A stretch of 64,000 bases of DNA from Psychromonas aquimarina ATCC BAA-1526. Its GTDB lineage: Bacteria > Pseudomonadota > Gammaproteobacteria > Enterobacterales > Psychromonadaceae. Where the stretch lies: contig NZ_KE386792.1 of the NCBI RefSeq assembly GCF_000428725.1, forward strand, positions 302,234-366,233. The letters run 5' to 3'. Numbering within the stretch: the stretch's first letter is position 1; each line of letters opens with the position of its first letter. The position numbers were made by a program, and so were the translations under genes. Below are positions 1-64,000 of the stretch, one piece after another. The notes beneath the pieces were generated by a model, which worked only from the letters and a program-made list of their open reading frames with translations, searched no databases and had not been told where the DNA came from.

Positions 1-742
1 TCGTATTTTCGAGTCCGTTACCCGGCGCATAAAAGGTATCGATATTTCTCTCCGACGGGTTGTCATTCAAGACTGTTGTCATTTTATAAAACAAACTTTC
101 AACCGCCTGCGTGCGCTGTATTTCCGTAGCGCTTTCAGTCTCATTGAATAAAACCTTAATACCGCTCTGTGCGGGGCTTATACAGGTAACAATGACTCCC
201 TCTGAAGGTATTAAGCCGTTACCGCTCTCTGCTGTTAAACAGCAGTTATCAAACGCAAGGTTTTCAATATCATGAAATAAACTGTCCACCGCAATCACAC
301 AGACTTGATTAACCGTCTGCTGTTCAAACAGTGCCTCCATTGGGTCAACCGACATCATAAATGCACTGCGCCCGAAGGGAAAAAACTGACTTTTAGGGTG
401 GATAAACAGCCCCGGGAAGCGCTCTTTTATTACTGATGCCCAATGAATAAGCGGCTGAGCCCCCTGCACCGTCAATTCCGGCAGCAGCCAGAAAACCGGC
501 GTGGTTTTAAAATCAATATTGCCTTCTGCCAGCAGTTTTTCAACCAGCGCTTCGAGCAGCGAGATAATACGCTCAAGTTTATTTTCCCCTTTGCCGAGTT
601 CACAAAAAGCCGCCGGAATCTGTTCACCGCTGCAAAGTGTTGTTAACGGACAATCACCCGGTATTAAATCAAGCGCCAAAGCACTGTCAATATCAGCTTC
701 AATGCCCAGCAGCATCTCGGTATGGGTCAACTGCATTCTCAT
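1..742 (-). CDS. Thiolase-fold (beta-ketoacyl-synthase-like) T6SS accessory protein, partial
   Basis: The frame is open from an ATG at 742 to the left edge, so only the first 247 residues are present. The ATG overlaps the stop of the upstream gene (ATGA), which implies translational coupling at the end of the VgrG/PAAR gene string. Residues about 146-185 read like the late thiolase-fold core of beta-ketoacyl-synthase-like proteins: a VDS motif at 152-154, then an LxxIExL-like helix and GLIPSEG at 176-182, which resembles the IPGEGA loop of that family. The nucleophile region (about 120-128, FPFGRSAF) shows no cysteine, so condensing activity is doubtful. Proteins of this type are known as passengers in T6SS clusters. 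The assignment rests on a visual motif match. A left-hand neighbour could change the interpretation. Confidence 0.5.
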   Translation of the reverse strand, partial: MRMQLTHTEMLLGIEADIDSALALDLIPGDCPLTTLCSGEQIPAAFCELGKGENKLERIISLLEALVEKLLAEGNIDFKTTPVFWLLPELTVQGAQPLIHWASVIKERFPGLFIHPKSQFFPFGRSAFMMSVDPMEALFEQQTVNQVCVIAVDSLFHDIENLAFDNCCLTAESGNGLIPSEGVIVTCISPAQSGIKVLFNETESATEIQRTQAVESLFYKMTTVLNDNPSERNIDTFYAPGNGLENT

Positions 743-1809
743 AATACGGCCTCCGGGCAGGCGTAATAAGGCGCACTGTTATCATCTGTCAACGAAGCCC
801 TGTGCAGTGAAGCAGTACGGCGATGAATTTGACTGCCGTTTACCCAGATTTTGTCAAGATTTTCAGGGGTAACCGCTAAACCTGCTAAAATCCGCTCTCC
901 CAGCGACGGGATTAATGCTTCATCCCAGTAATGGAGGATTTTAGCGCCGTAATAAGTGAAATTTTGAATACGCTGTTCCTCTTCGGATTCAAACTGAATG
1001 GCATCGGGGATTAAACTGTCTAGCGACGGCCCCATTAAGATACGCAGCGCGTGGTGCGCATCGAGTGTAAAAGCTTTACTCTGCAGATAGCGGGCTAAAA
1101 ACGGAATAAACTTGCTGTAACCGCTTAACGCCATGACATTAATAATCAGAGCGGTATTATTTTCATCACTGGACAGATGATTAACCACTTCGGTCAATTG
1201 GCGCTCATCCAGCATCACTACATATAATTCAAACAGACGGCTGTGCAGGCAGTTACAGGTGATAAAATCTGCTGCTAATTCACTGCTTAACGATGTGCTG
1301 TTAGTCAGTACCGTTAGATATAACTGTGAAAGTGCTGAAACGTCTTGAAAGTGCTGCTTTGAAAAGTCTGACAACACAGACCATTGGCGGCGGTAAAAGC
1401 AGGCTGTTAACTGATTATTTAATAGAGCTTCACTATGCGAGGCTTGTAAAACGCAGTTTTCAATATGCATTGATAAAGCAAACAGCGGTGCAATGCTCTG
1501 CAGTGACTGGCAGTTCATTTGATACAAATGCTCCACTACTGCCTGCGGGTTTTGATGGATAAGGGCGTACAGCTGCAGCATCAGCAGACACTGCGTTTCT
1601 GACATTTCAGCATCCTGCTGCAAAGCAGATAAAGCGGTCTGGATATCCGAGCAGGAAAAAAAGGGATGCTGCTTTTTAGCTAACAATCGCGCACAGGCGA
1701 TTAAACGCGCACGGCTGTCGTCTGCATTGCTTTTAAGCGCATAAAATGTGTTGATGAACTGCGCGCGCTGCGCTAACAATTCATTCATATAATCCATTAT
1801 CACCAACAT
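739..1809 (-). CDS. TIGR02270-like T6SS-associated protein
   Basis: This 356-residue soluble protein has no signal peptide or membrane segment. The N-terminal half is helical and rich in Leu, Gln and Ala. The C-terminal half has HEAT-like helical pairs, and a terminal stretch with paired Arg and a WxxGxxxHRRxAxLxRA pattern resembles the end of the TIGR02270 family, whose members sit beside VgrG/PAAR genes. The role of that family is unknown; a chaperone or adaptor for spike loading is a guess. The gene follows the PAAR gene after 129 bp and overlaps the next gene by 4 bp. Starts at 1809 or 1797 are both possible, as neither has a clear Shine-Dalgarno sequence. Confidence 0.5.
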   Translation of the reverse strand: MLVIMDYMNELLAQRAQFINTFYALKSNADDSRARLIACARLLAKKQHPFFSCSDIQTALSALQQDAEMSETQCLLMLQLYALIHQNPQAVVEHLYQMNCQSLQSIAPLFALSMHIENCVLQASHSEALLNNQLTACFYRRQWSVLSDFSKQHFQDVSALSQLYLTVLTNSTSLSSELAADFITCNCLHSRLFELYVVMLDERQLTEVVNHLSSDENNTALIINVMALSGYSKFIPFLARYLQSKAFTLDAHHALRILMGPSLDSLIPDAIQFESEEEQRIQNFTYYGAKILHYWDEALIPSLGERILAGLAVTPENLDKIWVNGSQIHRRTASLHRASLTDDNSAPYYACPEAVL

Positions 1810-1938
1810 CCATTCACTACTATTTAATGATTTAAAACGACTGATATGATACCGGCTGCTTAAAAAGATTTCCGAGCCGGGCTTTTTCAGAATAAAGAAA
1901 AGATAAGCAGCTCAGGCAAAGCTGCGCTCTCAATATAA

Positions 1939-2232
1939 CTAACCGCCAATGACCACGGTCGGGTTACCCATAACAATAACACCACCGTGATTAGTACCGT
2001 CCCCCATTCTAGCTGCAGGTTTACCGTTAATTTTGACTGAACCGGAACCCGCTTTAATCGAATCCGGCGGCCCGACACACACGCACATATCACCTTTACG
2101 GGCAGCCGGCATACCGCCGATCAGCACATTACCCGAGCCGGCTGCAATCGGCCCGCCCACGTGCGGCACTGGCCCGGGATTAACTTTAGGGCAGGCATGA
2201 AAGTGTGAAATTGTTGCTGCGGGTTTTCCCAT
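1939..2232 (-). CDS. PAAR-domain spike-tip protein
   Basis: This 97-residue protein is made almost entirely of a PAAR domain. It opens with MGKPAA, has the usual HxxC and GxPAARxGD signatures (GGMPAARKGDMCVC and GKPAARMGDGTNHGG) and ends in a short beta tail. His and Cys residues suitable for the tip Zn site are present. In T6SS the PAAR protein caps the VgrG trimer and sharpens the puncturing tip; many carry effectors, but this one has no extension, so any cargo would bind separately. The gene lies downstream of the VgrG, effector-candidate and beta-propeller genes on the same strand. Confidence 0.93.
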   Translation of the reverse strand: MGKPAATISHFHACPKVNPGPVPHVGGPIAAGSGNVLIGGMPAARKGDMCVCVGPPDSIKAGSGSVKINGKPAARMGDGTNHGGVIVMGNPTVVIGG

Positions 2233-2310
2233 TTTTTTACCTAATTAAAATTAAATAATGTTTTATTGTTTTAGACTTCGGCTTTTACCGGAAATGATTT
2301 TTTAAGAGCT

Positions 2311-3243
2311 TTAAGTATTAACTTTTATCCACTCTCTTGTCGCACTAGGCTCATAACGAACAAACCAAGGGTTAGGCTGCTGTTCTGCAGGGATAAAATT
2401 CACTGCATTAGGTGTTTCAAATACACCAACAGGCTGTCCTTTATCTTTTAAACAAATAAATTTACTGCCCACTAGCTCAAAAATACCAGCTTCACCGCCA
2501 GCTAGAAAAATTCGCTCTTGAATTGCACCAACGCCGTACCAGGAATATTGCGCAGAACCTAAATCTTTAAAACCATCACGCGCATTACCCACTAATAAGC
2601 AGCCGCTTCGGCCCGTGATATAAACTAATGTACTGGAAATAACTTTAACATCGGTAAAAGCATCATCAATTTTCACATTGTCAGGTAATGCGACTTTCTG
2701 CCATCCATTGCCATCAAAATGATGGATATTACCGTGATAGCCGACAATATAAACATCATCACTGGCTGAGCCGTCAATTGCATTAGGTGCTTGCGGTAAA
2801 ACATATTCAGTCCAGTCAGAACCATTCCAATGTAAGGCAGGTCCTGCAAATGAAGTTACCCAAACATCTGAATCGGTTGTCCCCCAAATACCATTTAACT
2901 GCCCTTTAAACGCTTCGGTAACCTGCCAGTTAATATCAAAGGAGCCACTGTTAAACTTTAATAAATTAAACGGTGCTTGCTTAAACGTTACCTCCGCAGT
3001 GGTAAACACATCACCTTGATCATCTACAACCCATAAATTACCTGTATCAGATACCCACATAGCATTGAGTTGAAAATTAGCTCCTAAAAATGTCTTTGAG
3101 TTTGTCACTCCATTTTGTCTAATTAACCTTTGTACACTTCCTACTGCCATCTGTGGTGCTGATTCGTTGTAATATGTAGTCAACGCATAATCCGTTTGTT
3201 TAACACCTGCAATATCAATTACATGCACTACCTCATAGCTCAT
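2311..3243 (-). CDS. Beta-propeller repeat protein, candidate immunity protein
   Basis: This 310-residue protein lacks a signal peptide. It contains several blade-like repeats with patterns such as GxxxDVWVxxxxGxxxHWNGxxW (about residues 118-140) and DDVYIVGYHGNIHHFDG (about 160-176), typical of Kelch/WD-like or BNR-like propellers. It sits 18 bp downstream of the effector candidate and upstream of PAAR, the usual place for an immunity gene. That role is inferred from position and from the absence of any enzymatic motif. Alternatives are an adaptor for the effector or a structural protein. Confidence 0.55.
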   Translation of the reverse strand: MSYEVVHVIDIAGVKQTDYALTTYYNESAPQMAVGSVQRLIRQNGVTNSKTFLGANFQLNAMWVSDTGNLWVVDDQGDVFTTAEVTFKQAPFNLLKFNSGSFDINWQVTEAFKGQLNGIWGTTDSDVWVTSFAGPALHWNGSDWTEYVLPQAPNAIDGSASDDVYIVGYHGNIHHFDGNGWQKVALPDNVKIDDAFTDVKVISSTLVYITGRSGCLLVGNARDGFKDLGSAQYSWYGVGAIQERIFLAGGEAGIFELVGSKFICLKDKGQPVGVFETPNAVNFIPAEQQPNPWFVRYEPSATREWIKVNT

Positions 3244-3260
3244 ATAAAAACCTTATAAAA

Positions 3261-4349
3261 TTAGAAATCATCATCAATTGTCGTTTTGTCCCTGTCAGGC
3301 ACATCTCCACCACCGACCAGATTTGACATTGGTGCATCTTTATTTACACCCGCTTGATCTAAATAATTTTCCGTATCAATACGGATTGCCTTAGCGACAA
3401 CCTGCGCTTCTTCTTTTGGAATTCTGGCTTCATAAACACCTGGCGATCTTTCTATGGTATCCATGCTCAATGATTGGGCAGTCTCACCTTCCATATGATC
3501 TAACCATTCATTGGCTGATGCAAATTTACCTTGAGCATGCAGCGATTTAGCATAATTTTTTTCTACATCGGTTAAATATCTATGCTCAGTTCCTTTACTT
3601 TGATCATCAAATACAAAATAGGTAATTGCATCTGCTTCATTATAAGTACCAAACTCTTTAGCAATTGGTACATTAGCACGAGCTTCATTTGGTAATTTAG
3701 AGCGGGACATAAAATTTGAATGTGGTACTACGTGCTCACGTTGGTAGCCCGGTTTGGATATTTTTTGCAACTCCTTATAGGGCCCAACAACCAGACCATG
3801 TTTGGCATACAGTTTTTGACGAACCTTTGGTTTCTGTACATCTAACTCAATTTTTTTAGCAACAGGCATTGAAGTTGTCTGCGCAGAAGCGACTTTAGGC
3901 TTCGCCTTCACAACCTTAGTACCGCTTTCCAGCACAACCGGTTTGGCTGATTTATTGGCGGCAGATGCCAGATGGTTATTGCTGAACAGCGCTTTTTTAT
4001 GCTCTAACGGAAAAATCAACAGCTGACGCTGTTCTAACTGTAACGCTATAAACTCAGCGACCTGCTGCTGGTTATAATTTGCTTGTGAATGCTCATCATT
4101 TTTCACGTAGCTGAATAAACGCCCGATCACAGCACTGTCATTTTTCCATTGATGCAGATTACTTAAAAACTGTTTAGCAAGGGTTTTACAGGTCCAAAAC
4201 TCCATTAACGGCAGACTTAACCATTCATCTTCAGGTTTATGCTCGGGTTTACAAGCGAGGTATTGATAACCAAAGTTACAAACCAGGGTAATGCCTCGAC
4301 AGCTTCTCCCTAGATAGTCAACACCATAGTATTTATTTACATTCATCAT
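3261..4349 (-). CDS. Candidate T6SS effector with HNH-like C-terminal domain
   Basis: This 362-residue protein starts in the stop codon of vgrG (TAATG), so it is translationally coupled to VgrG. There are three parts: an N-terminal domain (about 1-125) with aromatic residues and a conserved-looking QLLIFPL strand; a Lys/Ala/Val/Pro-rich linker (about 130-178); and a C-terminal domain (about 180-362). The C-terminal domain holds GYQREHVVPHSNF at about 201-213, which looks like the EHxxP metal and active-site strand of HNH/endonuclease VII-type toxins. The layout, position after VgrG and a following putative immunity gene support an antibacterial nuclease effector. The nuclease assignment comes from motif reading only, and the other metal ligands were not confirmed. 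Confidence 0.55.
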   Translation of the reverse strand: MMNVNKYYGVDYLGRSCRGITLVCNFGYQYLACKPEHKPEDEWLSLPLMEFWTCKTLAKQFLSNLHQWKNDSAVIGRLFSYVKNDEHSQANYNQQQVAEFIALQLEQRQLLIFPLEHKKALFSNNHLASAANKSAKPVVLESGTKVVKAKPKVASAQTTSMPVAKKIELDVQKPKVRQKLYAKHGLVVGPYKELQKISKPGYQREHVVPHSNFMSRSKLPNEARANVPIAKEFGTYNEADAITYFVFDDQSKGTEHRYLTDVEKNYAKSLHAQGKFASANEWLDHMEGETAQSLSMDTIERSPGVYEARIPKEEAQVVAKAIRIDTENYLDQAGVNKDAPMSNLVGGGDVPDRDKTTIDDDF

Positions 4350-6181
4350 TAATTCAATGTAATAATTGAAGCTTTCTGCGCGATTTTAGAGCCGTTAATT
4401 TTTATACTGGTCCCTTTAATCTCAATCGCACCGCTGCTTTTCATGGTAATAGACGCGCCGCCGGTTTTAAGCACAATTTCACTGCCGGCTTCAATATTTA
4501 ATTTCTTGCCTACTTTGACAGTGTCATTATTACCAATATCCGCAAGGCGGTCATTGCCTGCTTTAATGGTGTCGTTATTAGCAATCTCCGTTAAGCGGTC
4601 ATTACCTATGGTGTCTTTCTGATCATTTTTAACATTCAGTTCATGATCTTTTTCCGCCTGGAAAAACAGCAGCTCTTTGCCTTTTTCATCTTCAAAGCGC
4701 ATCTCATTAAAGTTATTCGCACCGCCTTTTTTGGTACTGTGCGATTTAATACCGCTTTGAGTTTTCTTTGCAGGCAGTGCATAAGGAGGCATTAAATCTG
4801 CGTTGTAAACTGCGCCGCTGATAATCGGCTGATCCGGATCGCCGTTAATAAATTCAACCAGTACTTCCTGGCCGACACGGGGGAAAAAGAATGCGCCCCA
4901 TTTATTGCCGGCCCAGTTCTGGGCGACACGTATCCAGCAGGAACTTTTAGAGTCGTTTTTACCTTCTCTGTCCCAATGGAACTGCACCTTAACGCGGCCG
5001 AAATTATCCACTAATATCTCGTCACCGCTGTCTCCGGTTACAACGGCAGTCTGTACGCCGTTGATCAATGGCTTTTGAATTAAAGCTGACGGTCTGTAGG
5101 GAGTATTATCAGGTACACATTCAAAGTTGTTTTGGAAAACATCTCCACCGGACTGGCTTGCACCCGACTGGTTAGGCTGCGCGGCAGAAGTTAACAGCGC
5201 GGTTAAAACAAAACTTTTGCCTTGATAGCGTTCATCTTCATGATCGGAAAAGGTAAAGGATTTACCCACAGCAAAACTACGGCAGTCTCCTTGACCACTG
5301 GATTTATGCATATCTTTCTGCAGCGCTTCAAGGCGGATATCTGCAGCAGGCTTAGCACGTTTATTAAATTCTGATTCGCCCACATAATCATAAATTTCAT
5401 ATTTATCCTGTGCAGGCAGTGTCGCGACTTTATTTTCGCCGCTGGGAAATTTTTTAGGCTGCTTAAAGTCGTAACCTTTTTGTAAAAAGGCTCCGCTCAC
5501 CATACTCAACCCGCCCTGCCAGCCGGCAACATGAGATTCTGCTAATGAACCTGAAAAACATTTTACACTGCCTTCAGCACATTTTTCATAGGCATTAGGG
5601 CTGTCAGCAAGGATCAGCGTATGTGCTGATTTACTGTGTTCAAAGAAATAGAAGATACCTTCCTGCTGTAAAAGGCGGGTCACAAAATCCAGATCGGACT
5701 CTTGATACTGCACACAGTAATCATATTTTGCGTAGCTGCTGGTTGTTTTATCTTTAAATGCAACGTTATGCTGGCCGAACAGGTCAGTGATAATATCAAT
5801 CACAGATTTGTTTTGATAAATACGGCAGTTTGAGCGTTTTTCCATAAACGCCGTGCTGGGCAGGATGGTCAGATGATAATCGGTATAATCTTCTTTATCA
5901 TCCACAGCTGCAGTACGAGAGCCGCTCGATTCTATATGGCTTACGATGCCGTGGAAATAGCGGATAGAACCGCTGCTCAGCGCATTTCTCAATGAAATAC
6001 AAACAGGTTTTCCAACAAGACCGTCTAAGGTTATTTTTGTACCGACAGTGTACATCGAAGCTGAAAGTGAAAATGTTTGTGAAATTGCTTCTCTTGCAGA
6101 AAAATGAGTTAAATACAGGGTATCTTTACCAAGCGGTGTGGAGATACTGATGATATTATTTTTTTGTGTTGCCTTTTGCAT
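4349..6181 (-). CDS. vgrG: VgrG (TssI) T6SS spike protein
   Basis: VgrG forms the trimeric spike on top of the Hcp tube. The protein has a gp27-like base (first half), a gp5-like OB domain (FGRVKVQFHWD, then SSCWIRVAQNWAG and FFPRVGQEVLVEFINGDPD, all hallmark strings) and a C-terminal beta-helix needle with near-repeats of NDRL/NNDT. No enzymatic extension follows the needle, so it is a structural, cargo-carrying VgrG. The ATG at 6181 has GGGG six bases upstream; an in-frame TTG at 6193 is an alternative. Downstream lie its coupled effector candidate, a propeller protein and PAAR; Hcp is upstream. Confidence 0.96.
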   Translation of the reverse strand: MQKATQKNNIISISTPLGKDTLYLTHFSAREAISQTFSLSASMYTVGTKITLDGLVGKPVCISLRNALSSGSIRYFHGIVSHIESSGSRTAAVDDKEDYTDYHLTILPSTAFMEKRSNCRIYQNKSVIDIITDLFGQHNVAFKDKTTSSYAKYDYCVQYQESDLDFVTRLLQQEGIFYFFEHSKSAHTLILADSPNAYEKCAEGSVKCFSGSLAESHVAGWQGGLSMVSGAFLQKGYDFKQPKKFPSGENKVATLPAQDKYEIYDYVGESEFNKRAKPAADIRLEALQKDMHKSSGQGDCRSFAVGKSFTFSDHEDERYQGKSFVLTALLTSAAQPNQSGASQSGGDVFQNNFECVPDNTPYRPSALIQKPLINGVQTAVVTGDSGDEILVDNFGRVKVQFHWDREGKNDSKSSCWIRVAQNWAGNKWGAFFFPRVGQEVLVEFINGDPDQPIISGAVYNADLMPPYALPAKKTQSGIKSHSTKKGGANNFNEMRFEDEKGKELLFFQAEKDHELNVKNDQKDTIGNDRLTEIANNDTIKAGNDRLADIGNNDTVKVGKKLNIEAGSEIVLKTGGASITMKSSGAIEIKGTSIKINGSKIAQKASIITLN

Positions 6182-6252
6182 TCCTTGCCCCAACGTCCAT
6201 GACTTATTTAAGCCCCCGAGAGCGCAGACTCTCAGAGGCTTTAATCAACAAA

Positions 6253-6732
6253 TTACATCTGTTGACCTTTAACACCACTGTAACCGTATACAAGAGGTGC
6301 TGTAACATTATTCTTGTCATCAGTAGGCGTAACAGTCATCATCATCTCTGTGTAGCTGATAGTGATGTTTTCAACAGGGCGATCGCCTTGAACAGATACG
6401 CTGTAGCTTGAAATCATTGCGTCAGTCAGTTCGATTTTCATGATCTCTTCGATTTTGCTGCCTTGCTTAGTAATGTAGAAAATCGCTTTTTTACCTTTAC
6501 CAATTGTAGATTCTTTGAATAGATCCGGTGATGCATTATCCTGCAGCTTAGTGATATGAACATCACCTAGACGAGTTGCACTTGCTTCACGATCCTGCGC
6601 TGTACCTGTGAAAGATGTTAGTTCACGGCTCACATTCCAGTCTAATGAAAGTACAGTGATTTTATCTTTGTACTCCTCAGCAGTCGTTTCACCTTTAATT
6701 CCTTCGTAATCTAAATAAGTATTTGCTTGCAT
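6253..6732 (-). CDS. hcp: Hcp (TssD) T6SS tube protein
   Basis: This is a 159-residue Hcp-family protein; hexameric rings of it stack into the secreted inner tube. The N-terminus (YLDYEGIKGET), the central block RLGDVHITKLQDNASPDLF and the late VENITISYTEM segment match the Hcp1-type fold. The AAAGGAG Shine-Dalgarno sequence lies about nine bases upstream of the ATG. The gene lies 71 bp upstream of vgrG and follows a roughly 370-bp gap after clpV that holds its own promoter-like element, which fits separate, high-level expression. Confidence 0.97.
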   Translation of the reverse strand: MQANTYLDYEGIKGETTAEEYKDKITVLSLDWNVSRELTSFTGTAQDREASATRLGDVHITKLQDNASPDLFKESTIGKGKKAIFYITKQGSKIEEIMKIELTDAMISSYSVSVQGDRPVENITISYTEMMMTVTPTDDKNNVTAPLVYGYSGVKGQQM

Positions 6733-6875
6733 TTAAAATGCTCCTTTGCATGATGTTTTTTCAAAGCTATTTTCATATATAACTTTATGTTGACTTTATT
6801 CCATAATAAAAACCTTAAGGCCGTACAAAGCGTACTTTTAAATGACTTTTTACTGACAACCCTAACGCGGTGAAC

Positions 6876-6903
6876 ATTATACGAATAAAAACTATAATAA
6901 CAA
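6876..6903 (-). promoter_or_regulatory. Candidate sigma-70 promoter of hcp
   Basis: On the minus strand TTGTTA and TATAAT are separated by 16 bp. The element ends about 144 bp upstream of the hcp ATG, implying a long 5' leader. No -24/-12 (sigma-54) element was found in this gap, although hcp genes of some vibrios use one. Confidence 0.45.
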
Positions 6904-6987
6904 CAATTAGATCAAAAAAAGTTACTTAAAATGTATAATAATTTCATTGATTTATTGTTGTTTGATTTGTTTTTTATTGACATTTGA

Positions 6988-7033
6988 AAACAGCATTATA
7001 ATCGACAAAATTATCACCGTTATAATGCTGTTT
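6988..7033. repeat. 14-bp perfect inverted repeat downstream of clpV
   Basis: Arms AAACAGCATTATAA (6988-7001) and TTATAATGCTGTTT (7020-7033) surround an 18-nt loop. On the minus strand, 67 bp after the clpV stop, the hairpin is followed by TTTTC. It could be a weak terminator for the clpV operon, a partial terminator setting the clpV/hcp ratio, or a regulator site for hcp. Confidence 0.6.
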
Positions 7034-7099
7034 AATGATTAAATACATCCCTTCTATTTGTGCTGAATAAAGGAATGCATGATTTATAGAGGGAAGATG

Positions 7100-9712
7100 C
7101 TACACCTTGTAAACAAACTCTTCTTTTTTCACATCCACTTTTACTGAAGTTGTTTGTTTATCATCTGCTAATTTCTCAAGTATTTTTACTGATAAATCAG
7201 GAAGCATTGATTTTTGCAGGATATTATGAATATTGCGTGCACCGGATCCTGCATCACTGCACATGGACACAATTTTATCAACCACTTGTGAGCTGTGAGT
7301 AAACTTCGCCTGATAATGTTTAGCAAAACGCACACCAATACGTGCAAGCTGCAGTTTAGTAATTTCAGTCAGCATTTCATTATTCAGCGGTACAAATGGA
7401 ACAACGTTAATACGGCCTAAAAATGCAGGTTTAAATGCATCTAAAAGATCATTCTGCAGTGCTTTCTGCAGCCCGGTAACTGAGGGAGCCGTCTCTTCAT
7501 CTTCAAACAGCTCCATAGTGGTATCAGTTCCCACATTAGAGGTCATAATGATAATGGTATTTTTGAAATCAATATCACGCCCTTCACCGTCTTTGATCGT
7601 TCCTTTGTCAAAGACCTGATAAAACACATCCTGTACCCCGGGGTGGGCCTTTTCCATCTCATCCAGTAAAATTACGCTGTAAGGTTTACGGCGGACAGCT
7701 TCCGTTAATACACCGCCTTCACCATAACCGACATAACCAGGAGGAGAACCAACCAGTAAAGAGACTTTATGCTCTTCTTTAAACTCGGACATATTAATAA
7801 CAGTAACGTTCTCTTCACTGCCGTAAACCTGCTCCGCTAATGTTAATGCGGTTTCTGTTTTACCGACACCGCTTGGGCCTGTTAATAAAAACACGCCGAT
7901 AGGACGAGTTTCATCCCCCAGTTGAGCACGCGAGGTTTGTACTGTTTTTGCAATTATATCAAGCGCATGCGTCTGACCAATAATACGCTTACCCATGCTG
8001 CCTTTAAGCGTCAATATATTATTGATCTCGTCGTTTTTCATTTTACCGACAGGAATTCCCGTCCAGTCAGAAATCACTTCTGCTACCAGCTGTTCATCAA
8101 CCTGCCAGTGCACCATAGGAGATGTATTTTTCGCCAGCTCCTCTTTCAAAGCTGTAAGTTCAGCAAGCTTCTGTTCCTGCTCTTCTACTTCATCCTGCTG
8201 TAATGCATTAATCAGTACTGAGACCTGCTGAACCAGCTCAACTTCTTTCTGCCATTGTGCAGTTAACGGCACTAAATCTTTCTGCACCTGTTTTAACTCT
8301 TTATTAAGATCCAGCAGTTTTTTCTTATGGCTAACACCCGTTTTTTCTTCATTACCTAAAAGTTTAATCTGTACAGTCAGCTGCTGTTCTTCGCGCTGCA
8401 GCATTTCAACCACACCGGGAGTAGATGCCTGGCTCATCGCAACACGTGCACAGGCTGTATCTAATAAACTGACCGCTTTGTCGGGCAGTTGACGGCCATT
8501 AATATAACGCTTCGATAATGACACTGACGCCTGCAGTGCCTGATCTGAAATCAAAACATTATGGTGATTAGCCATAATAGGTAATAAGCCGCGCATCATG
8601 ATCACTGCGTTTGCTTCACTTGGCTCTTCAATTTTAACAACCTGAAAACGGCGGGTTAATGCGGCGTCTTTTTCAAAGAACTTTTTATATTCAGCCCATG
8701 TTGTGGCGGCAATAGTACGCAGCTCGCCGCGAGCCAGTGCAGGTTTTAACAGGTTAGCGGCATCATTCTGCCCCGCTTGCCCGCCGCTGCCGATCATCGT
8801 ATGTGCTTCATCAATAAAGAGAATGACCGGAACAGGAGAGGCTTTTACTTCGCCAATTAATGCTTTAAGGCGGTTTTCAAACTCGCCCTTCATGCCTGCA
8901 CCTGCCTGCAGTAAAGCCAGGTCTAAAACACGAATAGAAACGTTTTGTAATGCCAGCGGTACATCTTTCTGCGCAACCCGCAGTGCTAAACCTTCAACAA
9001 CAGCTGTTTTACCGACCCCTGCTTCACCGGTTAAAATTGGATTATTTTGACGGCGGCGCGTTAAAATATCGATCATCTGACGAATTTCGTTATCACGGCC
9101 TAATATCGGATCCAGCTTATTTTCTCTCGCCTGCGCGGTTAAGTCCTGAGTAAACTGATCTAAAGAGGGGGTTTTACTCAATGCTCCAGCAGGGGCAGGC
9201 GCCCCTGAATTATCAACGGCGGGTACGCCGCCGCTTTCGCTAGACTGGGCGGCTAACTGCGGCCATGAGTTGGAAAGCTGTGCGGCATCCACGTCAAGCA
9301 GCTGCTTAGCAGAACGAGAAATAAGCGCACATAAACTATCATCATTCAGCAGTGTATAAATAATGTATGCCGAACGAATCTGCGTGTCGTTAAACTCAAT
9401 GGTGGTATTTAACCAGCTCTGACGTAATAAGTTCACTATATGAGGGGATAAGCTCGGCGCGGCACTATTACCTGTTTTTAATTTTTCTAAACCAATTCGT
9501 AATTCAGAAAGCAGCTGCTCTTTGTCAAACGCAAAACTCGCGGCAATAAGCTGCAGATCACCGACTTCCTGCTCAAGCATAGCCTGAAGCCAATGCTCTA
9601 TTTCAACTGTAAACTGGCTTCTACTATGACAAATAGAAGCTGCACGCTCAAGTGTGTCTCGACATGCAGGGTTAAGCTTTTCAACTAGCTTGCTTAAAGT
9701 CATCGCTGACAT
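7100..9712 (-). CDS. clpV: ClpV (TssH) AAA+ ATPase
   Basis: This 870-residue Clp/Hsp100 ATPase unfolds and recycles the contracted TssB/TssC sheath. An N-terminal Clp-N double repeat (about 1-150) precedes two AAA+ modules. The first has Walker A GEAGVGKT (about 229-236) and Walker B LFIDEAHT; the second has GPSGVGKT, LLDEMEKAH and the GYVGYGEGG pore loop. A coiled-coil middle domain lies between them. The Ala/Gly/Pro-rich insert around 160-180 is a linker. It is the last gene of the tssA-B-C-C-tagJ-E-F-G-H string. Confidence 0.97.
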   Translation of the reverse strand: MSAMTLSKLVEKLNPACRDTLERAASICHSRSQFTVEIEHWLQAMLEQEVGDLQLIAASFAFDKEQLLSELRIGLEKLKTGNSAAPSLSPHIVNLLRQSWLNTTIEFNDTQIRSAYIIYTLLNDDSLCALISRSAKQLLDVDAAQLSNSWPQLAAQSSESGGVPAVDNSGAPAPAGALSKTPSLDQFTQDLTAQARENKLDPILGRDNEIRQMIDILTRRRQNNPILTGEAGVGKTAVVEGLALRVAQKDVPLALQNVSIRVLDLALLQAGAGMKGEFENRLKALIGEVKASPVPVILFIDEAHTMIGSGGQAGQNDAANLLKPALARGELRTIAATTWAEYKKFFEKDAALTRRFQVVKIEEPSEANAVIMMRGLLPIMANHHNVLISDQALQASVSLSKRYINGRQLPDKAVSLLDTACARVAMSQASTPGVVEMLQREEQQLTVQIKLLGNEEKTGVSHKKKLLDLNKELKQVQKDLVPLTAQWQKEVELVQQVSVLINALQQDEVEEQEQKLAELTALKEELAKNTSPMVHWQVDEQLVAEVISDWTGIPVGKMKNDEINNILTLKGSMGKRIIGQTHALDIIAKTVQTSRAQLGDETRPIGVFLLTGPSGVGKTETALTLAEQVYGSEENVTVINMSEFKEEHKVSLLVGSPPGYVGYGEGGVLTEAVRRKPYSVILLDEMEKAHPGVQDVFYQVFDKGTIKDGEGRDIDFKNTIIIMTSNVGTDTTMELFEDEETAPSVTGLQKALQNDLLDAFKPAFLGRINVVPFVPLNNEMLTEITKLQLARIGVRFAKHYQAKFTHSSQVVDKIVSMCSDAGSGARNIHNILQKSMLPDLSVKILEKLADDKQTTSVKVDVKKEEFVYKV

Positions 9713-9747
9713 ATTTTAATCCTTTAATTGTGTTTATTTAGCGTGAT

Positions 9748-10767
9748 TTATAAAGATATTGTGAAATTATCTTTTGAACTTAACTGACGGCTGCCCAAAG
9801 CACAGCCCATACCCAGCGGCTCGCTCTCTTTTGATAAGCAGGCGACGGGCATCTGGCCAATGTTGACCTGCAGCTGAATTTTATAATCCATTGATTTTCC
9901 GAGGTATTCAGATATGAGTTGATTAACCCCTTGATAAATACGGCCGCCGTTTAAATAATCTTTAATTTTTGAACCTGCGTCCGGCTTTATTACAACCTTA
10001 ATTGAAGAGCTGATATCCCAGATTTTCTGGCCAATGCTGGCATCTACACCAAGACATGCAAACTGTCCTTCAGGCTGTGAACGTCGACCTAGCTTGGTCT
10101 GCTCTGATTCAGCTAACTGCTGCCATTTTCCTTGAAACTGATCGATATCGATTTCACATCCGGTAAAGTGGCTTAATATTTGTCTGAGCCCTGCAACATT
10201 ACGCACCTTACGGTTAAAAATTCCAGCGTAAAATTTACCAATACTATTTGTAGAGCCGGTCAATTCATTAAGAGCCGTTGAAAATGAGTCAAGATGATTT
10301 TGACTGCTTTTTTCAAAGCCGATCGGAAAACGGTATTTCTCCCAGGCGCGGTAATATAAAGACAACAGGCGGTGATTAAACAGATCAAAAAAATCACGCA
10401 TGCCTGTGTCTTTATATTTCAAACGCTCCAGAACAAGTTCCGTATAATGCTGCGGCAGGGCACCGTTGGTGCCGGTTACCCCCATAAAAGAGACATGCAT
10501 ATCCAGCATAGACTCATGGGCGGCGGAAGGCCGGGGAACAACTTTGCTTACTGAGGTTCCCGGAAAACCTAAATGCTGATCCGATTTAAAACGAACCAGC
10601 TCATTCTTCGGAATACTGTCATGGCCGACTTTTCTCTGCTGCTCTTTACCGGCAGCCAGCTGACGCTCAATGGTATAAACCGCTTGATAAAAGTCATATT
10701 CCTCAGGACTGTCAATTAACTCTGCAATACTCATAGTAACGGGATATTTCCTGCGCGGCTCGGCCAT
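9748..10767 (-). CDS. tssG: TssG baseplate protein
   Basis: This 339-residue protein has family marks including the N-terminal SPEEYDFYQAVYTIER, the central RFKSDQHLGFPGTSV and the ALNELTGS...RNVAGLRQIL segment. TssG joins TssE, TssF and TssK in the baseplate wedge. Its start overlaps the end of tssF by 37 bp, as is common for this pair. A stop-to-start gap of 35 bp separates it from clpV. Confidence 0.94.
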   Translation of the reverse strand: MAEPRRKYPVTMSIAELIDSPEEYDFYQAVYTIERQLAAGKEQQRKVGHDSIPKNELVRFKSDQHLGFPGTSVSKVVPRPSAAHESMLDMHVSFMGVTGTNGALPQHYTELVLERLKYKDTGMRDFFDLFNHRLLSLYYRAWEKYRFPIGFEKSSQNHLDSFSTALNELTGSTNSIGKFYAGIFNRKVRNVAGLRQILSHFTGCEIDIDQFQGKWQQLAESEQTKLGRRSQPEGQFACLGVDASIGQKIWDISSSIKVVIKPDAGSKIKDYLNGGRIYQGVNQLISEYLGKSMDYKIQLQVNIGQMPVACLSKESEPLGMGCALGSRQLSSKDNFTISL

Positions 10768-12563
10768 TGATGATATATATTGTCATGACCTTTGAACCTG
10801 ATACTTAAACGAGTAAAGCTGTTGATTGATGCAAACTGCGAGAAGAAATGATCTAAAACAGCTGAAAAGAAAAAGATACCGCTGCCGGCAAAATGATCCG
10901 TTGCAAAGGTTATTTCTATGTCTGTCCCGTTACAGAAACAGATCCGCCCTTTCTGGTTTACCCGCGCAGTGGCGCCCTGCAGTTTAATGCCGGCAATATT
11001 TTCAATCATGGTTTTATTTTCAGGCGTGCTTTTAAAGTCATATAACTTCAGTGTTTCTTTTAATGTTTTCAGCGCCGACTCGCCGCTGAAATGCTCCAGA
11101 GATAAATGACTGATTAACTGCCAGCGTGTCGCATCACCTAATGCAGCACGCACAGGTGTGGTTGGGGCCAGTAGACATTTAACCTGTTTAATAATATCGG
11201 CACGCTCAGATACCAGCATCCTGGCCTGATCACTGCCGAAAGGTAAATGGGTTGGTAAATTACGGTTGCTGCATAATGCTTTAATACGCAGTACCCAGAC
11301 ATTATATTCATCGGCGCTGCTGAAACCTTTAAACTGATGATCAACTAATGAAAGATACAGCTCGGTGCCGTTTTCTGCGCTGCCGCCGGCCCAGCTTGAA
11401 GCTTCCCGTCTTTCATGCCAGAACATACGATCCTGATCGGTATAAGCTGGGTGTGTTTCACCATAAAAGGGACTTACCTTAATCGTATTCTGCTTTTGGT
11501 CGTGAGCATCAACACTTTGAATCTGGATTATTTCAGAGACATCAGAATCAATATATTTGGCTGCTAATTTGTATTCATATTGAGACGCTTCAATATGAAC
11601 CGGCTCCAGTTCCTGCTCAAACAAGTTAATTATCGGTGTACAGCCCATTAAAAAGTTACTGGCTGTAACCTGTTTTTCCAGATCTTCAGATATCTGATCA
11701 AGGTATATATAGATATCAAACTTATCGGCAATACCCGGCCAGTCAACATTGAGATTATCCAGCTCAAAAAACAGAAATTTTTCAGGAAAAATAAAATTTT
11801 CAATTAAGGTTCGGTAAGCTGAAAAAGAGCGTTTACTGTAAGGTACAACCTGCTGGTCATCATCAAAACCAAGCGCTTTAATATGCCTTGATTCAAGATA
11901 CTGAGTACTGTTCAATTCTCCCGGCCGGCTTATCGCCATTCCCAGACAGTGGGCAGACAAAAGCTCATATAAAAGAAACGACTGCTGTTCCTGTCCATGA
12001 AGATAAAAACGAATTTTATCAACTGCAAGGCTTTCCATGCTGACTTCTTCAAAGTCCGTGGCAAAACTTAATTTAATAATAGATTTTGGAGGTGTCTGCC
12101 AGATAGGCTGCGGTGCACTAAACGGCGCATTTTGAAACTTCGCCCCGGTAATTTCCAGCGGCCATAATTTGGTATCATAACAAGTTTGGAAATAACACGG
12201 TTTCACGCCGTCTACTTGTGTTTCAACCTGCGAACCTCGTGGTAGAACAACACCGCTGGTTGATACATTTTCGGTGACCATTTTGATAACAGACATTGAC
12301 GGAATAGGCGCTTGATAATCAGGATATAACTGACCTAATAATGCATCAGTTAATTCCGGGAAGCTGTCATCGAGCTTTTGTCGAACCTGAGCAGTAAGCA
12401 GTGAAAATGCTTCAATCAAGCGCGACACATGAGGATCTTCAATATGCTCTTCACTTAATTTTAACCGCCCTGCTAATTTAGGATAATTTTCAGCAAACTC
12501 GGCGCCCATATTTCTTATAAAGGCAAGCTCTTTATTATAATATCTTAATAAATCGTCATTCAT
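10731..12563 (-). CDS. tssF: TssF baseplate protein
   Basis: This 610-residue TssF/VasA-type protein begins with the typical LLRYYNKELAFIRNMGAEFA and continues with FAENYPKLAGRL and VSRLIEAFSLLTAQVRQKLD. Two copies of TssF with TssG form the wedge at the tail base. The gene overlaps tssG by 37 bp and touches tssE by one base (tssE stop and tssF start share 12563). Confidence 0.95.
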   Translation of the reverse strand: MNDDLLRYYNKELAFIRNMGAEFAENYPKLAGRLKLSEEHIEDPHVSRLIEAFSLLTAQVRQKLDDSFPELTDALLGQLYPDYQAPIPSMSVIKMVTENVSTSGVVLPRGSQVETQVDGVKPCYFQTCYDTKLWPLEITGAKFQNAPFSAPQPIWQTPPKSIIKLSFATDFEEVSMESLAVDKIRFYLHGQEQQSFLLYELLSAHCLGMAISRPGELNSTQYLESRHIKALGFDDDQQVVPYSKRSFSAYRTLIENFIFPEKFLFFELDNLNVDWPGIADKFDIYIYLDQISEDLEKQVTASNFLMGCTPIINLFEQELEPVHIEASQYEYKLAAKYIDSDVSEIIQIQSVDAHDQKQNTIKVSPFYGETHPAYTDQDRMFWHERREASSWAGGSAENGTELYLSLVDHQFKGFSSADEYNVWVLRIKALCSNRNLPTHLPFGSDQARMLVSERADIIKQVKCLLAPTTPVRAALGDATRWQLISHLSLEHFSGESALKTLKETLKLYDFKSTPENKTMIENIAGIKLQGATARVNQKGRICFCNGTDIEITFATDHFAGSGIFFFSAVLDHFFSQFASINSFTRLSIRFKGHDNIYHQWPSRAGNIPLL

Positions 12564-13051
12564 TACATGCTCTCCATAATCTTCATACCTAAATGAACAG
12601 GCTCAACTTCTGAGTCAAAACTTATGTATTCAGGATCAGGATCTGCATATAACACGGCATTGATGCGCAGCTTTAAAATACGGTCAATAGACTGCTCATT
12701 ATCAACAGTTTCAACATCAACCTCGACAAACCGCGGTTCAAAACGTCTAATCGACTCTGCCACTTTCTGACACAGCAGCTGCCGCCCTTCTAAGCTACCG
12801 ACAGCCATACTGGAAAAGTCTTCCAGTCCGTAGTTAACTAAAGAGTTCTTTAACTCCTTATAACAGTCAGGCCATGTATTCCACTGTACTTTAGCATTTA
12901 ATAAATTCTCGATATCACGCCCGACACTGCGGCGTAACTGCGGTAAATTCACTCCTCTATAATGCTCTTCCACATCCCATTCTTCGGGAGCATCATCAAT
13001 CAGCTTATCGAGCAGTGAAGCATTAATTCTAGTTTGCTGGGCGGCTTTCAT
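12563..13051 (-). CDS. tssE: TssE gp25-like baseplate protein
   Basis: This 162-residue protein has the gp25-like signature: LRRSVGRDIENLLNAK at about 40-55, the VNYGLEDFSSM loop, and IRRFEPRFVEVDV, whose EPR triad is the hallmark of gp25/TssE. It seeds sheath assembly at the baseplate. It lies between tagJ and tssF with near-zero spacing. Confidence 0.94.
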   Translation of the reverse strand: MKAAQQTRINASLLDKLIDDAPEEWDVEEHYRGVNLPQLRRSVGRDIENLLNAKVQWNTWPDCYKELKNSLVNYGLEDFSSMAVGSLEGRQLLCQKVAESIRRFEPRFVEVDVETVDNEQSIDRILKLRINAVLYADPDPEYISFDSEVEPVHLGMKIMESM

Positions 13052-13068
13052 TAATTATTCCGTCTATC

Positions 13069-13857
13069 TTACGAGTCAGCACATGCAAGCTGTTTAAAAT
13101 CAGAAAACGGCACGGCGGCATCATCAACAAACCACATTTTCTGCCCCGTTCCAACCATCACATCTGTAGAAACCTCTTTCCAGTCGGTTTCACGTCCCAG
13201 TTTTTCAGCATCCGTTTCACTCTGTACATACACAATAGGCATATGCGCTTCACCGGAAGGGCCGTTTTTAATGCTTAAATCAACGCGGCGCCATACTTTC
13301 TCGATAATTGATACGGCAGGTTTAAATGAAATGAATTCAATTTCTGATAACTCTGCTAAATAATACTTACCGTCGGTGCCGAATATTTCAACAAAGCCGC
13401 CTAATGTATCATCAAGATCGCGTAACTCCTGCACCGGCGAGTTATCAAGTTTCATCGCTGCTGCAGGTCTCACTTTCTCTAAATTTTCTGCACCGGCACG
13501 GATTGAATCATGGTCACCATTGTGCAGTTCAATATTTAACTTCATAAGTGCTTCGCTATGCTCATTAGTACCGTTAAATAATTCCGGTACTGAAATACCA
13601 GCGGCAAAGTCTTTTCTTGCCTGATCAGCACGAATTAACTGGCGCAGATTAGTTGCACCCACTAAAAAATCCGGATGTTTCTGCACCATAATATTTAATT
13701 GTTTATCTGCACGCTCTAACTCCCCCTTTACACACAACAGTTCGATTAACGAACTGCGAAAGTCAACATTCATGGGATCGTCTTTCAATTCATTTTCTAA
13801 CCATTTCACAGCTTCTGTTAACTGTCCCAGCTGTAACATTTCTTGAATTTTTTTCAT
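13069..13857 (-). CDS. tagJ: TagJ (ImpE family) sheath accessory protein
   Basis: This 262-residue protein has a TPR-like N-terminal half (QLTEAVKWLENELKDDPMN, then LLCVKGELERADKQL) and a beta-rich C-terminal half with an ImpE-type YLAELSEIEFISFKP strand. In Pseudomonas, TagJ binds TssB and ClpV and modulates sheath disassembly; its presence marks a subset of T6SSs. It lies between the second tssC and tssE. Confidence 0.9.
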   Translation of the reverse strand: MKKIQEMLQLGQLTEAVKWLENELKDDPMNVDFRSSLIELLCVKGELERADKQLNIMVQKHPDFLVGATNLRQLIRADQARKDFAAGISVPELFNGTNEHSEALMKLNIELHNGDHDSIRAGAENLEKVRPAAAMKLDNSPVQELRDLDDTLGGFVEIFGTDGKYYLAELSEIEFISFKPAVSIIEKVWRRVDLSIKNGPSGEAHMPIVYVQSETDAEKLGRETDWKEVSTDVMVGTGQKMWFVDDAAVPFSDFKQLACADS

Positions 13858-13867
13858 TTCTCTTCCA

Positions 13868-15403
13868 TTAATTTTGAGGGGTTAATTCCGTCACCAGTTT
13901 TATACTTGAAACCATTTGATCTAATTGAAAATGCGGCTGCAGCTGGATCACTGAACAGTAATATCCAGGTTTACCGACCATCTCTCTTACTTTTACCTGC
14001 GCACTGTAGAGCGGATACCTGCTTCTTAATTCTTCTGAAGCGGAGTCTCCTCCCGCGGTATACTTAAGCAGCCATCTTTGTAAATCCTGCTCACAAAGCT
14101 CTGCTGAGCTGTAGGTACCTAATTTCTCACGACCTAATACTTTCAAGTAATGCGCAAACCTTGATACACACAAAATATACTGCAGCATGGAAGACAACTT
14201 AGCGTTAACCGTCGCGGCTAAGGTGTTATACTGTCCAGGCTTCTGTACTGATGCATTACTAAAAAATACTAAATGATCACAGCCGTTTATTGATGATATT
14301 GGGATAAAACCATTATCAGATAAGATTTTCTCCGCTCTGTCGCCTACTTGTAAGTTAACCGATGGTTTACTGCTTTTTCGGTATCTATCTGTTTCATACT
14401 GCGAAACAGGTAAATCACAAACTAGACCTTTTTTTCTATAACCGGGCTGCATTCCTCTAATCTGCCCAAACCACCCAGACTCCGCATACGCCCGTACCAG
14501 CACGCCGGAAAAAGCATAAGCGGCATTTCCCCAAAGCTGCTCTTTTTGCGGATCTTTAATAACTTCTTTAAATTTAAAAGCTTCACTGCGTGTACCGTCA
14601 GCTTTATAGGGGGCACGCATCAATATATTAGGTAAGGTTATTCCTAAGTAGCGGGACTCCTCCATATCACGCAATGACTGCCACTTTATGTATTCAGACT
14701 GCTCAAAGTTCTTTGACCAGTTTATATAAGCCCCAAGATCAGAGAAATCATCAACGGCAAACAAAGAGGGATGCGCAGAAGTAATAAAAGGAGTAAAAGC
14801 GGCGGCGGCTACACGAGAAATATCTTTTAATGTATCGATATCATTGGTAGTAAAGCCCTGCTTATGCTTATGCGAAACCTGATAGTCACCAATCACGACA
14901 CCAAAAGGCTCTCCGCCGGACATGTCATACTCATTGCTGTAAATGAGTTTAAAAAACTCACTCTGATCAAATTCAATCGCCTTATCAAGGTCTTTACTTA
15001 ATGTCTGCCAGCTGCAGTCCAGCACTTTTATTTTTATCTGCTCTTCTTTGTCATGTAATTCTTTTTGATCGATTAAATATGACAGCCCTCGCCAGCTGGC
15101 TTCCAGCTTTTGAAAATCTTTATTATGTAAAATGATATTGATCTGTTTTTCTATCAAGGAATCAAGTTCACTGACAGTTTTTAATAATAAGGACAGCAGG
15201 CTGTTTTTATTAACATCCTTAAGCGAAAGTGATGAATGCTCAATCCACAATAATAGTGATTTAAGATCATCACGCTCTCTTAAAAAACGATGCATTGCAG
15301 AGTGCTTATTCAGCGTTTTTTTAGCAGAGTAGGACGAGGGTTCAGCACACTCGGTGTGCACAAACAGTGAACTGCTCTCTAAAAATGAAACCTCATCTAA
15401 CAT
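13868..15403 (-). CDS. tssC: Second TssC-family sheath protein (TssC2)
   Basis: This 511-residue paralogue of the adjacent TssC shares the hallmark strings QKLEASWRGLSYLI, FDQSEFFKLIYSNEY, GGEPFGVVIGDY, a WGNAAYAFS segment and [16 protein letters not shown]. Sequence similarity to the first TssC is modest but collinear along the whole length; an extra Ser-rich N-terminus is present. The frame is intact. Paired TssC proteins occur in some T6SSs, where the second may cap the sheath or replace the main one; the role here is unknown. It follows tssC1 after 48 bp. Confidence 0.9.
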   Translation of the reverse strand: MLDEVSFLESSSLFVHTECAEPSSYSAKKTLNKHSAMHRFLRERDDLKSLLLWIEHSSLSLKDVNKNSLLSLLLKTVSELDSLIEKQINIILHNKDFQKLEASWRGLSYLIDQKELHDKEEQIKIKVLDCSWQTLSKDLDKAIEFDQSEFFKLIYSNEYDMSGGEPFGVVIGDYQVSHKHKQGFTTNDIDTLKDISRVAAAAFTPFITSAHPSLFAVDDFSDLGAYINWSKNFEQSEYIKWQSLRDMEESRYLGITLPNILMRAPYKADGTRSEAFKFKEVIKDPQKEQLWGNAAYAFSGVLVRAYAESGWFGQIRGMQPGYRKKGLVCDLPVSQYETDRYRKSSKPSVNLQVGDRAEKILSDNGFIPISSINGCDHLVFFSNASVQKPGQYNTLAATVNAKLSSMLQYILCVSRFAHYLKVLGREKLGTYSSAELCEQDLQRWLLKYTAGGDSASEELRSRYPLYSAQVKVREMVGKPGYYCSVIQLQPHFQLDQMVSSIKLVTELTPQN

Positions 15404-15451
15404 CGTATATTTAATATCCGTTGTATATAGGGGACAAGCCCCTATTATGCA

Positions 15452-16942
15452 TTAGCCAATTGATGGAATTTTGGCAACTAATCGTAAAGATGAAGTTAAC
15501 TCTTCCATCTGCAGCCAGGGTTTTAACCAGGCAACAGCATTGTAAGAGCCTGGTTGTCCCGGAATCTCTTTTACCTGTACTTTTGCATCTGCCAGCGGGT
15601 ATTTAGCGCGAATTTCCTGGCCGCCTCCCTCTGCCGCATTCACGTAAGATAAGATCCAGCGGTTTAACCATGACTCAACATCTTCCGCTTCCATGAAGGA
15701 TCCGATTTTGTCACGCGCCATTACTTTTAAGTAATGAGCAAAACGAGAAGTTGCCATCATGTACGGCAAGCGCGCAGAAATAGCCGCGTTTGCTGTCGCA
15801 TCCGGGTTATCATAAATTTTAGGGTGCTGACATGTCTGACCGCCGAAAAATACCGCATAGTCAGTATTTTTATAGTGGCATAAAGGTAAGAAACCCAGCT
15901 TGCTCAGTTCCGCTTCGCGGCGGTCGGTAATACCGATTTCAGTCGGACATTTAAGATCCGGATCCCCGTCATCACTGGTAAAGATATGCGTCGGCAGGCC
16001 TTCAACTTTACCGCCGCCCTCAGCACCACGAATTGCAGTACAGAAGCCGTATGTAGCAAAAGCTTTAGCCATATTAGTCGCCATCGGATAGGCGGCATTC
16101 ATCCAGCAGTAATCATTAGATGAAGTTGTTGCTGAACGTATGCCTTTATCATCAAGAGTAAATTCTTCGTAACTAAACTCTTCCACGGGTTTTGTTGCTT
16201 CACCATATGGTAAGCGGGCTAAAACACGCGGCATTGTCAGTGTGACAAAACGTGAGTCATCACTGTCACGGAATGCATTCCATTTAGTGTATTCTAGTGA
16301 TTCAAATACTTTTTCTAAATCACGCGGTTTAGTCAGCTCAGACCAGTCTTCGAAACCAAATAGTGACGGACCAGATGCAGATATAAATGGACAGAAGCCG
16401 GCAGCCGCTACATTTGACATTAAGGATAAGGTTTCAATATCAGCAGGATGATTTGAGAATTCATAATCACCAACTAAAGCACCATAAGGTTCACCACCAG
16501 GTGTACCAAATTCCGATTCATAAATCTTTTTAAAGGTCTGGCTCTGATCAAATTCAACGGCCTTGCTTAAATCTTTATGCAGCTCTTTTTTACTCATGCT
16601 CATAATACGAATTTTTAACGTCGCGCTTGTTTCACAGTTATTAACCATGTGATGAACACCACGCCAGCTGCCTTCCAGCTTTTGAAACTCTTGATTATGC
16701 ATAATGACAGAAAGCTGTTTTGAAATAGTACGATCCAGAGCCGAGATAGCCTCTCTGAATGTTACTGTTAAATTTCTATTCCATTTAACAGTACCTTTCA
16801 GTGCTTCTTCAGTTAAAGAACGGATAAGCTCTTCAGAACGAGAATTTTCTGTTTGTTTAGTCGCGCTGATTGCCTGACCTAGTATCGAAACACTAACCTC
16901 TTCCTCAGCTGGTCTTTCTAAAACCTGTGCTTCCGTGCTCAT
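15452..16942 (-). CDS. tssC: TssC1 sheath large subunit
   Basis: This 496-residue TssC (VipB/EvpB) carries [65 protein letters not shown] and [17 protein letters not shown], all signature blocks. With TssB it builds the contractile sheath. It overlaps tssB by 4 bp, the usual coupled arrangement. The N-terminal residues before about 35 are variable and probably form the linker arm. Confidence 0.97.
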
Positions 16943-17442
16943 TCCTGTGCTCCTTCAATTTTTAGCTCAGATGCTAACTGGTCCAGACTTGCTGTATTGT
17001 TAAGTACATCTTCAAGAATATTTTCAAGATCTTCTGAACGGTCAATTTTAGTCATTAAGTCACGTAATTTATTACGTGTATCCATTAGTTTTTTTAATGG
17101 TTCGACCTGGTTTACTACGGCAGCAGGTTCAAAATCATCCAGTGATTTAAAGGACAGATTTAGCTTTATCTCTGAATCATCATCAGACAGCGTGCTTGCT
17201 ACACTAATATCTAATTTCGGATTCATACGCTTTAGAATGTCATTATAATTATCACGATCAATTTGAATGAAGCGACGATCTTTAAGCGGTTTTAAATCTT
17301 CCGTGTTATGCCCTGAAAAATCTCCTGTAACACCAACTACAAAGGGTAATTCCTTTTTTACTAATGCCCCTTCAGTTTCAACATCATAAGTGATGTGAAC
17401 GCGCGGTTTTCTGACTCGTTTCAGTTTGTCATGTATGCTCAA
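16939..17442 (-). CDS. tssB: TssB sheath small subunit
   Basis: This 167-residue TssB (VipA) begins [20 protein letters not shown] and continues with [33 protein letters not shown] and [13 protein letters not shown], the typical family blocks. Its C-terminal helix (about 135-165) is the region TagJ/ClpV-linked proteins contact in other systems. The gene is 49 bp downstream of tssA. Confidence 0.97.
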
Positions 17443-17491
17443 GTTAAACTCCTTCCATTTAAAAATTTACTAATCCAAAAAACTGCGGTTT

Positions 17492-18589
17492 TTAATCTTC
17501 CGCTTTAATGCCCGATAATTTGAAAAAACCATTTCTGGCATCTCCGTCTACAATAAGTTCTTGAAGTAATTCAGGCAGACTTAATTCACTCCATCGTACT
17601 ACTTGCTCTATGGCGTAAGACATAGGTGAGTGCGGCTCAGTTTTTCTAAAAAACTTTGCGATTTCATCTAATTTATCCAATGCCTGTTCACGAGTATTTA
17701 CTTGTTCATTTACCACAGAAACAGAAGAGGAAACGACATTCTCATCTTCACTTTCTTCTACGCAGCTCTCTTCAACTGCATTAGACTGATCATCAGCTAA
17801 AATATCTTTAGCTATATGTTTAACAGCAATTGAACAGGACTCTAAACATTTGCGTATATAACTTGTGGGCTGGGGATCACCAAGCATTGCTTTATCCATT
17901 ACTGCAGATAACTGTGAAAATGCCTGCATCGCAGATTCAACATCTTGATTTAATTCTAGGTAAAATGATCTGCTGGTTTCTTTAATACTCTGCTGTACTT
18001 CCTCTAAAGAGGTTACGCCGGCAGCAAATTTCTTCTGCTGCTTCTCAGCATCCAGGCGGTCAACTTCACAGGCCTGCTCATACTGCCATGTTGAATAAGG
18101 CTCAACACCGTCAGTAACAAAAATGGCTTTAATCGGTGCAATAAGCGCCCCTTCACCATCAATACCGTTCAAACCAACAAGCGGCGCAATGCGCTCGGAA
18201 AGATCTCCGTCATCAGGCCAGGGAAATAAGTCATCCCAGTATAATTCGATTAACTGTGCGGCTAATTGAAAACCGAAAGTTAAACCTTTAAAGCCGTATT
18301 TTCGGCATAACGCTTCTATATACCAGGCGGTAAACTCGAGATCCTTGCAGTCCGCTATCAGCACAGCAGGAACTTTTTCGAGTATCGGCAGCCATTCAGA
18401 AATAACAGATGCCACACTTTCTTCATCGATTAAAGCTTTACGTTCGTCTGCACGTGCACTATTGCGCACATCTTTAAGTAAATAATAGGTAGAGGTTGGA
18501 GAGATATCTAAACGGGGATCGGTTCCGGTTGTAAATTCTTCCGATACAGGAAGAGTCAGTTCATCGACTGTAAAATTCAAGGTGCTCAT
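17492..18589 (-). CDS. tssA: TssA (ImpA family)
   Basis: This 365-residue protein has an N-terminal ImpA domain: PTSTYYLLKDVRNSARADER near residue 32, a WLPILEKVPAVLIADCKDLE stretch, and GLTFGFQLAAQLIELYWDDLFPWPD. The C-terminal quarter (about 290-355: QALDKLDEIAKFFRKTEPHSPMSY...RWSELSLPELLQELI) matches the C-terminal domain of TssA proteins. TssA coordinates tail tube and sheath polymerisation. It is the first gene of the sheath/baseplate operon and carries a GGAAG Shine-Dalgarno sequence. Confidence 0.93.
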   Translation of the reverse strand: MSTLNFTVDELTLPVSEEFTTGTDPRLDISPTSTYYLLKDVRNSARADERKALIDEESVASVISEWLPILEKVPAVLIADCKDLEFTAWYIEALCRKYGFKGLTFGFQLAAQLIELYWDDLFPWPDDGDLSERIAPLVGLNGIDGEGALIAPIKAIFVTDGVEPYSTWQYEQACEVDRLDAEKQQKKFAAGVTSLEEVQQSIKETSRSFYLELNQDVESAMQAFSQLSAVMDKAMLGDPQPTSYIRKCLESCSIAVKHIAKDILADDQSNAVEESCVEESEDENVVSSSVSVVNEQVNTREQALDKLDEIAKFFRKTEPHSPMSYAIEQVVRWSELSLPELLQELIVDGDARNGFFKLSGIKAED

Positions 18590-18650
18590 TATATCTTCCG
18601 TGGTGTGTAATGCTTTAATCCATAAAGCACAGTAAAGTCAAAAAACGGTG

Positions 18651-18679
18651 ATTTTAAACAAATACATGGTACGTAGCAA
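18651..18679 (-). promoter_or_regulatory. Candidate sigma-70 promoter of the tssA operon
   Basis: On the minus strand TTGCTA and TAAAAT are separated by 17 bp, ending 62 bp upstream of the tssA ATG. A second option is a TTGACT near 18635-18640 with a weak -10. No sigma-54 match was found on this strand. Confidence 0.35.
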
Positions 18680-19031
18680 GCCTATTTGTTTACTTTATTT
18701 TACATTTACTGTCACCAAACAGTTATATAAAATTGACTGGCACATAATGTATTGAAAACATGATAAAAAAAACAACCAGGTGAAGCGTGACGATATTCGC
18801 CACCAGCCACAAGCACCAACAAAACACCACAAAAAGCACCAAAACCTAGATTTACAGCGCCCATCAAGCATTTCATTTAAAAACAGGGCAAAATCAACAG
18901 GAAAACAGTTTTATCACAACTGCATTATTTACATTTGACTTATGAAAAATAAAAAGCGGATATTCACACATGATTTAATCAACAATGAAAAACAAAGGTC
19001 ACAATTAAAAATAATATCAAAGACAAAGAAC

Positions 19032-19063
19032 ACTGCAGTTCAACATTTTTGATGAACTGCAGT
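19032..19063 (-). terminator. Inverted repeat after pppA
   Basis: ACTGCAGTTC (19032-19041) and GAACTGCAGT (19054-19063) pair perfectly around a 12-nt loop, just downstream of the pppA stop. Each arm is itself palindromic (ACTGCAGT). There is no T tract, so a factor-assisted terminator or 3'-end protecting hairpin is more likely than a classical intrinsic terminator. Confidence 0.45.
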
Positions 19064-19074
19064 TTAAACGGCGG

Positions 19075-19851
19075 TTACTTTCTAAATACCGGGATTGTAG
19101 AATCATCCCCGCATAGCGGCGGGTTAGCGGCCTGGTCCTGGTGCTTAACTAAAATACACGTTACATTGTCTCGTGCATTTCTTACTAATGATGCGTGCAT
19201 TAATGCCATGCCTGAATCAATAATTGAACCAGATCGCAGAGCCTGCTCAATCTCAGCATCACTCACTTCCTTATTCAAACCGTCACTGCACAGCAGAAAC
19301 ACATCTTCATGCTGCAGATCATACTTTTTAATATCGACCTCAAGCTCCGCAGCCACGCCGACAGCTCTTGTTATTACATTCGCCAGCGGATGTGTTTCAG
19401 CATCTTCCGGTTTTAATACTCCCTCATCAACCATATCATTGACTTGACTATGGTCTTTGGTTACCTGTAATAACTGCTGTTCACGCAGTAAATAACCTCT
19501 GCTGTCACCGGCCCATAATAACCAGCAGCTGTTATTTTTGATAAACAATATCACCACAGTACTGCCGGCAAGCTTACCGGCAAACTCAGTTTCACTCATC
19601 CGGAGCAGCCGTTCGTTAGCTCCTTTAAGCGCATCAACTAAAATATCACAGTTCATCTCTTCAGCGCCGGTGCATTCAACAACCTGCTGTACGGTATCAA
19701 TAATAAGCTGACTTGCTACATCACCAGCGGCATGCCCGCCCATTCCATCTGCGACAACCCAAATTCCATGGCAAGGAAGCTCTAAATAAGCATCCTCATT
19801 TACTTTACGCACAGTGCCGCGATGGCTCTGTGCATGACTCGTTTGAAGCAT
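19075..19851 (-). CDS. pppA: PppA PP2C-type Ser/Thr phosphatase
   Basis: This 258-residue PP2C phosphatase has metal-binding motifs VADGMGGHAAGDVAS (about 34-48), LWAGDSRGYLLR, the TKDHSQVNDMV block and FLLCSDGLNKEV; a late DNVTCILV strand completes the fold. In the T6SS threonine phosphorylation pathway PppA reverses PpkA phosphorylation of the FHA protein and resets firing. Here it is coded ten bases downstream of tagF in the membrane-complex operon, while its partner kinase lies at 29.2 kb on the other strand. Confidence 0.93.
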   Translation of the reverse strand: MLQTSHAQSHRGTVRKVNEDAYLELPCHGIWVVADGMGGHAAGDVASQLIIDTVQQVVECTGAEEMNCDILVDALKGANERLLRMSETEFAGKLAGSTVVILFIKNNSCWLLWAGDSRGYLLREQQLLQVTKDHSQVNDMVDEGVLKPEDAETHPLANVITRAVGVAAELEVDIKKYDLQHEDVFLLCSDGLNKEVSDAEIEQALRSGSIIDSGMALMHASLVRNARDNVTCILVKHQDQAANPPLCGDDSTIPVFRK

Positions 19852-19860
19852 TTAACTTCC

Positions 19861-20574
19861 TTATACTATTTCGCTAATATTCCAGTCCCGCTGCTGCCAC
19901 TGACCGTCCAGCATAGAAACAAACTGACTAACTTGAGGCAAACCATCGGTTACAATAAAACAAGGATCAACCAGATCAGAGCCGTTTGTCCACCAGAGGC
20001 TGTAGTATCCAAACTGCTGCTGATACTGCTGATGCATAAGCTGTAAAACGGACGGGTTAAATTTACCTTGTACTACCCAGGCTTTTTTAACTTTATCCAT
20101 CGACTCAATATTTGAAATACTGATTTTATCTCCGTCAACGCTTAGCGGCTCATCGCAGAATCTGCTGAACCAGGTTTCCAGATCCAGCCCGTCCTCTAAT
20201 ACCTCCAGTATTTTATTTTCAAAATTACTGTCCCACTCATTTTCATGCCAGGCCTGCACAGCAGTTAAGTTATGTTTTGCCACAATCGTAAACGGAAAAT
20301 AACGGCTTACTTTATCGACACTGGGGATCAAAGTTCCTATTGCCGGAGAGTCGCCGCACACGCCGGGAGATAATGAAAAATGCCATATCGGACTCGTCAG
20401 ATAACAATCAAGCCAGTTCTGCTCAAGCTGCTCTTTACTCACAGCAATAACAGCCTGCAGCCATTCATTCCAGACAGTTAAAAACTCGACATCAAAATCA
20501 CTTTGAATAAAATCGCCTTTTGTAGGAATTTTTCCACAATAACCGATATTCTGAGTTACAGCTTGCTCGGACAT
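19861..20574 (-). CDS. tagF: TagF (ImpM family) T6SS regulator
   Basis: This 237-residue protein starts with the TagF/ImpM signature GYCGKIPTKGDFIQSDFD (about 12-29), followed by WLDCYLTSPIWHFSLSPGVCG and GTLIPSVDKVSRYFPFTI. In Pseudomonas, TagF represses T6SS post-translationally by acting on Fha. Its start overlaps the end of tssM by 19 bp, so the two are coupled. Confidence 0.93.
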   Translation of the reverse strand: MSEQAVTQNIGYCGKIPTKGDFIQSDFDVEFLTVWNEWLQAVIAVSKEQLEQNWLDCYLTSPIWHFSLSPGVCGDSPAIGTLIPSVDKVSRYFPFTIVAKHNLTAVQAWHENEWDSNFENKILEVLEDGLDLETWFSRFCDEPLSVDGDKISISNIESMDKVKKAWVVQGKFNPSVLQLMHQQYQQQFGYYSLWWTNGSDLVDPCFIVTDGLPQVSQFVSMLDGQWQQRDWNISEIV

Positions 20575-23500
20575 GCGAACCTCGACAAACTGTTTTTCCA
20601 GAACGGGTTATTAACACTATTCGGCGTTAATAATATTTTTGCTTCATTACTATTCAAAGAAATATCTAACTGCCCGTCTCTCTTCGTCGCAGGACGCTGC
20701 CGTGCTAACGAATCTAAGAACCTGAATAATGACCAGTCACCTACATACTGCTTGTTAACAGAGCGTCCTCCATTCGGCGGTGTAAATACCACACGAGTTT
20801 TACCGCTGTAATTACCAGGCCAGACAAACTGTTTACTGCGGATAGGATCATGCCGGTAGTTCAGCTCCTGTCCGTTGATATCTAGTTTGAAATGGCTGAT
20901 ATGTCTATCTAGATAAAGCGGTTTAAGTGCAAACTCAACCCGCGGTGTGCTCATTCCTGCTTCAAAAAAGTTATGTCTAATACCTTCCGCCCGCTGGAAC
21001 ATGATTAACACATCATTATTTAAACCAACATCTTTAGAAAAGCGCCATGGGTTGTTATTGGTATTAACAAACTGCTTTAAGTGTTTATTAAAGAAGGTAT
21101 CCAGAGTGCCTTCATATCCAAAGAAACGGCTGAAATCTTTTAAGCGAACTTCCTTGCGGGACGCCCTCTTAAACGGGTAACGTCCTGAAATTGCTCGATG
21201 ACACTCAGCCAGGACTTCTTTTCTCCATAGGGTATTTAACTCTTTTTTAGCAGCGGCCTGTTTTATCATGTTGTTTTCAATAACTTTACGCTCCAGCCAC
21301 ATTGAAATACTGTCGTACCAGCCGGATACAGGAAAAGGTATTTTTCCAATCTGATCGTTTAGATCACGCCCTACCTGTGCATAATCGATTTCAAATTCGT
21401 TATTTGAAAAACCATAAACGCGGTTAGAAGCTAATTTTTTCTTCTCCATAGAACGATCTAAAATACGCAGAATATCCTGAGCTTTATCAATGCTCTCGAT
21501 ATCAATATCAAGTAAATCCGTGAAGGCAACTTCAACTTCTTTACCTGGTAAATCAATATCAATATCTAACGGTTCTTTAGGTAACAGCCGGCTGATACGT
21601 GCTTTTTTCGCACGTAACAGTTCATCGGATGCACTTTCAGCAATACTTGCCGCCGCTTTCGCATTCTTTGAGACAGGAATTTTTGTTAACTGTACATTTT
21701 TCTGTACTTTTAAAATAATGCTCTTAATAGGCGCTTCTGAATTTGCAAGCGCATTAATAATTTCACTAGACTCTTTTGCACTGTCGAAATCCCTTAGAGA
21801 CAAATCACTTAAAAAGTTTTCCCAGTAGTAGATATAATCCTGAGCATATTTGTCTTCCAGCTGCTTAGTAATCAGCTCGATATTATCGCTGTCAAGCACA
21901 CTCTCGCTGTCACCATATACCCAGCTGTCTTCGACTAAGCTTCTGACAATGCGATTTTTTTCGGTATTAAAAATACCGTGAAAACCGTTATAGGTATATA
22001 AGCCGGGAATAGCCTGATTCACATCTTTACCGCTTAGGAAAGTAAATGCCTTTAAGCTGTCTAAACTGAGAATATTGATAATTCTAAAGTCAGGAATATT
22101 GCTTGGAATATAGTCAGACTTTAACCTTTGGTAAGCGCGCTCAACCAGGCTCAGCATGCTTAATTCCTGACGTGCCTGCTCAATTGATTTATTGTCTATT
22201 TCCTGTCCGCGGATTCCTAAATCAAGCATAGTATCAAGGTGCTGGTTTAAATCACTGCGTATACTCTGATTAATATCACCAATAATCTTGCGCTCAAAAT
22301 AAACAGAGAACCATGCTTTTACATCTTCTTCTGCATAATTATCCGGCTGATAAAGCATCAGGTAAGTTTTTAAGGTCAGGTATAAATAATTAAGGTTGTC
22401 ATTATTTTCCGCCATTTCCTGCAGCAGTATTGATGTCAGGTATGGAGATAAGTAACCGTTCAAAGCCCGTTTATATGCCCCGATCGCCGGCTGCTTGAGC
22501 TTATCTCCCTGATATAACCCCATAGTATATGCATCTTCATTTAACGGTTCGTTAGCAAAACCAACCGGTAAATTTCTTAATATAGTCAGCCCTTTAGTTA
22601 ATTCAATAATATTGCTTTTACTCGTTAAACCACCCGACGTAACTTCTGTATAGCGGCCGACAGATAACCTGGTATTATCAACTAACTCACGGTTCCAGCT
22701 GTAACTCTGCCACCATGCAAAACTGAATCCAATCGTTAGAACAGATGCAAGTACAAGCACAGAGCGCTTTAAAATAAGATTTTGTTTGTCATGATGCTTA
22801 TTGGTAGTCGCCAGATCTTTCTCAGGAAAAATGACATCTTCTAAAAGGCGTTTGATAAAGTAACTGCGCGCTGGTTTTGTATTTGCAGCACCTAAATTAG
22901 TCCGGTTTGAAGTTAATAATTCCGATGATAATTTATCTATCGGACTGCCTTCCTGTGTTGCACTGGTTAAATACACACCGCGCAGCATAGGGGCAGCTTC
23001 ATAAGAGTTGGGAAAAAATATCTCTTTTAAAAAATCATCAGCCGCATTTTGTAATAAACGCAGCTGCTTAGGAAATTCATAAATAACACGTTTGCGTTCT
23101 TGATTTCTTTCATTTTTTAAACGGCTGTTGATACGTTCATTGAGATTTTTCAATAAAGCATGGAACTCTTTATTGAAGCGGCTGACAACACTTTCCTCCT
23201 CAATATCAGCCTGCATCGGGAAAGTAACTCCCCAGATCTGCTCGCAGTCTTCTTTTTCTAAGTCATCAAAAAATTCATTAAATCCGGCTATCAAATCACA
23301 TTTAGATAATAAAACATAAACAGGGAATGTCATGCCGAGCTGGTTCTGCAGCTCCTGCAGACGCTGCTTTATAGCACGGGCATGCAGATTTCTTTCTGTC
23401 TTAGTCTGATTAAGCAGCTCAGCAAGCCCCATACTGATAATAACCCCGTTAATAGGTCTAATCGGGCGATGCTTTTTGAGCAGGCCTAAAAATCCCTGCC

Positions 23501-24125
23501 AGGCACGAGAATCTTGTTTTTTATGGCTGTCTTGTGTTGTATAACGCCCCGCAGTATCGATTAACACGGCTTTATTAGTAAACCACCAGTCACAATTACG
23601 AGTGCCTGCAACTCCCTGGATCATGTCGACACCCATCTTTTCTTTTAACGGGTACTCTAAACCTGAGTGCTGGATAGCTGTTGTTTTACCCGACCCAGGC
23701 GGTCCTATCATAATATACCAGGGCAGTTCGTAGATGCTTTTGTTCTTACCAAGCTTAGTATGTTTCAGCACCTCCAGTGCCTGTGTCATACGCTGCTGCA
23801 GCGTTTCTATCTCTTTCTTAACGGACTCGTCACTGACATTATTTAAATTATCAGCATCGCCATGGATCATATTATTGACCATTGCTTCGTTATTGGTTTT
23901 ATCCTTAAGTTTAGAGATTAAATAATAGATCCCCCAGCATAAGGCGATCAGCAGTAAGAAAACGAATCTTGCTGTTGCAGACAATAGCGGTTCATAGCCG
24001 GCAATAGCAATTAAAGGGCCGCCGAACCAGATTATTAACGCTAAACAAATTAATCCTAAGGCGGTAATAACCGTTTTTAATTTAAGATTTAACATCGATT
24101 TTTTAAAAATAGATTTAAATGACAC
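20556..24125 (-). CDS. tssM: TssM (IcmF family) inner-membrane protein
   Basis: This is a 1189-residue IcmF protein. Two membrane segments lie near residues 17-36 and 48-70, then a cytoplasmic NTPase-like domain with Walker A GPPGSGKTT (about 141-149) and DTAGRYTTQD, and a third membrane segment at about 452-470. The long periplasmic region ends in the C-terminal TssM domain (WPGNYSGKTRVVFTPP). It links TssL to the TssJ lipoprotein across the envelope. The intact Walker A suggests NTP binding. Confidence 0.96.
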   Translation of the reverse strand: MSFKSIFKKSMLNLKLKTVITALGLICLALIIWFGGPLIAIAGYEPLLSATARFVFLLLIALCWGIYYLISKLKDKTNNEAMVNNMIHGDADNLNNVSDESVKKEIETLQQRMTQALEVLKHTKLGKNKSIYELPWYIMIGPPGSGKTTAIQHSGLEYPLKEKMGVDMIQGVAGTRNCDWWFTNKAVLIDTAGRYTTQDSHKKQDSRAWQGFLGLLKKHRPIRPINGVIISMGLAELLNQTKTERNLHARAIKQRLQELQNQLGMTFPVYVLLSKCDLIAGFNEFFDDLEKEDCEQIWGVTFPMQADIEEESVVSRFNKEFHALLKNLNERINSRLKNERNQERKRVIYEFPKQLRLLQNAADDFLKEIFFPNSYEAAPMLRGVYLTSATQEGSPIDKLSSELLTSNRTNLGAANTKPARSYFIKRLLEDVIFPEKDLATTNKHHDKQNLILKRSVLVLASVLTIGFSFAWWQSYSWNRELVDNTRLSVGRYTEVTSGGLTSKSNIIELTKGLTILRNLPVGFANEPLNEDAYTMGLYQGDKLKQPAIGAYKRALNGYLSPYLTSILLQEMAENNDNLNYLYLTLKTYLMLYQPDNYAEEDVKAWFSVYFERKIIGDINQSIRSDLNQHLDTMLDLGIRGQEIDNKSIEQARQELSMLSLVERAYQRLKSDYIPSNIPDFRIINILSLDSLKAFTFLSGKDVNQAIPGLYTYNGFHGIFNTEKNRIVRSLVEDSWVYGDSESVLDSDNIELITKQLEDKYAQDYIYYWENFLSDLSLRDFDSAKESSEIINALANSEAPIKSIILKVQKNVQLTKIPVSKNAKAAASIAESASDELLRAKKARISRLLPKEPLDIDIDLPGKEVEVAFTDLLDIDIESIDKAQDILRILDRSMEKKKLASNRVYGFSNNEFEIDYAQVGRDLNDQIGKIPFPVSGWYDSISMWLERKVIENNMIKQAAAKKELNTLWRKEVLAECHRAISGRYPFKRASRKEVRLKDFSRFFGYEGTLDTFFNKHLKQFVNTNNNPWRFSKDVGLNNDVLIMFQRAEGIRHNFFEAGMSTPRVEFALKPLYLDRHISHFKLDINGQELNYRHDPIRSKQFVWPGNYSGKTRVVFTPPNGGRSVNKQYVGDWSLFRFLDSLARQRPATKRDGQLDISLNSNEAKILLTPNSVNNPFWKNSLSRFACPSKL

Positions 24126-24148
24126 GAAACATTCCTTTGTAATGGCGA

Positions 24149-25474
24149 TTAAAATAGTAAATCTATTTCAATTCTTCGGTTAACAGCGCGGTTTTCTATA
24201 CTGTTATTTTCTACAACAGGCTCGTCTGAACCTCTTCCTTCAGGCCACAAACGCCCGTTTAATGCAGCGCTGTCTGCAAGTACATTCGCAATTGATGTTG
24301 CTCTTGCCAGTGACAGGTGCCAGTTGGAGGGATAACGGGTAGTAAATATTTTTTCATCATCGGTATGACCGGTGACTAATATTTTCCCCTGTGTACTTTC
24401 TAAAGTACGGGCGATTTTATTTAACACCACGACAAAGTCTTCACGTGCCTCTGCACTGCCTGAGGAGAAAAGATGCCCGGCACCAATGCGGATACGAACA
24501 CGGCCGCTTAACTGTTCAACATTCAGCATATCCCGCTGGATTTCGGTTTGTAAGTGCTGCTTCAGCAAGGTAAATTCTTTACGGTTAAGTGCGCTTTTAT
24601 CTGCTTTTTCTTCCTTCCATGGAACAAGTCCGGCTAGTTCATCGTACGCAGAAGATGAGTAATTATTAATGTTGTAGCTGAATCCCATATAAACAAACAT
24701 TACTGCAGCTGCAAACAAGGTAACAATAACCCATAAAGGAAATGATGCTTGAAGCTCTCCCCCTTTTACAACTTTTTCCTGCCAGCCGGGAGAAAGCTCC
24801 CGGTGAAAATCAGCTTTGTGGTTTTTAACAGCTAAATAGGCCGATTCTCGATAATCTTCAAGCTTACGCTCCCCCTGCTCTTCAAAACGCATCTTTCCGA
24901 CAAATCCCAGGGATAAACAAAGATACATCAGCTCTAATAAATGATGTTTTACTGCTGAATGCTGCAGTGCATCATCCAGTAAGGTATAAAAATACTCTCC
25001 GCCGAATGTTTCACTGTGAAAAGTAGAAAGCAGACTTTCAGAGGCCCAGCTGCTGTTTCCTCCCCATTTTGTATTCAAAACAGTTTCATCTAAAAAGCAG
25101 CAGATGCAATAACGTGATGATTCAATTGTTTCTAAATCTACTCCTTCTGCCCGTAGTTCCTGTTCATAACTTTTTATCAGCTCAATACACTGATAACGTA
25201 ACTGGCTGATATCATCATGTCTTTCAATAATGCGCAGCTGGCAGCATAATGATAATAGATTGCCGGCGCAGTCTACTACCGGGTTGTCCGCAATGGTAAG
25301 TACAAGGTTGTGTGCAGGCCGGCTGTTAGCATTTTCAAATACAACCGTTTTTCCATTTTTATCGTCATGATTATTGGTTTGTGCATCACCCGCACCGTCA
25401 TTATTCTGTTTATTTGAATTCAGCGCCGGACTTCGCCTGCCCGGGCTGGGTTTCACTATTGTTTTGTCATTCAC
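24149..25474 (-). CDS. tssL: TssL (DotU family) with C-terminal OmpA domain
   Basis: This 441-residue protein begins with a charged, Asn-rich segment. The DotU/IcmH domain (about 60-240) carries CICCFLDETVLNTKWGGNSSW and ETFGGEYFYTLLDDAL. One membrane segment (ASFPLWVIVTLFAAAVMFVY, about 249-268) leads to a periplasmic OmpA-type peptidoglycan-binding domain (VTGHTDDE, LSLARATSIANVL, ENRAVNRRIEI). This is the evolved TssL form that anchors itself to the cell wall. It lies between tssK and tssM with about 24-bp gaps. Confidence 0.95.
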   Translation of the reverse strand: MNDKTIVKPSPGRRSPALNSNKQNNDGAGDAQTNNHDDKNGKTVVFENANSRPAHNLVLTIADNPVVDCAGNLLSLCCQLRIIERHDDISQLRYQCIELIKSYEQELRAEGVDLETIESSRYCICCFLDETVLNTKWGGNSSWASESLLSTFHSETFGGEYFYTLLDDALQHSAVKHHLLELMYLCLSLGFVGKMRFEEQGERKLEDYRESAYLAVKNHKADFHRELSPGWQEKVVKGGELQASFPLWVIVTLFAAAVMFVYMGFSYNINNYSSSAYDELAGLVPWKEEKADKSALNRKEFTLLKQHLQTEIQRDMLNVEQLSGRVRIRIGAGHLFSSGSAEAREDFVVVLNKIARTLESTQGKILVTGHTDDEKIFTTRYPSNWHLSLARATSIANVLADSAALNGRLWPEGRGSDEPVVENNSIENRAVNRRIEIDLLF

Positions 25475-25498
25475 GTTGTTCGATCCTTGATCAATTAA

Positions 25499-26827
25499 TT
25501 AGCTGTTAACAGCCCATAGCTCCAGCATTAAAGCCGGATAGTTACCTGATAAATGCAGTGCGATTCCGCCGCTGGACTGTAGTTTTGCCCAGTGCACACT
25601 AGACTTGTCTAACTGGAAGTAGTGATAACCGGCATGGAATGGAACCTGGCGGGGTGCAACAGGCAGGCCGGTTAAGCCGACCCCTGTTAACTGGTTATTA
25701 ACCAGCTCTCTAATCGTTTCTACAGAGCCTATTTTTATCTGCGAAGGTAATCGTTGACGAATGTCTTCACTTTTTACATCGGCTTTTACCGCCAGAACAA
25801 AATCTGCACTGTCTAATAATTTTTTATCGTTTATCGGCGCGACATGAATTCCAAACTGACTTTCTTTTAACGGCAGCTGCACAGCAGTCTGCTCTAATAC
25901 ACTGCTTAAGCTGTTAATAATAACCGCCATGCAGCTGCTGAAAATTGTGCTTAACTCATCGTGCTGATATGCAGGCATCTGCACGGTGCGTTTATCCGGG
26001 GAAGTAAAGGTTGCTAATTCACCTGCAAAGCTGGTTAATGTCTGATAAAAATCAGCCGGGTGTAATCCAGATATCGCGTGGAAATGTTCAAAAACAGGTT
26101 GATATTTATTCAGCAGCTGCAGCATTAAAAAATCAGCGATTGAACTTGAAGCCCCCTGCCCCTGACTAAGCCGAGCGGCAATAACATCGGCCCTCTGCTT
26201 GATCATACCTATAACTTCTTGAATTAATTTGAATAAACCAGGTATATTTTGCACGGCATAACAGCACGGGATAAACTTCTGATCTAAATGCACCAGCCCT
26301 TCTTCCGAAACCTCGACAATACGAGCAACCGCAAAGGAGATATAACCGGAGCGATCCTCATTCTGCAGCTTAAGCTGACAATTTAACTGGGCAACCTGGA
26401 GCATTTCGATCGCGTCGCTGCCGACACTGGTATCCATAATACTTTGATCATGATACTTATAACGTGTAATAACAGGGTCTAAAGAATCTGATATATTCAA
26501 CCCGGAGCTTTTATTAACCGGCACAGCAATATAAACCAGTTGATCCAGAGTGCCTGGCGCAACACTAATTGACTTAGGTAATGGAGCCTGCTCCGGAAGC
26601 GAGGCTAATGTATTATCTTGAAATATACACTGCAGGTGATTTAAACCAAACTGCCCTAGTGCTAATAAGCTCTTATCAATTTCAAAATCAAAAATACCCC
26701 AGCAGTAGGGGTTACTCGTTTTATTAATATATGCATGCTGAAACTGTAAATACCTGTCCTGCTGTTGAAAATGCTGCGGCCGTAAAAACATCCCTTCCGA
26801 CCAGGCAACCGAATTTATATCACTCAT
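25499..26827 (-). CDS. tssK: TssK baseplate/membrane adaptor
   Basis: This 442-residue protein starts with the family hallmark VAWSEGMFLRPQHFQQQDRY. TssK trimers connect the baseplate wedge to TssL/TssM and are related to phage receptor-binding proteins. The C-terminal block GLPVAPRQVPFHAGYHYFQL matches the family. It lies between tssJ and tssL. Confidence 0.96.
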   Translation of the reverse strand: MSDINSVAWSEGMFLRPQHFQQQDRYLQFQHAYINKTSNPYCWGIFDFEIDKSLLALGQFGLNHLQCIFQDNTLASLPEQAPLPKSISVAPGTLDQLVYIAVPVNKSSGLNISDSLDPVITRYKYHDQSIMDTSVGSDAIEMLQVAQLNCQLKLQNEDRSGYISFAVARIVEVSEEGLVHLDQKFIPCCYAVQNIPGLFKLIQEVIGMIKQRADVIAARLSQGQGASSSIADFLMLQLLNKYQPVFEHFHAISGLHPADFYQTLTSFAGELATFTSPDKRTVQMPAYQHDELSTIFSSCMAVIINSLSSVLEQTAVQLPLKESQFGIHVAPINDKKLLDSADFVLAVKADVKSEDIRQRLPSQIKIGSVETIRELVNNQLTGVGLTGLPVAPRQVPFHAGYHYFQLDKSSVHWAKLQSSGGIALHLSGNYPALMLELWAVNS

Positions 26828-26853
26828 AACTTCCCTATTATTTTAATTCCAGC

Positions 26854-27345
26854 TTATTCTTTGATGTAAACGGCTAACTTTTCCACATTGATATCAATAT
26901 CGTCGTAACCTGTTGGTGATACTTCTACAACACCGCGCCAGCGTGATTTATCGATATCTCTATACGCAACAACAATACCTACAAAACGGGCATTTTTATT
27001 CAGCTCCAAGGTATGCGTTAATTTTTGTTCCGGCTGCAGTTCCAGCTCCTCTTTATTAAGCAGATCCGGTCCTAAAATCGACTCTGAATCTTCATACAAA
27101 GCAAAGAAATCCTGATTATCAAAAATAGTTCTCGATGAAAGTTCATAAATAGTCACAACCACAGGTGAAGGTCTTTCATATAAATCAGGATTTATATCTT
27201 TGGCGACATCAAAAACCAGATCAGTAGAAGGAGAGACAATGGCATTCGCAGTAGATGAGAATACATTCGAACCTGTGCAGCCGGATAAGAACAAGATCCC
27301 GGCCGTAATTACCAGCGTATTAATGTATTGCTTAAAAATTTTCAT
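26854..27345 (-). CDS. tssJ: TssJ outer-membrane lipoprotein
   Basis: This 163-residue protein has a signal peptide and lipobox ending LFLSGC, giving a mature lipid-linked Cys near residue 23. The beta-sandwich domain has PSPVVVTIYELSSRTIFDNQDFFALY, typical of TssJ, and KNARFVGIVVAYRDIDKSRWRG later. It tethers TssM to the outer membrane. The residue after Cys is Thr, not Asp, which fits outer-membrane sorting. Confidence 0.93.
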   Translation of the reverse strand: MKIFKQYINTLVITAGILFLSGCTGSNVFSSTANAIVSPSTDLVFDVAKDINPDLYERPSPVVVTIYELSSRTIFDNQDFFALYEDSESILGPDLLNKEELELQPEQKLTHTLELNKNARFVGIVVAYRDIDKSRWRGVVEVSPTGYDDIDINVEKLAVYIKE

Positions 27346-27359
27346 TTTATATCCTCTTA

Positions 27360-28682
27360 TTATTTCAGTTTTAAAGACTTAATTGTTTGGTCATACGCTT
27401 TAACAAAATCGTCTGTTAACGCACTACTTCCATGTGTTGATATTTCATCTTTCAAGTTTTCATGCAGCTGCAGAAACATATTCCAGTTCCTTGCCGGCTT
27501 GTTTTTAGGAATTATTTTGTCTAAATAATGTTCCTGATAATTATTTTCTCTGATTCTTTCAGGATCCAGCTGCTCTAACAGCCCCTGCAGTGCACCAAGC
27601 GTACCGGCCACGAGTGCTTTATCGTGATTTTCTGTGTCGTTAAAAGCTTCATCAATGGCACTTTTAGAGGATAAAAAACTACTGCTGCGATGCAGATATA
27701 AATTCTGAAAAACATCGTCAATGGTTGCGGAAAATTTCAACGGGTTATTTTCCTGCTGCTGAAAAGTAGTCTGATTGATTTTAAATTCATTCTTTAACGA
27801 AGCACGGGTTCTTAATGATTTAATTAACCCCAGCAGCATTAAATTCATTGACTGCCCAAGTTCAAAGTAAATTTCATCCGGCAAGGCAGCTGCTGCAATA
27901 TTTTTTGAAATACCCAGGCCTTTTAAAAACTCATCCATTGGCGAATTTGTATGATTAACGGGAGAAACTTGGTGGGGCTCTCTTGGGGGCTGCAGCGCGG
28001 CAGTATTATTTACAGGCTCCGCTGCAGCCGGTGCAGGCTCACTACTCACCTGCCGGGGCGCAACAGGAGAAACCATGTGATCATTTTTTTGGGGTGCCGG
28101 CTTAATTTGCGGCCGGCTCACCGATGTATCCGTATTATTCACCAGCAAATTAAGATCCCACTCTTCAGGTATTGAAGCAGGAGCACAGAAATGATCGTTT
28201 AAATCGTTATTAACGGCAGGTAATGCGGCGGCATTATTTAAGGCTTCCGTCTGTAATAAGTCATGAGCCAAAAAAGAGGCAGGTTCAGCCGCAGCAGGTG
28301 CCGGGGTATCAACATTGACAGATGGACTATTAAATGTCCCCGTATTAACCAGTGAGTCTTTAGATTCTCCGCTTAATTCGGCAGCAATTTCATAATCACC
28401 GATCGATAAAAGGTCACCAGAGCACAATTTATGCTTTTTATCACCTAATGCTTCTACAGAGCGGTTTATATAAACACCATTTGTCGATCTGTCGTAAAGA
28501 TAAAAGCCGTCAGCTTCTTTTACTACTTCAACATGCGTACCAGAGACGACTTTCTCTGGATCGGGTAAATACCAGTCATTACTGTCAGAACGGCCAAACA
28601 GCGCATTTTGTTCTACTGAAATTTCAGAAACCTGCTCTGGAGATAAACGATGATAACTTACTATTTTAAAATTGACCTGCAT
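27360..28682 (-). CDS. tagH: TagH FHA-domain protein (Fha)
   Basis: This 440-residue protein has an N-terminal FHA domain (about 20-95) with FGRSDSNDWYLPDPEKVVSGTH, ending YDRSTNGVYIN; Arg, Ser and Asn positions for phosphothreonine binding are present. A long Pro/Ala/Asn linker (about 120-255) precedes the TagH-type C-terminal domain (about 255-440: MNLMLLGLIKSLRTRASLKNEF). In Pseudomonas the Fha protein is the PpkA substrate that switches T6SS on. It is the first gene of the membrane-complex operon and is divergent from ppkA, its presumed kinase. Confidence 0.93.
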   Translation of the reverse strand: MQVNFKIVSYHRLSPEQVSEISVEQNALFGRSDSNDWYLPDPEKVVSGTHVEVVKEADGFYLYDRSTNGVYINRSVEALGDKKHKLCSGDLLSIGDYEIAAELSGESKDSLVNTGTFNSPSVNVDTPAPAAAEPASFLAHDLLQTEALNNAAALPAVNNDLNDHFCAPASIPEEWDLNLLVNNTDTSVSRPQIKPAPQKNDHMVSPVAPRQVSSEPAPAAAEPVNNTAALQPPREPHQVSPVNHTNSPMDEFLKGLGISKNIAAAALPDEIYFELGQSMNLMLLGLIKSLRTRASLKNEFKINQTTFQQQENNPLKFSATIDDVFQNLYLHRSSSFLSSKSAIDEAFNDTENHDKALVAGTLGALQGLLEQLDPERIRENNYQEHYLDKIIPKNKPARNWNMFLQLHENLKDEISTHGSSALTDDFVKAYDQTIKSLKLK

Positions 28683-29232
28683 CTAACACTTAGACCTCTA
28701 TAAATTAACAACAAAGTGCAACAAGACTTTGGATTGACAAAAATATGACGGCGGTGATTATAAGTGTTTTTCTTTGCGTGTAAATCCTTCAACACGAATA
28801 TATATAATTTAAATAAACAACAAAATACAAAACAAGACTCCCGCCAGCAGAGCTGTATTAAAATACGAAGCTAAAAAACAGCACCACACAAAAATAAAAG
28901 CAACAAAATCAACACACTAAGAAAAACAACAAAAGAGCAAGACACATAAAAACAAAGCAAAACAGCAAAAAACACAAGCAGACAACAAGCAAAATAAATT
29001 AAACAAATAACAAAAACATGTTATCTTCTCGGCTTTATTTTATTTAAACACATAGAGCAAGGTTCTTAATATCATTAAAACCCTCTTTGATATTAATGAA
29101 TTAGTGACTTTTTACATACCAATCATTACAAAAACAAAAAGTCTTGAAACAGTATTTAAAACTAAAAATGAATTGATAAAGCCAACTTAAAACTGATTAA
29201 TAATTGATTAAAACGGACGTATAAACAGTATT
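28683..29232. other. Divergent tagH/ppkA intergenic region with T-poor A/C-rich tract
   Basis: This 550-bp gap contains a good tagH promoter (28757-28784) and, from about 28806 to 29010, a striking low-complexity stretch. In 28921-28980 the plus strand has 40 A, 12 C, 7 G and 1 T. No ORF with a ribosome-binding site is visible. The tract would make a C>G, unstructured leader for a ppkA transcript if transcription starts upstream of it. Confidence 0.8.
28757..28784 (-). promoter_or_regulatory. Candidate sigma-70 promoter of the tagH operon
   Basis: On the minus strand TTTACA and TATAAT are separated by 16 bp. The -10 ends about 75 bp upstream of the tagH ATG. Confidence 0.55.
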
Positions 29233-31224
29233 ATGGACGATAAAAAAACTTCAAATGCCGATAATGATAAAACGGTTATAGCCGCTAAAGATGTTAAATT
29301 TAAAGCAGAGAGTTCAGACAAAGATTTAATCGGAACCTGTTTCAATGAGCGTTATTTAATAGAGAGCCAGATTGGAACTGGAGGAATGAGCGATGTGTAT
29401 CGCGCAGTTGATCTCCACTTAAAAAATGCAGGTATTGATGAGTCGTTTGTAGCCATTAAAGTATTACAAACTCAATTTTCTGGTATGCAGGACGTGCAGC
29501 AGGTTTTAATAAAAGAAGCGCTGCAGACTCAAAAGCTTTCGCACCCTAATATCATTCGCGTCTTCGATGTAGCCTCTGATGGTGAATATGATTTTATGAT
29601 TATGGAGCTGCTGGACGGCGAATCATTAGATCAGATAATTAATCGTTCAAAACCTCTAGGTATTTCATTTTCTAAAACACAAACAATTATCAAACAGATT
29701 GCAAAAGCCTTAAGCTATGCTCATAAAAACGGCTTGATTCATACAGATCTCAAACCTTCAAACATTTTTTTAACCCGAAAAGGGGAAATAAAAATTTTTG
29801 ATTTTGGTGTCGCACGCTCACTGCAGCTTAACTATGATAAATATGCGGTTCAAGACAAAAATACAACTTCTGCACTGAGCGGCTATACGCCCGCTTATGC
29901 AAGTTTAGAGCAGCTGAATGGTGAATCACCGTGTGCGGCCGATGATATATTTGCCTTCTCTTGTATCATTTACGAGTTGTTATCTAGTAAACATCCCTAT
30001 CAGCGTATTGCTGCAGATAAAGTTGATGTAAAGAAAACTAAGCTCAGCAAGCCTAAAAACCTGAATTATTACCATTGGATGCCGCTGAAGAAAGGCTTAG
30101 CACTGCACAAGAGCAGCCGTATCAGTAATGTTGACAGCTTAATTAACAGCCTTTCTATAAAGCTTTATCCAAAAATTGCAGCTGCTGCCGTTCTTGTATG
30201 TTTGTGCTCTTTAGCGGCGAATACCTATATGACTCAGAATGCAGATATTGCTGACTTAAATAACAGACTTTCCGTCAAAGAGCAGTATCTGTCTAAAATA
30301 GCCGATTATTCAACATTAAGTGCCTCGGACTTTTTAACAAATATCGATAGTATTCAAACAGAAGATAAATTAATTGCACAAGCACTATTTAGAAAACACC
30401 AGCAGCAGTTAATTGATATTGTTGAGCAGAAAATTAAAAATGCACCAACAGTCGGAAATGGAAAATATAAAAACAATGATGCTGTTGAAGCTATTCTGGC
30501 AGAAGCTTTTGTTTATTATCCAGATTCACTACGCCTGAAACAAATTCAAAATGAACAGCGCACAAGCCGCCAGTCAATTATTGCGGCATTAATTGACAGA
30601 CTAGATCAACTATTACTCCAAGGCCGTTATCAAGAAACTGGAAATTATGATATTCCAAACTTATTAACCGACTTATCTCTATTAACACCTGGAGAGGAAT
30701 ACTTAGCAACAAACGAAGCTTTTGAGTTGTATGAAAACAAATTTAATAACGCACTCAATGATAAAGATTACAAAGAGCTTAACAGCTTAATTGAAGTTGG
30801 TGAGCTGGTTTTTCATAACTATAAAGATGCTGAAGTTATATTAGAAAAAAGCCGGAAAATGACATCAGCAGTGAGTGAACTGTCAAAATACACTGAAGCT
30901 GTTAAAGCTGAACCTAACAGCGCTTCTTTCCCCCATGAAGCCGCAGCTGTTTTTTATAAAAATGATATCGACAATCTAACGGAACAGCTCTCTTCGGTTA
31001 ATAACTATCAAGGCCTTGTTCTACTGGATGAAAAAATAGTTGAATTTGCCAAGCAGTTTCCGGCCAATTTTAAACCCGTGATCGTATTACAAAAACGTGA
31101 AGCAAGCTCTTTATTTGCTTATGCAAATGTTCTAATGGAAAAAAGATCATTTAAAAAAGCCAAAAAACTGATTAAAAGAGGTAATACATTATTGGAAAGC
31201 TTAGAAAAAACTACTCAGTATTAA
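29233..31224 (+). CDS. ppkA: PpkA-type membrane Ser/Thr protein kinase
   Basis: This 663-residue protein has an N-terminal Hanks-type kinase domain (about 35-290). The glycine loop is IGTGGMSDVYRA, the VAIKVL lysine follows, the catalytic loop reads IHTDLKPSN, and the Mg loop is DFGVARS. The catalytic loop has Thr where most kinases have Arg (HTD, not HRD). A membrane segment (IAAAAVLVCLCSLAANTYM, about 315-333) leads to a helical periplasmic domain with no recognised fold, in contrast to the VWA domain of the Pseudomonas PpkA. It is expected to phosphorylate TagH, opposed by PppA. Confidence 0.88.
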   Translation: MDDKKTSNADNDKTVIAAKDVKFKAESSDKDLIGTCFNERYLIESQIGTGGMSDVYRAVDLHLKNAGIDESFVAIKVLQTQFSGMQDVQQVLIKEALQTQKLSHPNIIRVFDVASDGEYDFMIMELLDGESLDQIINRSKPLGISFSKTQTIIKQIAKALSYAHKNGLIHTDLKPSNIFLTRKGEIKIFDFGVARSLQLNYDKYAVQDKNTTSALSGYTPAYASLEQLNGESPCAADDIFAFSCIIYELLSSKHPYQRIAADKVDVKKTKLSKPKNLNYYHWMPLKKGLALHKSSRISNVDSLINSLSIKLYPKIAAAAVLVCLCSLAANTYMTQNADIADLNNRLSVKEQYLSKIADYSTLSASDFLTNIDSIQTEDKLIAQALFRKHQQQLIDIVEQKIKNAPTVGNGKYKNNDAVEAILAEAFVYYPDSLRLKQIQNEQRTSRQSIIAALIDRLDQLLLQGRYQETGNYDIPNLLTDLSLLTPGEEYLATNEAFELYENKFNNALNDKDYKELNSLIEVGELVFHNYKDAEVILEKSRKMTSAVSELSKYTEAVKAEPNSASFPHEAAAVFYKNDIDNLTEQLSSVNNYQGLVLLDEKIVEFAKQFPANFKPVIVLQKREASSLFAYANVLMEKRSFKKAKKLIKRGNTLLESLEKTTQY

Positions 31225-31247
31225 ATAAAGAAAATAAGGAAAATTTC

Positions 31248-31754
31248 ATGCAAATTAAGAAACTTGTGATGCTTTCAGGACTCGCTCTATTAGCAGCCTG
31301 CAGTACAACGGATGATAAAAATCTTTCTGCAAAAGAGGCTTCTGGCCCTAAAATAGTCTTTCAAACAAATATCCATTCAATTCCAACGATTGAAGTCGGC
31401 AATGAATGCATTCCCTACATTATTATTAAAGATAACATCATGGCAGGTTTTACTCCCCGTTATTTTGAAATTAATAAAGCAGCGGCGATCAACGTACCTG
31501 AGCAGCAAAACGAATGCGTTGCCCAGCTATTACAGCACTATCCGTTAAAATTAGAACTGCAGGGTTTTACAGATAACAGCGGCTCAAAACAGTACAATAA
31601 AAAACTTGCACAACGCCGGGCACAATCAGTAAAAGAAGAATTACTTACCTACGGCATACAAAAACAGAGCATCATAATTGCTGACTCAGGTAAAGTAATC
31701 ACGACTAAAAAGACAGACTCATTAAGCCGCCGTGTTAATTTAACCATTAAATAA
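31248..31754 (+). CDS. OmpA-like lipoprotein
   Basis: This 168-residue protein has a lipoprotein signal ending LALLAAC. The second half is an OmpA-type peptidoglycan-binding domain: LELQGFTDNSGSKQYNKKLA, then AQRRAQSVKEELLTYGI, and a late SLSRRVNLTIK. It follows ppkA after 23 bp with a clear AAGGAAAA ribosome-binding region, so it is probably co-transcribed. A role in anchoring the T6SS or sensing the wall for PpkA is inferred from position. A generic cell-wall lipoprotein is the alternative. Confidence 0.85.
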   Translation: MQIKKLVMLSGLALLAACSTTDDKNLSAKEASGPKIVFQTNIHSIPTIEVGNECIPYIIIKDNIMAGFTPRYFEINKAAAINVPEQQNECVAQLLQHYPLKLELQGFTDNSGSKQYNKKLAQRRAQSVKEELLTYGIQKQSIIIADSGKVITTKKTDSLSRRVNLTIK

Positions 31755-31784
31755 ATTTTCCATTACAAATTCCGCTTTTACAGG

Positions 31785-31840
31785 CATAAAAAACAACAGC
31801 TAAAAACCAAATATACTGTTTTATCAGCTGTTGTTTTGTA
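31785..31840. terminator. Bidirectional terminator between the ppkA operon and sgrR
   Basis: Arms AAAACAACAGCT (31790-31801) and AGCTGTTGTTTT (31826-31837) pair perfectly. The A run on the left and T run on the right serve both strands, as expected between two convergent genes. Confidence 0.75.
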
Positions 31841-31892
31841 ATAGCAGTCAGGCTGAAATACTGCCTTTATAATTGTTAATAATTCATCTGCC

Positions 31893-33662
31893 TTAATCTT
31901 CAGACCAGACATGCTGCATAGCCGGCCAGCCCCAGTCGGTGATTGAAATTCCTTTAAGCACCTCTTCAAATTGAAGGGACTGGCGATGATGAAACAATGG
32001 AAAAATCCAGTTTTCATAAATCATCGAAGTCGCAACAGCTTCCAGCTCAAATAAGTATTCAGTTAATGGTGCCGCGGCACGGATACCGGTAAGCACCTGC
32101 ATTAACCAGTCACTCTCTTCCGCTAAAAGCACCTGCTCTAACACAGGGTTGGACAGCAGCCAGCGGAAAATAGAAGTAGGCCGGTTATCATCAAGGTTCA
32201 TACTGCTTAAAATAAGTGCTTCGCTAAGCTGCTTTTTAGAAGCTTTCTGCTGTAATTCAGCAAAGGAATAAACATTTACCTGACATTGAACGCCGTTCTC
32301 CTGCAGAACTGACGATATCGCTTTAGCGCAGTCCAGCAGGGCAAAATGATCAAATACAGCAATGCTCAACTCTGCCGGAAGAGTTTGTTTTTCAACATTT
32401 TTTCTATAAGTTTTATGCCAGCTTGGCAGCAGGTTATATGCAGTAACCGCTCCTAGCTGATTTTCATCTGTATTAAGCTGCTTAAGAAGTTTACCCGGGG
32501 TTAAAAGACTGCAGAGATATCTGCGCTGCAGGGAGGTAAGCTCAGTATCATCACTTTGTTGATTAAACAGCAAAAGTAAACAGCCGTCTTCAATTCGTGT
32601 ATAACGACGTCCTTCGGGTATTGTATTTTGGGTCTCATTAACTGAAACATAATGAGAACAACTCGTTTTTGTCTGCTCAGCAATACCTGTTTGTAATAAT
32701 GTTTTAGCAAATGAATCCGCTTTTTTTTGAGGCAGCTGCCAGATTGTGACGCTGTCCGTTAATGCCCGGCTGGCATGGAATTTATTAAAGGCCTGCAGCC
32801 TCACCCGCTCTTTAGACTGCTCCTGAAGATAAAAAGCACCACTGCCGACTATGGAAGATAAGGACTGAATAACTTGTCCAGCAGGTTGAATCGAATAGCG
32901 GATATCTGCAAGCAGCCCGGCAAATCCCCAGTCCGGTTGAGTAAGACAAAATTCAATACAAAGCGGGTGAACAGCAGAAACACTATGCAGGTGGTTTAAC
33001 TCTTTTTGATATTCAGGCAGCACTTTGAGCTGATTAAACAGCTGTACCACAGCATCAGCATTGATCTCCTGATCATTATGAAAAAACAGCTGCGGCCGCA
33101 GGTAAAATTTCCAGCATGTTTTCTGATCATCGTGTTCCCAGTGATGCGCCAGCAGTGGAGTAAGCAGGCCGTCTTTATCACAGTGCACTAAACAGCTGTA
33201 GATCTGACGCAGAAGAAAACGTTCACTATTTCGTTGTGGTTTATGAGGAAGCAGTGAAGAAAACAAACGGCGGTATGTAAGCTGTATATGCAGCAGCCCT
33301 TCCCTGCGTATCGCTCCAGAAGTTTTTTGTAATAACTGGCCGAAAACAGAGTGATCCCCGTCCACCAGCATTAATGCTTTTTCATACTTTCCCGAAACGA
33401 TAAGTGATGCAGCTATATCCGCTTTAAGCTGTTGTAACTCATAATGCAGGCGTAACAGCGAGCGCTGACTGCGTCCTGCCTTAGGCGTCCAGGTAAGCCA
33501 CCCTGACTCCTGCATACTTTTCAGCAGAGTACGGGCATGACGCAGACTCGTAAAAAGCTTTTCTGAAATATCTTTCAATGAAATAGCAATATCCTGCTGA
33601 ACTCCAAGTTCAACAAGATGTGAATAATGCCGAAACAACTTATCATCAAGCAAAACATACAT
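31893..33662 (-). CDS. sgrR: SgrR-family transcriptional regulator
   Basis: This 589-residue protein has an N-terminal winged helix-turn-helix (about 1-90; SLRHARTLLKSMQESGWLTW resembles E. coli SgrR) followed by a solute-binding-protein-like domain (SBP_bac_5; LLTPLLAHHWEHDDQKTCWKF, FHNDQEINADAVVQLF). E. coli SgrR activates the sgrS small RNA during sugar-phosphate stress. I see no SgrS-like RNA here; the divergent region holds a 49-residue ORF. A good family match, but the regulated target is unknown. Confidence 0.88.
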   Translation of the reverse strand: MYVLLDDKLFRHYSHLVELGVQQDIAISLKDISEKLFTSLRHARTLLKSMQESGWLTWTPKAGRSQRSLLRLHYELQQLKADIAASLIVSGKYEKALMLVDGDHSVFGQLLQKTSGAIRREGLLHIQLTYRRLFSSLLPHKPQRNSERFLLRQIYSCLVHCDKDGLLTPLLAHHWEHDDQKTCWKFYLRPQLFFHNDQEINADAVVQLFNQLKVLPEYQKELNHLHSVSAVHPLCIEFCLTQPDWGFAGLLADIRYSIQPAGQVIQSLSSIVGSGAFYLQEQSKERVRLQAFNKFHASRALTDSVTIWQLPQKKADSFAKTLLQTGIAEQTKTSCSHYVSVNETQNTIPEGRRYTRIEDGCLLLLFNQQSDDTELTSLQRRYLCSLLTPGKLLKQLNTDENQLGAVTAYNLLPSWHKTYRKNVEKQTLPAELSIAVFDHFALLDCAKAISSVLQENGVQCQVNVYSFAELQQKASKKQLSEALILSSMNLDDNRPTSIFRWLLSNPVLEQVLLAEESDWLMQVLTGIRAAAPLTEYLFELEAVATSMIYENWIFPLFHHRQSLQFEEVLKGISITDWGWPAMQHVWSED

Positions 33663-33843
33663 CCCTCAACAAAACCCAGTTCCTTATTTCAACCAACAAG
33701 ACTCTAATGCGACTAAAAAACAGCAAAAACAACCTTTATGCGGAACCTGTTAATAAATTTCTATCTGTTTTTACATCCTTATTTATAGCACATAATTTAT
33801 TCGAAGCAATGAAATCTATAATCACATTAATAAGGAGATGATT

Positions 33844-33993
33844 ATGTTGAAAGGTGCTGAAAAATATCTATCCCAGTTAAGGCGCTGCAAGGTAAGTAAT
33901 GCTTTGTCGGAATACTACTCACAAAAACTGACTGAAACAAATAATAAGCTAGAGGCTGAAGCGGTTATATATATCGCTGTTATCACTTATTAA
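33844..33993 (+). CDS. 49-residue small protein, unrecognised
   Basis: The ORF starts with MLKGAEKYLSQLRRC and ends EAEAVIYIAVITY. A TAAGGAG Shine-Dalgarno lies close upstream of the ATG, and a TATAAT at 33820-33825 could be its -10. The first 35 residues look helical and basic; the last 11 are hydrophobic. It is divergent from sgrR and 55 bp upstream of the VOC-fold gene. It does not resemble SgrT. Confidence 0.5.
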   Translation: MLKGAEKYLSQLRRCKVSNALSEYYSQKLTETNNKLEAEAVIYIAVITY

Positions 33994-34048
33994 CCGGGAT
34001 ACTCCAGCTCCGAAAAAATAATAATTTTTACATAACTGAGGTCGTAAA

Positions 34049-34438
34049 ATGAAAATTGAACACATAGCCGTCTGGTGTAAAAACCTGGAAAAGATGAAAA
34101 GTTTTTATCAGAACTATTTTCATGCTCAATGCAATAATAAATACGTTAACCAGGTAAAAGGATTTTCATCCTATTTTTTAAGCTTTACTGACGGGCCCCG
34201 TATCGAATTAATGCAGATGAATTCAATCCCTGAATCAAAAAATGATATCTATCAACAATTTACCGGACTGATCCATATTGCTTTTTCTGTCGGCAGTGAA
34301 GAGAAAGTTAACCAGTTAACAGAAAACTTTAAGCAGGACGGTTTTGAAGTACTGGATGGCCCGAGGCACACAGGAGATGGTTATTATGAAAGTGTTGTTC
34401 TTGATCCTGAAGGAAACAGGCTAGAGATCACTGCATAA
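34049..34438 (+). CDS. VOC/glyoxalase-fold protein
   Basis: This 129-residue protein has the two beta-alpha-beta-beta-beta repeats of the vicinal oxygen chelate fold. It begins MKIEHIAVWCKNLEKMKSFY and ends YESVVLDPEGNRLEI. Candidate metal ligands are His5, Glu in IELMQM, His in LIHIAFSV and Glu in RLEI, so the site looks complete. Substrate unknown; glyoxalase/dioxygenase-like annotations are common for such short members. GAGG precedes the ATG. Confidence 0.88.
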   Translation: MKIEHIAVWCKNLEKMKSFYQNYFHAQCNNKYVNQVKGFSSYFLSFTDGPRIELMQMNSIPESKNDIYQQFTGLIHIAFSVGSEEKVNQLTENFKQDGFEVLDGPRHTGDGYYESVVLDPEGNRLEITA

Positions 34439-34467
34439 TATCAAGCAGCTTTAAAACTGCAGTACAA

Positions 34468-34487
34468 GCTCTGTTCTAGGACAGAGC
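34468..34487 (+). terminator. Hairpin after the VOC gene
   Basis: GCTCTGT (34468-34474) pairs with ACAGAGC (34481-34487) 30 bp after the VOC stop. A second small CCC/GGG pair follows. There is no T tract, so termination is uncertain. Confidence 0.4.
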
Positions 34488-34513
34488 CCCAAAATGGGAT
34501 CAGGTTAATAACA

Positions 34514-34954
34514 ATGCGAAATTTTAATGACTGCTCAAAAAAAACATTATTAGACTCATGCCGGGACTACCTGACTACAGCTAAAGATGTAAACAGAGCA
34601 AAAAGTAATTTAAAAAAGTCATTCACCCTGCTTATTGTTTTTCTATTTACCTGCAGCTTTATCTTAAATAGTCATCTGTTTTTTGATTTGTTTGATGCAA
34701 CTGAACTGCATAGACTGACCGGTTTTATTTTTCTATTACTATTTTCAGTCGTGCTGCTTTGCTTTAGAAGCTGGATATTAAAAAAGAAGCTCAAAGCAGA
34801 TCAAAAACAGCAGCTCTATTTAGATTACCGTATTCATTTAATTGAAAAAAATAAAATATGGTTCGATATAAAGGGGCAAATGAAAGCACTCAATATTGAG
34901 CAGATAAATGATAACTTTATTAAATACTTACTAACCCCGCTAATTGTGCAGTAA
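34514..34954 (+). CDS. Small membrane protein, unrecognised
   Basis: This 146-residue protein has two membrane segments, at about 38-58 (FTLLIVFLFTCSFIL) and 74-95 (GFIFLLLFSVVLLCF), a short Lys-rich cytoplasmic loop and a charged C-terminal region. CAGG is nine bases from the ATG. It resembles SLATT/DUF-type two-helix proteins only in outline. No function is proposed. Confidence 0.6.
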   Translation: MRNFNDCSKKTLLDSCRDYLTTAKDVNRAKSNLKKSFTLLIVFLFTCSFILNSHLFFDLFDATELHRLTGFIFLLLFSVVLLCFRSWILKKKLKADQKQQLYLDYRIHLIEKNKIWFDIKGQMKALNIEQINDNFIKYLLTPLIVQ

Positions 34955-35017
34955 AGAAGCAGCATACTCCTGCGCATTGGAATTTGAATCTGCATTAAAA
35001 AAACTTAATAGAAAAGG

Positions 35018-35206
35018 TATAGTGAAGTGACAGAGCAAATCAATAAACCCAAAGTGGTTCGCGCCGCGGCATCAGCATGCGGGAAAAACCGAATCGGCAT
35101 GCTGCTCCCCTGCCATCGTGTTTTAAGGGGAGACGGCGGACTTGGCAGATACCGCTGAGGGTTAGGGCGTAAACGCGCATTACTTGATAAAGAAAAATTA
35201 AAATAA
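35018..35206 (+). pseudogene. Decayed C-terminal remnant of an O6-methylguanine-DNA methyltransferase (Ada/Ogt)
   Basis: Read from 35018, the frame gives YSEVTEQINKPKVVRA, then ACGKNRIGMLLPCHRVLRGD, GGLGRYR, an in-frame TGA, and GLGRKRALLDKEKLK before a TAA. This matches the C-terminal catalytic region of Ada/Ogt, including the PCHR active-site cysteine and the GGLxxYRWG block. The TGA stands exactly where the conserved Trp (TGG) should be. A stop at 35009-35011 closes the frame upstream, and no N-terminal half is visible, so this is a truncated, stopped relic. Confidence 0.85.
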
Positions 35207-35239
35207 GGGCAGCTTGTCCCGCATCAAAATGCAGGGCAC

Positions 35240-36706
35240 TCACTCCTCTTTTGTTGAAGAGGGATCACTTATCATGCACTCTTCGCTGTCTGCGCACATA
35301 TATGCCCGGCTCGAACAGAACGGCGTCAATGGCAAAGAGGAGCTGACCGGCAGCTCATCTTCCTCATGTACAAGTGCCTGCTCATCCTTACCTAAGCGGT
35401 GCAGAATACGCTGTGCCCAGAACCAGGCCAGTAAGCCGAATATAACGGATCCCGCCGCCTGACCAGCTATCACCCCGACGGCTCCATACCACTGCCCTCC
35501 AAAATAAACAAAAGGGATGGTTCCAAGAGTTGCTTTACCAATGTTCATTACCGTAGAAGTGCTGGGGTAACCTAAGTTATTAAACGCGGCGTTGGCGATA
35601 AACAAAATACCGTTAAAGATAAAGGCGGCGCATAACCAGGTACAATAGAAGCGAATCAATTCAGCTGCATCACCTTGTGCGCCGAAAATCAGGATCACCT
35701 GCTCCTGCAGCAGATAAATCAGTATCGCCAGCAGCGCAACATAACCAGCAGTAAACTGTACTGCCCGTTTAGCACTTAAGCGCACACGGTCATATAACTC
35801 AGCACCAAAGTTCTGCCCTATGATGGGGCCCACAGCTCCCGACATTGCGAAAATCATGCCAAAAGCAACCGGCAGTAAGCGGCCGACAACAGCCCAGCCG
35901 GCCACATAACTGTCACCAAAAGATGCAATCATCATGGTGACATAAGCATTTCCTATCGGTGTTGCCACATTGGTAGTCATGGCTGGAACAGCGACTTTAA
36001 AAATTTCTTTTTGATCTGCCAGCCACTCTCTGTAATGAAAACGCCCGACTAAATGATGCTTAGTCATAACGCCATGAAGGGCCACCCAGGCAACCGCACA
36101 ACGAGCTGCTACAGACGCGGCGGCGGCGCCATGTAAACCTAAGCTGAAAGTAAAAATAAACAGAGGATCTAAAACTGCATTAACCCCTCCACCAGCTAAG
36201 GTTGAATACATTGCACGTTTAGCATCCCCCACCGAACGCAGCGCGGCCCCTGCACTCATCGCTATACCTAAAATCGGTAACGAGGGAAGCAGGATGCGCA
36301 GATAGGTTACGGCGAGATCATGCGTTAAACCTTTGGCTCCAATCAGGCTGACCAGTTCAGGTGTGAAATACCATGCTATTGCCGACACTACAGTGCTTAT
36401 AATCAGCCCGGTCACCAGCACATTAATAACCAGCCTGCGCGCTTTTTCACGATCCTGCTGACCAATGGCTTTAGACACTAAAGCCGTCATCGAGATAGAT
36501 AAGCCAATAGAGATAGAAGTAGTAAAAAAAGCGATAGTGCCGGCATAACCAACAGCGGCCGCCAGCTCTGTTTCTCCTAACAGGCTGATGAAAAACAAAT
36601 CTGCCAGGTCAACGAGAAACAGCGCGGTTAAACCAATGGCATTGGTTGATGACATAATAACTATATGGCGGAAAATATTACCGCTGACAAACTTGCCTTT
36701 TACCAT
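35240..36706 (-). CDS. MATE-family efflux transporter
   Basis: This 488-residue protein has about 12 hydrophobic segments in two halves. NorM/DinF-like marks are GETELAAAVGYAG, GLSISMTALVSKAIGQQDREKA and GAALRSVGDAKRAMYST in the first half and GQNFGAELYDRV in the second. It probably exports organic cations or drugs using Na+ or H+. The C-terminal 50 residues are Ser-rich and charged, longer than usual. The gene is convergent with the methyltransferase relic and divergent from the SO_0444-type permease. Confidence 0.92.
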   Translation of the reverse strand: MVKGKFVSGNIFRHIVIMSSTNAIGLTALFLVDLADLFFISLLGETELAAAVGYAGTIAFFTTSISIGLSISMTALVSKAIGQQDREKARRLVINVLVTGLIISTVVSAIAWYFTPELVSLIGAKGLTHDLAVTYLRILLPSLPILGIAMSAGAALRSVGDAKRAMYSTLAGGGVNAVLDPLFIFTFSLGLHGAAAASVAARCAVAWVALHGVMTKHHLVGRFHYREWLADQKEIFKVAVPAMTTNVATPIGNAYVTMMIASFGDSYVAGWAVVGRLLPVAFGMIFAMSGAVGPIIGQNFGAELYDRVRLSAKRAVQFTAGYVALLAILIYLLQEQVILIFGAQGDAAELIRFYCTWLCAAFIFNGILFIANAAFNNLGYPSTSTVMNIGKATLGTIPFVYFGGQWYGAVGVIAGQAAGSVIFGLLAWFWAQRILHRLGKDEQALVHEEDELPVSSSLPLTPFCSSRAYMCADSEECMISDPSSTKEE

Positions 36707-36861
36707 ATTAAAAGTCCATTTCTTTGGGGAAATATAACAATGTAACAGTCAGAGGCAGCTTAGTCATTAACATGTACATCAGCGGCAGGTGAATTTGCCG
36801 ATGATGCATGTTTTTTTATTACTCATAACAAAATGATAATTCGACAATTCCGGAACAATGG

Positions 36862-36890
36862 TTGACAAGAGGCTTTGCCTGCACTATATT
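36862..36890 (+). promoter_or_regulatory. Sigma-70 promoter of the SO_0444-type permease
   Basis: TTGACA at 36862-36867, 17 bp, then TATATT at 36885-36890, near consensus. The -10 overlaps the shared operator-like element, which fits repression by the downstream ArsR protein. Confidence 0.75.
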
Positions 36891-36907
36891 TCGAAACATC
36901 TAGAAAT
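36888..36907. promoter_or_regulatory. Shared operator-like element at the permease promoter
   Basis: ATTTCGA-N5-CTAGAAAT is an imperfect dyad covering the -10/+1 region. The same 15 defined bases recur, inverted, at 38561-38580 before arsR, with only the five central bases differing. Confidence 0.72.
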
Positions 36908-36930
36908 AACAAAGAGGTTAGATAAATATT

Positions 36931-37998
36931 ATGAGTCCTGAAATTTTAACTATGGCCAGAGAGGCCCTAGACATGTTCGCTTTCTTAGCGACCGAATTAA
37001 TTATTCTTTTTTTAGTCATCAGCTATCTTGTTGGTGTGCTGCAGGAGTTTATAACTCCCGAAAAAATCCAGTCGATCCTGAGTTCACGCAAGGGAAAAGG
37101 CTATATTATCGCGGCGCTGCTTGGTTCCATTACTCCATTCTGCTCCTGCTCAACCATTCCTTTTTTAAAAGGGCTGCTTAGAGCAAGAGCCGGATTTGGT
37201 CCTATGATGGTATTTTTATTCTCCAGTCCTCTGCTTAATCCCGTCATTATCGGCCTGTTTGTCGTGACCTTCGGTATTAAAGTAGCCCTGTTCTACTTCC
37301 TTGTCGCAATCATTGTGGCAGTGACGTCTGGTTTTGTGCTGGAAAAACTGGGATTTGAAAGATATGTAAGACCTGAAGCCTATGAGATAACAGAAAGCTC
37401 AAGCTGCGGCACATCATGCGGAACTGAAAAAGAACAAGCACCGGTATCCTGCTGCAGCAGCACACCAGAGCCTGTAACCGCTTCATGCAGTTCAGCAGCC
37501 CCGGCGATGGCAGGAGCTTCATGCAGTGACAGCGCTCCGGCGGCAGCCGCCTGCTGTGACGGTATCTCTGAAGTCAAAAAACAAGATAACCGCTGGATGC
37601 GCATCTGGCTCTCAACCTGGAAAGACTTCAAACAGGTGTTTCCCTACTTATTGCTGGGTATCTCAATAGGTGCATTCATCTACGGCTTTATCCCGACAGA
37701 TTTAATAGCAGAGTATGCCGGTGAAGCTAACTGGTATGCTGTCCCAATAGCTGCTGTTATTGGTATCCCGCTATACATTCGAGCAGAAGCGGTTATCCCT
37801 CTAAGCGCGGCTCTGGTTAGCAAGGGCATGGCTTTAGGATCGGTAATGGCACTGATTATCGGCAGCGCAGGTGCGAGTTTGACCGAAGTTATTCTGTTGA
37901 AATCCATATTTAAAAACCAGATGATTGCCGCGTTTCTAACCGTGATCCTAGGTATGGCAGTGGGTGCCGGTTACCTTTATTCATTTATGTTCGGCTGA
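36931..37998 (+). CDS. SO_0444-type Cu/Zn efflux permease (DUF318-like)
   Basis: This 355-residue protein has about eight membrane segments. GSITPFCSCSTIPFLKG (about 68-84) is the signature of the ArsP/DUF318 permease family, and the same block has a loose counterpart near the end (IRAEAVIPLSAAL). The loop between the halves (about 150-215) is packed with Cys: SSCGTSC, SCCSS, SCSS, SCSD and CCDG, about a dozen Cys in 65 residues, suited to soft-metal binding. SO_0444-type members are annotated as Cu/Zn exporters. It heads the thiol/metal module. Confidence 0.9.
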   Translation: MSPEILTMAREALDMFAFLATELIILFLVISYLVGVLQEFITPEKIQSILSSRKGKGYIIAALLGSITPFCSCSTIPFLKGLLRARAGFGPMMVFLFSSPLLNPVIIGLFVVTFGIKVALFYFLVAIIVAVTSGFVLEKLGFERYVRPEAYEITESSSCGTSCGTEKEQAPVSCCSSTPEPVTASCSSAAPAMAGASCSDSAPAAAACCDGISEVKKQDNRWMRIWLSTWKDFKQVFPYLLLGISIGAFIYGFIPTDLIAEYAGEANWYAVPIAAVIGIPLYIRAEAVIPLSAALVSKGMALGSVMALIIGSAGASLTEVILLKSIFKNQMIAAFLTVILGMAVGAGYLYSFMFG

Positions 37999-38014
37999 TT
38001 ATTAATACAGTGAA

Positions 38015-38043
38015 GGCCGGCAGCTGCCGGCCTGATTTTTTAT
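38015..38043 (+). terminator. Intrinsic terminator after the permease
   Basis: GGCCGGC and GCCGGCC pair around AGCT (38015-38032), followed by a T-rich run, 17 bp after the stop. Confidence 0.88.
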
Positions 38044-38110
38044 TCAGCGCAATGCCTGCTGTCAGGCAGTTTAACTATTTCCATATCATTAATATTTTAA
38101 GGTGTTCTTT

Positions 38111-38419
38111 ATGTTAAAAATTAAAAGTTTAAGTCTAGTTTGTGCATTTTTATTCTCCGGCTCAGCTTTTGCTGGAATTCAAGTTACTGATAAAGCACAA
38201 GGAGCCTGGGTGCAGGTTACTGATAACAATCAGCCCTCGGTCAATGCCGAAGTATCCATAACCAACTTATCTATGCACAGTGAAACTTACTTAACTGATG
38301 ATAAAGGTAAGGTTTATATTCCAATAACAGCACCTTACGCTCGTCATATTAAATATCTAGCAGTTACAAAGGACGGGACCGAATTTACCAAATCAGCATT
38401 CCATTCTAGAGATAAATAA
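38111..38419 (+). CDS. Small exported protein, unrecognised
   Basis: I choose the ATG at 38111 with AAGGTG six bases upstream; the in-frame GTG at 38102 is part of that Shine-Dalgarno region. The 102-residue protein has a signal peptide (LCSLVCAF-like hydrophobic core ending SGSAFA, cleavage before GIQV). The mature part resembles a single beta-sandwich domain with a carboxypeptidase-regulatory-like pattern (VSITNLSMHSETYLTDDKG). No Cys remains in the mature protein. Its position inside the metal module hints at a periplasmic partner; this is inference. Confidence 0.75.
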   Translation: MLKIKSLSLVCAFLFSGSAFAGIQVTDKAQGAWVQVTDNNQPSVNAEVSITNLSMHSETYLTDDKGKVYIPITAPYARHIKYLAVTKDGTEFTKSAFHSRDK

Positions 38420-38427
38420 TATCCAGG

Positions 38428-38460
38428 CCGCCTTCGCCTTTCAAGAAGGCGGTTTGCTTT
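38428..38460 (+). terminator. Intrinsic terminator after the small exported protein
   Basis: CCGCCTTC (38428-38435) pairs with GAAGGCGG (38445-38452), followed by TTTGCTTT. Confidence 0.8.
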
Positions 38461-38560
38461 AACTGTCCCTGCATCACTAATTCTAACCACTCGTTACACT
38501 GCAGCTTTGCAGTATGGCGAAAGCCCCCTTCCAGCGTTAATTATTGGCACGCTAAATAAA

Positions 38561-38580
38561 TTTCTAGTAAGATCGAAATA
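38561..38580. promoter_or_regulatory. Shared operator-like element at the arsR promoter
   Basis: ATTTCTAG-N5-TCGAAAT is the inverse of the permease element at 36888-36907. A TTGGCA at 38545-38550 with TAAGAT 18 bp later places it over the -10, which suggests autorepression. Confidence 0.7.
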
Positions 38581-38601
38581 CAATTTCAAAGAGGCAGAAC
38601 T

Positions 38602-38895
38602 ATGGACATTGATATTATTGCTAAGGCGTTAAAAGAGTTAGGACATCCGACTCGATTAACGATTTATAAAAGCGTCGTTCGTGCAGGCTATCAAGGTATT
38701 GCAGTGGGAGGTTTACAAAAAAAACTGGGGATTCCAGGTTCAACACTCTCGCACCACATTTCAAGCCTGGTTTCAGCCGGACTGATTTCACAGCGCCGCG
38801 AAAGCCGCACTCTTTTCTGCGTTGCAGAGTTTGAAAAACTACAGTCAGTGATTGCTTTCTTACAAGATGAGTGCTGCATTGATGAAGAATGCTGA
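38602..38895 (+). CDS. ArsR-family repressor
   Basis: This 97-residue protein is mostly a winged helix (ALKELGHPTRLTIYKSVVRAG, then GIPGSTLSHHISSLVSAGLI, recognition helix, and QRRESRTLFC wing). Cys82 and three Cys in the tail (ECCIDEEC) could bind a soft metal or thiol-reactive compound. The tail Cys motif is the likely sensor. A protein of this type in the module probably represses both its own gene and the permease through the shared operator. Confidence 0.93.
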   Translation: MDIDIIAKALKELGHPTRLTIYKSVVRAGYQGIAVGGLQKKLGIPGSTLSHHISSLVSAGLISQRRESRTLFCVAEFEKLQSVIAFLQDECCIDEEC

Positions 38896-39232
38896 ATCAA
38901 ACATTCTCTTATATACCCAAGCTGCCTGAATCTGTATCTTCAAGTGGTTTGGGTATACACAGTCCGGTTTGTTCATAAACCGGCAAACTGATAGTGATAT
39001 TCAATGCTTAATCTTTAAGGGGGGTCATTCATATTGTTACCCGACAACATTATAAGCAGGCAGTTAAAATAGTAATAAGCCCAAATATTCCACCTCTGCA
39101 GATCACTGTCGGGACATTACGAGCCAGCTTAACTAGACTAAAACAAATTTTTTTAAGAATATTTCGTCTTTTCCGAAAACAACTCGTCTTATAAGTGTAA
39201 ATAACTTAAACCCCTTAAGAAGAGAGTAAAAA
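38896..39232. other. Intergenic region before the GST-like gene
   Basis: It holds a palindromic element at 38912-38957 and, near 39164-39195, two CGTCTT motifs (one in TTTCGTCTTTTCCGAAA, one in CTCGTCTTATAAG) that resemble ECF-type -10 elements. No ORF is supported. Confidence 0.6.
38912..38957. repeat. Palindromic intergenic element
   Basis: TATACCCAA (38912-38920) and TTGGGTATA (38949-38957) are perfect arms with a partly complementary interior. It could terminate arsR on the plus strand. The form is like short interspersed palindromes of marine gammaproteobacteria, but only one copy lies in this window. Confidence 0.5.
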
Positions 39233-39931
39233 ATGATTAAAATAATCAGCTTTAAAATTTGTCCGTTTGTTCAACGTGTCACTGCAGTTCTAGAAGCAAA
39301 GCAGGTTGCATATGAAATTGAATATATTAACCTCAAAGACAAACCTCAATGGTTTCTGGACATATCGCCAAATGGTCAAGTACCCGTGATGGTCACTGAG
39401 TCCGGCACAGCTCTGTTTGAATCTGATGCTATCGTTGAATATATCGAAGATGAGTATGGTCCGCTGGAGCAGGGTGTCAGCAATGAACAGCGGGCACTGG
39501 ACCGGGCATGGAGTTACTTAGGTACAAAGAACTATCTTGTTCAGTGCGGAACCATGAGCAGCAAAGATAAAGAAACTTTCAAGCAGCGGACAGAAAAGTT
39601 TACAGCGGCATTTACTAAAATTGAAAAGCAGCTGTCAGGTGAGACGAGATTCTTTAAGTCGGATATTTTAAGCAGCGTTGATATTGCCTGGCTCCCGCTG
39701 CTTCATCGTGCGGCCATAGTAAAAAAATACACAGGTTTTGATTTCCTGTGCGGCATGCCTAAAACACAAGCCTGGCAGCAGGCAGTGTTAGCGGCTGGTC
39801 TTGCCGAGAAAACAGTCTCGGAAGACTTTGAAGCGTTGTTCACAGACTTTTATCTAACAAATACCTATTTAGGTTTAGGTGAAGATGCAGCAGAAAACGC
39901 AGGATGCGGCTCCAGCAGCTGCTGCGGTTAA
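39233..39931 (+). CDS. Glutathione S-transferase-like protein with Cys-rich tail
   Basis: This 232-residue protein has a thioredoxin-fold N-terminal domain with a catalytic-type Cys (KICPFVQRV, about 8-16), the cis-Pro segment GQVPVMV and the GSH-binding ESDAIVEYI; the rest is the helical GST domain. This is an omega/beta-like Cys GST. The tail ends NAGCGSSSCCG, an unusual extension that matches the Cys motifs of the neighbouring repressor, sigma factor and permease. A role in thiol or metal handling is inferred. Confidence 0.87.
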   Translation: MIKIISFKICPFVQRVTAVLEAKQVAYEIEYINLKDKPQWFLDISPNGQVPVMVTESGTALFESDAIVEYIEDEYGPLEQGVSNEQRALDRAWSYLGTKNYLVQCGTMSSKDKETFKQRTEKFTAAFTKIEKQLSGETRFFKSDILSSVDIAWLPLLHRAAIVKKYTGFDFLCGMPKTQAWQQAVLAAGLAEKTVSEDFEALFTDFYLTNTYLGLGEDAAENAGCGSSSCCG

Positions 39932-39943
39932 CTCCCGACAATA

Positions 39944-39977
39944 GCAAGTGCTCGACGGAGCACTTGCCTTTTCTTCT
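39944..39977 (+). terminator. Intrinsic terminator after the GST-like gene
   Basis: GCAAGTGCTC (39944-39953) and GAGCACTTGC (39958-39967) pair around GACG, followed by CTTTTCTTCTT. Confidence 0.92.
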
Positions 39978-40081
39978 TGATATAGTGCGGCGCCGTTATT
40001 TACGGCTCATACTTGATTGCGGGATATTGGAGTATAAAATTATTAAGTGATTATCCTAAAATAATAAACTGGTAATAATTG

Positions 40082-40624
40082 ATGAATGTAGAAACAATCT
40101 GGCCGGAATATCAAGCAGGCCTCAAGGCATTTCTGTACAAAAATGTATCCAACCCTGATGATGTTGAAGATCTGCTGCAGGAAATTCTTATCAAAACGTA
40201 TCAGAACCTAAATACTGTAAAAGAGAATACAAAAGTAAAATCGTGGTTATTTCAGATTGCCGGCAACACCCTTATCGATTTTTACCGCAGCCGTGCTAAA
40301 GGAGCAGATATTACTCAGGAGATACTTTGGTATGCACAGCCTGATAAAAACGTGTTCCAGCAGCTGTCACTATGCATACTTCCTTTTATAAACGCCCTGC
40401 CCGAAGAAGAGGCAAAGCTGCTGACTGCTGTCGAGATCGACGGCCTGTCACAAAAAGCATATGCTGAAAAAATTGGAGTGAAATATTCAACACTCAAATC
40501 AAGGGTGCAGAAAAGCCGCCAGATGCTTTATGGGCTGTTCAGCGACTGTTGTGAGTTATCTATTGACCATAAAGGGAATTTGATGGACTTTCAGGCAAAA
40601 AGAAAAAACTGCTCCAGTTGTTAA
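40082..40624 (+). CDS. sigZ: SigZ-type ECF sigma factor
   Basis: This is a 180-residue sigma-70-family factor. Region 2 (about 15-80) has the DVEDLLQEILIKTYQNL block and VKSWLFQIAGNTLIDFYRS. Region 4 (about 110-150) has INALPEEEAKLL and AYAEKIGVKYSTLKSRVQKS. The tail ends FQAKRKNCSSC, with Cys in a CxxC pair. The ATG at 40082 follows a weak GGTAA; a TTG one codon earlier is possible. No anti-sigma gene is adjacent, so direct thiol/metal control through the CxxC tail is a possibility. Confidence 0.9.
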   Translation: MNVETIWPEYQAGLKAFLYKNVSNPDDVEDLLQEILIKTYQNLNTVKENTKVKSWLFQIAGNTLIDFYRSRAKGADITQEILWYAQPDKNVFQQLSLCILPFINALPEEEAKLLTAVEIDGLSQKAYAEKIGVKYSTLKSRVQKSRQMLYGLFSDCCELSIDHKGNLMDFQAKRKNCSSC

Positions 40625-41253
40625 CTTTCTACAGCCCCTCCAATAAAGAGATAAATAACCATCTTTAGTAACTGCACTTCCACTTATCTATCTTAAAAAG
40701 GCATAAGCTCTGATGCAGTGAATTTCATATAAGCACTAAATCTTCAGCTGCCTAACCCCGTAAGTCAGTGATATTGGTTTTACTTAGAATAAGAGTCTGC
40801 CGTTAACTGCACACTTGGAGGCAGAAAAATAGAGCATTCCTGTTGATTACTTTGTCTGCAGTTCATAGGAATGGTTAAGGTATTGTTTGCAAACGAATTA
40901 ATAGTGGCACGTCCAACAGACGGTTATTTTTCAAGCAGATGTATAGTTTATTAACAAATCAGCAGCAGTTAAAGCCAGCCATGTTATTGAAAAACAAATA
41001 CAATCTTCCGTCCAGTGCTTTTGACTTCAGCGCAATGTAAACGTTTCCAGCAACAGCCCGCACAAAACACTCGTAAGAGACTGATTATGTTACATTATTT
41101 TTCCCGCCACGATCAATGGAAAGATCGAATATTAAGCAGACACCGCTCACATAATAGCCATTCCGATATTGTCTGTCAGTTAGTTTTTGTTCATGATTAT
41201 TTCGCCGGCTCGTTAATGACAAGTAAAAATTATTCGTAACTTAAGGAAAAGCA
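40625..41253. other. Leader region of the first amylase gene
   Basis: It contains a GTTTGCAAAC palindrome (40885-40894) and a TGTAAACGTTTCC site (41036-41048), both like LacI-family operators. From about 41035 onward the sequence is repeated at 43352-43571 before the second amylase. A 49-codon ORF at 41087 is interrupted in the second copy, so it is not treated as a gene. Confidence 0.75.
41036..41048. promoter_or_regulatory. LacI-type operator, amylase copy 1
   Basis: TGTAAACGTTTCC has the palindromic core AAACGTTT of LacI/CcpA-like sites. It is conserved exactly before the second amylase. Confidence 0.55.
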
Positions 41254-42828
41254 ATGAAAAAGTTAAACGTCAAAGGAAAATGGATTAAACCGACCATTTT
41301 AGCTGCCTTAATCTCAGTATCTGCACCAGCGTTAGCAGCCACAAACGGCACTATGATGCAGTATTTCCACTGGTATAACAGCCAGTCAGACAACCTGTGG
41401 ACTAAAGTTTCCAGCGAGGCACAGAACCTTTCTGATGTTGGTATTACCGCACTATGGCTGCCGCCGGCATACAAAGCTCATACTGGTGCATCTGATGTAG
41501 GTTACGGCGTTTATGATCTCTACGATTTAGGGGAGTTTAACCAGAAAGGGTCTGTGCGTACTAAATACGGTACTAAAGACCAGTACCTGGCGGCTATTAA
41601 CAGTGCTCATGCTGCGGGCGTACAAATCTACGCTGACGTGGTGCTCAACCATATGATGGGGGCCGATGCGACTGAGTCTGTTCTTTCGGTCAGAGTTGAC
41701 GGGAGTAACCGCAATACCGAATACTGGAGCGATCTCTATATCGACGCCTGGACTCAGTTTGATTTTAGTGCGCGTAATAATAAATATTCCAGCTTTAAAT
41801 GGCGCTGGTTCCACTTTGACGGCGTCGACTGGGATGACAACAGCAAAGAGAGCGGGCGAGTCTATAAATTCCGCGGTACAGGCAAAGCATGGGACAGTCA
41901 GGTCTCCAGCGAAAACGGCAACTACGACTACCTGATGGGTGCGGACTTGGATATGGATCACCCGGATGTAGTCAACGAGCTGAAAAGCTGGGGCAGATGG
42001 TATGCTGACTTCACCGGTGTTGACGGTTTCCGTGTTGATGCTGTGAAACATATTAAGGCAGGCTTCTCCAGAGACTGGATTAACACTGTACGCGCTCATA
42101 CCGGTAAAGATATGTTTACCGTTGCCGAATACTGGGACTATGATCGAGGTACACTGCAGGGCTACCTGGCAGATTCAGGCTATACCATGTCACTGTTTGA
42201 TGCGCCGCTGCATATGAACTTCCACACAGCTTCCAAATCGAACGGTAATTACGATATGGGCAGCCTTATGAACGGCACTCTGATGCAGTCTAACCCGACG
42301 CATGCAGTTACCCTGGTTGAGAACCACGATACCCAGCCGCTGCAGGCACTGGAGTCTCCGGTTGCAGACTGGTTCAAGCCTCTGGCTTATTCCTTTATCC
42401 TGCTGCGTCAGGAAGGTTACCCGAACGTATTCTACCCTGATTACTACGGCGCAACTTATACTGATAAGGGCGGCGACGGTAACAGCTATACTGTTAACCT
42501 GAAGTCACACAAAACAACGCTGGATATCCTGCTGAAAGCACGCAGAGACTACGCTTACGGTGTACAGAACAGCTACCTGGATCATTCCGACGTCATCGGC
42601 TTTACTCGTGAAGGTGATACTGAACACAATAAAGGTCTGGCTGTGTTGATGAGCGACAACAGCTACGAAGGTTACAAGTGGATGAAAGCCGGCGACGCAC
42701 ATAAAAATGCCTGCTTCACAGACATTACCGGCAGCTACGCTTCATCTGACAAAGTCTGTACTAACAACGACGGCTGGGGTAATTTCAAGACCAAGCCGGG
42801 CAGCGTATCAGTCTGGGTTAAAGACTAG
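41254..42828 (+). CDS. Secreted GH13 alpha-amylase, copy 1
   Basis: This 524-residue protein has a signal peptide of about 28 residues ending SAPALA. The catalytic barrel resembles the liquefying-type bacterial amylases: GTMMQYFHWYNSQSD, ALWLPPAYK, DVVLNHMMG (region I), GFRVDAVKHI with the nucleophile Asp (region II), TVAEYW with the acid Glu (region III) and VENHDTQP (region IV). Domain C ends SVSVWVKD. Cys pairs near the C-terminus (KNACFTD and DKVCTNN) could form a disulfide. AAGGAAAAG precedes the ATG. Confidence 0.96.
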   Translation: MKKLNVKGKWIKPTILAALISVSAPALAATNGTMMQYFHWYNSQSDNLWTKVSSEAQNLSDVGITALWLPPAYKAHTGASDVGYGVYDLYDLGEFNQKGSVRTKYGTKDQYLAAINSAHAAGVQIYADVVLNHMMGADATESVLSVRVDGSNRNTEYWSDLYIDAWTQFDFSARNNKYSSFKWRWFHFDGVDWDDNSKESGRVYKFRGTGKAWDSQVSSENGNYDYLMGADLDMDHPDVVNELKSWGRWYADFTGVDGFRVDAVKHIKAGFSRDWINTVRAHTGKDMFTVAEYWDYDRGTLQGYLADSGYTMSLFDAPLHMNFHTASKSNGNYDMGSLMNGTLMQSNPTHAVTLVENHDTQPLQALESPVADWFKPLAYSFILLRQEGYPNVFYPDYYGATYTDKGGDGNSYTVNLKSHKTTLDILLKARRDYAYGVQNSYLDHSDVIGFTREGDTEHNKGLAVLMSDNSYEGYKWMKAGDAHKNACFTDITGSYASSDKVCTNNDGWGNFKTKPGSVSVWVKD

Positions 42829-42860
42829 TTAACAGCAATAAATAAAAATAATAATAAATA

Positions 42861-42893
42861 AAAAACTCGGGTGTAACAGCCCGAGTTTTTTTA
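42861..42893 (+). terminator. Intrinsic terminator, amylase copy 1
   Basis: ACTCGGG (42865-42871) and CCCGAGT (42880-42886) pair, followed by a T run. A near-identical copy lies after the second amylase. Confidence 0.92.
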
Positions 42894-42928
42894 TTTATGC
42901 ATAAAAATAAGTCTGCTGATAAAGGCTG

Positions 42929-43080
42929 GAGTAATACCAATCTGGAAAAGTAAATGATCTAAAATTGCGTAGGAAAAATTAATAAGAGCGAGGCGTTTGA
43001 TTGAGCAATAGCTGGCTATTGGGATTGAAACGACTAAGTCTGTAGTTCTCTATACCCGTTATAAATCAAAATAAGAAGAT
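42929..43080. repeat. Possible MITE-like interspersed element
   Basis: A block from AGTAATACCAATCTGG to about CCGTTATAAATC lies between the duplicated amylase units but has no counterpart before the first one. The motif GAGCGAGGCGTTTGATTGAG resembles repeat fragments I recall from marine gammaproteobacteria. There is only one copy in this window, so the repeat status is not proven here. Confidence 0.35.
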
Positions 43081-43352
43081 GTTATTAACGACAGGAAAAG
43101 CGCTTACAGGAGTTTCTGATTAAGGCAAACCGCTGCTCATGATGATCCCTGTTTTCCCTGAAACATAACCGGCCTGCAGATTTTTTCGCCTGAAACCTAA
43201 TAAAAATCACACATAAAAAGTTAAATAGTAACACGTTCAACGGAATAACAAATCAGAGACAGATACTTCGACCTTCATACTAATAATAGAAAACAGGCAG
43301 ATTATTGAAAAGTAAATATTATTTCCTGCCCTGCATTTTCACTCCAAGATCG

Positions 43353-43365
43353 TGTAAACGTTTCC
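43353..43365. promoter_or_regulatory. LacI-type operator, amylase copy 2
   Basis: It is identical to the 13-bp TGTAAACGTTTCC site of copy 1, within a leader that is otherwise diverged by substitutions and small indels. Confidence 0.55.
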
Positions 43366-43571
43366 AGCAACATCCCGCGCAAAACACTCGTAAGAGGCTG
43401 ATTATGTTACATTATCCACCTTGTCACGATCAATGAAAAAGATCGATTATTAAGCAGATCCCGCTCACATAACAGCCGTTCCAATATTGTTTGTAAGTTA
43501 GTTTTTGTTCATGATTATTTTGCCGGCTCGTTAATGATAAGTTAAAATTATTCGCAACTTAAGGAAAAGCA

Positions 43572-45155
43572 ATGAAAAAGTTAAACATCAAAGGAAAATG
43601 GATTAAACCAACCATTTTAGCTACCTTAATCTCAGTATCTGCGCCGGCATTAGCCGCCACGAACGGCACTATGATGCAGTATTTCCACTGGTATAACAGC
43701 CAGTCAGATAACCTGTGGACTAAAGTTTCCAGCGAAGCACAGAACCTTTCTGATGTTGGTATTACCGCACTGTGGCTGCCGCCGGCATACAAAGGTCAAG
43801 CTGGTGCATGGGACGTAGGTTATGGTGTTTATGATCTCTACGATTTAGGCGAGTTTAACCAGAAAGGTACAATACGTACTAAATACGGCACTAAAGACCA
43901 GTACCTGGCGGCCGTTAACAGTGCTCACAATGCGGGTGTAAACATCTACGCTGACGTAGTGCTCAACCATATGATGGGTGCCGATGCTACTGAGTCTGTT
44001 ACAGCGGTCAGGGTCGATCCGAACAACCGCAACCAGGAGTACTGGGGCGATATCAATATCGACGCCTGGACAGAATTTAACTTTACTGCCCGTAACAATA
44101 AATACTCTGATTTTAAATGGCGCTGGTTCCACTTTGACGGCGTGGACTGGGATGACAATACTAAAGAGAACTGCGGCGGAACCTGTGTTTATAAATTCCG
44201 CGGCACAGGTAAAGCATGGGATACCCAGGTTGCCAGCGAAAAAGGCAACTACGACTACCTGATGGGCGCAGATCTGGATATGGATCACCAGGATGTGGTC
44301 AACGAGCTGAAAAACTGGGGAAGATGGTATGCGGATTTCACCGGTGTTGACGGTTTCCGTGTGGATGCAGTGAAACATATCAAGGCAAGTTTCTCTAAAG
44401 ACTGGATCAACACAGTGCGTGCTCATACCGGCAAAGAGATGTTTACCGTTGCCGAATACTGGGAGTACGACGTGAACACGCTGAAGGGCTACCTGGCTGA
44501 TACCGAGTATACCATGTCGCTGTTCGATGCGCCGCTGCATATGAACTTTCATACCGCTTCCAAATCAAACGGTAACTATGATATGGGCAGCCTGATGAAC
44601 GGCACCCTGATGCAGTCTAACCCGATGAATGCGGTTACTCTGGTTGAGAACCACGATACCCAGCCGCTGCAGGCACTGGAGTCTCCAGTTGCAGACTGGT
44701 TCAAACCTCTGGCTTATTCCTTTATCCTGCTGCGTCAGGAAGGTTACCCGAACGTATTCTACGCGGATTACTACGGCGCGACTTATACAGATAAAGGCGG
44801 TGACGGCAATGACTACACTATCAACCTGAAATCGCATAAACCGATTCTAGATATCCTGCTGAAGGCACGTAGAGACTATGCTTATGGTGCGCAGAACAGC
44901 TACCTGGATAATTCCGACGTAATCGGCTTTACCCGCGAAGGTGATGCTGAACACTGGAAAGGTCTGGCAGTACTGATGACCGACAACAGCTATGAAGGTT
45001 ACAAATGGATGAAGGCCGGCGACGCACATAAAAATGCCTGCTTTACAGACATTACCGGCAGCTACGCTTCGACTGACAAAGTCTGCACCAACAACGACGG
45101 CTGGGGTAATTTCAAGACCAAGCCGGGCAGCGTATCAGTCTGGGTTAAAGACTAG
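43572..45155 (+). CDS. Secreted GH13 alpha-amylase, copy 2
   Basis: This 527-residue paralogue of copy 1 has the same signal peptide, catalytic regions (DVVLNHMMG, GFRVDAVKHI, TVAEYW, VENHDTQP) and C-terminal domain. It differs by a three-residue-longer loop near residue 196 that introduces a CGGTC pair just before VYKFRGTGKAWD. The extra Cys pair may add a disulfide near the calcium/substrate loop. The two enzymes may differ in stability or product pattern. Confidence 0.96.
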   Translation: MKKLNIKGKWIKPTILATLISVSAPALAATNGTMMQYFHWYNSQSDNLWTKVSSEAQNLSDVGITALWLPPAYKGQAGAWDVGYGVYDLYDLGEFNQKGTIRTKYGTKDQYLAAVNSAHNAGVNIYADVVLNHMMGADATESVTAVRVDPNNRNQEYWGDINIDAWTEFNFTARNNKYSDFKWRWFHFDGVDWDDNTKENCGGTCVYKFRGTGKAWDTQVASEKGNYDYLMGADLDMDHQDVVNELKNWGRWYADFTGVDGFRVDAVKHIKASFSKDWINTVRAHTGKEMFTVAEYWEYDVNTLKGYLADTEYTMSLFDAPLHMNFHTASKSNGNYDMGSLMNGTLMQSNPMNAVTLVENHDTQPLQALESPVADWFKPLAYSFILLRQEGYPNVFYADYYGATYTDKGGDGNDYTINLKSHKPILDILLKARRDYAYGAQNSYLDNSDVIGFTREGDAEHWKGLAVLMTDNSYEGYKWMKAGDAHKNACFTDITGSYASTDKVCTNNDGWGNFKTKPGSVSVWVKD

Positions 45156-45180
45156 TTAACAGCTAAAATAAGTAAAAATA

Positions 45181-45211
45181 AAAAGCTCGGGTATAACTGC
45201 CCGAGTTTTTA
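45181..45211 (+). terminator. Intrinsic terminator, amylase copy 2
   Basis: CTCGGG (45186-45191) pairs with CCCGAG (45200-45205), followed by TTTTTATTT. Confidence 0.92.
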
Positions 45212-45382
45212 TTTGTGTATAAAAAATCAGCCTATCAAGCTCAATGTTACCTCCTCCCAAAAAAATGTGTATCCGCTTGTTTGATAAAAGCCCCAATGTC
45301 AGAAAAAACTGCTAGACAAAACCTCTGAAAACAACACTATTGCCCTATAAATTACAGAACTGCGTATTAATAAGAAATCGAT

Positions 45383-46273
45383 ATGAATGCATATAAAGAT
45401 AAAAAAATAGTCGCTGTCGGCGGCGGCCACGGTTTAGGACGAATATTAGCGGCTTTAAAAGGATTCGGCGGCAATGCTACCGGCATTGTCACCACCACAG
45501 ATAACGGCGGCTCGACAGGACGCATTCGTCACTGTCAGGGCGGCATTGCCTGGGGAGACACACGCAACTGTATTAATCAGCTGATCACTGAGCCGTCGGT
45601 TCAGTCAATGATGTTTGAATATCGATTTAAGGGAACAGGCGAGCTTGACGGTCATAATCTCGGCAATCTCATGCTCACTGCGTTAGATAATTTATCGGTT
45701 AGGCCCATGGAAGCGATCCAGCTGATCCGCGATATGTTAAAAGTTGAAGTGAATATTGTCCCTATGTCTGAACACCCGTCGGATCTAAAAGCACTTTCAT
45801 GTGACGGAAACTGGGTGCATGGCGAAACCAGTGTAGATGAAATGCAGCAGGATCTGCAGCGCCTGGATCTCGAGCCGGAGGTGCCTGCAACCAGTGAAGC
45901 TATCACTGCGATTAACCAGGCCGACTGCATTGTACTGGGACCGGGCAGTTTCCTAACCAGTATTATGCCGCCGCTGCTGCTGCCTGAAATAGGCCACGCA
46001 ATACTCAATAACCCGGATGCAAAACTGATTTTTATTGAAAACCTTTCCCCTGAATACGGCCCCGCCGGCAGAATGGATATTAAACAGAAACTTGAATGGT
46101 GTGAAAGAGCCTGCCGCGGGCGAAAAATTGACGTGATAATTGGTGACACAGCTCACCCTGAGCTTGAGTCAGAATGGAATTTCTTTAAGGCCGATTTAGC
46201 CTCGCCGAATAGAGACTGGCGCCACGATAGAGACAAGCTGATGAGAGCGATTGTCGAGCAGTTTGATAGCTAG
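45383..46273 (+). CDS. YvcK/YbhK (CofD-like) gluconeogenesis-factor family protein
   Basis: This 296-residue protein has the family opening AVGGGHGLGRILAALKG, then VTTTDNGGSTGRIR (a nucleotide-sugar contact region in YvcK) and LGPGSFLTSIMPPLLLPEI near residue 185. YvcK proteins bind UDP-sugars and affect cell-wall and central carbon metabolism in other bacteria; E. coli YbhK is the closest functional label. It stands alone, 170 bp after the amylase terminator. Confidence 0.92.
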   Translation: MNAYKDKKIVAVGGGHGLGRILAALKGFGGNATGIVTTTDNGGSTGRIRHCQGGIAWGDTRNCINQLITEPSVQSMMFEYRFKGTGELDGHNLGNLMLTALDNLSVRPMEAIQLIRDMLKVEVNIVPMSEHPSDLKALSCDGNWVHGETSVDEMQQDLQRLDLEPEVPATSEAITAINQADCIVLGPGSFLTSIMPPLLLPEIGHAILNNPDAKLIFIENLSPEYGPAGRMDIKQKLEWCERACRGRKIDVIIGDTAHPELESEWNFFKADLASPNRDWRHDRDKLMRAIVEQFDS

Positions 46274-46414
46274 GCTTCAGCCGGGCAGCTTACAAATAAT
46301 TATTGATCTGCGCAGCCCCAAACCAGGGTATGATCCGCTCTACCCTGCTGTTTCTACATTATTAACTGATACCGTTAATCTAGATAATATATTTCACCAT
46401 TTCAAAGGCGCATT

Positions 46415-47167
46415 TTAATTAGAGGAGTTAGTGCCGAGATACTTTTGATAGATCTTCTGCAAAGTTCCATCCTCACGCATTTTTCGAATAGCCGCATCAA
46501 ACTCAGGTAAGAGATAGGTATAGGCAGAATTTTTACCTACGCATAAATGAAACCGGACCGGTTCAAACGGCACAGGAATAGACAGCAAACTGCCCTCATA
46601 ATCAAATTTATCAATGTAAGAATTGATAGCGTATGTGGCTTCAACAAACAAATCGTAGCGGTTATTTTCCATCAGCTGCAGTACCCGCTCAATGTTAGCC
46701 ACCCAGTAAATATCCATTTGCCCAAGATTCTGTTTAGCCCAGCCGTTGCCGAGATAAGATACCTGCCTGAAGGGCTCCAGATCGGACAGCTTTTTAATCT
46801 GCTGCATCTTTTTCAATTGAGTGTTGTCTTTATGTATCAGTAAAGAAAAATTTACCGGCAGCACGGTTTCCTTACTTATCAGCGTATATTCATGCCGTTC
46901 AGTCGTCGGCACGGTAATAAATGCATCTTCACGCAGCTGTCTTACACGCTGCTGAGCACGCGCCCAGGGGAAGCCCTGATGAACAACTTCAATCCCCATC
47001 CGCTTGTTAAGTGCTTCAGCTGCAATATCAACAAAAATACCTTTCATGACTCCCTTCTCATTCCAGGAATAAGGCGGGTAACTGTCAAAATAATTTATTT
47101 TCATGACTTCTTTAGCAGACACCTGTAGTGGAATCAGTAATATGATTATCAGCAGCAAACCTTTCAT
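46415..47167 (-). CDS. Periplasmic solute-binding protein (SBP_bac_3 family)
   Basis: I place the start at 47167, which has GGAGGGGGG four bases upstream; the TTG at 47182 is inside that Shine-Dalgarno sequence. The 250-residue protein has a signal peptide (GLLLIIILLIPLQVSA) and an amino-acid-binding-protein-like body: YFDSYPPYSWNEKGVMKGIFVDI near the start, GFPWARAQQRV, and MREDGTLQKIYQKYLG at the end. No transporter permease or ATPase is nearby, so it may serve as a sensor or an orphan binding protein. Confidence 0.88.
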   Translation of the reverse strand: MKGLLLIIILLIPLQVSAKEVMKINYFDSYPPYSWNEKGVMKGIFVDIAAEALNKRMGIEVVHQGFPWARAQQRVRQLREDAFITVPTTERHEYTLISKETVLPVNFSLLIHKDNTQLKKMQQIKKLSDLEPFRQVSYLGNGWAKQNLGQMDIYWVANIERVLQLMENNRYDLFVEATYAINSYIDKFDYEGSLLSIPVPFEPVRFHLCVGKNSAYTYLLPEFDAAIRKMREDGTLQKIYQKYLGTNSSN

Positions 47168-47244
47168 CAATCCCCCCTCCAATACAAGTTTTGTCTTTAC
47201 AGTATAAAGTCGCTCTTAAATTTTTTCATTTGTCTTTTTAAAAT

Positions 47245-47814
47245 TCAAAAATCCTTCTGTTCTTTCTCACTCGCTATCACGGCTTTAATGTCTGCGCCGT
47301 GTACTTTGATACAGATATTATCCAGCTTAAATGCAATGGTCGGGTTCGCCAGTCTCTCACCGGCGGCCTGCGGGGAAGAGCGTTTTACCTTAATCGCAGG
47401 ATTAGCCGCCAGTACAGCTGCAATACTAGGGTTAATTGTATCCAGCGCCTGTTCTAATTCAGTTATCGTTGTCGCATTACCCGGCAGTACTAATTCAATA
47501 TGTTCCCAGCCCTGCTGCGGGTAAGGTTTGCCGGGAAAAGGCAGTTCAACGCAGTCGATCTGCCAGTCACCAAGCGGCAGGGGGTCATGCAGCGCGATGA
47601 TATAAATAGGCCGGCCGTTAATAATACTGTCTGAGATAACTTCCCCCTGCTCTTTCCACTGCGCCAGCAGCGCCTGGGCTGCCGCCGCCTCATTCACCCG
47701 CAAAGCGGCATGATCACAGACTAACGGCAGGTCTGTTAATCCTAACTGCTGTGCAAAATTTAACACTGCTTCGGAGAAGTCTGGCCACTGAGATTTAAGC
47801 TCTTGATACTGCAT
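47245..47814 (-). CDS. yecM: YecM family protein
   Basis: This 189-residue protein matches YecM, a VOC-fold protein of unknown function. The N-terminal DHAALRV, the central WQIDCVELPFPGKPYPQQGWEH and the late IAFKLDNICIKVH are typical. His and Glu ligands of a VOC-type metal site (CDHAALR, WEHIELV) are present. It is a single gene. Confidence 0.88.
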   Translation of the reverse strand: MQYQELKSQWPDFSEAVLNFAQQLGLTDLPLVCDHAALRVNEAAAAQALLAQWKEQGEVISDSIINGRPIYIIALHDPLPLGDWQIDCVELPFPGKPYPQQGWEHIELVLPGNATTITELEQALDTINPSIAAVLAANPAIKVKRSSPQAAGERLANPTIAFKLDNICIKVHGADIKAVIASEKEQKDF

Positions 47815-47973
47815 AGTAATTCCTTGGTGTTATTATTTGCATAATATTAACATAAGCCGACCGGCAAATAAGCGTTTAACAGTAGTTCAGTAATTTACAC
47901 CATTTAAATCTGAACACTTCGAAATCGAAGACCTGTTAATGATCAGAAGCACCAGAAATGTAACTGAATGCAT

Positions 47974-49143
47974 CTACACATATAACTCATAACGATTCCG
48001 TCCATTGTCTTTTGCTGTATATAGTGCGGTATCTGCATTGCGAATAACGGATTCATAGGATGATGTTTCAGTATATTCAGCAACACCAATACTGATTGAA
48101 ATATTGACAGTTTCATCACCAACATCAAGCTTTTTAAGGTTAACTGATTTAACCAGCTTATCTGCAGCGGCAACGGCATTTTTCAGACTGGTGTTAGGCA
48201 GTACGATTATGAATTCTTCACCGCCCCAGCGCCCTACTGTATCGCATTTACGCGTGTTTTTATGCAGAATGTCAGTCACATGAATAAGTCCTTTATCACC
48301 AATATCATGCCCATAGGTATCATTGAAATACTTAAAATTATCAATATCAGCTAAAAGAATATGCAGTGAGCGCCTGTCTCGAGAATTCCTGTCTATTTCA
48401 TGCTGTATAACCTCTTCAATTTTTCGCCTATTGAAAGCCCTGGTCAACGGGTCTGTAACGGCAAGACTTTCAACCTGTAAATAAAGCTTTTTATTAATCA
48501 TAAGCTGCAGAGAAAAAGTCAGCAGTATGGTACAGAGAATACTTAATACGACTAAAAGATTATCCATTTTGGCTGAATCAAAATAATTCGTCAGGCCGCT
48601 CTCTGCTGCTGCGTAACAAAATCTTAATGCCGTTAAAATGGAAAACAGAACAAAAGCGAAACCTGTGCTTAAAGCATGCTTTCTATGTTCAGGCCTTGAA
48701 GCAAAGAAAATCAAGTATAAAACATGAAGAAACACGGGGAGCAGCATTCCGTTAAAAATCAGAATGCGAATACGGAAAAAAGGCAGCGAGTATATGCTGA
48801 AAACATATAAGCTGCTAAAAATACAAAGGTAAATACAATAAAAAACGCGGTTCAATTTCAAGTCAAGAAATCGTGCTATGCCAAAAAGAAAAAGTACAGC
48901 ACCTGAAAACATCAGAATATTGGCAGCAGCAACAGATAAAAATACAGGTAAAACACCATAGAAAACTGCTAATGTCATTCCAGCGGACTGAAATACAAAA
49001 TCGCAGAGCATTAATGACAGGCCTTTAAATCTGCTTTTATTTTGAAACCATGTTAAAGCGAGCATATATGCACATATGTAATTGACGAAAACATAAATCG
49101 TAACTGTTGTTGTCATGTCCAGTGCAAGCATACAGAGCCTCAT
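47974..49143 (-). CDS. Membrane-bound diguanylate cyclase
   Basis: This 389-residue protein has about six N-terminal membrane segments (about 1-215) and a GGDEF domain (about 225-385). The active-site motif is GGEEF (in RWGGEEFIIVLP), with the DIDNFKYFNDTYGHDIGD metal/substrate block; no RxxD inhibitory-site motif was noticed directly upstream. Start options are 49143, 49131 (with GAGG seven bases upstream, which I favour) and 49116. It should make cyclic di-GMP; the membrane sensor type was not recognised. Confidence 0.93.
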   Translation of the reverse strand: MRLCMLALDMTTTVTIYVFVNYICAYMLALTWFQNKSRFKGLSLMLCDFVFQSAGMTLAVFYGVLPVFLSVAAANILMFSGAVLFLFGIARFLDLKLNRVFYCIYLCIFSSLYVFSIYSLPFFRIRILIFNGMLLPVFLHVLYLIFFASRPEHRKHALSTGFAFVLFSILTALRFCYAAAESGLTNYFDSAKMDNLLVVLSILCTILLTFSLQLMINKKLYLQVESLAVTDPLTRAFNRRKIEEVIQHEIDRNSRDRRSLHILLADIDNFKYFNDTYGHDIGDKGLIHVTDILHKNTRKCDTVGRWGGEEFIIVLPNTSLKNAVAAADKLVKSVNLKKLDVGDETVNISISIGVAEYTETSSYESVIRNADTALYTAKDNGRNRYELYV

Positions 49144-49501
49144 TTTAAGAAATGGTCGAACACAGCTAAAGCTTTCTTACCTTCACAAAGGTACTTTTAT
49201 AAAAAAACTAATAATTCCAAACAGTACATCGGCTCACTCTTAATATTTGTGATTGACATTAACTTTACAGAAAAGAGTGTGGATTTTTCGATAAAAAAAT
49301 GCCCTTCATGGAGATCAAGTTGTTGTTAAAATGAAAGTACAATAATGGAAAAGCGATCCATTGTTACGCTAGATTATTGAATGCCTATAAATCACAAAAC
49401 CACGCCCAACTTATAGATTATTGGCACAGCTTATGCTCGGGTTATAACAAGCACAAAATACTGACGCTCAAATAGCAGGCTTATAAACCTGGGAGGGGAC
49501 C
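49144..49501. other. Intergenic region with sigma-54-like promoter
   Basis: This 358-bp gap between the diverging diguanylate cyclase and the 54-residue ORF holds the -24/-12 element at 49422-49437. Nothing else is recognised. Confidence 0.65.
49422..49437 (+). promoter_or_regulatory. Sigma-54-like -24/-12 promoter
   Basis: TGGCACAGCTTATGCT fits the TGGCACR-N4-TTGCW consensus with GG and GC exactly 12 bases apart (start to start) and one mismatch (A for T before TGC). A transcript would start near 49449 and run to the terminator at 49843. Confidence 0.55.
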
Positions 49502-49666
49502 ATGTTGAAATTTGAAATTCTGAAGAAACTAGCGATAGAGTCAAACTTCATTATTATCAAGAGCGGTGCGGCCATCCGAGTCGGAAACTTGAAGACAAAG
49601 AAAATCACCTGCTGCAGCAGCATTGAGCAGGTTATCGCTCTTATTGACAGGCAGCACAGGTTATGA
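49502..49666 (+). CDS. 54-residue small protein, unrecognised
   Basis: The ORF begins MLKFEILKKLAIESN and contains KKITCCSSIEQVIALI. A strong GGGAGGGGACC Shine-Dalgarno sequence precedes the ATG, and a sigma-54-like promoter lies 65 bp upstream. The protein is basic with a Cys-Cys pair near residue 37. No family is recognised. Confidence 0.6.
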   Translation: MLKFEILKKLAIESNFIIIKSGAAIRVGNLKTKKITCCSSIEQVIALIDRQHRL

Positions 49667-49838
49667 CGGCTTTCTGAGTACAGGGAATAAAAGCCCTTTA
49701 CCCAAAAAATGTTAATTTAAACAGAGTGTTTTATGCCTATTTCTAGCGGATTGCCAGGACTGCAGCAGCACAGTTTCTAGAAGAAGAATAAAATGCTCAA
49801 AGACACTTTGTGCCTGAAGCGAGGTGACTTTAAGAAAA

Positions 49839-49869
49839 AAGCCTCAACACAGCGTTGAGACTTTTTAGT
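49839..49869. terminator. Bidirectional terminator before the DUF2999 gene
   Basis: CTCAAC (49843-49848) pairs with GTTGAG (49854-49859). There are T runs on both sides: ACTTTTTAG on the plus strand, and TTTTTTC on the minus strand. It ends both the sigma-54 transcript and the DUF2999 gene. Confidence 0.8.
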
Positions 49870-49881
49870 CTTTATAAACAG

Positions 49882-50139
49882 TTAGTTGCTCTCTTGTAGT
49901 TTAGCTTTGGCGGCTTCTACTTTTGAAAAATCTAACTTTAACTCTTCAACGGCTTGTTTGATCAAATCCGGGTTGGTCATAACCATCATCATCAGCGGCT
50001 GCAGTTTCTCTTGAGGAATACCTAAGCTTTGAATGATGGTCATTGCAGCTAACGGATTCTCCGTTAAGGCTTGAAATACTTCCGTTATTTTCTCATCACT
50101 TACATTGTGATCTTTCAGGGTTTGAATAATTGGGTTCAT
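49882..50139 (-). CDS. DUF2999 family small protein
   Basis: This 85-residue all-helical protein opens MNPIIQTLKDHNVSDEKI and continues ITEVFQALTENPLAAM, the DUF2999 pattern known from vibrios and relatives. Function unknown. An AGAGAAA region precedes the ATG. Confidence 0.82.
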   Translation of the reverse strand: MNPIIQTLKDHNVSDEKITEVFQALTENPLAAMTIIQSLGIPQEKLQPLMMMVMTNPDLIKQAVEELKLDFSKVEAAKAKLQESN

Positions 50140-50697
50140 TAGAATTTCTCTTTAATATTGATGCGCTACAATTTACCTTATTCTCACACTGATTGCGATA
50201 TTATCCCCCGATAAGTTGATGTCACTGCAATGAGAAGTTAGCCTGTAAGGTTATAAAACCTGCAGTATTTGCTCTGTGCTTAGTCGTGATTTTGACAGAG
50301 GCTGATTAATCGGAAGCAAGAAGACAGCGGCCTTCATCGCTAACAACATTTTTCTGTTTGATATTTATTTAAGAAGCGCTTTTGGATTCAGCACCCAGCC
50401 CCAATTTGTTTACATTAAGAACGTTCTCAATGCACCAGTCAGGAAAACAATTACCGGCATAACACCGAGAGCTGTATTGCAAGGTCATTGATTTTATATT
50501 AATGTCGAGTGCATGAGCAAGTTGTTGAAATTTTTGATCTATAAGCAGGCAAATGTACAGAAAAGTTTAAGAACTATTTTTTGTGATAAATTGCCGGTTG
50601 AGCTTGTTAATCGTTAGCTGCTGTTAAAATTTTTAGGTCTGGTTAAGTGAGTTTATTAGTCTGCTGACTGGGCGGTGCTGAATATTGGATGTGTTAA
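50140..50697. other. Intergenic region, no feature recognised
   Basis: This 558-bp AT-rich gap lies between divergent genes. Short ORFs here lack ribosome-binding sites. A CTGCAG lies at 50260-50265. Confidence 0.6.
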
Positions 50698-51231
50698 ATG
50701 TTAGAGATTATTGCGTATTTTGTAATACCCGTTTTAGTTATACTTATCGTTGCCTATTTTTATGTAGAAACACAGAGAAGAAAGGTCGAAGAAGAAAATA
50801 AGAAAGCCGTTATTTTACGTGTCGCTGCAATGAAAGATAATTTTAAGGCTGATATGAAACGGCTAGTCGAACAAGAAATATTAACCATAAGAGAACAGGA
50901 ACTAGTCTATCGCATCGCCAATAATTTTTTTGTTTTTCAACCAGTTACTGTTAACAGTCTAGATTATTGTGAACAGCTGCTTAAGAACGTTATCAACGCG
51001 ATGCCGACTGATGGTCCCGATAGTATTAACTTCGAGCTTGTACAAGGACAAGTTAGCTTATTTGTACGCTCATTACCTGCCTCCGCGAGCGGCCATAACG
51101 CGGCCTTTTACCGCAATGAACTTCCTGAGTTAATTAAGCAGCTGGCTGATTCTCAAGAAGGTATGTACGAAACTGAGAGCGAAAATAGTAACGAAGAATC
51201 ACAGGACCATGTGTCTGCGACAGCAGCTTAG
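50698..51231 (+). CDS. Single-span membrane protein, unrecognised
   Basis: This 177-residue protein has one N-terminal membrane segment (IIAYFVIPVLVILIVAYFYV, about 4-23), a charged coiled-coil-like stretch (about 27-75) and a globular C-terminal part with DYCEQLLKNVINAMP. The tail is acidic. An N-in or N-out topology cannot be decided. No family is recognised, but length and codon use look like a real gene. Confidence 0.6.
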   Translation: MLEIIAYFVIPVLVILIVAYFYVETQRRKVEEENKKAVILRVAAMKDNFKADMKRLVEQEILTIREQELVYRIANNFFVFQPVTVNSLDYCEQLLKNVINAMPTDGPDSINFELVQGQVSLFVRSLPASASGHNAAFYRNELPELIKQLADSQEGMYETESENSNEESQDHVSATAA

Positions 51232-51302
51232 CGAGATGATGACGCCTTTCCCTCAAGAGGTTTACCGCTACTAACCTCAGGCTTAAACGAGCTAGAAAGC
51301 TA

Positions 51303-51338
51303 AGCCGCAAACGCCTTATAAACCACAAGTTTGCGGCT
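51303..51338 (+). terminator. Hairpin after the single-span protein
   Basis: AGCCGCAAAC (51303-51312) and GTTTGCGGCT (51329-51338) pair perfectly, 71 bp after the stop; the T run is weak. Confidence 0.55.
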
Positions 51339-51552
51339 AATATAACTTAGCCGCTACAATGCCCTGTTACGAGTCAGCAAGGTAAACTCACAGTATACTT
51401 GGGCCTTTACTAGAAAAACGAAATACTTGAACTCCACCACAACTAATACTATTTAATTAGAAAAACGCTCATGCTCTACTAGGCTGGTATTAAGTAGTCG
51501 GGCTGCGTTCGTTTAGTTACGAAACAAAGTAAACTTAACGCCTCATACTAAC

Positions 51553-51578
51553 AAAAAATACTGAGCACAGTGTTTTTT
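51553..51578. terminator. Bidirectional T-flanked hairpin
   Basis: AAAAAATACTG (51553-51563) pairs with CAGTGTTTTTT (51568-51578) with one G-T pair. Either strand would end in a T run. Confidence 0.6.
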
Positions 51579-51735
51579 ACCTGCGCTGTTTTGACAAATC
51601 CAAAGAAATGAGAGAGCAGCGGTGTACTGCTTACTCAAATCAAAAAGAGGGTTTATTCTTTTTATATTTACTCCAAGTCTCCTGTGGACCAAGGAGAGTG
51701 ATTTCTTATGTTAACCAGGCAGAAGGATCAAATGC

Positions 51736-54255
51736 ATGTTGCTTTCACCGTCAGATAGTTATGATCGTCTGCTGCTTAGCAGGCCCTGGCTGTCCCTATT
51801 GATTATCGGCCTGATCGTTGCCTTCTTCGGCTTCCATGCGGGCAAGTTCCGGCTGGACGCCTCCGCCGATTCTCTGGTGCTGGAAAATGATCAAACACTG
51901 CAATATTACCACGCGATCAAGGCCCGCTATGGTTCGGACGACTTTCTAATCGTCACCTATACGCCGAATAAGAAGCTGTTCGATAAGACGGTGCTCGCCG
52001 ATCTGCAGAAATTAAGGGACGGCCTGGGAGCGCTGCCTGGAGTGGACTCTGTGATCAGTATTCTGGATGTACCGCTGATTGACAGCCCGCCGGTGACACT
52101 GGACGAACTACGCGATTCAATCCGCACTCTGGAAAAACCGGATACCGACAAAAACCTTGCCCGGCGTGAACTGCTCTCCAGTCCTTTGTATTCTAACCTG
52201 TTGATCAGTCCGGACGGCGGGACAACCGCACTGCAGATAAACATGCATTACGATCAGACTTACTATGAACTGCGTGACCGCCGTAACCGGCTGCGTGAAA
52301 TGCATATTTACGGCGAGCTAAGCGCAGAGCAGTATGATGAACTCGCCTTGGTCAGCCGGCAGTTTAGCGACTACAACAGCGCATCACTCGAACAGCAGAG
52401 CAGCTTGATCGCCGCTGTGCGGCATACCATGGCCGAGCACCGCAAAGGGGCGAAGCTGCATTTAGGCGGAGTGCCGATGATCACAGTCGACTCCATTGAT
52501 TTTATCCGCCACGATCTGTTTACTTTCGGCCTCGGCGTGTTCGTCTTTCTGATCCTGCTGCTCGCCGTGACCTTCGGCAAACTACGCTGGGTGCTGCTGC
52601 CGCTGCTTACCTGCTTCTCTTCCGGGGTAGTAATGATCGGCTTTCTCGGATTGAACAACTGGCCGGTGACAGTCGTGTCTGCCAATTTTATTTCGCTGCT
52701 GCTGATCATCACATTATCGCTCACCATCCACCTGATTGTCCGCTATCAGGAGCTGCATGCACAGCGGCCGGAAGCCTCGCAGCATAGCCTGGTACTAGAA
52801 ACAGTGAAGAAAAAAGTGCTGCCCTGCTTTTATACCTCTGCAACAACTATGGTTGCGTTTGCCTCGCTGCTGGTCAGCGATATACGCCCGGTAATCGACT
52901 TCGGCTGGATGATGACCATCGGCATGGCAGCCGCCTTTGTGACCGCCTTTACCCTGTTTCCCGCTTCCCTAGTGCTGCTCAAGCCGGGGCGCCCGAGCAG
53001 ACAGAAAAATATTACCGGCGCGCTCACCGCTTTTCTCGCCGGACGGATCGAGTCCCATGGGAAAATGGTTCTAACGGCCTTTGCCGTATTATTTCTACTT
53101 AGCGGCATTGGCATCAGTCTGTTAACCGTGGAAAACCGCTTTATCGATTACTACAAAAAATCGACCGAGATTTATCAGGGTATGGAACTGATCGACCGCA
53201 AACTGGGCGGCACCACCCCGCTGGATATAGTGATCGATGCCCCTGCTTCTCTTCCTGAGCAGAATGAACTGCAGCTGGGAGTCGAAGATGCTGCTCTGCT
53301 GGAGGAGGTGGATTTTGATATCGAAGATCTGCAAGCGGATCTGCAGGAGGAGACCAGTATCACCGCTCGCAGCTACTGGTTCAATACCGCAAAGCTGAAG
53401 GAGATCGCGGCAATCCATAATTATCTCGACGAACTGCCGGAATCCGGCAAGGTAATTTCTCTCGCCACCAGCATGGAAATATTAGAAACTCTGGATTCGA
53501 CCTCAGCGGCGGACAACTTCTTTCTGTCGGTTCTCTACAAAAGTCTGCCGGATGAGCTCAAGCAGATCATGATTACCCCCTATTTCTCGGAAGACGGAGA
53601 CCAGATCCGGTTCAGCATGCGCGTATTTGAGTCAGATGCTTCTCTGCAGCGCAACGAACTGTTAAAGAAAATCCGCAGACACCTTACCGGCCAGCTGGGG
53701 CTGAGCAATGAGCAAGTGCATCTGACCGGCATGGTAGTACTGTTCAACAACATGCTGCAGAGCCTGTTTCGCTCGCAGATCCTGACCATCGGGGTAGTAT
53801 TTCTGGCGATCTTCAGCATGTTTATACTGCTGTTCAGGGACCTGAAGATCGCGGCAATTACTCTGGTTCCCAACCTGGCCGCAGCGGCTATGGTGCTGGG
53901 CCTGATGGGCTGGTTCGGAATCCCGCTGGATTTGATGACCATCACCATAGCGGCAATATGCATCGGCATCGCGGTGGATGACGCCATTCACTACGTGCAT
54001 CGTTTTATTGATGAATACCGCAGCCATGGGGACTACTGGACCGCCGTCCGTAACTGTCACGGAAGTATCGGACGCGCCATCTATTACACCTCTATCACTG
54101 TGATACTAGGTTTTTCAATTCTTGCGCTGTCCAATTTTATCCCGACGATCTATTTCGGCCTGTTGACCGGCTTTTCGATGCTGGTCGCGCTGCTGGCCAA
54201 CCTGACACTGCTGCCGCTGCTTCTGGTCAGGTTCAAGCCGCTGGGTCAAGGTTAA
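51736..54255 (+). CDS. RND/MMPL-family exporter
   Basis: This 839-residue protein has two repeats, each with one membrane helix, a large extracytoplasmic domain and five further helices. MMPL-type marks include GGVPMITVDSIDFIRHDL..FGLGVFVFL and, in the second half, LTGMVVLFNNMLQSLFRSQI and ICIGIAVDDAIHYVHRFIDEY with the proton-relay Asp pair. Substrate unknown; hopanoid, lipid or siderophore exporters belong here. The gene is clearly GC-richer than its neighbours and uses GC-ending codons, a sign of different origin or expression level. Start ATG at 51736 has AGGA upstream. Confidence 0.92.
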   Translation: MLLSPSDSYDRLLLSRPWLSLLIIGLIVAFFGFHAGKFRLDASADSLVLENDQTLQYYHAIKARYGSDDFLIVTYTPNKKLFDKTVLADLQKLRDGLGALPGVDSVISILDVPLIDSPPVTLDELRDSIRTLEKPDTDKNLARRELLSSPLYSNLLISPDGGTTALQINMHYDQTYYELRDRRNRLREMHIYGELSAEQYDELALVSRQFSDYNSASLEQQSSLIAAVRHTMAEHRKGAKLHLGGVPMITVDSIDFIRHDLFTFGLGVFVFLILLLAVTFGKLRWVLLPLLTCFSSGVVMIGFLGLNNWPVTVVSANFISLLLIITLSLTIHLIVRYQELHAQRPEASQHSLVLETVKKKVLPCFYTSATTMVAFASLLVSDIRPVIDFGWMMTIGMAAAFVTAFTLFPASLVLLKPGRPSRQKNITGALTAFLAGRIESHGKMVLTAFAVLFLLSGIGISLLTVENRFIDYYKKSTEIYQGMELIDRKLGGTTPLDIVIDAPASLPEQNELQLGVEDAALLEEVDFDIEDLQADLQEETSITARSYWFNTAKLKEIAAIHNYLDELPESGKVISLATSMEILETLDSTSAADNFFLSVLYKSLPDELKQIMITPYFSEDGDQIRFSMRVFESDASLQRNELLKKIRRHLTGQLGLSNEQVHLTGMVVLFNNMLQSLFRSQILTIGVVFLAIFSMFILLFRDLKIAAITLVPNLAAAAMVLGLMGWFGIPLDLMTITIAAICIGIAVDDAIHYVHRFIDEYRSHGDYWTAVRNCHGSIGRAIYYTSITVILGFSILALSNFIPTIYFGLLTGFSMLVALLANLTLLPLLLVRFKPLGQG

Positions 54256-54302
54256 TCCGCAGGACAAATTGCAGTAAAGATGCGAGAGTTTTGTCTATAG
54301 GC

Positions 54303-54331
54303 GAGCCGTTCTGTATGCCGGAGAACGGCTC
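54303..54331 (+). terminator. Hairpin after the RND exporter
   Basis: GAGCCGTTCT (54303-54312) and AGAACGGCTC (54322-54331) pair perfectly but no T run follows. Confidence 0.5.
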
Positions 54332-54532
54332 CTAGCGGCAGATATTGAAAATCAAGTTCCTATCTTGTGCTCTAAACGTTTTAAGTCACCTATCATTACT
54401 GCTCAGCCGCTTATCATTTTCATTCATACAATTTATTAATTGATCATTGTCACAATCTAATTCTTTAACTTATTAGACCGCCGCTGAGATCAAATGCTAA
54501 TGTGCTCTGTAATTATTTTTAAGGGCGGCGCT

Positions 54533-54826
54533 ATGCTGAAATCACTGATACAAATATTTAAGGGTTTAACCAAAGTAAACGAAAACTTACCTGAGGAGGT
54601 GGATAATATTCTCCTTGCTATAGGCGGATTAGAAAATATCACTGATGCTGGAGCCTGTGCTACAAGACTAAGATTAACTTTACTTGACGCCGAAATAGTC
54701 AACACAGCAGCGTTGAAAAGAAACGGGGCGATCGAGGTCGTACCCGTCGATAAGAATCACATTCAGATTATCTATGGAATGAAAGCCAACAGTTATTATC
54801 AACTGATCGATCAACGCTTAAACTAG
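54533..54826 (+). CDS. Orphan PTS EIIB domain protein (glucose/sucrose type)
   Basis: I choose ATG 54533 with AAGGG eight bases upstream. The 97-residue protein contains an EIIB domain: LLAIGGLENITDAGACATRLRLTL, where the Cys is the phosphorylation site of GlcB-type EIIB, and IEVVPVDKNHIQIIYG. No EIIC, EIIA or sugar-operon gene is adjacent. It could be a phospho-signalling stand-alone domain or supply EIIB to another transporter. Confidence 0.85.
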   Translation: MLKSLIQIFKGLTKVNENLPEEVDNILLAIGGLENITDAGACATRLRLTLLDAEIVNTAALKRNGAIEVVPVDKNHIQIIYGMKANSYYQLIDQRLN

Positions 54827-54870
54827 TATCGTTCAAGCAGACTGCGATTACTTTACTAGAGCGCTCTTTG

Positions 54871-55515
54871 TTAAAGGAACTTCTCAACCTCCGCCAGACT
54901 GGCGACTACAGCTCTTGCCCGCTCCGCGACATCTGCATCCGGCGGCAGCAGATCAGGAATCATAACAGCATAACAGCCGGCATCCAGCCCGGCCCGCATT
55001 CCGTTATTGGAATCTTCCAGCACCAGGCACTCAGCGGCGGCAGTATCGAGCTGTTCGCAGGCCATAGAATAACAGTCCGGAGCCGGTTTGCCGTTTTCTA
55101 CTTTTTCAGCAGTAATAAGCGCATCAAACAGAGATAAATAACCGCTGCCGGAAAAGTGATGCTCAACCTGCGGCAGAGCAGAGGAGGTAACCAGGGCACA
55201 TTTAAACTCTCTGCTTTTAAGTCCGGCAAACAATTCTTCGAACCCAGTTTTATAAGCAATACCCTTCTCTATTTCAGCCTCTAACATGACATCCCGCACC
55301 AGCCTGAAACGCGCCATATCAAGCTGCTCAGCAAATTTCATCTGCAGCAGACGTTCGCACTCAGCGTCCTGTACACCGATAAACTTTTTATAATACTCAT
55401 CGGTCAGCTCTAAACCTTGTTCGCTGACTGCATGCTGCCAGCTCTTTTTGTACAGGCCTTCCGTATCAAATATCAGGCCGTCCATATCGAATAGTACTGC
55501 TTTAATGTCCATCAT
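54871..55515 (-). CDS. HAD-superfamily phosphatase (beta-phosphoglucomutase-like)
   Basis: This 214-residue protein has HAD motifs: DMDGLIFDTEG (I, with the nucleophile Asp), VTSSALP (II), GKPAPD with Lys (III) and VLEDSNNGMRAG (IV). The cap lies between about 17 and 90, as in YniC/YcjU-type enzymes. It is predicted to act on a sugar phosphate such as 2-deoxyglucose 6-phosphate or beta-glucose 1-phosphate; the exact substrate is not clear. First or second Met is possible. Confidence 0.9.
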   Translation of the reverse strand: MMDIKAVLFDMDGLIFDTEGLYKKSWQHAVSEQGLELTDEYYKKFIGVQDAECERLLQMKFAEQLDMARFRLVRDVMLEAEIEKGIAYKTGFEELFAGLKSREFKCALVTSSALPQVEHHFSGSGYLSLFDALITAEKVENGKPAPDCYSMACEQLDTAAAECLVLEDSNNGMRAGLDAGCYAVMIPDLLPPDADVAERARAVVASLAEVEKFL

Positions 55516-55568
55516 ATCTCCATTGTTAATAAACTGAATAACATAACTGCTGATAATTGAACTGAATT

Positions 55569-56009
55569 TTATAGTTTTTTAATGGTCATCTGATATTCAC
55601 CGTAAGGGTGAGCATAAACTGCGATGCTGAAAAAAGTTTCCATCGCTTCTATTTCAACGATCTGTTCATTATTTTCAGCCGTGCCGGATACCTTGATTCC
55701 ATGCCCTGAAACAGCAAAACTCGGGTGATCCTCTTTCTCGATCAAAGAAACTGAATATCTGTCACCTGTAAATCCAAGTACATTGATAAAGGTCTGGTGC
55801 TCGCCGCCGATTATCCCCTGCAGGCGGCAAGGCTGCGGGTTTCGAGAAAACTCAAGATAGGTATAGTCGCGGCTGACTTCCTCATAACGATGAATAATAT
55901 GAGAGCGGCAGCCGGGTTCAAACGAAACAAGATCAGACGCCCCCGCAGCAGCTGTCCATAACAAAGCTGCGGCGGTAAATGTAGATAACAAGCTGTTTAT
56001 TTTATTCAT
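55569..56009 (-). CDS. Exported protein, unrecognised
   Basis: This 146-residue protein has a signal peptide (FTAAALLWTAAAGA, cleavage before SDLV). The mature part is beta-rich with two Cys that may form a disulfide (PGCRSHII, QPCRLQG). It follows the 108-residue gene after 3 bp and is likely co-transcribed. Function unknown. Confidence 0.72.
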   Translation of the reverse strand: MNKINSLLSTFTAAALLWTAAAGASDLVSFEPGCRSHIIHRYEEVSRDYTYLEFSRNPQPCRLQGIIGGEHQTFINVLGFTGDRYSVSLIEKEDHPSFAVSGHGIKVSGTAENNEQIVEIEAMETFFSIAVYAHPYGEYQMTIKKL

Positions 56010-56012
56010 TAT

Positions 56013-56339
56013 TTATACCTCTCGGCGCAGAAACAACAAACGTCCAAGATGCGCCATCTCCTCTTCCTTAGACATAACCAGGTACTCCCCGTCGACCCTT
56101 GCATGCCAGTAGAAAATCCCCTGCAGCCTGCTCTCGATCACCTCAAGCGGAGGCCTGTCCTGCTTCATCGCCTGATAACTTTCAAAAATGCAGCGCCAGC
56201 GTACCCGCTCGCCCTGCACCTCAGTCGATACGGCTCTCACACCCGGCCCGATTGCCCCGATTAAAAGCTCATCAGCAAAACGAACCAGATCGCCAGGATC
56301 CACGAAGCGTCGATGGGGGTTATTCTCTCTGTTTATCAT
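56013..56339 (-). CDS. Small cytoplasmic protein, unrecognised
   Basis: This 108-residue protein is rich in Arg and Glu, without Cys clusters or membrane segments. It contains LVRFADELLIGAIGPGV and a YLVMSKEEEMAHLGRLL tail. Function unknown; it precedes the exported protein gene in what looks like a two-gene operon. Confidence 0.6.
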   Translation of the reverse strand: MINRENNPHRRFVDPGDLVRFADELLIGAIGPGVRAVSTEVQGERVRWRCIFESYQAMKQDRPPLEVIESRLQGIFYWHARVDGEYLVMSKEEEMAHLGRLLFLRREV

Positions 56340-56643
56340 GATGCTTAATTCCGGCCAGACGGTCTGTTCATAAAAAGAAAAAGCATATCAGCTTCAAACG
56401 CAGCCGTCCTGTTAAACGTAAGAAATTGAGAAGCGGCAGCAGACCGCAAAGCCGCACTTGTATTGAATTTTAGAGTTTATCACGGCAAATCTTGCAGTCA
56501 CTTATACCCGTTAATCAAGTCATCAACACATTAAATGACTACAACACAACATTATGATTAATTAGAAAAATTGAATATTGCTTGTACCGGGTGATTAGGC
56601 TTTAATAAGAGTTTAAAGTCTAATCAAATCCATAGGACTGCTC
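56340..56643. other. Divergent intergenic region, no feature recognised
   Basis: A 304-bp AT-rich gap between divergent genes. No convincing hairpin or operator was found. Confidence 0.55.
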
Positions 56644-57978
56644 ATGTCAGAAAACCTTATTGTTGCCTATCACCTGTCTCATTCTGAAGTTCCAGCCGCA
56701 GACTCACAGGGACTATTTAAAGCGTTAACGGCAGAGTTTGTTTTTAACCACTGGCAGCCCGGGCAAGTGTATCTGCATCAGGTTAGCTATCCGCAGGGGG
56801 CGATAGTTGATTATCGCGAAGACGGCCATCACGACGGTATTTCCAGTTTCAGCTGGGATGAGTTTGTAATGGTTGATAATTTAACTAGTCGACAGTTTTG
56901 GCAGCTTGATAATAGAGAGTCATTGTTTTCTCTACTGGAATCTGAGTTTATGACAGATCTGGGCTCATCTATTTTCTGCAGTCGAGATACTCTGCACCGC
57001 ACTATATTAACCCTTGCTGATATCGAGCTGGCTGTAGACTATATTCGCCGTGCTCAGTTAGATGTGCAAGAGCTGCAGAACTGCCTGACAGAAGAGCACA
57101 CCCAGCTGCTGAAGGAACTGCTGAAGTCCGGCTTATTCAGTGAAGAGGACTTCTGCCGCGTCCGTCTTGCAGGTATAAACTGGAAAAAACTGACGACAGA
57201 GAAAGACAGTTTCAGCGGAGTGACCTTAGAGAGCCAGCTTGGATTAAGTGATACATTCGAGGCACTGCTGCGGAATATTTACCTCGACTCCCCTCCGCCT
57301 AAAACAGAGAAGCTAAGGGCAGTTATGGTTTCCTTGTCTCTAATAAAAGGGCTTCCCTGGCTGCATTATATAACAGCGGCTGAAAGAGTTATTTTACCCT
57401 GCGGGATAGTACTTATGTTATTACGTCAAAAACAATCAACGAGTATCGAAGCTATCTTCCAGCATCCTGATATTGAGCTTGAGTATGGTAACGCTGAAAA
57501 TAGTTGTGACTCTTTGATCGATCGTCTGGCTGTTTATCAGCATTTTGATCTGCTCAAATCTCTGCACAACAAACTAGGCGGATTCGATAAGCAGCAGTCT
57601 ATCCGATGCGCCTCCAGTCTATCGGCAACAGGTTCAAGTAAATTTCAAGTGGCGACTTTTAACATAGTAGAAGATCAGGAAGTCTTGAAGCGGCAGCTGC
57701 AGAGCTCTGACAGTTCACTTGAGGATGCAGCCGGCTGCGGCTATCTGCTTTTATGTAAAAAATTACTGGATAGTGAAACCATCAGCCAAGCGGAACTGGA
57801 TTCAGCCCTATTGTCGGCGGCGGAGCAGGGTTACTGTGAAATTGTAAAGCTTCTGCATAAGCACGGCGGCTCTCTGGAAGCCGGCGGACGCTGGCCTATT
57901 AGATACGCCAATAAATTTGGCTATCAGCAGCTGAAAACCTATCTGCTTGAGCAGGGCCAGGAAGACCTTCGTTTTTAG
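56644..57978 (+). CDS. Large protein with ankyrin-like C-terminus, unrecognised
   Basis: This 444-residue soluble protein has an N-terminal region (about 1-220) with no known motif. The C-terminal part (about 325-440) has two or three ankyrin-like helical pairs: LEDAAGCGYLLLCKKLL, SALLSAAEQGYCEIVKLLHKHGG and WPIRYANKFGYQQLKTYL. The whole gives a protein-binding scaffold impression; the partner is unknown. It stands alone before a strong terminator. Confidence 0.72.
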   Translation: MSENLIVAYHLSHSEVPAADSQGLFKALTAEFVFNHWQPGQVYLHQVSYPQGAIVDYREDGHHDGISSFSWDEFVMVDNLTSRQFWQLDNRESLFSLLESEFMTDLGSSIFCSRDTLHRTILTLADIELAVDYIRRAQLDVQELQNCLTEEHTQLLKELLKSGLFSEEDFCRVRLAGINWKKLTTEKDSFSGVTLESQLGLSDTFEALLRNIYLDSPPPKTEKLRAVMVSLSLIKGLPWLHYITAAERVILPCGIVLMLLRQKQSTSIEAIFQHPDIELEYGNAENSCDSLIDRLAVYQHFDLLKSLHNKLGGFDKQQSIRCASSLSATGSSKFQVATFNIVEDQEVLKRQLQSSDSSLEDAAGCGYLLLCKKLLDSETISQAELDSALLSAAEQGYCEIVKLLHKHGGSLEAGGRWPIRYANKFGYQQLKTYLLEQGQEDLRF

Positions 57979-58059
57979 CCCGGCCTGGTTGAGGCTGTAT
58001 TATCGTAATTACATCTGCCTCTAGTTCAGCGGCTAAAGCAGCGGAAATTCAATGACGAG

Positions 58060-58105
58060 GCCCTTTACCAATAAAATAAACATTTTTTTGGTAAAGGGCT
58101 TTTAT
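58060..58105 (+). terminator. Intrinsic terminator after the ankyrin-like gene
   Basis: GCCCTTTACCAA (58060-58071) and TTGGTAAAGGGC (58088-58099) pair perfectly, followed by a T-rich run. Confidence 0.85.
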
Positions 58106-58162
58106 TCTTCTTATACTCTCTGTACATACGTTCTAGGTTCGCATTAATTAAGGAGAGCAGGC

Positions 58163-58510
58163 ATGAGCATCCTTTTTACAATTGGACTTGTCGTCACAAT
58201 TACCTACTTCTTAATTCAGTTTGTCCGACAAGAGGCTGTCGAAGAGTTTTATCAAGCAGCCATTATTGATATTGAAGGCCGCCTGGACTGGGCTCACACC
58301 CGCTCATCTTATCCATTTGGTATGAAAGCTCAAATTGATGTATCCAACAAACTTTTACATCAAGCTAAAACATTATGGCGCGGTAACAAATACCATCAGG
58401 CCTATCGAGTTGCCCGTCAGTCCCAGGAGGCTATTGACAAAGCGCAGAACATCTACATCTCGGCAGGCGCAAAACGGCGGCTGTCTGCTGATAACACTAA
58501 CGCAGAATAA
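58163..58510 (+). CDS. Single-span membrane protein, unrecognised
   Basis: This 115-residue protein has an N-terminal membrane segment (LFTIGLVVTITYFLIQFV, about 4-21) and a helical, basic cytoplasmic or periplasmic tail (about 25-115) with KLLHQAKTLWRGNKYHQAYRV. AAGGAGAGC precedes the ATG. No family is recognised. Confidence 0.7.
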   Translation: MSILFTIGLVVTITYFLIQFVRQEAVEEFYQAAIIDIEGRLDWAHTRSSYPFGMKAQIDVSNKLLHQAKTLWRGNKYHQAYRVARQSQEAIDKAQNIYISAGAKRRLSADNTNAE

Positions 58511-58542
58511 AACAGGCAGGATCGACAACTCAGTCATTACAT

Positions 58543-58818
58543 TCAGATTACCTTGATCTGTACTACCTTCATGATATCCACTTCAAAGCCGGCGATAACT
58601 TCCACTGCGGGATAATAGGAGAGATCAACTCGTTTACCTTTGAGGTTTCGGTACTTATATTCGCGGCAGTATTTAAACGGGCAGTCGTATCCATCCATCA
58701 TCAGGGTATTGAGCATACATTCACCGTTAAAGCGCTGAACATGAGAGGTCACCTGCATCAACTTGCAATGAAGCAGCTGACGGTGTTTCTGCTGCATGAT
58801 TTCAACGGGGGATTTCAT
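58543..58818 (-). CDS. Small protein, unrecognised
   Basis: I choose the ATG at 58818 with AAGGAG ten bases upstream; the longer start at 58854 lacks one. The 91-residue protein has three or four Cys (LLHCKLM, GECMLN, DCPFKYC) and a beta-rich end. Function unknown. Confidence 0.62.
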   Translation of the reverse strand: MKSPVEIMQQKHRQLLHCKLMQVTSHVQRFNGECMLNTLMMDGYDCPFKYCREYKYRNLKGKRVDLSYYPAVEVIAGFEVDIMKVVQIKVI

Positions 58819-58854
58819 TGGTTTTATACTCCTTGAGGCAATTAATAAACTCAT

Positions 58855-59218
58855 CAGTATAGGTGCTTTTTTGAGCAGCGCTGAAATAACACTGGTTATT
58901 TTTCAACCGCACGCTGGAGTTAGCCATTTGCTGTATTGTTCTTGTGTAGCTCTTCTATCGCAATTTTGCTGAGTTACGAACTTTGTACAAGATTTAGTGT
59001 TTTTCCAGTACCCGCTTTCGGTGCAGGTGAGCCTGAGAAACTGTCTCGTTTTCTCCCCCGAAACAAGATAAACCAGCCGCAAATTCGCGGCCAAATTAAT
59101 TTAGCTGCTTCAGTTTATTCTTCCTATACTTTGAAGGCATCCACATTAACGAGAACGGATTTCTGGTGAATATTCAGGATCTTGAAACAACTAATAAAAA
59201 GATAAAAGAGGTGCCTTA
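58855..59218. other. Intergenic region before the antiporter
   Basis: It holds a 17-codon ORF (GTG at 59166) whose TAA stop overlaps the antiporter ATG (TAATG). The upstream frame stays open to 59100, so this may be the tail of a lost upstream gene carried along with the antiporter. No promoter was recognised with confidence. Confidence 0.5.
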
Positions 59219-60580
59219 ATGGAGCTCGAACGCCTGCAAATACAAATCTTAAGTGTCGGCCTGATACTTCTTTCGGCATTTCTCTGCGGGCGTATTACAA
59301 GAAAATTTGAACTAGGTGAAGTTGTAGGACAAATTGTGGGTGGTCTCCTTGTGGGCCCAAGCTTTATTAACTTGTTATTTCAAGGCTTAAGTTCTATAAG
59401 CTGGATTGCTGAAAGCTCATTTTATATACCCGTTATTGATCTTTACGATCAAAAATTTATTTTATATAGGGAAGTTGTCGAGAATTTCCATTTTTTTGTA
59501 TTTCTCTTCCTCGGACTTATCGCTTTTTCACTTGGTGAGGAGCTTGATGTAAAGCACCTTAAGGAAGTCGGTGTAAAAGCCGCTATTATTTGTTTTTCTC
59601 AGGCCATACTGACGTGGATACTCTTAACACTGGCTTTCTGGTTAATTTTTGATGTAAAAATAATCATAGCGCTGCTCATCGGCTCCATAGGAATGGCCAC
59701 GGCACCGGCAATGACCTTCATTATTATGAACAAGTTCGGAATTGGCGGGAAGTTAAGGAGCCTTCTGGCAAATATAGTCGTACTTGACGATATTATTGAG
59801 GTTATATTTTTCTCTATTTTCCTTGGTATTGCAGTCACCATTAAACATGGAGAAGAACTTTCTACGGGATTTATTGCCTTAAAAGTACTTGAGGAATTTT
59901 TTCTGGCTTTTCTCCTGGGTTTTTTAATCTTTCTCATTTTGAAAATCTTTGTTAGAACAATGTCAATTACCAACAATCACCATTTTGCTGACTCAAACCT
60001 CTTTTTTCCTACAATTTTAAATGAACGCCCGTCAGCAAGTATAGAAATATTACTGATTTTAATCAGCGTTATTTCAATAGGCATATCTATTGCAATCAGC
60101 CTTGACCTTCCGTTTCTTATCACCGCTGTTTTTGGCGGCTTTTTAATTTCTAATTTTCATTCACACACAATATTTGAATCATTGAGAATTAGAAATGTAA
60201 TGCCGATCTTTAATATATTCTTTTTTGCAATTATTGGTGCAAGTGTAAAACTTGAGACCTTTTCCACTGATTCCCTGCTTTTTATTGCTGTTTATATTGC
60301 AATGAGGTTGACAGGAAAGATCCTTGGAACTTGGGGGGCCTGTAAGGGAACAGGACAGGAGGCGGACATTACAAGCCTGCTTCCAAAACTAATACTGCCT
60401 CAGGCCGGAATGGCGGCAGTAGAGACCATGTATGTTGCAACTATACTGAGAGGCCCTGACGGACTCATGGTCTTTAATACCATAGTTCCAGCTATTGTGA
60501 TATTTGAGCTTTTTGGCGCCATGCTTGCTGAAACTTCACTTAAGAAATGGAAGGAAAAAGCCTTTAATAATCCAAAGTAG
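59219..60580 (+). CDS. Kef-like cation:proton antiporter (CPA2)
   Basis: This 453-residue protein has about 12 membrane segments. CPA2 marks include LGEVVGQIVGGLLVGPSF, GLIAFSLGEELDVKHL and the transport-site region ANIVVLDDIIEVIFFS with two adjacent Asp. It probably exchanges Na+ or K+ for H+. GAGG is ten bases upstream of the ATG. Most Arg codons (about 8 of 11 examined) are AGA or AGG and ATA is frequent, unlike neighbouring genes, which points to horizontal gain. Confidence 0.9.
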   Translation: MELERLQIQILSVGLILLSAFLCGRITRKFELGEVVGQIVGGLLVGPSFINLLFQGLSSISWIAESSFYIPVIDLYDQKFILYREVVENFHFFVFLFLGLIAFSLGEELDVKHLKEVGVKAAIICFSQAILTWILLTLAFWLIFDVKIIIALLIGSIGMATAPAMTFIIMNKFGIGGKLRSLLANIVVLDDIIEVIFFSIFLGIAVTIKHGEELSTGFIALKVLEEFFLAFLLGFLIFLILKIFVRTMSITNNHHFADSNLFFPTILNERPSASIEILLILISVISIGISIAISLDLPFLITAVFGGFLISNFHSHTIFESLRIRNVMPIFNIFFFAIIGASVKLETFSTDSLLFIAVYIAMRLTGKILGTWGACKGTGQEADITSLLPKLILPQAGMAAVETMYVATILRGPDGLMVFNTIVPAIVIFELFGAMLAETSLKKWKEKAFNNPK

Positions 60581-60675
60581 ACTGCCGGTTAGTGAAGATT
60601 CCGGCAGCTGCAGTGTATCAGGCTTTCCGTAAAAGCATTTATTGTTTTCTGTAACAGAAAACCTGCAGGAAAATC

Positions 60676-60694
60676 CCGCGCTCGCTTTTCCCGA
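60676..60694. repeat. Short repeat shared with 63268-63283
   Basis: CGCTCGCTTTTCCCGA occurs here and again near 63268, both intergenic. At the second place it forms the left half of a hairpin. Confidence 0.55.
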
Positions 60695-60869
60695 CTCAGA
60701 GCGTGACTGACACGCTCAAAAACTCCCATTAGCGGGCAAATTAGTTTTTCCATGTGTTAGCCTAGTTGAGCAGAATTAGACAAAAGCGAGCTAGGACAAG
60801 AACTCTAGCTCTAGTTATTTGGGCTGCATAGAAGTGCTGTCATTATATACTTTCTCTGTCTGATGCCCG

Positions 60870-61754
60870 TCATTTTCGGGACAATTCTGAGAAATAGTCT
60901 CCGAGTTTATGTGTACCGTATCTTGGAGCAATAGCATCCTGCCCCATGACCGTTAAAAAGAACTCCGCAGGCCCTCCCCATTTTTCTGGGAGCCTTTTTA
61001 CAACGCTAAGCGCCAAACTTTGCAGCCAGTCAGGTAAACAGGTGGTTTGCTCTTGTTTGTTTTGCACAAAAAAAGCCAGCTTAGCAATATCTTTACCCGA
61101 TAGTACCTCCGGTCCACCTGCTTCGAGTTCCCGCTCCCCGCTATCTATCGCTTCAAGGCAGAACCTGGCAAGATCTTCCCCGTGAATTGGATTCATTTTC
61201 ACTTCGCCAGTTCCAAACAAATAGACTCGTCCAGTCTTCGCCGCCTGATAAACTTCTTCTAAATCAGAGAAGAAACCATTTGGCCTTATCACACAAGGTA
61301 TAAGTTTATCTGAGTCCAGCAGGTGTTGAGCAAAACTCTCCTTGGCTTTTAACAGCCTGACATTTGAATATTTCCCTGCATTAAACGCAGAAACATAAAT
61401 AAATTTACTAACGCCTGCCCGCTCAGCTTCTTGTAGTAAATTAAGATTTGCTTGGTAATCAACATCTATATAACCTAATCCGTCACGCTGTCTGGTGATA
61501 CCTAAGCATGAAATTACAACGTCAACCCCATTACAGATACCATTTAACTCGTCTGGTTTGGTTACCTGCGCTTCGATAATTTGGTTTTCTCGAATACCAA
61601 GAGAAACCAGCTTGGCTTTATTTCTTACTAATGCCTTGAACTCAACTTGCTCTGTGTGCAGCTGCTTAACAATATGTAAGCCAAGGTAGCCTGTCGAACC
61701 AGCAATTAAAATACGAGATTGTTTAGTCACTGGGTTGTCTCTCAATTTGTTCAT
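60870..61754 (-). CDS. NAD(P)-binding Rossmann protein (NmrA/SDR-like)
   Basis: This 294-residue protein has an N-terminal Rossmann motif (IAGSTGYLGLHIVKQL, GxxGxxG), VDVVISCLGITRQ, and YVSAFNAG later, typical of atypical SDR/NmrA proteins. The canonical YxxxK active site is not evident, so it may bind nucleotide without dehydrogenase activity. It overlaps the upstream membrane-protein gene by 32 bp, and both are divergent from the TetR regulator. Confidence 0.87.
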   Translation of the reverse strand: MNKLRDNPVTKQSRILIAGSTGYLGLHIVKQLHTEQVEFKALVRNKAKLVSLGIRENQIIEAQVTKPDELNGICNGVDVVISCLGITRQRDGLGYIDVDYQANLNLLQEAERAGVSKFIYVSAFNAGKYSNVRLLKAKESFAQHLLDSDKLIPCVIRPNGFFSDLEEVYQAAKTGRVYLFGTGEVKMNPIHGEDLARFCLEAIDSGERELEAGGPEVLSGKDIAKLAFFVQNKQEQTTCLPDWLQSLALSVVKRLPEKWGGPAEFFLTVMGQDAIAPRYGTHKLGDYFSELSRK

Positions 61755-62361
61755 GCTCTGATCGATATGGCTCTTCTCTTACTCCGTGTGATAGAACCAG
61801 CTTAATAATGAAAATAGGTGCAAGCCACTCAAGTCCAGCGGGTGCAGATATGGTTTGTCCAATCATTACCGACAGCATGACGATCAGGAGCGCAACTGGA
61901 CGATGAAGATACAGTGGTAAAAAGTGAATGAAGATAATTGAAACTATCATAACGCCATACCAGAAAAAGGCATAAGACCAGGCCGCATCAAAACAAAGCG
62001 GCACAGCAAATAACTGAAAGTGAATTGCTGGAAATAAAAACTTACTGCCGACTAATTTTCCTAACCAATTGACCTCCAGTTTTTGGTCAGTATGGAGAAA
62101 ACGTTTCATCGAACCTAGGGAGTTAGTAAGCACACCGCCAACCATATCCAATGCAAGGGCACTTGCGACAACAATTTGAAGAATAGTCCACCCTAAATTC
62201 TGCCATGACAGGAAATACAGCACGACAGGTGCAATCAATGCGGCATAGTTCGCAATGGCACTCTCTGCCTTTGTCGAACCAAACCCTGCTGTAAAGCTAA
62301 ATTTTCCTGTGCATGCCCAGTCAATAGGGGCATTTTTTATCGTTATTTGATCTTTTGACAT
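61723..62361 (-). CDS. Multi-span membrane protein, unrecognised
   Basis: This 212-residue protein has six or so membrane segments between about 35 and 195 and a charged C-terminal tail. It resembles small conserved membrane proteins found beside NmrA-like genes, but no named family is certain. It is the first gene of the TetR-controlled operon. Confidence 0.72.
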   Translation of the reverse strand: MSKDQITIKNAPIDWACTGKFSFTAGFGSTKAESAIANYAALIAPVVLYFLSWQNLGWTILQIVVASALALDMVGGVLTNSLGSMKRFLHTDQKLEVNWLGKLVGSKFLFPAIHFQLFAVPLCFDAAWSYAFFWYGVMIVSIIFIHFLPLYLHRPVALLIVMLSVMIGQTISAPAGLEWLAPIFIIKLVLSHGVREEPYRSEHEQIERQPSD

Positions 62362-62458
62362 GATTTACTCCGGTACTTGTTAAATATTCATTAGGTTGCG
62401 CTTTTGTCGTATGAAAGTAGGGATTGGTTAGCCGTCTTTCACAACAACAAAAACTTTA

Positions 62459-62480
62459 TAGTCCACTCGGACCAAATAAT
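62459..62480. promoter_or_regulatory. TetR operator copy 1
   Basis: TAGTCCACTCGGACCAAATAAT contains a GTCC-N4-GGAC dyad. It lies between the divergent membrane-protein and TetR genes and is repeated at 62511 and 62578. Confidence 0.72.
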
Positions 62481-62510
62481 ATTACTCTATATTTTTGCTG
62501 TCAACCTTTT

Positions 62511-62532
62511 TAGTCCACCCGGTCCAAATAAT
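62511..62532. promoter_or_regulatory. TetR operator copy 2
   Basis: TAGTCCACCCGGTCCAAATAAT matches copy 1 at 20 of 22 positions and is a direct repeat 52 bp downstream. Confidence 0.72.
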
Positions 62533-62577
62533 CAAAGCAACATTTTGTAAAGTAGACTTTTTACTAGTGCTAACTTA

Positions 62578-62591
62578 TAGTCCACTCGGAC
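62578..62591. promoter_or_regulatory. TetR operator copy 3
   Basis: TAGTCCACTCGGAC equals the first 14 bases of copy 1 and sits directly before the tetR Shine-Dalgarno sequence, suggesting autorepression. Confidence 0.7.
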
Positions 62592-62606
62592 TTTTAAGGA
62601 GGAGTT

Positions 62607-63149
62607 ATGCCGAAAATTGTAGATCATGAAGCTTATCGTCAAGAGCTAGCTTTAAAAGCAGTCGATGTATTTTCTGAGCACGGATTTAACGGGCTTGGTA
62701 TGCGGGGGATTGCTGAAGCGCTGGGGGTATCTAAAAGCGCACTTTATCATTACTTTCCCAGCAAAGAAGAGTTGTTTACCGCTTGTACAGAGTTGGTCTT
62801 ACAACCTCACAGCCTCTATGGAGTCCCAGAAGGAAGCGATCTTCCAGAGGATAAAGAACAGGCAATTACTGGATTGCTCTCTGCCCTAGACAGCCGGTTT
62901 CAAGGCGAAATGGTAGTGTTACTCGATTACGTAAAGAACAGAGACACAAAAGATGTCGCAAACGACACTTTGCTTAGAATGGCAGATAATCAATTTATCT
63001 CTGAGTTGACCAAATTAGTCGGCGAGTCTAACGCTAGTCAAGCTTACGCACTTTTGTTTGGTGGTTTGATGTTAAGGCTGTTGAACGGCAAGCAGACTGA
63101 AATTGAGGAGATTGCTTCCTGGATATCAGCGCTCTCTGTAAATGAGTAG
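62607..63149 (+). CDS. TetR-family regulator
   Basis: This 180-residue protein has an N-terminal helix-turn-helix (ALKAVDVFSEHGFNGLGMRGIAEALGVSKSALYHYFPSKEELF) and a helical ligand domain. GGAGG precedes the ATG. It probably represses itself and the divergent membrane-protein/Rossmann operon via the three repeats in between. The inducer is unknown. Confidence 0.92.
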   Translation: MPKIVDHEAYRQELALKAVDVFSEHGFNGLGMRGIAEALGVSKSALYHYFPSKEELFTACTELVLQPHSLYGVPEGSDLPEDKEQAITGLLSALDSRFQGEMVVLLDYVKNRDTKDVANDTLLRMADNQFISELTKLVGESNASQAYALLFGGLMLRLLNGKQTEIEEIASWISALSVNE

Positions 63150-63269
63150 ACTAAATCATCTATTTACGGCGCAAACTTGAAAAGGTGGAGAATTTGATAG
63201 GCAGAAAATTTTAGTGCACAGGTTGTCGCTATGATTACATAGTTCAGATTAACGCCAATAAAACACCAC

Positions 63270-63292
63270 GCTCGCTTTTCCCGAAAGCGAGC
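63270..63292. terminator. Hairpin between tetR and lrp-like genes
   Basis: GCTCGCTTT (63270-63278) and AAAGCGAGC (63284-63292) pair around TCCCG. The genes converge here. On the minus strand GTGGTGTTTTATT follows. It shares a 16-base segment with 60676-60694. Confidence 0.6.
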
Positions 63293-63361
63293 CGGATAAT
63301 TTAAATTGTTAAGATCCAAAACCTGCAGAGCCGTACTTAAGCATATTGACCAGCAGAACAC

Positions 63362-63838
63362 TCAATCCAGCGGCAGTTCGGTCTTTTTGACTACCTCTCT
63401 TAATACAAAACTAGAATGTACACCGGTAACCCCTTCTAACTTGGTTAAATGCCCGAGTAAAAACTTCTCGTAATGCTCCATATCACGCACCACCACTTTT
63501 AACAAAAAATCAGCCGTCTGCCCGGTTACAATCAGACATTCCAGTACCTCAGGTAAAGCGGCAATCGCACGTTCAAAGTTATCAAAACGGTCCGGTGTAT
63601 GGCGGTCCATTGAAATACCAATCATGGCAGTTAATTTTAAGCCTAGTACCGCGGGCTTCAATAAAGTGACATGTTTGTCGATTAGTCCTGATTCCTCCAG
63701 ACGTTTAACACGGCGTGAACAGGGTGTTGGTGATAAACCAACACTGTCGGCTAACTCTAGGTTACTGATACGCGCATTCCCCTGCATCAGCTTAAGAATT
63801 TTCTTGTCAGTACGGTCTAATTTGATTACTTCCTGCAT
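63362..63838 (-). CDS. Lrp/AsnC-family regulator
   Basis: This 158-residue protein has an N-terminal helix-turn-helix (LDRTDKKILKLMQGNARISN, LADSVGLSPTPCSRRVKRLE) and a C-terminal RAM domain (about 75-150) with HLTKLEGVTGVHSSFVL. It binds amino acids as oligomers in the family. The regulated gene probably lies to the right, beyond the window edge, where the sequence is upstream DNA. Confidence 0.92.
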   Translation of the reverse strand: MQEVIKLDRTDKKILKLMQGNARISNLELADSVGLSPTPCSRRVKRLEESGLIDKHVTLLKPAVLGLKLTAMIGISMDRHTPDRFDNFERAIAALPEVLECLIVTGQTADFLLKVVVRDMEHYEKFLLGHLTKLEGVTGVHSSFVLREVVKKTELPLD

Positions 63839-64000
63839 ACTATTTTACCTATATGGTCATTTTCACTAACAATAGCACATTACCTAGTGAGTTGTTGCAT
63901 AAACAGGTTGAATTTAGAGTTACTTTGCAACCACTCTCTACGCCGTTCGTTCTATAGTTAACACATGGATAGCGAGCGAAGTTTCTAACCGGAAACGGGC
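63839..64000. other. Upstream region of the lrp-like gene
   Basis: This 162-bp stretch has no ORF of more than a few codons. It probably contains the lrp promoter and that of a divergent gene outside the window. Confidence 0.5.

Follow-up and report, generated by a model that had tools for sequence, protein, structure and literature searches.

The locus described here lies in a 64,000-nucleotide stretch of the genome of Psychromonas aquimarina ATCC BAA-1526, which we refer to as the window, and comprises genes for a permease, an ArsR repressor, a GST and the sigma factor SigZ, together with a fifth gene between the first two (Table 1). The fifth gene had a homologue in only one (G018) of the regions that were fetched and is treated as a passenger.

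Table 1. Genes, predicted regulatory sites and Cys motifs of the locus, in window positions.
Feature	Position	Strand	Basis
Sigma-70-like promoter of the permease gene, TTGACA-17-TATATT	36862..36890	+	11/12 consensus matches; consensus match only
ArsR operator ATTTCTAGATGTTTCGAAAT, overlapping the permease promoter	36888..36907	-	exact match to ATTTCTAGNNNNNTCGAAAT
ArsP-type permease gene (predicted organoarsenical efflux)	36931..37998	+	PF03773
Central loop of the permease, 8 Cys	37380..37590	+	
Terminator-like hairpin 3' of the permease gene	38014..38033	+	
Fifth gene, apparently secreted product with one Cys	38111-38419		
Sigma-70-like promoter of arsR	38544..38573	+	9/12 consensus matches; consensus match only
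ArsR operator ATTTCTAGTAAGATCGAAAT, upstream of arsR	38560..38579	+	exact pattern match
ArsR repressor gene (Cys91, Cys92, Cys97)	38602..38895	+	NF033788; solved chain 6j05
Two-box element CGTCTTTTCCGAAAACAACTCGTCTTA, proposed SigZ promoter of the GST gene	39165..39191	+	exact motif match
Omega/DHAR-like Cys-type GST gene, active-site-like CPFVQR	39233..39931	+	family alignment; nearest solved chains
Cys tail of the GST, GCGSSSCCG	39902..39928	+	
Terminator-like hairpin between the GST gene and sigZ	39944..39967	+	
sigZ, ECF sigma factor (ATG at 40082; TTG at 40079 a possible start)	40082..40624	+	PRK09637, TIGR02959
Codon of invariant SigZ Cys98	40373..40375	+	
Codons of invariant SigZ Cys156-Cys157	40547..40552	+	
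Terminal CxxC (CSSC) of SigZ	40610..40621	+	

A preliminary description of the locus had reported Cys motifs in the permease, ArsR, GST and SigZ, and all four were confirmed in place. Eight of the ten Cys of the permease are in its central loop, the C-termini of ArsR, GST and SigZ read ECCIDEEC, CGSSSCCG and NCSSC, respectively, and SigZ has in addition an internal CC at residues 156-157 that had been overlooked. The permease matched PF03773 (ArsP_1), a domain that also covers SO_0444-type proteins, with 205 bits against a cut-off of 32. Membership of the SO_0444 Cu/Zn exporters was not supported and was rejected on its score of 119 bits to the corresponding model NF033936, which has a cut-off of 300. 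From the family match we infer an ArsP-type protein that probably exports organoarsenicals. A second ArsP-like gene, with 25% identity, is present elsewhere in the same genome (L002).

ArsR scored 56.7 against NF033788 (cut-off 55), and its closest solved chain was 6j05, presumably AfArsR, in which chain positions 95 and 96 align with C91 and C92. The CC at these positions is given as the As(III) site of ArsR in PMC13236881. The third Cys of the window protein, Cys97, is one residue nearer to the CC than Cys102 of AfArsR, the As(III) type; repressors of the SpArsR type, which respond to methylarsenite only, are characterized by having no third Cys, and this residue is missing in close relatives such as G017. 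The permease gene and arsR share an operator that is an exact pattern match at both sites, and this element was also found in relatives upstream of arsR and of divergent permease genes.

Residues C10-R15 of the GST (CPFVQR), including C10-P11-F12, were invariant among 25 sequences, and its closest solved chains were thiol-dependent reductase 1, GST omega-1 and DHAR. The protein is thus a predicted omega/DHAR-like GST of the Cys type, with the putative catalytic Cys in the CPF motif. Omega-class GSTs have a role as arsenical reductases. Members of the family to which the window GST belongs have a C-terminal CC tail with 2 to 22 Cys.

The sigZ product scored above the cut-offs of both PRK09637 (230 versus 212) and TIGR02959 (194 versus 169), and its structure model shows an ECF fold. 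Cys98, Cys156 and Cys157 were invariant in 69 of 69 SigZ sequences, in which just 15 columns were invariant altogether, and both Cys of the terminal CxxC were kept in at least 90% of them; a CxxC followed the CC in 68 of 80 SigZ. The CXC found in the region 2-4 linker of CorE-type factors does not occur in SigZ, which has instead the single invariant Cys98, placed by the model in a helix of residues 89-104. In factors of the CorE type, metal bound by a Cys-rich C-terminal domain governs activity; SigZ has conserved Cys in its C-terminal part. A plasmid-encoded SigZ of Priestia retains the equivalent of Cys98 and the CC. Because these three Cys are invariant, they suggest that SigZ may have an on-board thiol sensor, by analogy with CorE or OrbS.

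An association of sigZ with GST and arsenic genes was evident among its neighbors. Within 1.6 kb of sigZ in 80 loci there were 43 GST, 17 ArsR, 13 permease, 7 ArsH, 2 ArsO-like and 2 ACR3 genes, and 16 of the 80 loci, some of them at contig ends, had no GST or ars gene in that range (ArsO-like, rlmJ-like and MATE-like are names that we assigned presumptively). SigZ was found in 36 and the GST in 30 of 394 genomes, with both in 23, counts in which, as in those of loci, some kinship bias is left (16/394 genomes' worth). A wider search for the GST within the class gave no further contrast because it was found in only 2 of 316 genomes, including that of the window. In G066, G209, G271 and G043 the arsR and sigZ matches are separated by 10-13 bases. 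The sigZ of the window is not preceded by arsR, is set off from the GST gene by a terminator-like hairpin and has no two-box element of its own. The refuting outcome named in the earlier description, missing tails or genes that do not co-occur, was not seen for the GST-sigZ and arsR-sigZ pairs, which recur elsewhere, but the complete set of four is uncommon.

The two-box element CGTCTT-N14-CGTCTTA before the GST gene is newly described here. Exact copies occurred in 46 of 57 distinct GST upstream regions from gamma- and alphaproteobacteria, the spacer being 14 in all 46 within a search range of 11-18, and the second box was a median of 38.5 bases upstream of the start codon. A looser pattern gave 55 matches in 53 of 80 SigZ loci, 41 of them before GST genes, compared with two for the reversed pattern. 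Among genomes that we chose, with SigZ presence defined at E 1e-38, the exact element was found in 18/18 with SigZ versus 2/16 without it; after removal of genomes already seen to carry the element, these numbers were 8/8 and 0/14. The element also occurs without a close SigZ, in G153 and G386. Families of the target genes were checked on examples: 32 of 34 exact sites precede genes for GST (9), glutathione synthase (6), PatB C-S lyase (5), rlmJ-like(-gor) (4), ArsH (3), gshA (2), SigZ (1), an ArsP-family permease (1) and an ArsK-like MFS protein (1). The site before sigZ itself is in G098, and the element also precedes sigZ at some other loci. Since the only exact copy in the 5.5 Mb assembly of the window is that of the GST gene, the larger regulon is apparent in relatives; and since in a one-mismatch scan of G000 the reversed pattern outnumbered the pattern (21 versus 3), only exact copies are informative. 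We read the element as the predicted SigZ promoter of a glutathione/arsenical regulon, which the arsR-sigZ units of vibrios tie to arsenic. The co-occurrence of SigZ and GST in 23 genomes and the common promoter element thus uphold the earlier suggestion of a thiol/metal module, in the form of a thiol/metalloid module.

The Cys motifs of SigZ, GST and ArsR are far above the base rate of their neighbors. At least three Cys within the last 25 residues were found in 38 of 46 GST, 69 of 81 SigZ and 17 of 18 ArsR homologues from the 80 SigZ loci, compared with 2 of 202 unlabelled ORFs (150 aa or longer) near sigZ in those loci and 1 of 285 far from it. None of 14 permease homologues reached this mark, their Cys being in the loop. 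Greedy gene calling gave 53 genes in the window, of which 4 reached it: those for ArsR, GST, SigZ and a transporter (35240-36706). It had been proposed that unrelated folds acquired such tails side by side, and our results do not bear this out: the ArsR CC is at the known As(III) position, Cys98 and the CC of SigZ extend to Priestia as well as being invariant, and the GST tail, lost several times, is found in most of its family even away from sigZ. The motifs are old traits of their families. It had also been raised that the tails evolved jointly. The raw counts are suggestive: where arsR and sigZ are adjacent, 34 of 36 rows have a third ArsR Cys, versus 21 of 81 where they are not, and GST tails of at least three Cys were counted in 48 of the 56 rows close to sigZ versus 9 of the 17 others. 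These rows include many vibrios and some strains twice (e.g., G209 and L209), and G209, with one gene in between, is scored as non-adjacent for arsR and sigZ. But tree tests that account for kinship did not show it, having four independent pairs only and no power (same versus other direction, 1.2 versus 0.2 and 1.2 versus 0.0).

Taken together, we consider it reasonably probable that the locus is a two-tier module for arsenical/thiol defense, composed of an ArsR-ArsP tier and a SigZ-GST tier. In the first, ArsR would occupy the matching operators over the promoters of the permease gene and arsR until trivalent arsenic, probably as methylarsenite but perhaps also as arsenite, bound at CC(-x4-C) and released it, and the organoarsenical would then be exported by ArsP. 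In the second, SigZ would read the two-box element and turn on the Cys-tailed GST and, in vibrios, also gshA, a eukaryotic-type glutathione synthase, glutathione reductase and PatB C-S lyase, and, outside vibrios, ArsH. As sigZ is directly 3' of arsR in vibrios, arsenic would there raise SigZ. SigZ may itself detect trivalent arsenic, a soft metal or an electrophile through Cys98 and Cys156-157, so that no anti-sigma factor would be involved. The GST may rely on Cys10 and glutathione for the reduction or deglutathionylation of arsenicals or of adducts with electrophiles, and its Cys tail may hold the metalloid. Of this picture, the sequences show the operators, the two-box element, the co-occurrence and the invariant Cys, whereas the reading of the element by SigZ, the ligands, the sensing step and the chemistry of the GST are deduced.

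A more specific version, which we offer tentatively and do not favor over its negation, is that trivalent arsenic or an electrophile would bridge Cys98 and Cys156-157, the terminal CxxC being a second site, and that the element-driven gshA, synthase, gor, GST, C-S lyase and arsenical genes would be a glutathione counterpart of the SigR thiol regulon that is spread among gamma- and alphaproteobacteria of the sea; SigZ of Bacillota would already have the sensing Cys. It is possible, if rather unlikely, that SigZ drives the GST and glutathione genes while its Cys are structural, in a zinc site or in folding, and that control is by SigZ amount only, through ArsR where arsR precedes it and elsewhere through itself or another promoter. 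The arsR-sigZ units of vibrios and the element before sigZ in G098 and some other loci are in keeping with this; three invariant Cys and a near-universal CxxC fit ligand binding, although a structural metal would leave the same pattern. Doubtful to a like extent is a general defense against electrophiles such as methylglyoxal, quinone or reactive sulfur, with the arsenic genes as mere guests: GST, gshA, glutathione synthase, gor and PatB C-S lyase would form a route for electrophile conjugates, and a curcumin-reductase family member adjoins sigZ in L188, but ArsH, ACR3, ArsR and ArsP are neighbors and the element is found upstream of ArsH. An SO_0444-type module for the efflux and sensing of Cu/Zn/Cd, as suggested earlier, is improbable. 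Cys clusters also bind soft metals, CorE senses Cu and CorE2 Cd/Zn (PMC8999054) and the permease does match the SO_0444 model weakly; however, that match is far below the cut-off, SO_0444 is accompanied by a ZntR-like regulator (PMC3219624) where the window has an ArsR with an arsenic-type CC, and ArsH and ACR3 are beside sigZ elsewhere. Least probable by our estimate is that the element is the site of another regulator traveling with sigZ, since, although its near-identical direct repeats might bind a dimeric regulator and LysR genes are near some loci, sigZ is the only regulator common to the loci, the spacer is fixed at 14 and the second box is a median of 38.5 bases from the start codon, and the divergent SigZ loci of G390 and G250 have, by eye, visibly divergent boxes.

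Knowledge of SigZ goes back to the Bacillus subtilis genome. Neither a link of SigZ to arsenic or glutathione nor a target set or stimulus was found in the titles and abstracts searched or in passages of PMC11868830, PMC13236881, PMC8999054, PMC9023288, PMC3219624, PMC12194929, PMC2700814, PMC13055313, PMC6713349 and PMC6205960. Targets and stimulus become testable with a fixed promoter element, a coherent group of genes behind it and three Cys that do not vary. If the two-tier reading is correct, one sigma factor would couple the sensing of arsenic to the supply of glutathione, and the omega-like GST with its Cys tail would be a candidate for an arsenical reductase or carrier in bacteria.

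The first tier resembles the ArsR-ArsP methylarsenite modules of the SpArsR/AfArsR type, as the window has an ArsP_1 permease next to an ArsR, the CC of the latter falls on 6j05 positions 95-96, and there are operators over both promoters. It differs in the 8-Cys loop of its permease, in the sigma factor and GST alongside, and in having CC-x4-C rather than the CC-x5-C of AfArsR (PMC13236881). SigZ is comparable to CorE/CorE2 of Myxococcus (ECF238, formerly ECF44) and OrbS of Burkholderia as an ECF sigma factor with conserved C-terminal Cys and no neighboring anti-sigma factor seen, but has CC-x19-CxxC and a single Cys98 in place of the CorE CXC or the CorE2/OrbS motifs, as given in PMC9023288. 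It is also of a different family, that of the Bacillus SigZ (TIGR02959); the Priestia plasmid SigZ shares its Cys98 equivalent and CC, but has no terminal CxxC and its neighbors are neither ars nor GST genes. SigR-RsrA of Streptomyces governs a mycothiol/thiol regulon. SigZ would similarly run genes for low-molecular-weight thiols, with glutathione replacing mycothiol and no RsrA-like anti-sigma factor noticed beside sigZ. Lastly, the GST shares its CPF-type Cys site with GST omega, DHAR and thiol-dependent reductase, its nearest solved chains, and differs from them in belonging to a bacterial family with a CC tail and a two-box element.

The preliminary description's four genes and their Cys motifs were all borne out in the window sequence; family searches identified the permease as ArsP_1, and it fell short of the SO_0444 model (119, cut-off 300). 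These searches also named the ArsR-family repressor and the GST, and placed SigZ above both of its curated cut-offs. The closest solved chains to the GST are thiol-dependent reductase 1, GST omega-1 and DHAR, and its segment C10-P11-F12-V13-Q14-R15 showed no variation in 25 homologues. On alignment, the CC of ArsR (91, 92) falls on positions 95 and 96 of its nearest solved chain, 6j05. According to one source, the As(III) site of AfArsR is Cys95, 96 and 102, and SpArsR, without the third Cys, responds to methylarsenite only (PMC13236881).

Fifteen columns were invariant among 69 SigZ sequences, three of them Cys (98, 156 and 157), and Cys177 and Cys180 were present in at least 90% of the sequences. 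A scan of genome contigs with the SigZ alignment, using patterns that contain no Cys, gave 304 loci, in the best 80 of which (three with in-frame stops) the CC and a Cys around position 98 each occurred in 80/80 and a CxxC C-terminal to the CC in 68/80. A Priestia SigZ (40% identity) keeps Cys98 and the CC and has no CxxC. GST tails mostly end in CC or CCG and hold 0 to 22 Cys, with 0 or 1 in six vibrio genomes that have GST and sigZ on different chromosomes.

Features and their coordinates (G, genome; L, fetched locus)
Feature	Location	Observation
Permease	window 36931-37998	
arsR	window 38602-38895	
GST	window 39233-39931	
sigZ	window 40082-40624	
ATTTCTAGNNNNNTCGAAAT	window 36888-36907 (-), 38560-38579 (+)	putative ArsR operator
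Two-box element	window 39165-39191	
Transporter, presumably MATE-like	window 35240-36706 (-)	3 Cys in final 25 residues
Its counterpart in G006	L106 842-2395	same Cys tail
Second ArsP-family permease of window's genome	G000:C30:22772-23770 (L002)	25% identical
GST	L181 from 5022	tail with 22 Cys, metallothionein-like
GST	L232, L234 from 6650	tail with 11 Cys, metallothionein-like; beside ACR3 and sigZ
126-aa protein (G310)	L137 5577-5957 (-)	very rich in Cys; between arsR and divergent SigZ-like gene; no match in Pfam search
Flavoproteins, ArsO-like by our assumption	L123 4348-5700; L240 6040-7428; L190; L218	adjoin sigZ; Cys tails, e.g. TSCCG
ArsH-like	L129 6521-7255; L130 6054-6836	CCxxxCC-type tails; divergent from sigZ
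sigZ, perhaps decaying copies	L131, L219, L235, L247	in-frame stops

The module is a mosaic of partial gene combinations, namely permease with arsR, arsR with sigZ (vibrios, where about a dozen bases separate arsR from sigZ) and sigZ with GST (several genera). All four genes lay in one fetched region in the window, G156 and G209, and G006 had one with permease, sigZ and GST. Among 394 genomes, all from the window's order, GST (E 1e-45) was found in 30, SigZ (E 1e-38) in 36 and both in 23, where chance would give 2.7 (hypergeometric P 4e-22, with no correction for kinship). When neighbours were assigned from simple ORF criteria, the best 80 of the 304 sigZ loci had within 1.6 kb GST (43), ArsR (17), permease (13), ArsH (7), ferredoxin (4), ArsO-like (2) and ACR3 (2), kinship not being removed, and 16 had neither GST nor an ars gene; the ArsH and ACR3 examples scored above curated cut-offs.

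The element CGTCTT-N14-CGTCTTA was found exactly in 46/57 distinct GST upstream regions, of gammaproteobacteria and Rhodobacterales-type alphaproteobacteria, with a spacer of 14 in 46/46 and a median of 38.5 bases from the end of the second box to the start codon. Relaxing the pattern slightly yielded 55 matches across the 80 SigZ loci, 41 of them before GST, versus 2 for the reversed pattern. The single exact copy in the window's assembly precedes GST; the element is absent upstream of the window's sigZ, and a terminator-like hairpin lies between the two genes. Where the nearby SigZ is divergent or a close one is lacking, the boxes upstream of GST are altered (GCGTCC.../GCATCTTTT...GCGTCTTTAA; L144, L147, L140, L141), possibly reflecting changed sigma specificity.

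In 34 genomes of our choosing, exact copies occurred in 18/18 with SigZ versus 2/16 without (Fisher P 9e-8, kinship not removed). The element had already been seen in fetched loci of ten of the former (G000, G006, G141, G127, G043, G271, G150, G209, G098, G276) and two of the latter (G153, G386); the genomes without prior sighting gave 8/8 versus 0/14. The reversed pattern had zero exact matches in a batch of 20 tested genomes. At one mismatch, in the other batch, it outnumbered the true pattern (21 vs 3 in G000), and inexact copies are therefore weightless.

Thirty-two of 34 located exact sites precede nine gene kinds: GST (9), eukaryotic-type glutathione synthase (6), PatB C-S lyase (5), a gene we take to be rlmJ-like (4; glutathione reductase next in L370), ArsH (3), gshA (2), and sigZ, an ArsP-family permease and an ArsK-like MFS protein (1 each). 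Since the reference proteins came partly from earlier-found sites in G043, G271 and SigZ loci, recurrence, not first find, is the evidence. Examples exceeded cut-offs for PatB (TIGR04350, 342-356 over 340), glutathione reductase (761 over 480), ArsH (359 over 292) and gshA (456 over 393); glutathione synthase passed PF03917 (216 over 25) and fell under TIGR01986 (253, cut-off 330), as did the ArsK-like protein under ArsK (172, cut-off 400). The other two sites, one on each strand and separated by some 120 bases, are flanked by an amidohydrolase-like gene on one side and a GltP-like symporter on the other in G369 (L389).

The two exact ATTTCTAGNNNNNTCGAAAT copies of the window overlie the putative permease and arsR promoters (chance expectation in the window 0.22 at two mismatches), and many relatives have, by eye, near forms 5' of arsR and of the permease where that gene is divergent. 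The simplest account, from sequence comparison, is that SigZ would be the factor reading the two-box element. Because sigZ directly follows arsR in vibrios, arsenic sensing there may feed glutathione supply and GST, and elsewhere ArsH. For conserved-Cys sigma factors the comparison systems are CorE and OrbS: SigZ differs from CorE, whose CXC it does not have, and resembles both in having no anti-sigma partner noticed and in its conserved Cys.
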